Shown here: piece after piece, positions 1 to 35,722 of the stretch
Layout: each line of letters opens with the position of its first letter
How positions within the stretch are numbered: position 1 is the first letter of the stretch
Source: Lysobacterales bacterium
GTDB lineage: Bacteria > Pseudomonadota > Gammaproteobacteria > Xanthomonadales > Ahniellaceae
Assembly: GCA_017997455.1 (NCBI GenBank)
Contig: JAGOEZ010000002.1
Coordinates: forward strand, 10,374 to 46,095
Direction: 5' to 3'
DNA: 35,722 nt
The notes under the pieces: model-generated
Seen by the model: only the letters and a program-made list of their open reading frames with translations
Databases searched by the model: none
Told to the model about the DNA's origin: nothing
Translations under genes and position numbers: made by a program

Positions 1-506
1 CGCTCGAGCCCGTCGCGCTTGAGCGCGCTGACCGGCACCAGCGCCGCGAAGGGATGGCGCCGCGCGAGTTCGGCCAGGCGCGGCAGCAGCCCGGTGCGGT
101 CCTTGACCCGGTCGACCTTGTTGAGCACCAGCACCATCGGCAGTCCGGTGGCGGCGCAGGCCGAAAGCGCCGCGTCGTCCTCGGCCGTCCAGCGCGCGGC
201 CTCGACCACCAGCGCGATCACGTTGGCGTCGCCGAGCGCGCCACGCGCGGTGCGGTTGAGGTACCGGTTGATCGCGCGCCCGGTGGGCTCGTGCAGGCCC
301 GGCGTGTCGACGAACACCAGCTGCCCGCCGGCGACGGTATGCACGCCGAGGATGCGATGGCGCGTGGTCTGCGGCTTCGGCGCGACGATGCTGACCTTGT
401 AGCCGACCAGCGCGTTGACCAGCGTGGACTTGCCCACGTTGGGGCGCCCGACGACCGCCACCAGACCGCAGCGGAACGGCGTCGCGCCAGGCCCGGCGGC
501 GTTCAT
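1..506 (-). CDS. era: GTPase Era (partial, C-terminus outside window)
   Basis: Ribosome-biogenesis GTPase that binds 16S rRNA during 30S maturation. About 168 N-terminal residues are present. The GTPase motifs are all visible: the G1 P-loop GRPNVGKS, the G2 region around PQTTRHRI, G3 DTPG, G4 NKVD and G5 SALK. The C-terminal KH RNA-binding domain lies beyond the left edge of the window, so the gene is cut by the window and is not shown to be broken. The ATG overlaps the TGA of rnc (ATGA), which implies translational coupling in the classic rnc-era pair. The identification is secure. The missing half cannot be judged. Confidence 0.96.
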   Translation of the reverse strand, partial: MNAAGPGATPFRCGLVAVVGRPNVGKSTLVNALVGYKVSIVAPKPQTTRHRILGVHTVAGGQLVFVDTPGLHEPTGRAINRYLNRTARGALGDANVIALVVEAARWTAEDDAALSACAATGLPMVLVLNKVDRVKDRTGLLPRLAELARRHPFAALVPVSALKRDGLE

Positions 507-1195
507 GCCGCGCCGGTCCTTTCCTGGTCGGCGATGCGCGCGAGCGCCAGTTGCGCCGCCTGCGTTTCGGCGGCACGCCGGCTCGCGCCCTCGCCGTCCG
601 CGATCACGTCCAGCGCCGCCACCCGGCAGCGCACGAAGAAGGTCTTGTCGTGCTCGTCGCCGGCGGTGCCGGACAATTCGTAGGCCGGCAGCGCCAGCCC
701 GCGCCCCTGCAGCAGTTCCTGCAGCTCGGTCTTGGGGTCCTTGGGCGCGTGCCCGGGCACCAGCGCGTCGAGCCGTCCCGCCAGCAGCGGCAGCAGCACG
801 GCACGCGCGGCCGCCCAGCCGCCATCGAGGTAGACCGCGCCCAGCACGGCCTCGAAGGCATCGGCCAGGATCGAATCGCGGCGGAAGCCGCCGCTGCGCA
901 ACTCGCCCGGCCCCAACCGCATGGCGTCGCCCAGCGCGATGGCGCGCGCGAGTTCGGCCAGCGTGGCCTCGCGCACGAGGTCCGCGCGCAGGCGCGTCAG
1001 TTCGCCCTCGGTGGCGCGCGGGAAGCGCGCATACAGTTCCTCGCCCACGACCATGCCCAGCACCGCGTCGCCGAGGAACTCGAGGCGTTCGTTGTTGCGC
1101 CGCCCGGCGCTGCGATGGGTGAGCGCGGTCTCCAGCAACGCGGGGTCGCCGAAGGCATGCGCGAGTCGCGGCAACGCGGGGACCACGGCCGTCAC
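503..1195 (-). CDS. rnc: Ribonuclease III
   Basis: Endoribonuclease that cleaves double-stranded RNA in rRNA precursors and some mRNAs. It is 230 residues long, normal for the family. The signature NERLEFLGDAVL is at about residues 35-46 and supplies the metal-binding acidic residues E36, E39 and D43. A second acidic cluster lies in ILADAFEAVLGAVYLDGG. The C-terminal third, from about PKTELQELLQ onward, is a double-stranded RNA-binding domain. The start is a GTG with only a weak GCAGG in front, 26 bases after the DUF4845 gene, which suggests co-transcription. era follows with an ATGA overlap. Confidence 0.97.
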   Translation of the reverse strand: MTAVVPALPRLAHAFGDPALLETALTHRSAGRRNNERLEFLGDAVLGMVVGEELYARFPRATEGELTRLRADLVREATLAELARAIALGDAMRLGPGELRSGGFRRDSILADAFEAVLGAVYLDGGWAAARAVLLPLLAGRLDALVPGHAPKDPKTELQELLQGRGLALPAYELSGTAGDEHDKTFFVRCRVAALDVIADGEGASRRAAETQAAQLALARIADQERTGAA

Positions 1196-1221
1196 GTCGC
1201 CTGCGGTCGCGGCAAGCGCCT

Positions 1222-1608
1222 TCAGTCGACGCTGCCCTGGCGGGTGAGGTCGACGGTCTTGTTGAAGCTGGCGATGTACTCGAGGTTGTAGACCAGCGGC
1301 CCGCGCACCTCGTACTTGACGTTGAGCTGGTTGCCGCCGCCCTGGCGGATCACGCGCACGTTGTTGGGCTTCACCGAGGTGACGTAGCTGATGTACATCT
1401 TGCGGTCGAGCGAATCCTTGATCTTCTCCACCGTCCAGGTCGACACGCCGGGTTCGGCCTGCACGCCCTTCATCGCCGAGACCACGCTGTAGTACTCGGA
1501 ATAGACCGGGAACAGGCGCATCACCAGGAAGGCGAAGAACCCGACGATCATCAGGACCATCAGGAAGCCCAGCAGGGTGATGCCGCCTTGCGCCTTCAGG
1601 TTCCGCAT
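1222..1608 (-). CDS. DUF4845 family membrane-anchored protein
   Basis: Small protein of unknown function, 128 residues. I place the start at the internal ATG (1608) because GGAGG sits five bases upstream; the frame is open further upstream but lacks such a site. After a short basic N-terminus (MRNLKAQGG) comes one hydrophobic segment, about residues 9-30 (ITLLGFLMVLMIVGFFAFLV), followed by a soluble region that presumably faces the periplasm. The family (DUF4845) is commonly found between lepB and rnc in beta- and gammaproteobacteria, as here. A link to signal peptidase or envelope biogenesis is suggested only by this conserved position. Confidence 0.85.
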   Translation of the reverse strand: MRNLKAQGGITLLGFLMVLMIVGFFAFLVMRLFPVYSEYYSVVSAMKGVQAEPGVSTWTVEKIKDSLDRKMYISYVTSVKPNNVRVIRQGGGNQLNVKYEVRGPLVYNLEYIASFNKTVDLTRQGSVD

Positions 1609-1654
1609 AACGCCTCCGGGGTGTCCGCGACCGGTCGCGGCTGGCCAGACCATT

Positions 1655-2473
1655 CTATTTGATCACAGTCCCGAGGCGGCCGAAGTCGACGCCGCCGTCC
1701 TTGAAGTCCCAGTTCATCCAGATCACGAAGGCCTTGCCGACCAGGTTGGCCTCGGGAACGAGGCCCCAGACGCGGCCGTCGAGGCTGTTGGAGCGGTTGT
1801 CGCCCATCACGAGGAAATGCCCCTCGGAAACCCGCCATGAGCCCTCCGGGCCGCCGGCAAAGCCCGGTGGGGGTCCCAGCAGGATCTCGTGGTCGAGTTC
1901 GGGGAGCTTCTCGGTGACGCGGGTGTAGTTGACGTAGTCCTTGGAGCGGGTCGTGCCGGAGTAGCTGCCGTCGGGCAGCGTCGCGACCTGCATGCCGTTG
2001 ACGTAGAGCGTGCGTCCCCGGTACGTGACCTCGTCGCCCGGCAGGCCGATCACGCGCTTGATGTAGTCGCTGCCCTTGGTCGGGTCGTTGGGCCCCATGC
2101 CCGGATAGCGGAACACCACCACGTCGCCGCGCGCCGGCTGGCCGACCGGGATCACCTTGGCGTTGGTGACCGGCACGCGCAGGCCGTAGGCGTACTTGTT
2201 GACCAGGATGAAGTCGCCGTCGAACAGCGTGGGCATCATCGAATCGGACGGGATCCGGAACGGCTCGGCCAGGAACGAGCGCACCATCAGCACGAGGAAG
2301 ATCACCGGGAAGAACGAGCGGCAGTACTCGACCAGCACCGGCTCCTTGGCCTTGTCGCCGTGGACGCGCAGCCGCCGCGGCCGGAACAGCCAATGGTCGA
2401 TCGCCCACACGATGCCGGTGAAGGCCGTCAGCGCCACCAGCAGGGCGGCGAAATCCAGGTCCAGGTTGCCCAT
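1655..2473 (-). CDS. lepB: Signal peptidase I
   Basis: Inner-membrane peptidase that removes signal peptides from exported proteins. It is 272 residues long. Two N-terminal membrane segments are visible, at about residues 8-30 and 52-68. They are followed by the Ser-box IPSDSMMPTL (nucleophile S78), the Lys-box YIKRVIGLPGD (general base K139) and the C-terminal box GDNRSNSLDGRVWG. The catalytic Ser/Lys dyad is intact. A GAGGG lies about six bases before the ATG. The gene follows lepA by 33 bases in the lepA-lepB arrangement typical of proteobacteria. Confidence 0.97.
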   Translation of the reverse strand: MGNLDLDFAALLVALTAFTGIVWAIDHWLFRPRRLRVHGDKAKEPVLVEYCRSFFPVIFLVLMVRSFLAEPFRIPSDSMMPTLFDGDFILVNKYAYGLRVPVTNAKVIPVGQPARGDVVVFRYPGMGPNDPTKGSDYIKRVIGLPGDEVTYRGRTLYVNGMQVATLPDGSYSGTTRSKDYVNYTRVTEKLPELDHEILLGPPPGFAGGPEGSWRVSEGHFLVMGDNRSNSLDGRVWGLVPEANLVGKAFVIWMNWDFKDGGVDFGRLGTVIK

Positions 2474-2506
2474 CCGTTGCCCTCGCGCGCCGGGAGTCGC
2501 GGCGCC

Positions 2507-4300
<1,794 letters not shown>

Positions 4301-4353
4301 GGACAGGGGCCGGCGCGGCCGGCCGTTGCGGCCGCCGTCGTCAAAAGACCGGG

Positions 4354-4362
4354 ATTATCGCA
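4354..4362 (-). promoter_or_regulatory. Putative extended -10 promoter of lepA operon
   Basis: On the minus strand the motif TGCGATAAT fits an extended -10 (TGn plus a TATAAT-like hexamer). It lies about 53 bases before the lepA ATG. No convincing -35 is present at the right distance, which is common when TGn is present. It lies between the mucD hairpins and lepA. The assignment rests on motif and position only. Confidence 0.45.
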
Positions 4363-4372
4363 GATCGGCCGG

Positions 4373-4424
4373 CGCCCCGCTGCGGACGCGGGGCGACCGG
4401 CACCGGGCGGCGCGTGCCGCCCGG
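4373..4424 (-). terminator. Tandem GC hairpins after mucD
   Basis: There are two hairpins downstream of the mucD stop. The first has stem 4403-4411/4416-4424 (CCGGGCGGC, loop GCGT). The second has stem 4373-4380/4388-4395 (CGCCCCGC). A short T-run (CTTTTG on the minus strand) follows only about 25 bases later. They could terminate or attenuate transcription between mucD and lepA. They may also be a REP-like palindrome pair. Confidence 0.5.
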
Positions 4425-4434
4425 CACCCTGGGC

Positions 4435-5862
4435 TCAATCGGCCGGCGGCAGGCGCAGGGCCAGGAAACTGCTGGCGTCGCCGCGGCGCACCAGCAGCAT
4501 GACCGACTGGCCCGGCTTGGCGGCGCCGGCCTGGGCCTGGAAGGCCGCCGCCGTGCCCACGCGCACCCGCCCGACCATCAGGATCACGTCGCCGGGTTGC
4601 AATCCGGCCCGCGCGGCGACCGCGCCGCTGACATCCTCGACCAGCACGCCCTCGTCGGCGCCGAGGCCCAGTTCCTCGCGCTCGTCGGCGCTGAGGTCGC
4701 GCACGCCGATGCCGAGCGGATTGGTGGCTTCGGCGACTTCGGGCCGGGCCGCTTCGGGCTCGCCGTCCTCGGGCGGCAACTCGCCGACCGTGACCGGCAG
4801 GTCGAGGGTCTTGCCGTCGCGCCACACCCGCAGCGTGGCACGCGAGCCCGGCGCGGTGGCGCCGACCAGCGGCGGCAATTCGTTGGAATCCGAGACCTCG
4901 GCGCCGTTCCAGCCCAGGATCACGTCCTGGACCTTGACCCCGGCGCGTTCCGCCGCCGAACCCGGCACCACCTGCGCCACCAGCGCCCCGCCGATCTTCG
5001 GCAGGCCCAGGGCCTCGGCGGTGTCGCGGTCGATGCGCTGGATCTGCACCCCGATCGATCCGCGGCTGACCTTGCCCTTGGTGCGCAATTGCTCGGCGAC
5101 CGAACGCGCGACCTCGATCGGGATCGCGAAGGACACGCCGATCGAGCCGCCGGTGTTGGAGAAGATCTGCGAGTTGATCCCGACCACCTCGCCCTGGAGG
5201 TTGAACAGCGGCCCGCCGGAGTTGCCGCGGTTGATCGCGACGTCGGTCTGGATGAAGGGCACGTAGCGCTGGTCGGGATTGATGGTGCGCCCGACCGCGC
5301 TGACGATGCCGGCGGTGACGGTGAAATCGAGCCCGAAGGGCGAGCCGATCGCGACCACCCACTGGCCGGGCTTGAGCGCCTTCGACTCGCCGAGCACAAG
5401 CACCGGCAGGTCGCTCGCCTCGACCTTGAGCAGGGCCACGTCGGTGGCGGCATCGGAGCCGATGACCTTGGCGGTGAACTCGCGCCGGTCCTTGAGCCGG
5501 ACCACGACCTCGGTCGCGCCATCGACGACGTGGTGGTTGGTCAGGAGGTAACCGTCGCGCGAGATCACGAAGCCCGAGCCGCCCGAGATGCTGTCCGGCC
5601 GGCGGCCGTCGAGTCCGCGGTGCGGATTGCGCGGATCGTTGGGATCGCCGAAGAAGCGCCGGAACAACTCCGGCATGTCCTCGCCATACAGCTCCGACAG
5701 CTCCTCCGCGTCGCCGCCGCTCTTGCGCGCGGTGATGTTGACCACCGCCGGCGCGTTGGCCTCCACCAGCCCGGTGAAGTCCGGAAGCTGGGCCCGGGCC
5801 GGGGCGGCCAGCAGGCAGGCCAGGGCGAACATGGCGGCAGTCAGTGAATTCGGAACGCGCAT
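4435..5862 (-). CDS. mucD: Periplasmic serine protease MucD/DegP (HtrA family)
   Basis: Sigma-E regulon periplasmic protease/chaperone that degrades misfolded envelope proteins. It is 475 residues long. A signal peptide occupies about residues 1-24 (cleavage after PARA). The trypsin-like triad is H111 (TNHHVVDG), D141 (DAATDVALLK) and S215 (NRGNSGGPLF). Two PDZ domains follow, at about 250-350 and 380-470. The frame stays open far upstream, but the signal peptide fixes the start at the ATG at 5862. It is the fourth gene after rpoE-rseA-rseB, the same order as Pseudomonas algU-mucA-mucB-mucD. Confidence 0.96.
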   Translation of the reverse strand: MRVPNSLTAAMFALACLLAAPARAQLPDFTGLVEANAPAVVNITARKSGGDAEELSELYGEDMPELFRRFFGDPNDPRNPHRGLDGRRPDSISGGSGFVISRDGYLLTNHHVVDGATEVVVRLKDRREFTAKVIGSDAATDVALLKVEASDLPVLVLGESKALKPGQWVVAIGSPFGLDFTVTAGIVSAVGRTINPDQRYVPFIQTDVAINRGNSGGPLFNLQGEVVGINSQIFSNTGGSIGVSFAIPIEVARSVAEQLRTKGKVSRGSIGVQIQRIDRDTAEALGLPKIGGALVAQVVPGSAAERAGVKVQDVILGWNGAEVSDSNELPPLVGATAPGSRATLRVWRDGKTLDLPVTVGELPPEDGEPEAARPEVAEATNPLGIGVRDLSADEREELGLGADEGVLVEDVSGAVAARAGLQPGDVILMVGRVRVGTAAAFQAQAGAAKPGQSVMLLVRRGDASSFLALRLPPAD

Positions 5863-5954
5863 CGGTATCGGCCCTGGCTGGAATGGAAATCGGTATGGGG
5901 CCGCGCAGGTGCAGCGGCAAGTCCTAGCTTGGGGTCGCGCCTGCAGGGACACAA

Positions 5955-5973
5955 GGGCCGCGCGACACGGCCC
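5955..5973 (-). terminator. Weak hairpin between rseB and mucD
   Basis: A six-base-pair GC stem (GGGCCG/CGGCCC, loop of seven) starts two bases after the rseB stop on the minus strand and is followed by TTGTGT. It lacks a real U-tract. It may be an attenuator or mRNA-processing hairpin that lets mucD be expressed at a different level from the regulator genes. Confidence 0.35.
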
Positions 5974-5974
5974 C

Positions 5975-6889
5975 TCAGTCCGGGGGCGTGGCCACGGAAC
6001 GAGCGATGCGCTCCACCGTCGCCGGCGGCACGTCGCCCACCACCACGACCTGGTGCTGGTCCAGCGTGCGCCCGTAGACGCTGAGCGCGCCGCGGCGGTG
6101 GCTGCCGACCGGCGCGTTTCCGAGCGGTTCGACGTACACCGAGACGCTCGCCAGCCCGTCCGAATACAACAGGTGCTGCGCGCCCGGCGCGGAATCGGCG
6201 GCGCGCCCCACGAGGCGGAAGCCCGCAGGCAGGTCGCCCACGGTCCAGCCGGCGTCGTCCGCAGCCTCCGCTGCCGCGGCCGCTTGCGCCGCGACCGGCA
6301 CCGGCGCGGCGTTCGCGGCCGCCGGCTGCAGCACCAGGTCCACGAACATGATCTGCTCCACCGCGGCGCCCGTGGGTCCGACCAGGGTCGAGCCCAGGAG
6401 CATGCCGCTTTGCGGCTCGATCCACAGGCGGTAGCCATAGCGGGCCGCGTCGCGCGGGCGCGCGTCGAGGACCAGCGCGTCGTGCCCGGCGACGCGGTCG
6501 CGCCCGACCACGGCGATGAGATACGGCGACTCCGGATCGGCCAGGCGCTGCAGGTCGGGTGCCGGCAGGGCGACGCGGCCGGCCTCGGCCAGCGTCATCG
6601 ATCCGCCGCCCACCGTGCAACGCGTGCCGCTGGCGTCGCGCACCAGTTCGCGCCGTTCGCCGGTCAGCGCCACCAGCCGCTCGACGCTGCCCTCGGGCCC
6701 CACGCTGCGGGTGACGCGCATCGCGTCGAGGCGGCCGTCGTGGAGGTACACGAAAGTACCCTGGTACTGCAGGTTGCCGAAGGCCGCCGCCGCGCGCTGC
6801 AGGAGGCTGGCGGGATCATCGGCCGCGTGCGCCGCGAACGCGGCGCACAGGGCCCACGCCACCACGGCCAGCCGTCGCGGGAACCGCAT
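5975..6889 (-). CDS. rseB: Sigma-E regulatory periplasmic protein RseB/MucB
   Basis: Binds the periplasmic domain of the anti-sigma factor and protects it from proteolysis until envelope stress is sensed. It is 304 residues from the ATG. A signal peptide covers about residues 1-22 (cleavage after AAHA). The MucB/RseB core contains FGNLQYQGTFVYLHDGRL and RYGYRLWIEPQSGMLLGS. An Ala-rich linker around residues 200-220 separates the two lobes. The ATG shares one base with the rseA stop (TGATG); a TTG one codon earlier is possible but less likely. I recall Xanthomonas clusters as lacking rseB, which would favour another family of the order. Confidence 0.93.
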   Translation of the reverse strand: MRFPRRLAVVAWALCAAFAAHAADDPASLLQRAAAAFGNLQYQGTFVYLHDGRLDAMRVTRSVGPEGSVERLVALTGERRELVRDASGTRCTVGGGSMTLAEAGRVALPAPDLQRLADPESPYLIAVVGRDRVAGHDALVLDARPRDAARYGYRLWIEPQSGMLLGSTLVGPTGAAVEQIMFVDLVLQPAAANAAPVPVAAQAAAAAEAADDAGWTVGDLPAGFRLVGRAADSAPGAQHLLYSDGLASVSVYVEPLGNAPVGSHRRGALSVYGRTLDQHQVVVVGDVPPATVERIARSVATPPD

Positions 6890-7485
6890 CAACGCGGAAC
6901 GGTGGCAGCGGCCGCGGCCGCCGGCCGGGCCTGGCCCGGCCCGGCGACCACATAGACGTAAGGCACGAAGCCGCCGCGCGCCGCGCCAGTAGCCGCGCCG
7001 CCATGGCGCAGGAGGTAACTCTCGAACTGCGGGTCGACCGGGGTGCTGGATGGCAACACCGGACCGAGGTCGGCGACCGGCTGCGCCAGGATCGGGGTGG
7101 CGAGGTCGTCGGCGCGCAAGGCCGAGGTCTGGGCCAGCGTTGCCACCGGCGGCGCCGGCACGGTCGCCGGCTGGATCACGTACAGCGCCAGCGCGGCGAC
7201 GCCGGCCGCGACCGCCGCGCCCAGCGCGGGACGCAGCCAGCGCTGGCCCGCGGCGGGGCCGGCTTCGACCGCCACCCGCGCCATCACCGCATCGGCAAAA
7301 CCGGGGTCGACCAGCGCGGCAGGCTGCCGCAGCAGGCAGGCGCGGACCACGTGCCAGCGCGCCCAGCGCCGGCGCAGGGCGCCATCGGCGGCGGCGCTGC
7401 GCAGGATGAAGCGCAGTTCGTCGCGGCCGAGTTCGCCGTCCGCGAGCGCGGAGAGCGTTTCGAGCTTGGAATCGGGGGTGCTCAT
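6889..7485 (-). CDS. rseA: Anti-sigma-E factor RseA/MucA
   Basis: Single-pass inner-membrane anti-sigma factor that sequesters RpoE at the membrane. It is 198 residues long. The cytoplasmic N-terminal domain begins LETLSALADGELGRDELRF, typical of the RseA_N fold. A membrane segment is at about residues 84-104 (RPALGAAVAAGVAALALYVI), followed by an Ala/Pro-rich periplasmic tail. The start codon overlaps the rpoE stop (ATGA) and the stop overlaps the rseB start, so stoichiometry is probably set by translational coupling. Confidence 0.95.
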   Translation of the reverse strand: MSTPDSKLETLSALADGELGRDELRFILRSAAADGALRRRWARWHVVRACLLRQPAALVDPGFADAVMARVAVEAGPAAGQRWLRPALGAAVAAGVAALALYVIQPATVPAPPVATLAQTSALRADDLATPILAQPVADLGPVLPSSTPVDPQFESYLLRHGGAATGAARGGFVPYVYVVAGPGQARPAAAAAATVPR

Positions 7486-8072
7486 GTGCGGTCGTCTTCG
7501 CTCAGTAGGGGCCTCAGCTGCTCGTCGATCGCCTCGCGGGCGCGGAAGATGCGCGAGCGCACGGTGCCGATCGGGCAGTTCATCGTTTCCGCGATTTCCT
7601 CGTAGCTCAGGCCGTCCACCTCGCGGAGGGTGATCGCCTGTCGCAATTCATCCGGCAACGCATCCACGGCCCGGGTCACGGTGCGCTCGATCTCCTGGCG
7701 CAACAGCTCGCGCTCGGGCGTGGAACCGTCCTTGAGCCGCACCGCGGCATCGAGGTGCTCCGCATCCTCGACCTGCACGTCCTCGGTCGGTGGCCGGCGT
7801 CCCTGCGAGACCAGCCAGTTCTTGGCCGTGTTGATCGCGATCTTGTACAGCCACGTATAGAAGGCGCTGTCGCCGCGAAAGTTCCCGATCGCCCGATACG
7901 CCCGCACGAAGCTCTCCTGCGCCACGTCCTGGCACTCGGACCAGTCGCCGACGTAGCGCGAGATCACGCTGGTCAGCTTGTGCTGGTACTTGCGCACGAG
8001 CAGGTCGAAGGCGCCCTTTTCGCCCGCCTGCACGCGCCGGACCAGCGCCTGATCGAGTTCGTTGTCGCTCAT
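7482..8072 (-). CDS. rpoE: RNA polymerase sigma factor RpoE (sigma-E/AlgU type)
   Basis: ECF sigma factor for the envelope-stress response. It is 196 residues long. Region 2 spans about residues 22-90 (DLLVRKYQHKLTSVISRYVG, DVAQESFVRAYRAIGNFRG, FYTWLYKIAINTAKNWL). Region 4 spans about 130-182 (LPDELRQAITLREVDGLSYE and the helix-turn-helix NCPIGTVRSRIFRARE). It heads the rseA-rseB-mucD cluster. A sigma-E-type promoter lies about 80 bases upstream, consistent with autoregulation. Confidence 0.97.
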   Translation of the reverse strand: MSDNELDQALVRRVQAGEKGAFDLLVRKYQHKLTSVISRYVGDWSECQDVAQESFVRAYRAIGNFRGDSAFYTWLYKIAINTAKNWLVSQGRRPPTEDVQVEDAEHLDAAVRLKDGSTPERELLRQEIERTVTRAVDALPDELRQAITLREVDGLSYEEIAETMNCPIGTVRSRIFRAREAIDEQLRPLLSEDDRT

Positions 8073-8151
8073 GCGGGCCTTGCGCCTCCCTGTCGCCCGA
8101 CCCGGTCATGTCGCCGCCCCCGCCGCCGTCCAGGCATCGGGGGCCGCTTCC

Positions 8152-8178
8152 ATGGACCGCGCCGCGGGCGAAAAGTTC
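8152..8178 (-). promoter_or_regulatory. Predicted sigma-E-dependent promoter of rpoE
   Basis: On the minus strand GAACTT (8178-8173) is followed after exactly 16 bases by TCCAT (8156-8152). This is close to the known sigma-E/AlgU pattern GAACTT-N16/17-TC with an A-rich end. It lies in the 112-base gap before rpoE, giving a leader of about 70 bases. Autoregulation of rpoE from such a promoter is known in enterics and Pseudomonas. Its use here is inferred from the match. Confidence 0.65.
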
Positions 8179-8184
8179 GCCGCT

Positions 8185-10797
8185 TCAGGAGTTTGCCGCC
8201 AGCAGCCGCTCGCGCTCGGCCATCATGTTCTCGAAACTGGCGGCCGGCAGCGGGCGGCAGAACAGGTATCCCTGCAGGTCCTCGCAGCCGTGCTCGCGCA
8301 GGAACAGCAGGTGCTCCTCGTACTCAACGCCCTCGGCCACCACGCTGCGACCGAGGTTGTGCGCCATGTGGATGGTCGCGCGGACGATCGCCTCGTCGTC
8401 GGGATCGACGCCGATGTTGCGCACGAACACCTGGTCGATCTTGATCCGGTCGGCCGGGAAACGGCGGATGTAGTCGAGCGAGGACTGGCCGGTGCCGAAG
8501 TCGTCGATCGCGATCGAACAGCCCAGGGTGCGGATCGCCTGCAGGGTCTCGAGCAGGTTCGGGATCGACTTCACGTTGAGGCTCTCGGTGACCTCGAGCT
8601 CGAGGTATTTCGCCTCGAGGCCGAAGTCGTCGAGCGCGCGCTGCACGACCTCGACCAGGTTGGGCTGGCGCAACTGCAAGGGCGAAAGATTGACGCTGAT
8701 CCGCAGCGGCATCTCGAAGCGCACGTGCCACGCGCGGGCCTGCTGCACGGCCTGGCGCAGGACCCACTCGCCGATCGAGAGGATCAGGCCGGTCTCCTCG
8801 GCCAGCGGGATGAAGAACCCGGGACTGATCATGCCGAGTTCGGGATGCTCCCAGCGGACCAGCGCCTCCATGCCCACGATGTCCTCGGTCTCGGTGCAGA
8901 CCTGCGGCTGGTAGTAGACCCGCAACTCGCCGTTGCGCTCGGCCTGGCGCAGCTTGGCCTCGAGCGCGAGGCGCTGCTGGTGTGACTCCTCGGGCACCGC
9001 GACGTAGGCCTGCCAGGTGTTGCGGCCGATGCCCTTGGCGCTGTACATCGCCACGTCCGCGTGCTGCAGCATCTTGTCGGCCGAGCTGGCGTCGTCGGGA
9101 TAGAAGCTGATGCCGATGCTGGCGGTGATGTGCAGCTCGCGGCCGTCGGAGAGCGTCAGCGCCGCTTCCAGCACGCGGCAGATCTTCTCGGCGATGCGCA
9201 GCACGTCGTCGCGCTGGACGATGTGGCGCAGGATCAGGGTGAACTCGTCGCCGGCGTAGCGCGCCACCGTGTCGGAGCCGCGCAGCGCGGCGCGCAGGCG
9301 CTTGGCCGCCGCCACCAGCACCTCGTCGCCGACGCCGTGGCCGAGGCTGTCGTTGATGGTCTTGAAGCGGTCGAGGTCGACGAACAGGACCGCGAACATC
9401 TCGCCGGTGCGTTGCGCTTCCTTGATCGTGGTTTCGAGGCGGTCGTTGAACAGCAGCCGGTTGGGCATCCCGGTAAGCGAATCCTGCAGGCCCTTGGCCC
9501 GGCCCTGCTCGCGCGCGCGATCGAGCTCGAGCTCCATCGAGATGCGCCCGGCGGCGACCTCGAGCACCTCGCGCAGCCCGGTGACGCCGGTCCACGGCCG
9601 CGTGCTGGCGACCACCAGCGCGCCGACCGGGTCCTGGCGCTCGTCATGCAACGGCACCGCCGCGATCGCCGCGAGGCCGAGCGCCGCCACCGAGCGGTCG
9701 GCCGCGAACACGCGTTGCGCGGCCTCGGTCACGATCACCGGTTCGCCCGATTCCAGGCGCCGCAACAGTTCGCTCCAGTCCACCGTCGGCGACGGCATCG
9801 GCGATCCCGCGACATGCAGCAGCAGTTCGTTGGCGCCGCCCTGTTCGGGTCGCGCGCCGAGGACCCAGACATGGTCGGGGCGCAGCCAGTCGGCCAGCAG
9901 GCGCACGGCGCGGCGGATGGTCTCGCCTTCGCGCAGGGCGCCGATCGCGGCCGCGACGTGCAGCGCCTCGCCCAGGCCCTGGGCGTCGCTGGCGTCTCGA
10001 TAGCTGGTCAGGCACAGCAGGTCGCGGCCGCGCGCGACCAGCCGCGCGTGCGCCTCGACCCAGTAGCGCGACCCGTCGGCGCGCGCGCGCAGGCAGCGAT
10101 AGCGAACCCGGCCCTCGCGCCGCAGGCGCTGGCGCAGGGCTTCGCGCGCGGCCGCGTCATGGGTGTGGTCGAGGGTGTCGAAGGGCGTGCCGACCAGCTG
10201 CGCCCGCGGGATGCCGGTGCGCTGTTCCAGCGCGCCGTTGGCGTCGAGGATCTGCCCGGTCGTCCACGACGACAGCACCAGCTCGTCCGGGTGGCCGTCG
10301 AAGGCCAGGTGGAAGTCCTGGCCCTCGAAGCCCGGTTCAGTCGCCGCCGGCGCGCCAGCCGGGACGCTCGCGACCGGCTCGGCCGGCGCCGGCGCCGGTG
10401 CGCGACCCGCGGCCAGCACCTGCTGGATGCGCGCCAGCGCCTCCGCGCCGATGACCGGCGTGCGGATCCAGTCCGACACCAGGTCGGGCGCGTGCATCCA
10501 GCCCCAGCGCCGCTCGAGGTCCTCGGCCGAGGCGATGCCGATCACCGGCAGCTTGCGCCCGGTCTGTTGCGCGATCTCGGCGCGGAACGCCAGCGCCTCG
10601 CGCGCGTCGCCCTGGAACTCGAGCAGGATCGCGTCCAGGCGCGGGTCCTGGCGCAGGAAGGCATGGGCCTGGGCGAAGTCCTTGGCGGTGTAGATCGCGT
10701 CGAATTCGTAGGCGTCGAGGGTTTCGAACAGCGCACGCCGGTCGTCGCGGTTCATGACCACGATCAGGACCGCGCCGCGCAGGGCTTCACTGGCCAT
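8185..10797 (-). CDS. Multidomain c-di-GMP protein: REC-like, PAS, GAF, GGDEF, EAL
   Basis: Likely c-di-GMP phosphodiesterase with a possible diguanylate cyclase domain, 870 residues. Domains in order: a receiver-like fold (about 5-130) whose phospho-acceptor position is Glu60 (AILLEF) rather than Asp; an Ala/Pro linker; PAS (160-270); GAF-like (275-425); GGDEF (440-600) with AGDEF at 515-519; and EAL (615-860). The EAL domain keeps the catalytic set: EAL at 644-646, NLSPLQL, ELEVTES, IDDFGTGQSS, KID, EGVE and LQGY. The start is an ATG two bases after the upstream gene's stop, so the two genes form one unit. The signal it senses is unknown. Confidence 0.9.
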   Translation of the reverse strand: MASEALRGAVLIVVMNRDDRRALFETLDAYEFDAIYTAKDFAQAHAFLRQDPRLDAILLEFQGDAREALAFRAEIAQQTGRKLPVIGIASAEDLERRWGWMHAPDLVSDWIRTPVIGAEALARIQQVLAAGRAPAPAPAEPVASVPAGAPAATEPGFEGQDFHLAFDGHPDELVLSSWTTGQILDANGALEQRTGIPRAQLVGTPFDTLDHTHDAAAREALRQRLRREGRVRYRCLRARADGSRYWVEAHARLVARGRDLLCLTSYRDASDAQGLGEALHVAAAIGALREGETIRRAVRLLADWLRPDHVWVLGARPEQGGANELLLHVAGSPMPSPTVDWSELLRRLESGEPVIVTEAAQRVFAADRSVAALGLAAIAAVPLHDERQDPVGALVVASTRPWTGVTGLREVLEVAAGRISMELELDRAREQGRAKGLQDSLTGMPNRLLFNDRLETTIKEAQRTGEMFAVLFVDLDRFKTINDSLGHGVGDEVLVAAAKRLRAALRGSDTVARYAGDEFTLILRHIVQRDDVLRIAEKICRVLEAALTLSDGRELHITASIGISFYPDDASSADKMLQHADVAMYSAKGIGRNTWQAYVAVPEESHQQRLALEAKLRQAERNGELRVYYQPQVCTETEDIVGMEALVRWEHPELGMISPGFFIPLAEETGLILSIGEWVLRQAVQQARAWHVRFEMPLRISVNLSPLQLRQPNLVEVVQRALDDFGLEAKYLELEVTESLNVKSIPNLLETLQAIRTLGCSIAIDDFGTGQSSLDYIRRFPADRIKIDQVFVRNIGVDPDDEAIVRATIHMAHNLGRSVVAEGVEYEEHLLFLREHGCEDLQGYLFCRPLPAASFENMMAERERLLAANS

Positions 10798-10799
10798 GC

Positions 10800-11333
10800 T
10801 CAGGCCAGCCAGCGACCATCGCGCAGGCGCAGGCGGCGGCCGCCACCGGGATCGTCGACGATGCGGTCGAGCAGCTCGTCGACGCCTTCGGTGAAAGTCA
10901 CCCGGGTGTCGATCAGCACGATCTTGCGCACGTTGCCTCCGCCCTTGCCGCGCCCGATGGTGCGCAACTGCGCCAGCACCTGGTTGCGCGCGGCGGCAAA
11001 ACGCAGGGTCCCGCCCAGGTGCAGGAACAGGTAGACGCCGAATTGCGGGCTGGACTGGATGTAGCGCAGCGCGTCCGGCAGGCGGATCGAACCCGGCACG
11101 CTGACGTCGCGCTCGCGCAGGCTGGTGATGCCCTCGCCCTCGGTCCACGCGTAGATCGAACTGCCGCTGCGCACCGCGTACTGGCGGAATTGCGCCAGCA
11201 CCTCGTCACCGCGCGCGGTATCGATCGCCAGCAGGTTGCGTGGACTGCCGACGATGCGGTCCACCAGCTGCGGCGTCACGAACAATGCGGCGATCTCGCC
11301 CGTTGCGGCCTTGGGTGTCCCGACTTCCATCAT
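10800..11333 (-). CDS. Stand-alone domain resembling the N-terminal region of Ycf46-type AAA ATPases
   Basis: Soluble protein of about 177 residues, function unknown. Segments such as NLLAIDTARGDEVLAQFRQY, IYAWTEGEGITSL, YLFLHLGGTLRF and RKIVLIDTRV resemble the predicted non-catalytic N-terminal half of Ycf46-type ATPases (a 'daily-use' acidic-loop/beta fold). No Walker A or B motif and no ATPase domain follow. The start is uncertain: tandem ATGs at 11333 and 11330, or 11372, with only weak ribosome sites. It precedes the c-di-GMP protein by two bases and is probably a partner or regulator of it. The family resemblance is from memory and moderate. Confidence 0.7.
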   Translation of the reverse strand: MMEVGTPKAATGEIAALFVTPQLVDRIVGSPRNLLAIDTARGDEVLAQFRQYAVRSGSSIYAWTEGEGITSLRERDVSVPGSIRLPDALRYIQSSPQFGVYLFLHLGGTLRFAAARNQVLAQLRTIGRGKGGGNVRKIVLIDTRVTFTEGVDELLDRIVDDPGGGRRLRLRDGRWLA

Positions 11334-11430
11334 CCAAACATAGCCTTGCGCCAACTTCCTTGCCAGAAGCATAGCTCGACCGGGGGTGCTAGGCTTCGCG
11401 GCCCGTCGCCCGTGCCGCGAGGACTCCAGC

Positions 11431-13467
11431 ATGTTCGAGGGACTGCGCTTCAAGCACTGGCGTCATGAACTGGGCGCCGACGGCATCCTGATCCTGACCC
11501 TGGACCGGGCCGGGGAGTCGGCCAACAGCCTCAGCCGCGAGGTCCTGGAGGAGCTCGGCCGGCTGGTCGAGCGGATCGGGATCGAGCCACCCAAGGGCGT
11601 GGTGATCCGTTCCGGCAAGTCCGGGAGCTTCGTGGTCGGGGCCGACCTGCGCGAATTCGAGCAGTTCGCGGCCCAGGGCCAGGTGCTGGAGTCGATCGAG
11701 CGCGGGCACCGCGTCTACGACGCCCTGGCGGCGCTGCGCTGCCCGACCGTGGCGGCGATCCATGGCGCCTGCATGGGCGGCGGCACCGAACTCGGCCTCG
11801 CCTGCCGCTGGCGCGTGGCCACCCGCGACCCGAAGACCCGCATCGGCCTGCCCGAGGTCAAGCTCGGGATCATGCCCGGCTGGGGCGGCACCTCGCGCCT
11901 GCCGCACCTCGTCGGCGCGCCCAAGGCCTTCGACCTGATGCTGACCGGGCGCGCGCTCGGCGCCAGCGCCGCGCGCGCCCTCGGTTACCTGGACGCGGTC
12001 TGCGACGAAGCCGAATTGCTCGACGCCGCCAAGCGCCTGGTGGCGCGCCGCCCGGCGCGCCCGCTGGCGCAGCGCACGCTGGCTTGGGCCACCAACACCT
12101 GGCCGGTGCGCCAGGTACTGGCGCCGATGATCCGCGGACAGACCGCGGCCAAGGCCGACCCGAAGCAATATCCCGCGCCCTTCGCGATGATCGAGCTGTG
12201 GCGTCGCCACGGCGGCAGCGTGGGCGCGATGCTGCGCGCCGAGCCGCGCGCGGTGGCCAGGCTCGCGGCCACGCCCACCGCGCGCAACCTGGTGCGGGTG
12301 TACTTCCTGCAGGAAGCGCTCAAGTCCGCGGGCAAGGGCGAACACGGCGTGCGCCACGTCCACGTGGTCGGCGCCGGCGTGATGGGCGGCGACATCGCGG
12401 CGTGGTGCGCGCTGCAGGGATTCACCGTGAGCCTGCAGGACCGCGAACTCAAGTACGTGCAGCCGGCGCTGGATCGCGCCGCCGATCTGTTCACCCGCCG
12501 CCTGAAAGTCGAGCCGAAGATCGGCGAGGCCAGGGCGCGCCTGGTCGCCGACGTCGAGGGCGCGAAGGTGCCCGAGGCCGACCTCGTGATCGAGGCGATC
12601 TTCGAGAATACCGAGGCCAAGCAGGCGCTCTACGCCAGCCTCGAGCCGCGGCTCAAGCCCGGCGCAATGCTCGCCACCAACACCTCGAGCATTCCGCTGG
12701 CCACGCTGGCGGAAAAGCTGGCGGACAGATCGCGCTTCGTCGGCCTGCACTATTTCAACCCGGTCGCGCTGATGCCGCTGGTCGAGATCGTGCGCCAGCC
12801 CGAACTGGCGCCGGAAGTCGAACGGCGCCTGCTGGCCTTCGCGCGCGCGATCGACAAGCTGCCGGTGCCGGTGGCGCCCTCGCCGGGCTTCCTGGTCAAC
12901 CGGATATTGATGCCCTACCTGCTCGAGGCCATGACCGCCTGGAACGAGGGCGTGCCGGGTCCCGTGATCGACCGCGCGGCGAAGAAGTTCGGCATGCCGA
13001 TGGGGCCGATCGAACTGGCCGACACCATCGGCCTCGACGTGGCGGCATCGGTAGGCAGGATCCTCGCGCCATTCCTGGGCCTCGAGATCCCCAAGGGCCT
13101 GGAGTCGCTGCTGGCCAATGGCAAGCGCGGCAAGAAGGACGGCCAGGGCCTCTACACCTGGGTCGAGGGCAAGGCGCAGAAGCCCGAGGTGCCGAAGGAC
13201 TTCGCGGTGCCCGGCGACCTGGGCGACCGCCTGGTGCTGCCGATGATCAACGAAGCGGTGGCCTGCCTGGCCGAAGGCGTGGTCACGACCGAGGAGCAGC
13301 TCGACGCCGGCGTGATCTTCGGCACCGGCTTCGCGCCCTTCCGCGGCGGACCGATCCAGTTCGTTCGCGACACCGGTGCGGCGGCGCTCATGGCGCGCCT
13401 CGACGCGCTGGCGGCCAAGTACGGCCCGCGCTTCAAGCCCAAGGCCGGCTGGGACCGCTTCGGCTGA
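11431..13467 (+). CDS. fadB: FadB/FadJ-type enoyl-CoA hydratase/3-hydroxyacyl-CoA dehydrogenase
   Basis: Bifunctional fatty-acid beta-oxidation enzyme of 678 residues, slightly shorter than E. coli FadB. The N-terminal hydratase domain shows HGACMGGGTELGLAC with E120 and LPEVKLGIMPGWGG with E142, the two catalytic glutamates. The dehydrogenase half begins at about residue 310 with the Rossmann motif VVGAGVMGGDIAAW. It continues with NTSSIPLATLA, GLHYFNPVALMPLVEIV (catalytic His) and FLVNRILMPY. The start at 11431 has CGAGGA about ten bases upstream. The usual thiolase partner fadA is absent nearby; the gene ends six bases from convergent cysG. Confidence 0.9.
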   Translation: MFEGLRFKHWRHELGADGILILTLDRAGESANSLSREVLEELGRLVERIGIEPPKGVVIRSGKSGSFVVGADLREFEQFAAQGQVLESIERGHRVYDALAALRCPTVAAIHGACMGGGTELGLACRWRVATRDPKTRIGLPEVKLGIMPGWGGTSRLPHLVGAPKAFDLMLTGRALGASAARALGYLDAVCDEAELLDAAKRLVARRPARPLAQRTLAWATNTWPVRQVLAPMIRGQTAAKADPKQYPAPFAMIELWRRHGGSVGAMLRAEPRAVARLAATPTARNLVRVYFLQEALKSAGKGEHGVRHVHVVGAGVMGGDIAAWCALQGFTVSLQDRELKYVQPALDRAADLFTRRLKVEPKIGEARARLVADVEGAKVPEADLVIEAIFENTEAKQALYASLEPRLKPGAMLATNTSSIPLATLAEKLADRSRFVGLHYFNPVALMPLVEIVRQPELAPEVERRLLAFARAIDKLPVPVAPSPGFLVNRILMPYLLEAMTAWNEGVPGPVIDRAAKKFGMPMGPIELADTIGLDVAASVGRILAPFLGLEIPKGLESLLANGKRGKKDGQGLYTWVEGKAQKPEVPKDFAVPGDLGDRLVLPMINEAVACLAEGVVTTEEQLDAGVIFGTGFAPFRGGPIQFVRDTGAAALMARLDALAAKYGPRFKPKAGWDRFG

Positions 13468-13473
13468 GTGGAT

Positions 13474-14910
13474 TCAGGCCGCGGCTGCAGCCTGCACGGC
13501 TTCCGTCACGACTGTCGCGGCCGTCGCGCCGAACCAAGCCAGGCTACCGGCGAGCGCCGCAGTCTCGCCCACCACGAGCAAAGCCGGCGAGCGGATCGAC
13601 GCCTCGCGCGTAATCGCGGCGAGCGCGTCCAGCGTCCCCGTGACGACGCGTTGCTCCGGCCGCGTGCCGTTCTCGATCCATGCCACCGGCGTGCTGCGGG
13701 CGCGACCGTGGCGCAGCAGCGCGGATTGCAGTTCAGCCGCGCGCCCGACGCCCATGTAGAAGACCACGGTATGCCGCGCACGCGCGAGCCGGGTCCAGTC
13801 CAGCGTGTCGAGCGAGTCCTTGCAATGCGCGGTGACCAGTTCCACCGATTGCGCCAGGTCGCGATGCGTCAGGGGAATGCCGGCATAGGCGGCGCAGCCC
13901 AGCGCCGCCGTGATGCCGGGGACGACTTCGTAGTCGATCGCATTCTCGCGCAGCCAGGCGATCTCCTCGCCGCCGCGCCCGAACACGAAGGGGTCGCCGC
14001 CCTTGAGCCGGACCACGCGTTGTCCGGCCCGCGCGCGCTCTACCATCAGTTCGTTGATCCGCGACTGCGCCACGCACGGTCCACCGGCTTCCTTGCCGAC
14101 CGCGATGCGTTCGGCGTCGCGACGCACGAGGGCCAGCACGCCATCCGGCACGAGCTGGTCATGCAGCACCACGTCAGCCGCTTGCAGGCGCCGCAGCGCG
14201 TGCAGCGTGAGCAGTCCCGGATCTCCCGGTCCCGCGCCGACCAGTGCCACCGAACCTGCCTGCGGCACGACCCCGGCGTGCAGCGCGTGGCGCAGGCTCG
14301 CTTCCGCGGCGGCCGGACGCGCGGCACGAACCGCGGAAGCGACCGGGCCATCGAGCAGCCAGTGGTAGAAGCGGCGCCGCGCCGCCGGCTCGCGATGGCG
14401 CTGCCGGATCGCGGCGCGGAAGCGCCGGGCCAGCTCCGCCACGCCGCCCCAGCCCGCGTCGAGCACCTGTTCGATTTCGCCGCGCAGGCGCGCGGCCAGG
14501 GCCGGCGCCACGCCGCCGGTACCGATCGCGATCGCGAGCGGCCCGCGGCGGACCAGGGCGGGCAGGATCGCGCTCGAACGGGCCGCGTCGTCGACCACGT
14601 TCACCCACAGCCCGCGCGCGGCGGCGGCCGCCGACACCTGCGCGTTGACGCGCGCATCGTCGGTGGCGGCGATCACGAAACTGCAGCCATCCAGCAGCGC
14701 CGGATCGAAGGCCTGCGCCACGTGGCGCACGCGCGCCCGGGCGATGTGCCGGCGCAGGCGCGCGTCGACCCGGGCGCCGGCGACGCGCACCGCCGCGCCG
14801 GCATCGAGCAATCCCTCGACCTTGCGCGCAGCGACCGCGCCGGCGCCGACGACCAGCACGTCGCGTCCGCGCAGGTCGACGAACACGGGGTAATAGGACA
14901 CGGGTTCCAT
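13474..14910 (-). CDS. cysG: Siroheme synthase (multifunctional CysG)
   Basis: Converts uroporphyrinogen III to siroheme, the cofactor of sulfite and nitrite reductases. It is 478 residues long. The N-terminal CysG-B part (precorrin-2 dehydrogenase/ferrochelatase) starts YYPVFVDLRGRDVLVVGAG with an NAD-binding glycine loop. The C-terminal CysG-A part (uroporphyrinogen methyltransferase) contains LVGAGPGDPGLLT, RLKGGDPFVFGRGGEE and VVPGITAALGCAAY. The start at 14910 follows family alignment; in-frame ATGs at 14931 and further upstream are alternatives. It is divergent from cysB, its likely regulator. Confidence 0.95.
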   Translation of the reverse strand: MEPVSYYPVFVDLRGRDVLVVGAGAVAARKVEGLLDAGAAVRVAGARVDARLRRHIARARVRHVAQAFDPALLDGCSFVIAATDDARVNAQVSAAAAARGLWVNVVDDAARSSAILPALVRRGPLAIAIGTGGVAPALAARLRGEIEQVLDAGWGGVAELARRFRAAIRQRHREPAARRRFYHWLLDGPVASAVRAARPAAAEASLRHALHAGVVPQAGSVALVGAGPGDPGLLTLHALRRLQAADVVLHDQLVPDGVLALVRRDAERIAVGKEAGGPCVAQSRINELMVERARAGQRVVRLKGGDPFVFGRGGEEIAWLRENAIDYEVVPGITAALGCAAYAGIPLTHRDLAQSVELVTAHCKDSLDTLDWTRLARARHTVVFYMGVGRAAELQSALLRHGRARSTPVAWIENGTRPEQRVVTGTLDALAAITREASIRSPALLVVGETAALAGSLAWFGATAATVVTEAVQAAAAA

Positions 14911-14982
14911 GGCGGGGATGTCGACGCGCATGGCACACGCTAGCGTCGCCACGGCGGCGGCAGAAATGACGCCTGGAACGGT

Positions 14983-15005
14983 CGATATGCCCCTGCGCCA
15001 TATCG
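14983..15005. promoter_or_regulatory. LysR-type (T-N11-A) operator candidate between cysG and cysB
   Basis: The perfect dyad CGATATG (14983-14989), nine bases, CATATCG (14999-15005) contains the T-N11-A core of LysR-type regulator boxes (T14988, A15000). It is locally AT-rich in a very GC-rich region. It lies 73 bases before the cysG ATG, on the divergent side of a CysB-family gene. Binding by CysB is inferred from position and motif. Confidence 0.55.
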
Positions 15006-15016
15006 GTGCAGGCTCG

Positions 15017-15030
15017 TTGGACATGTCCAA
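15017..15030. promoter_or_regulatory. Perfect 14-base palindrome TTGGACATGTCCAA
   Basis: A perfect 7+7 palindrome (TTGGACATGTCCAA) lies 11 bases from the LysR-type dyad in the cysG/cysB intergenic region. It looks like an operator for a second dimeric regulator. Its owner is unknown. Confidence 0.45.
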
Positions 15031-15099
15031 TCGGCTGCGCTAGCGTCGAATGCGAATGGCGCCACCGGCGTGGCGTCCTCGTGGCCCTGGAGCATCACC

Positions 15100-15204
15100 A
15101 TGAAGCTGCGCGAGTTCGCGATGCATGCGTCGATGTGTAGCCGCCGTTGCCGTGCACGGCCCGCCACCCATCGACCACGCCCATCGCCGCCTCGAACGCC
15201 ATGA
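15100..15204 (+). CDS. Putative 34-residue leader peptide (uORF) overlapping cysB
   Basis: Small ORF of 34 codons that starts at ATG 15100 behind CTGGAG with seven bases of spacing, a better ribosome site than cysB has. Its TGA (15202-15204) overlaps the cysB ATG (15201) as ATGA. The peptide begins MKLREFAMHASMCSRRC, with Cys13 and Cys17, then an Arg/Pro-rich tail with eight Arg in all. The arrangement suggests a leader whose translation is needed for, or controls, cysB translation, possibly sensing cysteinyl-tRNA. I know of no family for it. Both its existence and its role are inferences from ribosome site, overlap and context. Confidence 0.5.
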   Translation: MKLREFAMHASMCSRRCRARPATHRPRPSPPRTP

Positions 15205-16166
15205 CCCTCAGCCAGCTCCGCTACCTCGTCGCCATCGCCGACGCCAACCTCAACATCACGCTCGCGGCGCAACGCGTGCACGCCACGCAGCCCGGGCTCT
15301 CGAAGCAGCTCAAGCAACTCGAGGACGAGCTCGGGCTGCAGCTCTACCTGCGCCGCGGCAAGAGCCTGGTCGGGATCACGCCCGCCGGCGTCCAGGTGCT
15401 GGAACGCGCCCGCACCATCCTCGACGAGGCGCGCAACATCCGCGCGCTGGCCTCGCACCTGCAGAAGGCCGCGAGCGGTTCGCTCCAGGTCGGGACCACG
15501 CATACCCAGGCGCGCTACGTGCTGCCGCCGGTGCTGGCCGGACTGCGCGGCTCCTATCCCGAGGTCGGCATCGGCCTGGTGCCCGGCTCCTCGGAGGAAC
15601 TGCTCGCGCGCCTGCGCGCGGGCCAGCTCGACCTCGTGATCATCAGCACCTCCGGCGATCCGCCGGCCGACCTCGTCGCCCTGCCCGCCTATCGCTGGGA
15701 CCGCGTCGTGGTGGTGCCGCGCGCGCACCCGCTGGCGCGCGAGACCGGCGCGTTGACGCTGGCCGCGCTCGCACCCTATCCGCTCGTGACCTACGAAGGC
15801 GCCGCTGGCGGCACCTCGTCGCTGGCCCGCGCCTTCGCCGCGGAGGAACTCGTGCCGCGCATCGCCCTGACCGCGCTCGACGGCGACCTGCTCAAGACCT
15901 ACGTGGCCGACGGGCTCGGCGTCGGCGTGCTGGCGCCGATGGCCCTGGAGGCCAGCGATCGCGAACGCTTCGCGGTGCTCGATGCGGCGCACCTCTTCCC
16001 GCGCTGCACGACCTGGATCCTGCACGGCGCCGGACGGGTCCTGCCGCGCTTCGCCGACGAATTCGTCCAGCGCTTCGCGCCGCACCTCGCGCCGGACGCC
16101 GCCACCCCGGCGGCAGTCCCGCTGTGGCCCGCCGGCGCCGCGCGCGACCACTCGCGCCTGGCCTGA
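15201..16166 (+). CDS. cysB: LysR-type transcriptional regulator CysB/Cbl family
   Basis: Regulator of sulfate assimilation and cysteine biosynthesis, with N-acetylserine as the usual inducer in this family. It is 321 residues long. The N-terminal helix-turn-helix covers about 3-60 (MTLSQLRYLVAIADANLNIT, ATQPGLSKQLKQLEDELG). The ligand-binding domain contains GTTHTQARYVLP, the signature sulfate/effector pocket of CysB. The start at 15201 fits the family, but no Shine-Dalgarno lies in front; instead a short ORF overlaps it. The frame is also open upstream to 15147, which would add 18 atypical residues. Divergent cysG is the likely target. Confidence 0.92.
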   Translation: MTLSQLRYLVAIADANLNITLAAQRVHATQPGLSKQLKQLEDELGLQLYLRRGKSLVGITPAGVQVLERARTILDEARNIRALASHLQKAASGSLQVGTTHTQARYVLPPVLAGLRGSYPEVGIGLVPGSSEELLARLRAGQLDLVIISTSGDPPADLVALPAYRWDRVVVVPRAHPLARETGALTLAALAPYPLVTYEGAAGGTSSLARAFAAEELVPRIALTALDGDLLKTYVADGLGVGVLAPMALEASDRERFAVLDAAHLFPRCTTWILHGAGRVLPRFADEFVQRFAPHLAPDAATPAAVPLWPAGAARDHSRLA

Positions 16167-16185
16167 GCGCCGCGGCCGGATCCGG

Positions 16186-16213
16186 AAAAACGAAGCCCCG
16201 CTAGCGCGGGGCC
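16186..16213 (-). terminator. Rho-independent terminator of dksA
   Basis: The stem is GCCCCGC (16195-16201)/GCGGGGC (16206-16212) with loop TAGC. On the minus strand it is followed by TTCGTTTTT, a good U-tract, about 30 bases past the dksA-like stop. On the plus strand it also lies just after cysB but lacks a T-run, so it works best for the minus strand. Confidence 0.75.
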
Positions 16214-16244
16214 TCGTGACCGGTGCGACGGCGGCGGCGGGCGC

Positions 16245-17210
16245 TCAGTCGCCCATCTGCTTCTGCCGATGCTCCCAGCGCTCCTGCGCGTCGAGGCACA
16301 GGGTCGCGATCGGGCGCGCCTCCAGGCGCTCCAGGCCGATCTCTTCGCCGGTCTCCTCGCAGTAGCCGTACTCGCCATCCTCGATCCGCTTGAGCGCCTT
16401 GTCGATCTTGTTGATCAGCTTGCGATAGCGGTCGCGGGTGCGCAGTTCGAGCGAGTTCTCGGTCTCGCGCGTCGCGCGCTCGGCCTCGTCGCCGACGTCG
16501 CGGACCTCGTCGCGCAGGTTGTCGATGGTCTGCTTGGATTCCTCCACCAGGTCGACCCGCCACTGCGACAGCTTGCGACGGAAGTACTCGAGGTGCAGCG
16601 ACCCCATGTAGGGATCCTTGGACGACAGCACGTAGCCCGGCGGCAATTCGATCCGTGGCGCATCACCGGGCTTCTTGCCCGCGGCGCTGTGCTTGCGCAG
16701 CGGACGCTGCACGGGCTTGGGCTTGCTGGTCGGCAGGGCCACGGCCTTGGGGCCGGTCGGGCGCGGCGAAGGCGGCGGCGAAACGTATACCGGGCGGGCC
16801 GGGAACACCTGCTTCTGGGACGCCTTCGATGGCGCCTTGGGGGCAGCCTTCGGCACCGCTGCCGGTGCGGCCGCCTTGGCCTTTGCCTGCGGCGCCGGCT
16901 TGGCCGGCGCCACGGGTTTCGCCTTCGGCGCGGGCTTGGTTGGCTTCTTCGGCGCGACCTTGGCCTTCACCGGGGCCGGCTTGCGTGCCGGCGCCGCAGC
17001 CTTGCCCTTGGCCGGGGCCGGTTTGCGGGGCGCCGGCTTGGCCGGCTTCTGCCTCGTTGCCGGCTTGGCCTTCGCGGCAGGCTTGGCCTTCGTGGCCGGC
17101 TTGGGCTTCGCGACCGCCTTGGGCTTGGCCTTAGCGGCCGCTTTGGATTTCTGCGCAGGCTTGCCGGCCTTGGGGGCGGACTTCTTCTTGCTCGCGGCGT
17201 TCTTCGCCAT
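16245..17210 (-). CDS. dksA: DksA/TraR-family RNA polymerase-binding protein with Lys/Ala/Pro-rich N-terminal tail
   Basis: Transcription factor that acts with ppGpp through the polymerase secondary channel. It is 321 residues, about twice E. coli DksA. Residues 1 to about 170 are a low-complexity K/A/P tail like a histone-H1 tail. The DksA core occupies about 200-321 with a coiled coil (ENSLELRTRDRYRKLINKID) whose tip reads D-x-x-E-x-A rather than D-x-x-D-x-A. The zinc site is half lost: Cys284, Thr287, Cys305, Ala308 replace four Cys, as in zinc-independent DksA paralogues. The core ends ERWEHRQKQMG as in the family. Tail function is unknown, perhaps DNA binding. Confidence 0.9.
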   Translation of the reverse strand: MAKNAASKKKSAPKAGKPAQKSKAAAKAKPKAVAKPKPATKAKPAAKAKPATRQKPAKPAPRKPAPAKGKAAAPARKPAPVKAKVAPKKPTKPAPKAKPVAPAKPAPQAKAKAAAPAAVPKAAPKAPSKASQKQVFPARPVYVSPPPSPRPTGPKAVALPTSKPKPVQRPLRKHSAAGKKPGDAPRIELPPGYVLSSKDPYMGSLHLEYFRRKLSQWRVDLVEESKQTIDNLRDEVRDVGDEAERATRETENSLELRTRDRYRKLINKIDKALKRIEDGEYGYCEETGEEIGLERLEARPIATLCLDAQERWEHRQKQMGD

Positions 17211-17303
17211 CTCGTACCAATCCTCTGTTCGCGTCGTTCGCGCCGCTCCCGGAATGGCGGACCCAGGGGCTCCGCGCGCCGGGTTGTGGCCGAACGGCCG
17301 CGT

Positions 17304-17332
17304 GTTATAGCGTAAGCACCCCCCGGCAGCAA
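17304..17332 (-). promoter_or_regulatory. Predicted sigma-70 promoter of the dksA-like gene
   Basis: On the minus strand TTGCTG (17332-17327), exactly 17 bases, then TATAAC (17309-17304). This gives a leader of roughly 90 bases before the ATG at 17210. It is among the few AT-rich stretches in this area. The surrounding sequence also forms an imperfect dyad, GTGTTATAGCGTAAGCAC, which could hold an operator. Confidence 0.55.
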
Positions 17333-17372
17333 CCGCCGCGGGGCCTACAATTCGGGCCACGCCATCATCGCG

Positions 17373-17654
17373 CTGTCACGTCTTCCGCGTACCGCAGCGA
17401 TCGGTCTGGTTCGCGCCTACCAGCGCGTGATCAGCCCCTTTCTCGGTTCACGCTGCCGCTTCCATCCGAGCTGTTCGCACTACGCGATCGAGGCGCTGGA
17501 GCGCCACGGCGCGCTGCGCGGCGGCCTCCTGGCCGTGTTCAGGATCGGTCGTTGCCAGCCGCTCGCCGAGGGCGGCTACGATCCGGTCCCTGATACATTC
17601 CCTGCGCGGCCCTGGCGGCGCCCTCCCGCCCCACCCGCCGACACCCAACCCTGA
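17373..17654 (+). CDS. yidD: Membrane protein insertion efficiency factor YidD
   Basis: Small membrane-associated protein of the YidD family that aids YidC-dependent insertion. The core is unmistakable: [20 protein letters not shown], then GCLLA-type helix and [15 protein letters not shown]. The family needs about 15 residues before ISP (here LVRAYQR). These are in frame, but the only ordinary start codon is GTG 17427, which would cut that helix. CTG at 17373 gives a normal-looking N-terminus and 93 residues, so I use it with reserve. Unusually it is not beside rnpA/yidC; pyrC follows 22 bases later. Confidence 0.82.
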
Positions 17655-17655
17655 T

Positions 17656-17694
17656 CGACTGGCACAAGCGACTGGCATGAGCGACTGGCTGATC
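17656..17694 (+). repeat. Three 13-base tandem units around the pyrC start
   Basis: CGACTGGCACAAG (17656), CGACTGGCATGAG (17669) and CGACTGGCTGATC (17682) are consecutive 13-base units. The pyrC ATG lies in the second unit, and no Shine-Dalgarno is visible. A local triplication may have built or displaced the present initiation region. Confidence 0.6.
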
Positions 17695-19017
17695 ACCAAC
17701 GCGCGCCTCGTCAACGAGGGCCGCCGCCACGACGCCGACCTGCGCGTGCGCGCCGGCCGCATCGAGGCGATCGCGCCCGGGCTCGCCGCGCGACCCGGCG
17801 AACGCGTGTACGACGCGCGCGGCCGCACGCTGCTGCCCGGGCTCATCGACGACCAGGTCCACTTCCGCGAGCCCGGCCTCGAGCACAAGGGCGATCTCGC
17901 GACCGAATCGCGCGCAGCGGTGGCCGGTGGCATCACCAGCTTCATGGAGATGCCCAACACCAGGCCGCAGACCACGACGCTGGAGGCGCTGCACGACAAG
18001 TACGCGCGCGCGGCGCGCAAGTCGCTGGCGAACCACGCCTTCTACATGGGCGCGACCAACGACAACCTCGAGGAACTCAAGCGCCTGCCACCCGGCCTCG
18101 CCAGCGGGATCAAGATCTTCATGGGCGCGTCGACCGGCAACATGCTGGTCGACGACCCGGCCACCCTCGACGCGATCTTCCGCGACGCGCCCGCGCTGCT
18201 GATCACCCACTGCGAGGACCAGGCGACGATGGACGCCAACCTCGCCGCCGAGCGCGCGCGCCTGGGCACGCTCGGGGTCGAGCGCCATCCGTACATCCGC
18301 AGCGCCGAGGGTTGCGTCAAGTCCACGCGCCTGGCGATCGAACTCGCGCGGCGCCACGACGCGCGCCTGCACGTGCTGCACATCAGCACCGCCGACGAGG
18401 TCGCGCTGTTCCCCGAGGGTCCGTTGGCGCAGCGCCGCATCACCGCCGAGACCTGCGTGCACTTCCTCCATTTCGACGCGCGCGACTACGCCGGCAAGGG
18501 CAACCTCATCAAGTGCAACCCGGCGATCAAGTTCGAGCGCGACCGCGAGGGCATCGTGCGCGGGCTGGCCGAAGGCCGCATCGCCATACTTGCCACCGAC
18601 CACGCGCCGCACACCCTGGCCGAGAAGGCGCAGCCCTACGAGCAGGCGCCCTCCGGCCTGCCGCTGGTGCAGCACGCGCTGCAGTGCGCGCTCGAGCGCG
18701 TGCACGCCGGCCAGCTGAGCCTGGAGACCGTGGTCGAGCGCTTCTGCCATGCGCCGGCGATCCTCTTCGGCGTGGGCCAGCGCGGCTACCTGCGCGAGGG
18801 CTACCACGCCGACCTCACCCTGGTGGATCTGGATGCCGCCCAGGAATGCCGGCGCGAGGACGTGCTTTCGAAATGCGGCTGGTCGCCGTTCGAGGGCTAC
18901 ACCTTCCGCAGCCGGGTCGCCGCGACCTGGGTCAACGGCCACCTGGCCTGGGACGGCGCGAAACTCGACGATTCGGTGCTGGGCCAGCGCCTCGACCTGG
19001 GGCGCGGACGCGACTGA
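17677..19017 (+). CDS. pyrC: Dihydroorotase (class I-like)
   Basis: Cyclises N-carbamoyl-aspartate to dihydroorotate in pyrimidine synthesis. It is 446 residues long, an amidohydrolase barrel. Visible metal-site elements: IDDQVHFREPG at about residues 57-67, the carboxylated-lysine region IKIFMGASTGNM, ITHCED, LHVLHIST and ATDHAPHT. The first motif has Gln where the usual D-x-H-x-H has its first His. I recall the same DDQVH in Xanthomonas dihydroorotases, so this looks like a subfamily trait. The stop overlaps the start of the M23 peptidase gene. Confidence 0.92.
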   Translation: MSDWLITNARLVNEGRRHDADLRVRAGRIEAIAPGLAARPGERVYDARGRTLLPGLIDDQVHFREPGLEHKGDLATESRAAVAGGITSFMEMPNTRPQTTTLEALHDKYARAARKSLANHAFYMGATNDNLEELKRLPPGLASGIKIFMGASTGNMLVDDPATLDAIFRDAPALLITHCEDQATMDANLAAERARLGTLGVERHPYIRSAEGCVKSTRLAIELARRHDARLHVLHISTADEVALFPEGPLAQRRITAETCVHFLHFDARDYAGKGNLIKCNPAIKFERDREGIVRGLAEGRIAILATDHAPHTLAEKAQPYEQAPSGLPLVQHALQCALERVHAGQLSLETVVERFCHAPAILFGVGQRGYLREGYHADLTLVDLDAAQECRREDVLSKCGWSPFEGYTFRSRVAATWVNGHLAWDGAKLDDSVLGQRLDLGRGRD

Positions 19018-19844
19018 TGGGCCGCGTGGCGCGCAACCTCGTCGCGGCGCTTGCGCTCGCGGCCGCGGCGTCCGTCGCCCCCGCCGCGGATTGCGCCGTC
19101 GAATTGCCGGCCAGCGCGACCCAGGGCGGCCTGGTCGCGGGCCGCGTCGCGCGCGGCTGCACGGTCGAGTTCGCGGGACGCTCCCTGCGGCTCGCCGCCG
19201 ATGGCGGCTTCGTGTTCGGCCTGGGCCGCGATGCCCCGCCGTCGGTCGACGTGACCGTGCGCGACCCCGGCGGTCGCGCGACGGTCCGCTCGCTGGCGGT
19301 AGCGCCGCGCAAGTGGCAGGTCGAGCGCGTCGACGGCGTGCCGCAGTCCACCGTGACCCCGGCGCCGGACATCGCCGCGCGGATCGCGCGCGAGCAGGCG
19401 CGAGTAATGCAAGCCCGCCTGCGCGACGACGCGCGCGAGGATTTCCGCGCCGGGTTCGCGTGGCCCGCGCAGGGTCGGATCAGCGGCGTCTACGGCAGCC
19501 AGCGCATCCTCAACGGCACGCCGAAGGATCCGCACTACGGCCTCGACATCGCCGCCGCCACCGGCACGCCGGCGCTCGCGCCCGCCGCCGGCATCGTGAG
19601 CTTCGCCGCGCCGGACCTCTACCTGACCGGCGGCACCGTGGTGATCGACCACGGCCATGGCCTCTCCTCGACCTTCATCCACCTGAGCCGCGTCGAGGTC
19701 CGCGTCGGCGAGCGAGTCGTGCAGGGCCAGCGTTTCGGCGCCATCGGCATGACCGGGCGCGCCAGCGGTCCGCACCTGCACTGGGGCATGAACTGGTTCG
19801 ACGTGCGCCTCGATCCCGGCCTCGTGGTTCAGCCACCGCCCTGA
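19017..19844 (+). CDS. Secreted M23-family metallopeptidase
   Basis: Putative periplasmic peptidoglycan endopeptidase, 275 residues. A signal peptide covers about residues 1-24 (cleavage after APA, before ADC). A beta-rich N-terminal domain extends to about 120. The LytM/M23 domain from about 145 has H173 and D177 (PHYGLDIAA), H222 (TFIHLSR) and the HLHW motif with H253/H255, so it should be catalytically competent. The ATG overlaps the pyrC TGA (TGATG). The coupling to pyrC is probably only transcriptional. Substrate bond not predictable. Confidence 0.93.
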   Translation: MGRVARNLVAALALAAAASVAPAADCAVELPASATQGGLVAGRVARGCTVEFAGRSLRLAADGGFVFGLGRDAPPSVDVTVRDPGGRATVRSLAVAPRKWQVERVDGVPQSTVTPAPDIAARIAREQARVMQARLRDDAREDFRAGFAWPAQGRISGVYGSQRILNGTPKDPHYGLDIAAATGTPALAPAAGIVSFAAPDLYLTGGTVVIDHGHGLSSTFIHLSRVEVRVGERVVQGQRFGAIGMTGRASGPHLHWGMNWFDVRLDPGLVVQPPP

Positions 19845-19870
19845 CACCTGCCGCTGTCGCAACGCGCGCC

Positions 19871-19957
19871 GCCTATCGCGCGCAGAGCGCGCTCCTACGG
19901 GGCGTGGAATCCCGGGGCGCAGCAGACCTGTAGGAGCGCGCTCTGCGCGCGATAGGC
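19871..19957. repeat. REP-type inverted pair (28-base arms)
   Basis: A perfect 28-base inverted repeat: left arm 19871-19898, right arm 19930-19957, separated by 31 bases. Each arm contains its own hairpin (GCGCGCAGAGCGCGC) and carries the head GTAGGAGCGC. This is a bacterial REP/BIME-like unit placed between convergent genes (M23 peptidase and folE2). It may also act as a bidirectional transcription barrier. A related unit is at 27748-27830. Confidence 0.88.
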
Positions 19958-19981
19958 GCCGCATTGCTGCGGGACGCCTGC

Positions 19982-20956
19982 CTATCCCCGCAAATGCGCG
20001 ATCCAGTCCAGCCCCGCGCTGTAGCCGCCCGCCACGCCCTTGCTCGCCACCGCCACCGCGTTGTGCGGATGCAGGCTCTCGTAGTGCGAGGCGCGCACCC
20101 AGAAGTCGGCGACGCGCTCGTCGGCGTCCAGCGCCTGCTGCAGGCGCCGGGCCGCGTCCTCGCAGAACATCAGGTTCGCGCCGTTCAACAGGGCGAAGGC
20201 CTGTTCGTCGACACGCTTGACCGCGGCCTGCACCGGGGTCTTGAGCGCCCCCTCGGCGAGGTCGATCAGGTCCACCAGCGGGAAGCTCGCGAAGGCCGGC
20301 ACCACCCGCACCCGCACCTCGGCCGCGCTGCGCTGCGAATGCGGGGTCGCGCAGATCCCCTCCTCGCTGCCCAGCCATGCCAGCACCTGCGCGTGGTCCA
20401 GCGCCTTGCCGGCCGCGAACTCGCTCGCGAAGCGCTCCTGGATCAACTGGCGCGCGAGCGCCGCCGAGCACGGGCAGGTGCTGGAGTACAGCACCTCGTA
20501 GGCGATCTCGAGCCGGAACTCGCCCTTGTCCAGCAGCCCGGTGATCGCCACCGGGTAGGACTTCCAGCCGCTGTTGTCGCTCATCAGCGCCGGGCGGCGC
20601 ACCAGGTAATCGAACTGCACGCGGATCAGCGCGCGATCGGAAAGCTCCGCGTGCGACTCGAGGAATTCGCGCAGCACCCGCCGCACCGAGCACGGCGTGA
20701 GCGGCTCCGCCGACAGCGCCTTGTCCACGTGCAGGTACAGCCGCGACATATGGATGCCGCGCGCCTCGTGCCGGTGCAGGTTGACGTAGGCGGTGACGCG
20801 CGCCGGGGTCGTGACGGTGCGGCCGTCGCCGCCGGCGATCGCGACCGGGACCTCGATCTCGCCCATCCCGACCCAGTCGAGCGCGCCGGCGACCTTGGGG
20901 CGCGCGTCGTTGGCGATGTCGGGCAGCAGTCGTACAGCCTGGTTCGAAGGGGCCAT
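19982..20956 (-). CDS. folE2: GTP cyclohydrolase FolE2 (type IB)
   Basis: First step of folate/tetrahydropterin and queuosine-type pathways: GTP to dihydroneopterin triphosphate. It is 324 residues, matching the FolE2 family and not the shorter zinc enzyme FolE. Family hallmarks include WVGMGEIEVPV, SRLYLHVDK, the catalytic-Cys region TPCSVRRVLREFLE, STCPCSAALARQLI and a C-terminal HPHNAVAV. FolE2 enzymes use metals other than zinc and are often, in other bacteria, expressed under zinc limitation. The start ATG 20956 fits the family; no clear ribosome site. A TTGACG lies upstream but with a poor -10. Confidence 0.94.
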   Translation of the reverse strand: MAPSNQAVRLLPDIANDARPKVAGALDWVGMGEIEVPVAIAGGDGRTVTTPARVTAYVNLHRHEARGIHMSRLYLHVDKALSAEPLTPCSVRRVLREFLESHAELSDRALIRVQFDYLVRRPALMSDNSGWKSYPVAITGLLDKGEFRLEIAYEVLYSSTCPCSAALARQLIQERFASEFAAGKALDHAQVLAWLGSEEGICATPHSQRSAAEVRVRVVPAFASFPLVDLIDLAEGALKTPVQAAVKRVDEQAFALLNGANLMFCEDAARRLQQALDADERVADFWVRASHYESLHPHNAVAVASKGVAGGYSAGLDWIAHLRG

Positions 20957-21067
20957 GGATTCGCTCGGGAGGGAAACGGGGCGTCGCGGTACCACCAGCA
21001 CGCTAGATGGAGCCAGGTGCAGGCGTCGTCAATGGTGCCTGCCCGCGAGGCGGCGTGCACGCGGGCT

Positions 21068-21865
21068 TCATGCGCGGGGCTGGCGTCGCGCGAGGCGCCA
21101 CAGCGCGAAGGCCAGTTGCGCGCCGGCGAAGCGCCGCGCGCGCCCGCCGTGCGCGCGACCGATGGCACGCCCGATCCGCAGTGCGGCCTCGTCGAGCACG
21201 GCAGGCGTGCCCGCGGTCAACGCCTCCTCGATCCGCGGCATCAGCGCATCGCCCAGCGCCAGCGACAGCGCGGGACCCTGTTCCAGCGCCGCATCGCGCG
21301 TGGCCCCGGCCCGTGCCAGCAGGTCCAGCGGCAGGCGCGCGCGCTGCGGCAGCGCGAATCGCGACCAGTGGCGGCACTCGGCCAGCACCCGCGCCGCGGC
21401 GAGCCCGCGCACGCCGGCGACATCGGTCGCCGCCATGCCGGCCAGGCGCGCGCGCGCCTCGGCCAAGGGTTGCTCCAGCGCCACGAAGGCGGCCAGCAGG
21501 GTGTCGGTGTCGGCCGGGGATTCGAGCGCGACGGCATGCGCCGCGCCGCGCAGGATGCGCTCCGCGCCGCCATCCGCGAAGGCCGGCAGCGCGTCCAGCG
21601 CGAGCAGGCGCTGCAGCAGCGGGTGCCGCGCCGCGCCCGCGCGCGCGTGGCCGATTTCCTCCAGCCACCAGCCCAGCTTGGCCTGCGCCACGCGCGCATC
21701 CCGCACGCGCCAGGCGGTTTCGCGCAGGGCGTGCTCGAACGCCAACCAGGCCTCGAAGCGCGCCTCGCGCGCCTGCGGCAGGAACACCCGCGCGATGCGC
21801 CATTCGGGCTCGGCCTCCAGCCACGCGGCCACCAGGCCGGCGTCCGCCGCGGCAGGCGCCGGCAC
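21068..21865 (-). CDS. Squalene/phytoene synthase-like protein, probably non-catalytic
   Basis: All-alpha protein of about 265 residues with the SQS_PSY-type segment AQAKLGWWLEEIGHARAG followed by HPLLQRLL, as in squalene/phytoene synthase homologues and the NDUFAF6 group. I cannot find either Asp-rich DxxxD motif needed to bind prenyl diphosphate, so it is likely a pseudoenzyme. The start is probably GTG 21865, seven bases after the gph stop; no ATG fits. It is the fourth gene of the mtaD-ubiG-gph unit, next to ubiquinone synthesis. The function is unknown. Confidence 0.72.
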   Translation of the reverse strand: MPAPAAADAGLVAAWLEAEPEWRIARVFLPQAREARFEAWLAFEHALRETAWRVRDARVAQAKLGWWLEEIGHARAGAARHPLLQRLLALDALPAFADGGAERILRGAAHAVALESPADTDTLLAAFVALEQPLAEARARLAGMAATDVAGVRGLAAARVLAECRHWSRFALPQRARLPLDLLARAGATRDAALEQGPALSLALGDALMPRIEEALTAGTPAVLDEAALRIGRAIGRAHGGRARRFAGAQLAFALWRLARRQPRA

Positions 21866-21872
21866 GGGCCGC

Positions 21873-22532
21873 TCAGTCCAGGCCCAGCAGGGCCAGCAGT
21901 TGCGCGGGGCGCGCGATCCGGTGCTGCGCGCCCCACCCGCCCGGCGCCTCGTCCTCGCCGTAGTAGCCCCAGTCGACCAGCACCGAGGCCGCGCCGGCCG
22001 CGTGCGCCGCCTCGATGTCACGGCGGTCGTCGCCGACCATCAGCGCGCGCGCGGGCGCCACGCCCAATGTGCGGCACGCGTGCAGCACGGGCTCCGGCGC
22101 CGGCTTGCGCTGCGCCAGCGTGTCGCCGCTCACCACCGCGCCGGCGCGCCGGTCCAGGCCCATGGCGGCGAGCAGCGGCGTCGTGAGCCAACCCGGCTTG
22201 TTGGTGACGATGCCCCACGGGCGGCCCGCGGCCTCGACCCGCGCGAGGACGTCTTCCATGCCGGCGAACAGGCGCGTGTGGACGTGGATCCGTTCGCGAT
22301 ACACGGCGAGGTAGCGTTCCAGCAAGGAGGGCGCGAGTTCCGGCGCGTCGACGAAGGCCGCGCGCAGGATCGCCGCGCCGCCCTTGGAGACCGCGTTGCG
22401 CACCGCCGCTTCCGGCACCGGCGCCCGCCCCAACTGCTCGCGCAGGCGATTGGCCGCGGCGATCAGGTCCGGCGCGGTGTCGGCCAGCGTGCCATCGAGG
22501 TCGAACAGCACCGCGTCGGCGATGCCGCTCAC
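21873..22532 (-). CDS. gph: HAD-family phosphatase, phosphoglycolate phosphatase-like (Gph/MupP type)
   Basis: Haloacid-dehalogenase hydrolase of 219 residues. The catalytic motif [10 protein letters not shown] is near the N-terminus, VTNKPG forms motif II, KPAPEP carries the motif III Lys, and [11 protein letters not shown] is motif IV. The start is GTG 22532, which overlaps the ubiG TGA (GTGA). The mtaD-ubiG-gph order is common in gammaproteobacteria; in Pseudomonas the homologue in this position (MupP) acts on MurNAc-6-phosphate in peptidoglycan recycling. That alternative substrate is as likely here as phosphoglycolate. Confidence 0.88.
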
Positions 22533-23239
22533 GCGGGCTTCTCCGCATGCATGAGGTAGTTCACCGCGGTCGAACGCGACAGCCATGCGCGGCGCAGCAC
22601 CGGCTCATAGGCCAGGCCACGCACTTCGCGCAGCACCAGGCCGGAACGCCGCAGCGCGGTATCGAGCTCGCTGGGGCGCAGGAACTGCTGGTAGCGATGG
22701 GTGCCGCGCGGCAGCAGTCGCGCCACGTATTCCGCGCCCACGATCGCGAGCGCGAAGGCGGCCGGCGTGCGGTTGATGGTCGACAGGAACAGCTGCCCGC
22801 CGGGCTTGAGCAGATCGGCGCAGGCCTGGACCACGGCGGCCGGATCGGGCACGTGCTCGAGCATCTCCATGCAGGCGACCACGTCGTAGCTGGCCGGTTC
22901 GGCCGCCGCCAGCGCCTCGGCGCCGGATTCGCGATAGTCGACCTGGCGCCCCGACTCCAGCAGGTGCAGCCGTGCCACGCCCAGGACCTCCGGCGCGAGG
23001 TCGATGCCGACGACGCTGGCGCCGCTGGCCGCGAGCGCCTCGCTGAAGAGCCCGCCGCCGCAACCGACGTCGAGCACGCGCGCGCCGGCCAGCCGCGCGC
23101 GCTGGCGCACGAACTCGAGCCGCACCGGATTGAGGTCGTGCAGCGCGCGGGAGGAGCCGTTCGGGTCCCACCACGACGCGGCCATCTGGCCGAAGCGCGC
23201 GAGTTCGGCCGGATCGGCGTTGGTGGGCGTCGCGTTCAT
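22529..23239 (-). CDS. ubiG: Ubiquinone biosynthesis O-methyltransferase
   Basis: SAM-dependent methyltransferase performing both O-methylations of ubiquinone synthesis. It is 236 residues long. The N-terminus has the UbiG signature [13 protein letters not shown] and [12 protein letters not shown]. The SAM loop is [16 protein letters not shown], and [11 protein letters not shown] and [12 protein letters not shown] follow. The ATG overlaps the mtaD stop (ATGA) and its stop overlaps gph. MtaD upstream recycles SAM by-products, a sensible neighbour for a methyltransferase. Confidence 0.95.
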
Positions 23240-24561
23240 TGCGGCTCCGGCGCGGCGATGAGGCGGGCCCATCGCTGCGCATTCGCGCGCAGGGCCGCCA
23301 TGTCCATGCCGGCCACCTCGCCCTGGACGAGCCGCCGCTCGCCGGCGATCCACACGTCGCTGACCTGGCGCCGGTTGGCCGCGTACACGAGCTGCGAGAC
23401 CACGTGGTAGACCGGCTGGGTCTCGATCGGATCGAGGTCCACGGCCGTGAGGTCCGCCCACTTGCCGGGCTCGATCGAACCGACGCGCTCTTCCCAGCCC
23501 AGCGCGCGCGCGCCGTTGAGGGTGGCCATGCGCAGCGCGGTGGGCGCGTCGACCGCGCGCGCGTCGCCGGCCACGCCCTTGGCCAGCAGCGCCGCGGTGC
23601 GCATCTCGCCGAACAGGTCGAGGTCGTTGTTGCTGGCGCAGCCGTCGGTGCCCAGCGCCACGTTGACGCCGGCGGCGAGCAGGCGCGCGACCGGGCAGAA
23701 GCCGCTGGCGAGCTTGAGGTTCGACTCCGGGCAGTGCACCACGCTGACCCCTGCGCGGGCGCAATGCTCGATCTCGGCATCGTTGAGCTCGGTCATGTGG
23801 ACCGCGATCAGCGAGCGGTTGAGCAGCCCGAGCCCGGCGATGCGCGCCAGCGGCCGCGCGCCCAGGCGCGCGAAGGCGTCCTCGACCTCGAAGCGGGTCT
23901 CGTGCAGGTGCAGGTGCACCGGCACGTCGAGCTGGTCGGCGAGCAGGTGGATGCGGGCGAAGCTCTCGTTGCTGACCGTGTACGGCGCGTGCGGCGCGAA
24001 GGCGGTGCCGACCAGCGTCTCGCCGCGCAGGTCGTCGTGCAGCGCCAGCGCCTTGTCGAAGTACTCGTCGCGGGTGCGCGCCCAGGCACTGGGAAACTCG
24101 ATCACCGGCAGGCCGACCAGGGCGCGGAAGCCCAGGCGCCGGTAGGTGGCAGCGGCCACGTCGGGGAAAAAATAATTCTCGTTGCAGCAGGTGGTGCCGC
24201 CGCGCAGCATCTCGGCCACCGCCAGCTCGATGCCATCGCGCACGTAATCCGGGCCCAGCACGCGCGCCTCGGCCGGCCAGATGTGGTCCTCCAGCCAGCG
24301 CATCAGGGGCAGGTCGTCGGCCAGCCCCCGCATCAGGGTCATCGGGTTGTGGGTATGGGCGTTGACCAGCCCCGGGATCAGCGCATGCGCGGGCAGCGCC
24401 ACCACCTCGGTCGCATGCCATTGCGCGCGCGCCTGCGCGATCGGCGCGAGGCCCACGATGCGGCCGCCGGCCACCGCCACGGCGTGGTGCTCGAGGACCA
24501 CGCCGTGTGGTTCCACCGGCACCACCCAGCGGGCTTCGATCAGCAGGTCGACGGGGTGCAT
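23236..24561 (-). CDS. mtaD: 5-methylthioadenosine/S-adenosylhomocysteine deaminase (TRZ/ATZ family)
   Basis: Amidohydrolase that deaminates methylthioadenosine or S-adenosylhomocysteine in methionine salvage. It is 441 residues long. Metal ligands: NAHTHNP (H69, H71), the [12 protein letters not shown] His, HMTELND and the Asp of [14 protein letters not shown]. The conserved [12 protein letters not shown] stretch is typical of this group. It heads the unit mtaD-ubiG-gph-SQS-like, with overlapping codons downstream. A chlorohydrolase-type activity on another purine-like substrate cannot be excluded. Confidence 0.9.
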
Positions 24562-24611
24562 GGGGCAATGCTAGCCGGTCGCGTGAGCGCCAAATGGCAC
24601 CTCATCAGTCG

Positions 24612-24707
24612 TCATTCCCGCGACCGCGGGAGTCCATTCTCGATCGGGGGGGCAGTTGGGGCGCCGTCCCTGGCCAATGGATCCCGGGCAGTCCCTGCCC
24701 GGGATGA
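24612..24707. repeat. Inverted pair of TCATTCCCG...CGGGA-type palindromes (MITE/REP-like)
   Basis: Left unit 24612-24638 is a short hairpin framed by TCATTCCCG and GGGAGTCCATT. Right unit 24676-24707 is its inverted counterpart: AATGGATCCCGGG, then CCCGGGATGA. Each unit folds alone, and together they form an inverted pair. The right hairpin stem is ATCCCGGGCA/TGCCCGGGAT (24681-24690/24696-24705). The design matches widespread dispersed palindromes in proteobacteria. Confidence 0.75.
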
Positions 24708-24754
24708 TTGATCCGGAGCCGGATTCGCTGCGCGAATCCGGACTGGATCAATCA
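24705..24754 (-). terminator. Long two-part hairpin at the efp stop codon
   Basis: The outer stem TGATTGATCC (24705-24714) pairs with GGATCAATCA (24745-24754), which includes the efp TGA. The inner stem CCGGATTCGC (24719-24728) pairs with GCGAATCCGG (24732-24741). No U-tract follows directly on the minus strand. It is a likely 3'-end stabiliser or terminator of efp and also abuts the repeat pair 24612-24707. Confidence 0.6.
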
Positions 24755-25318
24755 CTTCACCCGCGAAACGTACTCGCCCGACCGCGTGTCGACCTTGACC
24801 TTCTCGCCCTGCCCCACGAACAGCGGCACGCGCACCACCGCCCCGGTCTCGAGCTTGGCCGGCTTGCCGCCGCCGCCCGAGGTGTCGCCGCGCACGCCGG
24901 GATCGGTCTCGGCGATGGTCAGCTCGACGAAGTTGGGCGGCGTCACCACCAGCGGCGCGCCGTTCCACAAGGTCACCACGCAGGTCTCGTTGCCCTTGAG
25001 CCACTTGGCCGCATCGCCCATGGCGGTGGCATCGGTCTGGATCTGGTCGTGGGTCTCGGGGTGCATGAAGTGGAAGAATTCGCCATCGGAGTACAGGAAC
25101 TCCATGTCGGTATCCATCACGTCGGCCGCTTCCACGCCGTCGGTCGATTTCATGGTCATCTCGACCACGCGCCCGGTCTTGAGGTTGCGGTATTTCACCC
25201 GGGTGAAGGCCTGGCCCTTGCCGGGTTTGACGTACTCGGTGTCGACGATCGTGCAGGGATAGCCATCGACGATGATCTTCAGGCCATTCTTGACGTCGTT
25301 CATGCCATAGCTGGCCAT
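24752..25318 (-). CDS. efp: Elongation factor P
   Basis: Relieves ribosome stalling at polyproline stretches. It is 188 residues long and very close to E. coli EF-P. The acceptor loop KPGKGQAF puts Lys34 at the tip, the residue that EpmA beta-lysylates, in contrast to the Arg type modified by EarP. The C-terminal OB domains ([30 protein letters not shown]) are complete, ending SRVK. GGAG lies about eight bases before the ATG. A hairpin sits in its leader. Confidence 0.97.
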
Positions 25319-25650
25319 GGAAGGCTCCAATGCGCGAAGCCGCTTCCTGAAAGCGGCTGGAATTCAAGGTCTTGTCTTCAGGTGGCCGGGCCCCGGACGG
25401 GCCGGCATGACCTGCGGATGATACCCGCAAGCCGCGTGCAGGCGCAGCCCGGCCCGCAGGCGGCCTCGCGCGGCTCGCCAGCCAGCCTTCTCCCGGCCAG
25501 GGCCCCGGCACCTGCAGCGGCCGGCCGGCGCGGGCACTTGCGCACAATCCGGTATTCGATCCGGGTGTTACCGTGCACTCGTACGGGCCCCGTCCGGTGG
25601 CAATGCCCCTCCGGATCGGGTACAAAACGGACCCCCACGCACCACGCCCC
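25319..25650. other. 332-base divergent efp/fimX intergenic region
   Basis: There is no supported gene here. On the efp side a hairpin AGCCGCTT (25338-25345)/AAGCGGCT (25351-25358) lies 20 bases before the efp ATG. A minus-strand TATCAT (25423-25418) is a possible -10 with a poor -35. The middle is GC-rich (runs of CCGG) without a clear motif. On the fimX side the frame is open back to 25573, but I see no convincing promoter or ribosome site. Confidence 0.6.
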
Positions 25651-27723
25651 ATGCCCAAGCAGGATCAAGTCATCCGGCTGCTGCTGGTCGAGGATTCGAC
25701 CGAAGACGCGGAACAGATCGTCAGCCAGCTGCGCAACGGCGGCATTGCCGTGCGTCCGAACCGGGCCGAAACCCGCGAGGCGCTGGCCGAACAGCTCGAG
25801 AACCAGCCCAACGACCTGGTGCTGGTGAACGCGCGCGGCCACACCATTTCCCTCAAGGACGTGGTCGCCACGGTCAATGCCAGCGGCAAGGACCTGCCGG
25901 TCATCGCGCTGGTGTCGACGATCGACAACGACACCGCGCTGCAGCTGCTGCGCGAAGGCGTGCGCGCCAAGGCCTTGCGCACGCAGCCCGAGTACCTGCA
26001 GGCCATGGTGCGGCGCGAGTTCGAGGACCTCAGCCACCGCCGCGCGCTGCGCCGGCTCGAGGCCGCGCTCAAGGAGAGCGAGCGCCGCTGCGACGCGCTG
26101 CTCGATTCCTCGCGCGACCCCATCGCCTTCGTGCACGAAGGCATGCACGTGCGCGCGAACCGCGCCTACCTCGAGATGTTCGGCTTCGGCGATTTCGACG
26201 ACATCGAGGGCACGCCGATCCTGGAACTGATCGCGCCCGACGCCGCCGGGGGCTTCAAGGCCCTGCTCAAGCGCCTGTCCAAGGGCGAACGGCCGCCGGC
26301 CAAGCTCGAGATCAAGGCCCAGACCTCCGAGGGCGCAGCCTTCGATGCCTTGATGGAATTCGCCGAGGCGACCTTCGAGGGCGAGAGCTGCCAGCAGATC
26401 ACCCTGCGCCGCTCGGTCAGCGGCGTCGACGCCGAAGCCCTGGAGCAGATGCGCAACCAGGACCTGGTGACCAAGCTTTACAACCGGACCTATGCGCTGG
26501 GCGAGCTCGACCACATGGTGACCGAGGCCGCCAACGGCAGGAACGACCTCGCGCTGGCGCTGTTCGAACCCGACAACTTCCGTTCGGTGCTCGACACGGT
26601 CGGCCTCGGCAGCGCCGACCTGCTGCTGGCCGACATGGGCGCGCTGCTGCGCGAGCACCAGGGCCCCGACGACGTCGCGGCCCGCTTCGGCGAAAGCGCC
26701 TTCGTGATGCTGCTGCGGCGCCATTCGCACGACGATGCGGTCAAGCGCACGCAGGCCCTGCTCAAGGCCTTCGAGGACCGCATCTTCGAGGCCGGCAGCC
26801 GTTCGCTGCAGGTCACCATGAGCGTGGGCCTGGTGCTGGTCGGCGAGCGCATCGCCAACGCCGACGCGATCCTGCGCGAGGCCGCCACCGCGCTCAAGGC
26901 CGCGCAGGCCGAGGGCGGCAACCAGGTCGCCTCCTTCGACCCTTCGGCACAGGCCAAGGCGGACGCCGAGGCCGAGAAGACCCGCCTCGACCAGCTCAAG
27001 GCCGCGCTGACCACCCTCGACGGCTTCGTGCTGTTCTTCCAGCCGATCGTGAGCCTGCACGGCGCCGGCGGCGAGTTCTACGAGATCCTGCTGCGCATGC
27101 GCGGCAGCGGGCGCGAACTGCTGCCGGCGGAGTTCTTCCCGGTGGCGGAGCGCTTCAGCCTGTTGCCGGCGATCGACAAGTGGGTGATCGCGCGCGCGAT
27201 CGCCACCCTGGGCGAGCGCGAAAAGGCCGGCCACAAGACCACCTTCTTCATCAAGGTGACGGTGCCTTCGCTCGAGGACCCGACCCTGCTGCCGTTCATC
27301 GCCCAGCAGCTGCAGAAGCACCGCGTGTCGGGCGAGAAGCTGGTGTTCCTGATGCCCGAGAGCAAGGTCTCGACCAACCTCAACCCGGTCAAGCAGTTCA
27401 CCAAGGGCCTGGCCCAGCTGCATTGCGGCTTCGCGGTGCAGCAGTTCGGCAGCGGGCTCAACTCGTTCCAGCTGCTCAAGCACGTCGACCTCGACTACAT
27501 CAAGATCGACCGCACCTTCATGACCGACTTCGCCAAGACCCGCGAGAACCAGCTCAAGGTCAAGGAAATCTGCGAGCAGGCCCACGCGCAGAGCAAGCTC
27601 ACCATCGCCGAATTCGTCGAGGACGCGGCCAGCATGTCGATCCTCTTCACCCTCGGGGTCAACTTCGTGCAGGGCAACTTCCTGCAGGAGCCCGAGAAGG
27701 TGATGAGCTACGACTTCGGCTGA
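25651..27723 (+). CDS. fimX: FimX-like degenerate c-di-GMP receptor (REC-PAS-GGDEF-EAL)
   Basis: Probable regulator of type IV pilus assembly and twitching. Its 690 residues nearly equal the Xanthomonas protein as I remember it. The receiver domain (1-125) has E14-D15 but Asn60 at the phospho-acceptor (DLVLVN). PAS spans about 140-255. The GGDEF region reads GESAF at 347-351. The EAL domain from about 452 reads EIL (478-480), KVTVPS, QQFGSG and EFVED, so catalytic residues are lost, while QGNFLQEP keeps the QGxxxQxP-like end. This fits a binder, not an enzyme. The start 25651 matches relatives; open frame continues upstream. It diverges from efp. Confidence 0.82.
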   Translation: MPKQDQVIRLLLVEDSTEDAEQIVSQLRNGGIAVRPNRAETREALAEQLENQPNDLVLVNARGHTISLKDVVATVNASGKDLPVIALVSTIDNDTALQLLREGVRAKALRTQPEYLQAMVRREFEDLSHRRALRRLEAALKESERRCDALLDSSRDPIAFVHEGMHVRANRAYLEMFGFGDFDDIEGTPILELIAPDAAGGFKALLKRLSKGERPPAKLEIKAQTSEGAAFDALMEFAEATFEGESCQQITLRRSVSGVDAEALEQMRNQDLVTKLYNRTYALGELDHMVTEAANGRNDLALALFEPDNFRSVLDTVGLGSADLLLADMGALLREHQGPDDVAARFGESAFVMLLRRHSHDDAVKRTQALLKAFEDRIFEAGSRSLQVTMSVGLVLVGERIANADAILREAATALKAAQAEGGNQVASFDPSAQAKADAEAEKTRLDQLKAALTTLDGFVLFFQPIVSLHGAGGEFYEILLRMRGSGRELLPAEFFPVAERFSLLPAIDKWVIARAIATLGEREKAGHKTTFFIKVTVPSLEDPTLLPFIAQQLQKHRVSGEKLVFLMPESKVSTNLNPVKQFTKGLAQLHCGFAVQQFGSGLNSFQLLKHVDLDYIKIDRTFMTDFAKTRENQLKVKEICEQAHAQSKLTIAEFVEDAASMSILFTLGVNFVQGNFLQEPEKVMSYDFG

Positions 27724-27747
27724 GGCCGGGGGGCCCGGCCCGCTCTC

Positions 27748-27830
27748 GTAGGAGCGCACCTTGTGCGCGACCGCGGACCAGAGGCAACCGCGACTCATTT
27801 GCCGCGGTCGCGCACAAGGTGCGCTCCTAC
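27748..27830. repeat. REP-type inverted pair (29-base arms)
   Basis: A perfect 29-base inverted repeat: left 27748-27776, right 27802-27830, spacer 25. Each arm folds internally (GCGCACCTTGTGCGC) and begins with GTAGGAGCGC, the same head as the pair at 19871-19957, but the inner bases differ. It lies between convergent fimX and htpX. Confidence 0.88.
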
Positions 27831-27855
27831 ACGAGCCGGTGTCGCACCCGGGCAA

Positions 27856-27885
27856 GAAAAAAGGGCCCGGCATGCCGGGCCCTTT
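27856..27885 (-). terminator. Rho-independent terminator for htpX (bidirectional)
   Basis: A perfect 13+13 palindrome at 27860-27885 (AAAGGGCCCGGCA and its complement) lies 23 bases past the htpX stop. On the minus strand TTTTTTCTT follows, a strong U-tract. On the plus strand only TTTCATT follows, so it may also stop fimX transcripts, less efficiently. Confidence 0.85.
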
Positions 27886-27908
27886 CATTCGAAACGCTAC
27901 CGGACCGC

Positions 27909-28772
27909 TCAGCCCGCGCGCAACGCCGCGATCCGCACGTCCAGCGGCGGATGGCTGGCGAACAGCGCGCCCACGCCGCCGGAAATCCCGAACGCCGCGA
28001 TCTCCTTCGGCAGCGCGGTCTGCTCGTGGTTGCCCTTGAGCCGCTCCAGCGCCGCGATCATGGCGTCGCGCCCCTCGAGCTTCGCCCCGCCGGCATCGGC
28101 GCGGAACTCGCGCCGGCGCGAGAACCAGGCCACGATCATCGAGGCGAAGATCCCGAACACGACCTGAAGAACCATCACGATCACGAAGTAGAAGATCCCC
28201 GGCCCGCCGTCGCGGTTGCCGCGGATCATGCCGTCGATGATGTTGCCGACGATGCGCGAGAGGAAGATCACGAAGGTGTTGAGCACGCCCTGGATCAGGG
28301 TGAGCGTGACCATGTCGCCGTTGGCGACGTGGCTGATCTCGTGGCCCAGCACCGCCTCGACCTCGCGCCGCTCCATGCCGCGCAGCAAGCCGGTGCTGAC
28401 CGCCACCAGGGCCTTGTTGCGGTTCATGCCGGTGGCGAAGGCATTGAGGTCCGGTGCGTCGTAGATCGCGACCTCGGGCATGCCGATGCCGGCGGCCTGG
28501 GCCTGCTTCTGCACCGTCGCCAGCAGCCAGGCCTCGGCCTCGTTGCGCGGCTTGTCGATCACGTGCGCGCCGGTGGCGCGCTTGGCCATCCACTTCGACA
28601 GCGCCAGCGAGATGAAGGCGCCGCCCATGCCGAACACCGCGGCCATCACCAGCAGGCCGGCATTGCCCGTGCCCAGGCGCAGGCCGAACACGTTCTCGGC
28701 GACCCACAGCACGGCGCCGAGCAGGATCATCACCGCGAAGTTGGTGGCGATGAAGAGCAATACACGCATCAT
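27909..28772 (-). CDS. htpX: Membrane metalloprotease HtpX
   Basis: Inner-membrane zinc protease for membrane-protein quality control, overlapping FtsH. It is 287 residues from the ATG at 28772; the N-terminus [19 protein letters not shown] aligns with E. coli. Four hydrophobic segments are visible, at about residues 5-24, 38-57, 155-175 and 190-212. The zinc motif is HEISH (H144, E145, H148) with a later Glu in [17 protein letters not shown] lies nine bases before the start. It is divergent from gluQ. Confidence 0.96.
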
Positions 28773-28901
28773 GGATTCTGGCTCCTTGGAAACGCGGGGG
28801 CGTCGCCGGCTTGCCGCCGGGACCGCTTCGCGCATTAGATAGGGGGCGGCGCGACAAGTTCAAGCGCGGCGCCACGCAACCGCAAGGAGACCCGGCCTTC
28901 C

Positions 28902-29834
28902 ATGCCCCACCCCAGCGCCTACCGCGGCCGTTTCGCGCCCTCCCCCACCGGCGAGCTCCACTTCGGCTCGCTGGTGGCGGCGCTCGGCAGCTGGCTGCGC
29001 GCGCGCGCGCAAGGCGGGGCCTGGCTGGTGCGGATCGAGGACCTCGATCCGCCGCGCGAGGTGCCGGGCTCGGGTGAAGGAATCGTGCAGGCGCTGGCCG
29101 CATTCGGCCTGCACAGCGACGAGGCCATCGTGCACCAGGGCGACCGCTCGCCGTCCTACGCCGAGGCCCTGCAGCGCCTGGTCGACATCGGCGCGGCGTT
29201 CCCGTGCCACTGCAGCCGCGCCGAGCTCGGCGCCAGCGGCATCCACCATGCCTGCGTGGCGGGCCCGGGCCCGGCGACGCGCGAACCGGCCATGCGCGAA
29301 CCGGCTTGGCGCGTGCGCGCCCCGGCGCAGGTCATCGCCTTCGACGACGCGATCCAGGGCCGCTACGCGCAGGATCTCGCCGCCGCCGTCGGCGATTACG
29401 TGGTGCGGCGCGCCGATGGCTGGTGGGCCTACCAACTTGCCGTGGTGGTGGACGATGCCTGGCAAGGCATCACCGAAGTCGTGCGCGGCGCCGACCTCAT
29501 CGACTCGACGCCGCGCCAGATCCACCTGCAGCGGTTGCTGGGCTTGCCCACGCCAGCCTACGCACACCTGCCGCTGGCGCTGGATGCCTCCGGCGCCAAG
29601 CTCAGCAAGCGCTCGGCCAGCCTGCCGGTCGACCCCGGCGACCCGCTGCCGGCCCTGCGCGCGGCGCTGGCCTTCCTGGGCCAGCCACTTCCCGCGGTCC
29701 CGGCCGCGGCCGGCCCGGCCGGCCTCCTGGCCGCGGCGGCGCGGGATTTCGACCTCGCGCGCATACCGCGCGAGAGCCGTACGCCGGCGTATGCCGACGC
29801 GCAAGGTGCGCCAACGGCAGCACCGCACCGCTAG
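28902..29834 (+). CDS. gluQ: Glutamyl-Q tRNA(Asp) synthetase
   Basis: Truncated glutamyl-tRNA synthetase homologue that attaches Glu to queuosine at position 34 of tRNA-Asp. It is 310 residues, lacking an anticodon-binding domain as expected. The HIGH-like motif is HFGSL (20-24), after RFAPSPTGELH, and the KMSKS-like motif is KLSKR (233-237). Zinc-site residues include C102, C104 and C118. In many gammaproteobacteria it follows dksA; here dksA is 12 kb away. AAGGAG lies about ten bases upstream. Confidence 0.95.
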   Translation: MPHPSAYRGRFAPSPTGELHFGSLVAALGSWLRARAQGGAWLVRIEDLDPPREVPGSGEGIVQALAAFGLHSDEAIVHQGDRSPSYAEALQRLVDIGAAFPCHCSRAELGASGIHHACVAGPGPATREPAMREPAWRVRAPAQVIAFDDAIQGRYAQDLAAAVGDYVVRRADGWWAYQLAVVVDDAWQGITEVVRGADLIDSTPRQIHLQRLLGLPTPAYAHLPLALDASGAKLSKRSASLPVDPGDPLPALRAALAFLGQPLPAVPAAAGPAGLLAAAARDFDLARIPRESRTPAYADAQGAPTAAPHR

Positions 29835-29900
29835 AATCAGCGGATGCGGATTCCGCGGGCCAACGACGCCCGTGGAGCGCAGTCACTAGGGAGGGAAACC

Positions 29901-30641
<741 letters not shown>

Positions 30642-30691
30642 CCCTTGCCGCGCCCACGCGATGCGCGCCCGCGCATCGCGCGCGGCAGGGG
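30642..30691 (+). terminator. Hairpin after phaB
   Basis: A nested palindrome begins at the phaB stop. The outer stem is CCCTTGCCGCGC (30642-30653) with GCGCGGCAGGGG (30680-30691). The inner stem is GCGATGCGC (30658-30666) with GCGCATCGC (30671-30679). It is strong but without a T-run, so it may act as a Rho-dependent end or 3' stabiliser and separates phaB from phaR. Confidence 0.6.
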
Positions 30692-30990
30692 CGCTGCGCA
30701 GGCTCGCCATTTCTCCCACGCAAGTCCGGCACGCACCAGCACCGCATCCGTTCGGAGCGAGTCCGGCGACGGCGGCATCGGGGTGACGGCGAGTTGGCTC
30801 TTTCTGTCTGAGCCGGCACCCCGATGGCGGCGGCGCCGGACCCCCCACGCCAATTCAAGGCGCGTGCGGTGGCGGCGGCATCCGACCTCCGCGCCGGAAA
30901 CAACCCGCCACGACACCAAACTTCCGCAGCGCAACATCGTCCGCACCGCAGCAACTTTTGCGCCGCACAAGCTTCTGCTAGGGTGCCGCC
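30642..30990. other. 349-base phaB-phaR intergenic region
   Basis: There is no supported gene. It contains the terminator-like hairpin 30642-30691, a two-stem cruciform (CATCGGGGTG 30776-30785/CACCCCGATG 30817-30826, with inner GGCTC/GAGCC at 30796-30800/30810-30814), and an AC-rich tract. It ends with GCAACTTTTGC (30951-30961), a short dyad just before phaR that could be an operator. A TAGGGT 12 bases before the ATG is a possible -10 or part of the leader. Confidence 0.55.
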
Positions 30991-31500
30991 ATGGCCAAAA
31001 TCCGCGTCATCAAGAAGTATCCGAACCGGCGCCTGTACGACACCGAGATCTCGAGCTACATCACGATCGAGGACGTGCGGCAGCTGGTGGTCGACAACGA
31101 AGTGTTCGAGGTGCGCGACGCCAAGTCCAACGCGGACATCACCCGCTCCGTGCTGCTGCAGATCATCTCCGAGCACGAGGATCGCGGCACCCCGATGTTC
31201 TCCGCCACGGTCCTGTCGCAGATCATCCGTTTCTACGGCGATTCGCTCCAGGGCTTCGTGGGCAGCTACCTCGAGCGCTCGCTGCAGACCTTCCTCGAGC
31301 AGAGCCAGCAATTCCGCAGCCAGCTCAACAACGTCATCGGGCAGACGCCCTGGACGATGTTGAACGAGATGACCGAGCGCAACCTCGACATGTGGAAGTC
31401 GATGCAGAACCGCTTCCTCTCGGCCGCGTCCAGCGCGGTGCGCGCCAACAACGCCCCGCCGGAAGCCAAGCCCGCGGGCAAGACCGAGCGCCAGCGCTGA
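30991..31500 (+). CDS. phaR: Polyhydroxyalkanoate synthesis repressor PhaR
   Basis: Regulator that binds both DNA and PHB granules, controlling phasin and often its own gene. It is 169 residues long. The N-terminal PHB_acc_N domain is diagnostic: IRVIKKYPNRRLYDTEISSY and ITIEDVRQLVVDN. A PHB_acc repeat follows (LLQIISEHEDRG, LSQIIRFYGDSLQGFVGSYL). The C-terminus is a hydrophilic tail. The gene sits between two phaB-type reductases. A small hairpin (GCCCGTCGCGGGC) follows the stop. Confidence 0.95.
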   Translation: MAKIRVIKKYPNRRLYDTEISSYITIEDVRQLVVDNEVFEVRDAKSNADITRSVLLQIISEHEDRGTPMFSATVLSQIIRFYGDSLQGFVGSYLERSLQTFLEQSQQFRSQLNNVIGQTPWTMLNEMTERNLDMWKSMQNRFLSAASSAVRANNAPPEAKPAGKTERQR

Positions 31501-31519
31501 GCCCGTCGCGGGCAGCGAT

Positions 31520-31548
31520 TTGACTCGCCGCCCCGGCCTGCCTACCAT
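31520..31548 (+). promoter_or_regulatory. Predicted sigma-70 promoter of second phaB-like gene
   Basis: TTGACT (31520-31525), exactly 17 bases, TACCAT (31543-31548), giving a leader of about 60 bases before ATG 31615. Eight bases after the -10 is TTGCTGC (31557 region), which also appears inverted upstream of phaR and could be a PhaR site. Confidence 0.6.
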
Positions 31549-31614
31549 CCGGTTCTTGCTGCACCGCACCAATCGGCGGTGACGGCCTACATTGCACTGC
31601 AGGAACCCCCAGCG

Positions 31615-32361
31615 ATGACTACTCGCACTGCCGTCGTGACCGGCGGCCTAGGCGGACTCGGCACCGAGATCTGCAAGCACCTGGCGCGCGCCGGCCGCAA
31701 GGTCGTGGCGGCCGACCTCGCCGGGCGCGCCGATCGCGTCGACGAATTCCGGCGCGAGACCGCGGAGTTCAATGGCGCGATCCGCTTCGAGGACCTCGAC
31801 GTCACTGACGAGGCCTCCTGCGCCGAACTCGTGCGCCGCGCCGCCGGCGACTCGGGCGGCGTCGACATCCTGGTCAACGCCGCCGGCATCACCCGCGACG
31901 GCACCCTGCGCAAGATGAGTTCACAGCAGTGGCGCGACGTGCTCACCGTCAACCTCGACGGCGTGTTCCACATGACCCGCCAGGTGGTCGACGGCATGTG
32001 CGAGCGCGGCTTCGGCCGCATCGTCAACATCAGCTCGGTCAATGGCCAGACCGGCCAGTTCGGCCAGACCAACTACAGCGCCGCCAAGGCCGGCATGCAC
32101 GGCTTCACCATGGCGCTGGCGCGCGAGGTCGCGCGCAAGGGCGTCACCGTCAACAGCGTGTCGCCCGGCTACTGCCGCACCAGCCTGGTGATGAAGATCC
32201 CGGAGCAGATCCGCAATGACATCGTGTCCTCGATCCCGGTCGGCCGCCTGGGCGAGCCGAGCGAGATCGCGCGCACGGTGCAGTTCCTCTCCGCCGACGA
32301 CGCCGGCTTCATCACCGGGGCCAACATCCCGGTGAATGGCGGCTACTTCATGGACTTCTGA
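31615..32361 (+). CDS. Acetoacetyl-CoA reductase-like SDR (copy 2)
   Basis: PhaB-family short-chain dehydrogenase, 248 residues, clearly paralogous to the gene at 29901. TGGLGGLG loop; NAAGITRDGT; catalytic S140/S141, Y154, K158 (YSAAKAGMHG). Beta-2 ends VVAAD, so Asp34 takes the place of Tyr34 and suggests NADH rather than NADPH. AGGA lies about 12 bases upstream of ATG 31615. It leads the acyltransferase and acetate kinase genes downstream. The precise substrate is uncertain: acetoacetyl-CoA by family, or another 3-oxoacyl-CoA. Confidence 0.9.
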   Translation: MTTRTAVVTGGLGGLGTEICKHLARAGRKVVAADLAGRADRVDEFRRETAEFNGAIRFEDLDVTDEASCAELVRRAAGDSGGVDILVNAAGITRDGTLRKMSSQQWRDVLTVNLDGVFHMTRQVVDGMCERGFGRIVNISSVNGQTGQFGQTNYSAAKAGMHGFTMALAREVARKGVTVNSVSPGYCRTSLVMKIPEQIRNDIVSSIPVGRLGEPSEIARTVQFLSADDAGFITGANIPVNGGYFMDF

Positions 32362-32449
32362 GTTCGACCGCGCAACCGGCCCGCGACCGCCCTCTGGCGC
32401 CGCGGGTCGCCGAGGGCGCAAGCTCGACCCTGGCCACAGGGAGTTGACG

Positions 32450-33391
32450 ATGCAGCAGAGGCAGACCAAGTACGAACGCCTGCTCGCACGGGCGCGTGAA
32501 CTGCCCGCGATGTCCACCGCGATCGCGCACCCCTGCGACGAATACTCGCTGGCCGCGGCGCTGGACGCGGCCCGCATCGGCCTGATCCGGCCGATCCTGG
32601 TCGGGCCGGTGGCGAGGATCCGCGCCGCGGCAGCCAAGGCGGGCCTCTCGCTGGACGGCATCGAGATCGTGGACACGGCCCACAGCCATGCCGCCGCCGA
32701 GGAGGCGGTCCGCCAGGTCCGACTGGGCAAGGCCGAGTGCCTGATGAAGGGCAGCCTGCACACCGACGAATTGATGGGCGCCGTGCTCGACCGCGAGACC
32801 GGCCTGCGCACTTCGCGCCGCATCAGCCATTGCTTCATCATGGACGTGCCGGGACACGACGACGTCATCATCATCTCCGACGCGGCGATCAACATCGCCC
32901 CGGACCTCGCGGCGAAGGTCGACATCGTGCAAAACGCCATCGACCTCGCCCATGCCCTCGGCGCGGGCGAGGTCCGTGTCGCCATCCTCTCGGCGATGGA
33001 GACCGTCAATCCCAAGGTGCCGTCGACGATCGAGGCTGCCGCGCTGTGCAAGATGGCCGATCGCGGCCAGATCACCGGGGCCATCCTCGACGGCCCGCTC
33101 GCGCTCGACAACGCCATCGACCCCGAGGCCGCGCGCATGAAGCAGATCGTGTCGCCGGTGGCCGGTCGCGCCAACGTGCTGATCGTGCCCGACCTCGAGG
33201 CCGGCAACATGCTGGCCAAGAGCCTGACCTTCCTCGCCAATGCCGATGCCGCCGGCATCGTGCTGGGCGCGCGCGTGCCGATCATGCTCACCAGCCGCGC
33301 CGACTCGGTGGAAACCCGCCTCGCCTCCTGCGCCGTGGCCTCGCTGGTCGCGAAGGCCCGGCGCGACGCGCTGTCGCGCAAGGTGGTCTGA
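32450..33391 (+). CDS. Phosphate acetyl/butyryltransferase family protein
   Basis: Transfers an acyl group from CoA to phosphate, making an acyl-phosphate for the kinase downstream. It is 313 residues of the PTA_PTB fold, like phosphate butyryltransferase and the compact Pta forms rather than the 700-residue Pta. Conserved parts: LMKGSLHTDELMGAVL, SHCFIMDVPG, LDGPLALDNA and SPVAGRANVLIVPDLEAGNM. AGGGAG lies eight bases before ATG. Acetyl versus butyryl specificity cannot be read from the sequence; pairing with an acetate kinase favours acetyl. Confidence 0.88.
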   Translation: MQQRQTKYERLLARARELPAMSTAIAHPCDEYSLAAALDAARIGLIRPILVGPVARIRAAAAKAGLSLDGIEIVDTAHSHAAAEEAVRQVRLGKAECLMKGSLHTDELMGAVLDRETGLRTSRRISHCFIMDVPGHDDVIIISDAAINIAPDLAAKVDIVQNAIDLAHALGAGEVRVAILSAMETVNPKVPSTIEAAALCKMADRGQITGAILDGPLALDNAIDPEAARMKQIVSPVAGRANVLIVPDLEAGNMLAKSLTFLANADAAGIVLGARVPIMLTSRADSVETRLASCAVASLVAKARRDALSRKVV

Positions 33392-33433
33392 GCGCCCGCA
33401 ATCAGCCCGGCGTCCCGCGCGGGCAGGAGATCC

Positions 33434-34615
33434 ATGGCCGACGCCATCGCAGTACTCAATGCCGGTTCCTCGAGCATCAAGTTCTCGGTGTACCTGCACG
33501 ATGCCGGACGCCTCGAAGTCGCCCTGCGCGGCCAGGTCGAGGGCCTGCACACGGCGCCCCGCTTCGTGGCCAGGGACCGGTCCGGCCAGGTCGACGCCGA
33601 GAAGTCCTGGGGCGAGGGCGTGTCCCTGGGCCATGACGGCGCGATGGCCCACCTGGTCGGCTACCTGCGCCAGCGCCTGGGCGGCAGCCGGCTCCTCGGC
33701 ATCGGCCATCGGGTCGTGCACGGCGGCATGCATTTCTCGCAGCCCGTGCGCGTGGATGCGCAAGTCCTCGAAATGCTCCGGCAGTTCGTGCCGCTGGCGC
33801 CATTGCACCAGCCGCACAACCTCGCGCCGATCGGGCAGATGCTCGAAAGCGCGCCGGAGCTGCCCCAGGTGGCCTGCTTCGACACCGCGTTCCACCGCGA
33901 CAATCCCGAATTGGCGCAGATGTTCGCGCTGCCGGCGGAACTGCACGCGCAAGGCGTGCGCCGCTATGGCTTCCACGGGCTTTCCTACGAATACATCGCC
34001 TCGGTCCTGCCGGGCATCGATGCCCGCGCCGCCAGCGGCCGCACGGTCGTGCTGCACCTGGGCAATGGCGCCAGCATGTGCGCGCTCGAAGGCGCCCGCA
34101 GCGTGGCCAGCACCATGGGCTTCACCGCGGTCGACGGCCTGCCAATGGGCACGCGCTGCGGCGCCCTCGATCCGGGCGTGATCCTGTACCTCATGGACCA
34201 GCGCGGCATGGATGCACGCGCGATCGAGCAGCTCATCTACTCGAAATCCGGGCTGCTCGGCGTTTCCGGCATCTCGAGCGACATGCGCACCCTGCTCGCC
34301 AGCGACGACCCCCGCGCACGGCTGGCGGTGGAACTGTATGCGTACCGCATCCGGCGCGAACTTGGCTCGCTCGCCGCGGCGCTGGGTGGCCTCGACGCGC
34401 TGGTCTTCACCGCCGGCATCGGCGAGCATGCCGCGCCCATCCGCGAGCGCGTGTGCCGCGACGCGGCCTGGCTGGGCCTCGTGTTCGATGCCGCCGCCAA
34501 CGCCGCGCACGGCCCGCGCATCAGCAGCGCGGCCAGCAGGGTTTCGGCATGGGTGGTTCCCACCAACGAGGAACTGATGATCGCGCGCCATACGCTGGCC
34601 CTGCTGGCGGCCTGA
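33434..34615 (+). CDS. ackA: Acetate/propionate-type kinase AckA
   Basis: Converts acyl phosphate and ADP to carboxylate and ATP. It is 393 residues long. Family active-site segments are intact: LNAGSSSIKF, GHRVVHGG, the Asp in FDTAFHRD, HLGNGASM, MGTRCGALDPG, GIGEHA and PTNEELMIA. AGGAG lies five bases before the ATG and 42 bases follow the transferase gene. With it, this forms an acetyl-CoA to acetate route that yields ATP, or the reverse; butyrate kinase is unlikely given the motif set. Confidence 0.93.
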   Translation: MADAIAVLNAGSSSIKFSVYLHDAGRLEVALRGQVEGLHTAPRFVARDRSGQVDAEKSWGEGVSLGHDGAMAHLVGYLRQRLGGSRLLGIGHRVVHGGMHFSQPVRVDAQVLEMLRQFVPLAPLHQPHNLAPIGQMLESAPELPQVACFDTAFHRDNPELAQMFALPAELHAQGVRRYGFHGLSYEYIASVLPGIDARAASGRTVVLHLGNGASMCALEGARSVASTMGFTAVDGLPMGTRCGALDPGVILYLMDQRGMDARAIEQLIYSKSGLLGVSGISSDMRTLLASDDPRARLAVELYAYRIRRELGSLAAALGGLDALVFTAGIGEHAAPIRERVCRDAAWLGLVFDAAANAAHGPRISSAASRVSAWVVPTNEELMIARHTLALLAA

Positions 34616-34736
34616 CCATCGGCGCGAGCGGCTGCGTCGATGCGCCCACAGCCGCGCACGGCGCCCGGCCCGGCGCGATGACGATCAAGCTCGCCCGATG
34701 GTAGTCACGCGCGCGAACGCTGCCGCAGGTCGCAAG

Positions 34737-35084
34737 TCAGAGCGAGCGCCCGTCGTATTCCTGCACGGGGATCGTCGAAAGCTCGATGTCATCGAGGCAG
34801 CGGATGTTGATCGCGGCCATCGCGTTGCCCTTCGGATCGGTGCCTTCGCCATAGGGATGGATACCGCACACCGGGCAGAAGCGATGCTTGATGACGTGGC
34901 GGTTGAAGGTGTATGTGCTCGCCGCGCCCTCGGGCGTGAGCAACTGCAGCTGCGCGCGCGGCACGAACCAGAGCAGTGAACCCTTGCGCTGGCAGATCGA
35001 GCAATTGCATGCCATCGCACCCTTGATCTCGCCTTCGACCTCGAAGGCGACCCGGCCGCAGTGGCAGCTACCCTTGTGCTTCAT
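34737..35084 (-). CDS. GFA/CENP-V family zinc-binding protein
   Basis: Small protein of 115 residues with the glutathione-dependent formaldehyde-activating (GFA) fold. The zinc-ligand pattern is CHC (C7, C9), CNCSIC (C26, C28, C31) and CPVC (C70, C73). Most members have no proven activity; true S-hydroxymethylglutathione synthase function should not be assumed. AGGAGG lies five to six bases before the ATG. The 120 bases before ackA's end hold only a weak GCGGCTG/CAGCCGC hairpin (34628-34655). Confidence 0.9.
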   Translation of the reverse strand: MKHKGSCHCGRVAFEVEGEIKGAMACNCSICQRKGSLLWFVPRAQLQLLTPEGAASTYTFNRHVIKHRFCPVCGIHPYGEGTDPKGNAMAAINIRCLDDIELSTIPVQEYDGRSL

Positions 35085-35135
35085 GTGCCCCTCCTGGATC
35101 TGTGCGGCCTGGCCGGCAGCGGCTGTCGCAGGGAA

Positions 35136-35582
35136 CTAGGCATTGGCCCCCGGCCCGCCAGCGCTCCCCTTCCGCAAGAGCGCGCCAATTCGGATGCCCA
35201 GCCATGCCATCGGCAGGTACGCGACCAGCAGGTCCAGCGCGATGAACCAGGCCGGCGCGGGAATCATGAAACTGGCCGCCACGCCCCCGCACAGGAAGAC
35301 CGCGCCGATCACGTAGGCCAGTTGCGGCCTGAAGCTGCCCGCGAACAGGTAGGTCACCAGCGCGCCCGCAAGCGTGCCCAGGGCGTGCGCCAGGAACGGC
35401 ATGATGAAATGCCGCGGCTCGAACAGGTGCATCGAGGCCGCCAGGCTTTCGGCGTTGGTCACGTCCACGCCCGCGGGAGGCGGGATCAGCGACGGACTGA
35501 TGGTGATGAGCGCCATGTTGACGCTGCCGCCGAGAACCAGGCCGGCAAGGACGGCGAGCGTGTTTCGCAGCAGCTTGGGCAT
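35136..35582 (-). CDS. Small four-helix membrane protein of unknown function
   Basis: Hydrophobic protein of 148 residues with about four membrane segments (near residues 6-27, 60-80, 88-105 and 113-133). A short extramembrane part lies between the first two (SLIPPPAGVDVTNAESL). I do not recognise a named family. GAGGGG lies eight bases before ATG 35582; a GTG two codons earlier is less well placed. It is on the same strand as the GFA gene, 51 bases upstream of it, possibly co-transcribed. Confidence 0.75.
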   Translation of the reverse strand: MPKLLRNTLAVLAGLVLGGSVNMALITISPSLIPPPAGVDVTNAESLAASMHLFEPRHFIMPFLAHALGTLAGALVTYLFAGSFRPQLAYVIGAVFLCGGVAASFMIPAPAWFIALDLLVAYLPMAWLGIRIGALLRKGSAGGPGANA

Positions 35583-35722
35583 GTGCACTTCCCCTCGAAT
35601 GCCTGTTGCCGACGCTCAATCGCGGCCACGCCGTCGGGGCGGGGTTCCACAGGCGAGGACGTCGGCCCGAATACGATGCCAGCCGGCGCCCGGCCCGCGC
35701 AACAACCCGGCTGGAAGGGCCG
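35583..35722. other. Right-edge region without a recognised gene
   Basis: This stretch holds the upstream sequence of the membrane-protein gene. I see no complete ORF, tRNA or clear promoter before the window ends. Confidence 0.5.

Follow-up and report, generated by a model that had tools for sequence, protein, structure and literature searches.

A small stand-alone protein related to the N-terminal half of Ycf46-type ATPases is encoded immediately upstream of a c-di-GMP enzyme gene in the stretch of DNA analysed here (35,722 nucleotides in all, referred to as the window), and this arrangement is conserved within the order to which the source genome belongs. The protein is ATPase-dead and is a candidate regulatory partner of the enzyme, which is predicted to degrade c-di-GMP. 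The two genes of the pair are the following:

10800..11333, minus strand: small stand-alone Ycf46-N-like protein of 177 amino acids with a degenerate AAA-like fold (predicted), assigned by homology and predicted structure
8185..10797, minus strand: c-di-GMP enzyme of 870 amino acids with a pseudo-REC/PAS/GAF/AGDEF/EAL layout, assigned by Pfam, predicted structure and ortholog alignment

The reading frame of the small gene starts with an ATG at 11333, although translation could also begin at another ATG (11336) or at a TTG farther upstream. The stop codon of the small gene extends to 10800 and the ATG of the enzyme gene begins at 10797, which leaves two bases between the two genes, exactly as the original prediction had placed them. 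The window's assembly carries a single copy of the small gene. No Pfam or NCBIfam model matched its product up to an E-value of 10, and searches of solved structures returned only weak sequence matches, both by phmmer with the small protein (best E 0.4) and by hmmsearch with its family (best E 0.031). DNA polymerase III gamma/tau, also an AAA+ protein, is among these weak matches at E 0.05-0.2, which is suggestive only. Distinct relatives of the small protein number 115 inside the order, the window's own included, and 21 outside it, and the most conserved residues of the family are YxW...G. A chance reading frame is ruled out by the conservation of the 115 proteins of the order. A scan of window positions 7900-11700 found neither promoter nor terminator.

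The small protein is related to the N-terminal half of Ycf46, stands alone and is ATPase-dead. When it was used alone as the query (E <= 0.001), matches were obtained in 138 of 299 genomes of the order, the majority of them stand-alone frames. A second set of matches consisted of frames of about 500 amino acids or longer, aligned over approximately residues 27-157 with E-values from 4e-8 to 1e-3, one of these frames encoding an ATPase of 492 residues in which Walker A is present. When 369 genomes of the class were searched with a profile of the stand-alone family (50 rows), 76 of them gave matches, with Ycf46-type ATPases of about 500 amino acids reaching E-values down to 7e-22. The kinship with the Ycf46 N-terminal half, claimed at the outset, proved strong by profile comparison: hhalign of the small-protein family against residues 1-140 of the Ycf46-type ATPase gave an E-value of 2.3e-23 and a probability of 99.5 over 139 columns, whereas the control, in which the ATPase half was compared with the small-protein family, gave 0.43 and 0.1, respectively. 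The stretches W....GL and G[IV]YL are common to the small protein and the Ycf46 ATPases. In an unrooted tree of 75 rows (33 stand-alone proteins from the order, 17 stand-alone proteins from elsewhere and 25 ATPases), the group from the order is split off by a branch of 100/98 and the ATPases by a branch of 100/100.

In Ycf46-type AAA ATPases, which comprise Synechocystis Slr0374 and bacterial relatives of about 500 amino acids, the first 140 residues or so match the small protein over most of its length. The small protein differs from them in lacking the AAA core that bears Walker A, in having about one third of their length, in belonging to a separate clade and in being linked to c-di-GMP genes. 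Since the 177-residue chain has no C-terminal Walker A AAA core, it is to be regarded as a relative of one Ycf46 half and not as a member of the Ycf46-type ATPases. The known data on Ycf46 deal with the use of CO2 by a cyanobacterium (Jiang et al. 2015, as cited in PMC7496141).

Structure prediction for the small protein yielded an alpha/beta core (mean pLDDT 78.8, pTM 0.75, 59-row alignment). Nearly all of the Foldseek matches listed are AAA+ or related P-loop ATPases, and the best of them is the AAA domain of Rubisco activase (E 2.2e-4). VIA-align superposes the model on the Rubisco activase protein over 140 residues (3.8 A) and on Rad24 over 129 residues (3.3 A), each with a Z-score of 10.6; other AAA+ chains rank lower. 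At the level of prediction, the small protein has the alpha-beta-alpha core fold of AAA+ proteins. The strict Walker A pattern GxxxxGK[ST] occurs in none of the 136 distinct stand-alone relatives, compared with 25 of 25 Ycf46 ATPases, and looser matches were seen in two stand-alone relatives only (L093 and L177). The AAA+ matches of the predicted fold and the absence of Walker A together suggest that what had been called a non-catalytic half is a degenerate AAA-like domain. The description "ATPase-less" holds, but the notion of an unrelated accessory half does not, as structure prediction makes the domain a degenerate AAA-like core in its own right. By homology, the N-terminal half of Ycf46 itself should also be degenerate and AAA-like.

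The downstream enzyme consists of five domains, all on the minus strand:

10402..10776, minus strand: pseudo-receiver domain, residues about 8-132, a receiver fold in which the acidic pocket and the phosphoacceptor are not kept
9988..10305, minus strand: PAS domain, residues about 165-270, by Pfam and predicted structure
9538..9945, minus strand: GAF domain, residues about 285-420, by predicted structure, with Pfam GAF_2 below its cut-off
9019..9486, minus strand: GGDEF domain with an AGDEF motif and an I-site RxxD, by Pfam and ortholog alignment
8251..8958, minus strand: EAL domain, by Pfam; all 97 aligned orthologs keep the catalytic residues that were checked

The REC/PAS/GAF/GGDEF/EAL layout first proposed was borne out for PAS and EAL by Pfam and for GAF by predicted structure; the REC part had to be amended to a pseudo-receiver and the GGDEF motif to AGDEF. 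The Pfam matches are EAL (1e-72), GGDEF (1e-46) and PAS, REC was not detected by Pfam, and none of the NCBIfam equivalogs among the matches listed reaches its cut-off. Prediction of the N-terminus (mean pLDDT 86.6) gave a receiver fold and a GAF fold, separated by a PAS-like part, and comparison with known structures gave Z-scores of about 16 for receivers and about 17 for GAF domains. Residues E644, N703, E735, D765, D766, K786, E822 and Q842 of the EAL domain are kept in all 97 aligned orthologs and include the catalytic Glu, Asn, Asp-Asp, Lys, Glu and Gln. Position 515 of the GGDEF motif is A in 93 and S in 4 of the 97 orthologs, with the I-site R and D each present in 94; activity is reported for some enzymes with AGDEF. 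The activity of the enzyme is likely to be c-di-GMP hydrolysis. It shares the GGDEF-EAL layout and the conserved EAL catalytic residues with hybrid GGDEF-EAL phosphodiesterases with sensory N-termini, and is set apart from them by its pseudo-receiver input domain and by the invariant small gene upstream.

At the phosphoacceptor position of the receiver, position 60, the 97 orthologs include E in 49, V in 25, A in 14 and D in 7, and at positions 15, 16 and 113 the usual acidic pair and Lys are not kept. At three loci where the pair is still kept (L067, L068 and L097), the enzyme appears to be without a pseudo-receiver, which means that this domain cannot be the sole docking site for a partner. 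Distance correlations between the small protein and the five enzyme domains gave partial r values of 0.40-0.57 for all five, and none stands out. Elsewhere in the window, at 25411-27723 on the plus strand, a second REC-like/PAS/GGDEF/EAL protein is encoded, in which both catalytic motifs are degenerate by eye and whose layout is reminiscent of FimX.

Gene neighbourhoods in the order were surveyed at 39 loci from genomes with flanks and at 80 named loci, the latter mostly from Rhodanobacteraceae (e.g. Tahibacter, Dokdonella, Rhodanobacter, Dyella and Luteibacter), with gene order taken from homology-based gene positions. The pairing on which the original prediction was built turned out to be conserved. 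An EAL gene lies downstream of the small gene in 80 of 80 named loci, two of which are cut by a contig end, and after removal of duplicates it lies directly downstream for 111 of the 115 distinct small proteins, representing at least six families; the remaining four small genes lie close to contig ends, at distances of 34 to 1332 bases. The distance from the stop of the small gene to the start of the enzyme gene has a median of -1 base, and the two overlap in 51 of 94 loci. No fusion of the small protein with the enzyme was met among the loci examined.

The converse was checked in 13 genomes with a strong match to the enzyme N-terminus in which the single-protein query had found no small gene. 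Profile search located it beside the enzyme in 11 of them; of the other two stretches, L250 starts at a contig edge and L251 is not an ortholog. When these 13 genomes and a few others were re-examined by profile, the small gene was present in 16 of 20 stretches. Two REC-like frames have no adjoining small gene, namely the second frame of L246 (301 amino acids) and a frame of 182 amino acids at the contig end of L244. Altogether 161 stretches were scanned, and five that gave no small gene (L239, L244, L246, L250 and L251) were left out of the counts; in L239, a partial small gene was found by profile search.

Outside the order, the small gene is associated with a different c-di-GMP enzyme. In 10 of 21 such loci, a GGDEF gene of about 300 amino acids is located just upstream of the small gene on the same strand. 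This cyclase, searched for with a profile of its N-terminus (E <= 1e-20), was present in 145 of the 369 class genomes; 127 of the 145 are without the small gene. Among the 25 genomes outside the order that have a stand-alone small gene, the cyclase gene is adjacent in 16, elsewhere in 2 and not found by this profile search in 7; of the 18 genomes holding both genes, 16 thus have them side by side. The association is real and is looser than the pairing with EAL. Both RxxD and GGEEF are present in 9 of 10 cyclases examined; the exception, L106, failed to match the pattern. The PA3177-type cytoplasmic GGEEF cyclases of Pseudomonas are similar to this cyclase in size and in the GGEEF motif (PMC5702645).

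Other neighbours were also observed in these genomes. At two loci where the cyclase is absent (L118 and L119), a divergent thioredoxin-like gene of about 330 amino acids, read by eye, adjoins the small gene. At others (e.g. L117, L101 and L107), the small gene lies between an SDR or cyclase gene and an HhH-GPD base-excision-repair gene, in a conserved arrangement that includes an RluB-like pseudouridine synthase gene (by eye).

The two groups of relatives also differ at the C-terminus of the small protein, where those of the order carry a conserved motif:

10809..10826, minus strand: LRDGRW tail of the small protein, a C-terminal motif conserved in relatives of the order

The tail LR[DN][GA]xW was found in all 115 distinct proteins of the order (113 with the strict pattern and two with H or S before W), whereas none of the 21 relatives outside has LRDG. 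Its occurrence thus matches that of the EAL partner. At the three loci whose enzymes seem to be without a pseudo-receiver, the tail is kept as LRNGRW or LRNAQW. It may therefore touch a different region of the enzyme, or it may be no more than a marker of this clade.

With moderate confidence, the small protein is proposed to be an obligate regulatory partner, or adaptor, of the c-di-GMP phosphodiesterase. This reading is drawn from the presence of two c-di-GMP enzymes beside one ATPase-dead family, the overlap of the genes and an input domain without its phosphorylation pocket. As the AAA-like core of the Ycf46 N-domain is kept and the nucleotide site is lost, the small protein would serve as a protein-binding module rather than as an ATPase. 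Tight coupling of the genes would allow it to be made in step with the enzyme, to which it would bind. The sensory half of the enzyme is the most likely binding site, and the conserved LRDGRW tail could form the contact. Once bound, it may set the c-di-GMP-degrading activity of the enzyme or its location, and since the receiver is without the usual phosphorylation pocket, a bound partner instead of a kinase could supply the input. Four elements of this reading are inferred: that the two proteins bind, where they touch, which way the regulation runs and any tie to envelope stress. The "sensor or adaptor for c-di-GMP turnover" of the original prediction fits the sequence data and is strengthened by the separate cyclase association outside the order.

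According to a first alternative, the two genes are co-expressed and their products do not touch, the small protein having its own task, for instance in envelope stress. The relevant neighbours in the window, given as context outside the pair, are the following:

7482..8072, minus strand: rpoE (sigma-E), the next gene in most loci of the order
6889..7485, minus strand: rseA-like anti-sigma factor
5975..6892, minus strand: mucB/rseB
4435..5862, minus strand: degP/mucD-type periplasmic protease

The rpoE-rseA-mucB-degP cluster follows the pair in most loci of the order, and gene position alone suggests a link of the pair with sigma-E. The EAL-paired relatives, moreover, form one clade, which implies that the pairing arose once and that much of its persistence could reflect passive, vertical inheritance of a compact locus. 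Against a separate task, the pair is intact at loci where rpoE does not follow (L087, L218, L092, L093, L094 and L184, and also L091, which has the rpoE cluster on its other side), the distance from the enzyme to rpoE varies from 68 to 470 bases (median 168, n = 91), and the relatives outside the order adjoin a different c-di-GMP enzyme. A separate task is considered unlikely, with an appreciable residual chance.

It appears rather improbable that the small protein is itself an effector of c-di-GMP or GTP, in which the relic of the AAA site binds the dinucleotide and relays the signal to another target, even though such an effector would suit both a predicted phosphodiesterase beside one group and a predicted cyclase beside the other. 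Very improbable is a mixed complex in which the small protein replaces the N-domain of a full-length Ycf46-type ATPase: it is homologous to that half, and both genes are present in many genomes of the order, but it is paired with c-di-GMP genes and not with ycf46, and a family-profile search of the window's assembly (G000, 86% complete) found the small gene and no full-length Ycf46 ATPase. That the upstream frame is mainly a translational leader setting the enzyme level, as the frequent overlap of stop and start might suggest, is scarcely credible, given the conserved protein sequence with its invariant core and tail and the relatives that have no coupled downstream gene.

A regulatory partner of this kind would join known arrangements. 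In YfiR-YfiN and SiaC-SiaD, a separate partner protein is encoded next to the c-di-GMP enzyme and could set its activity, and these partners are believed to have folds unrelated to that of the small protein. Small partners of GGDEF/EAL enzymes are already known; what appears to be new is a partner of the Ycf46 lineage with a degenerate AAA-like fold. A literature search by titles and starts of abstracts found no published account of the pair. Many hybrid GGDEF-EAL enzymes have no known input, and the conserved partner gene beside one of them offers a direct handle on the switching of that enzyme. The pair also places the N-terminal half of the widespread Ycf46 ATPases in a functional context. 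As a wider and doubtful extension, stand-alone, ATPase-dead Ycf46-N-type proteins might serve c-di-GMP enzymes in general as regulatory subunits, having become associated separately with a phosphodiesterase in the order and with a cyclase in the rest of the class. The tail would then determine which of the two enzymes a given protein serves, and in the order c-di-GMP breakdown would be tied to the sigma-E envelope-stress locus.

The location of the pair ahead of the sigma-E cluster, if it is functional, would connect c-di-GMP turnover to envelope stress in Rhodanobacteraceae and related families. A possible precedent comes from Salmonella, where the protein concerned is reportedly of the EAL type. 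Envelope stress acts on that protein (PMC5930307). As a separate observation, the window also encodes, at 16245-17360 on the minus strand, a DksA-type protein with an Ala/Lys/Pro-rich N-terminal extension of about 250 residues.
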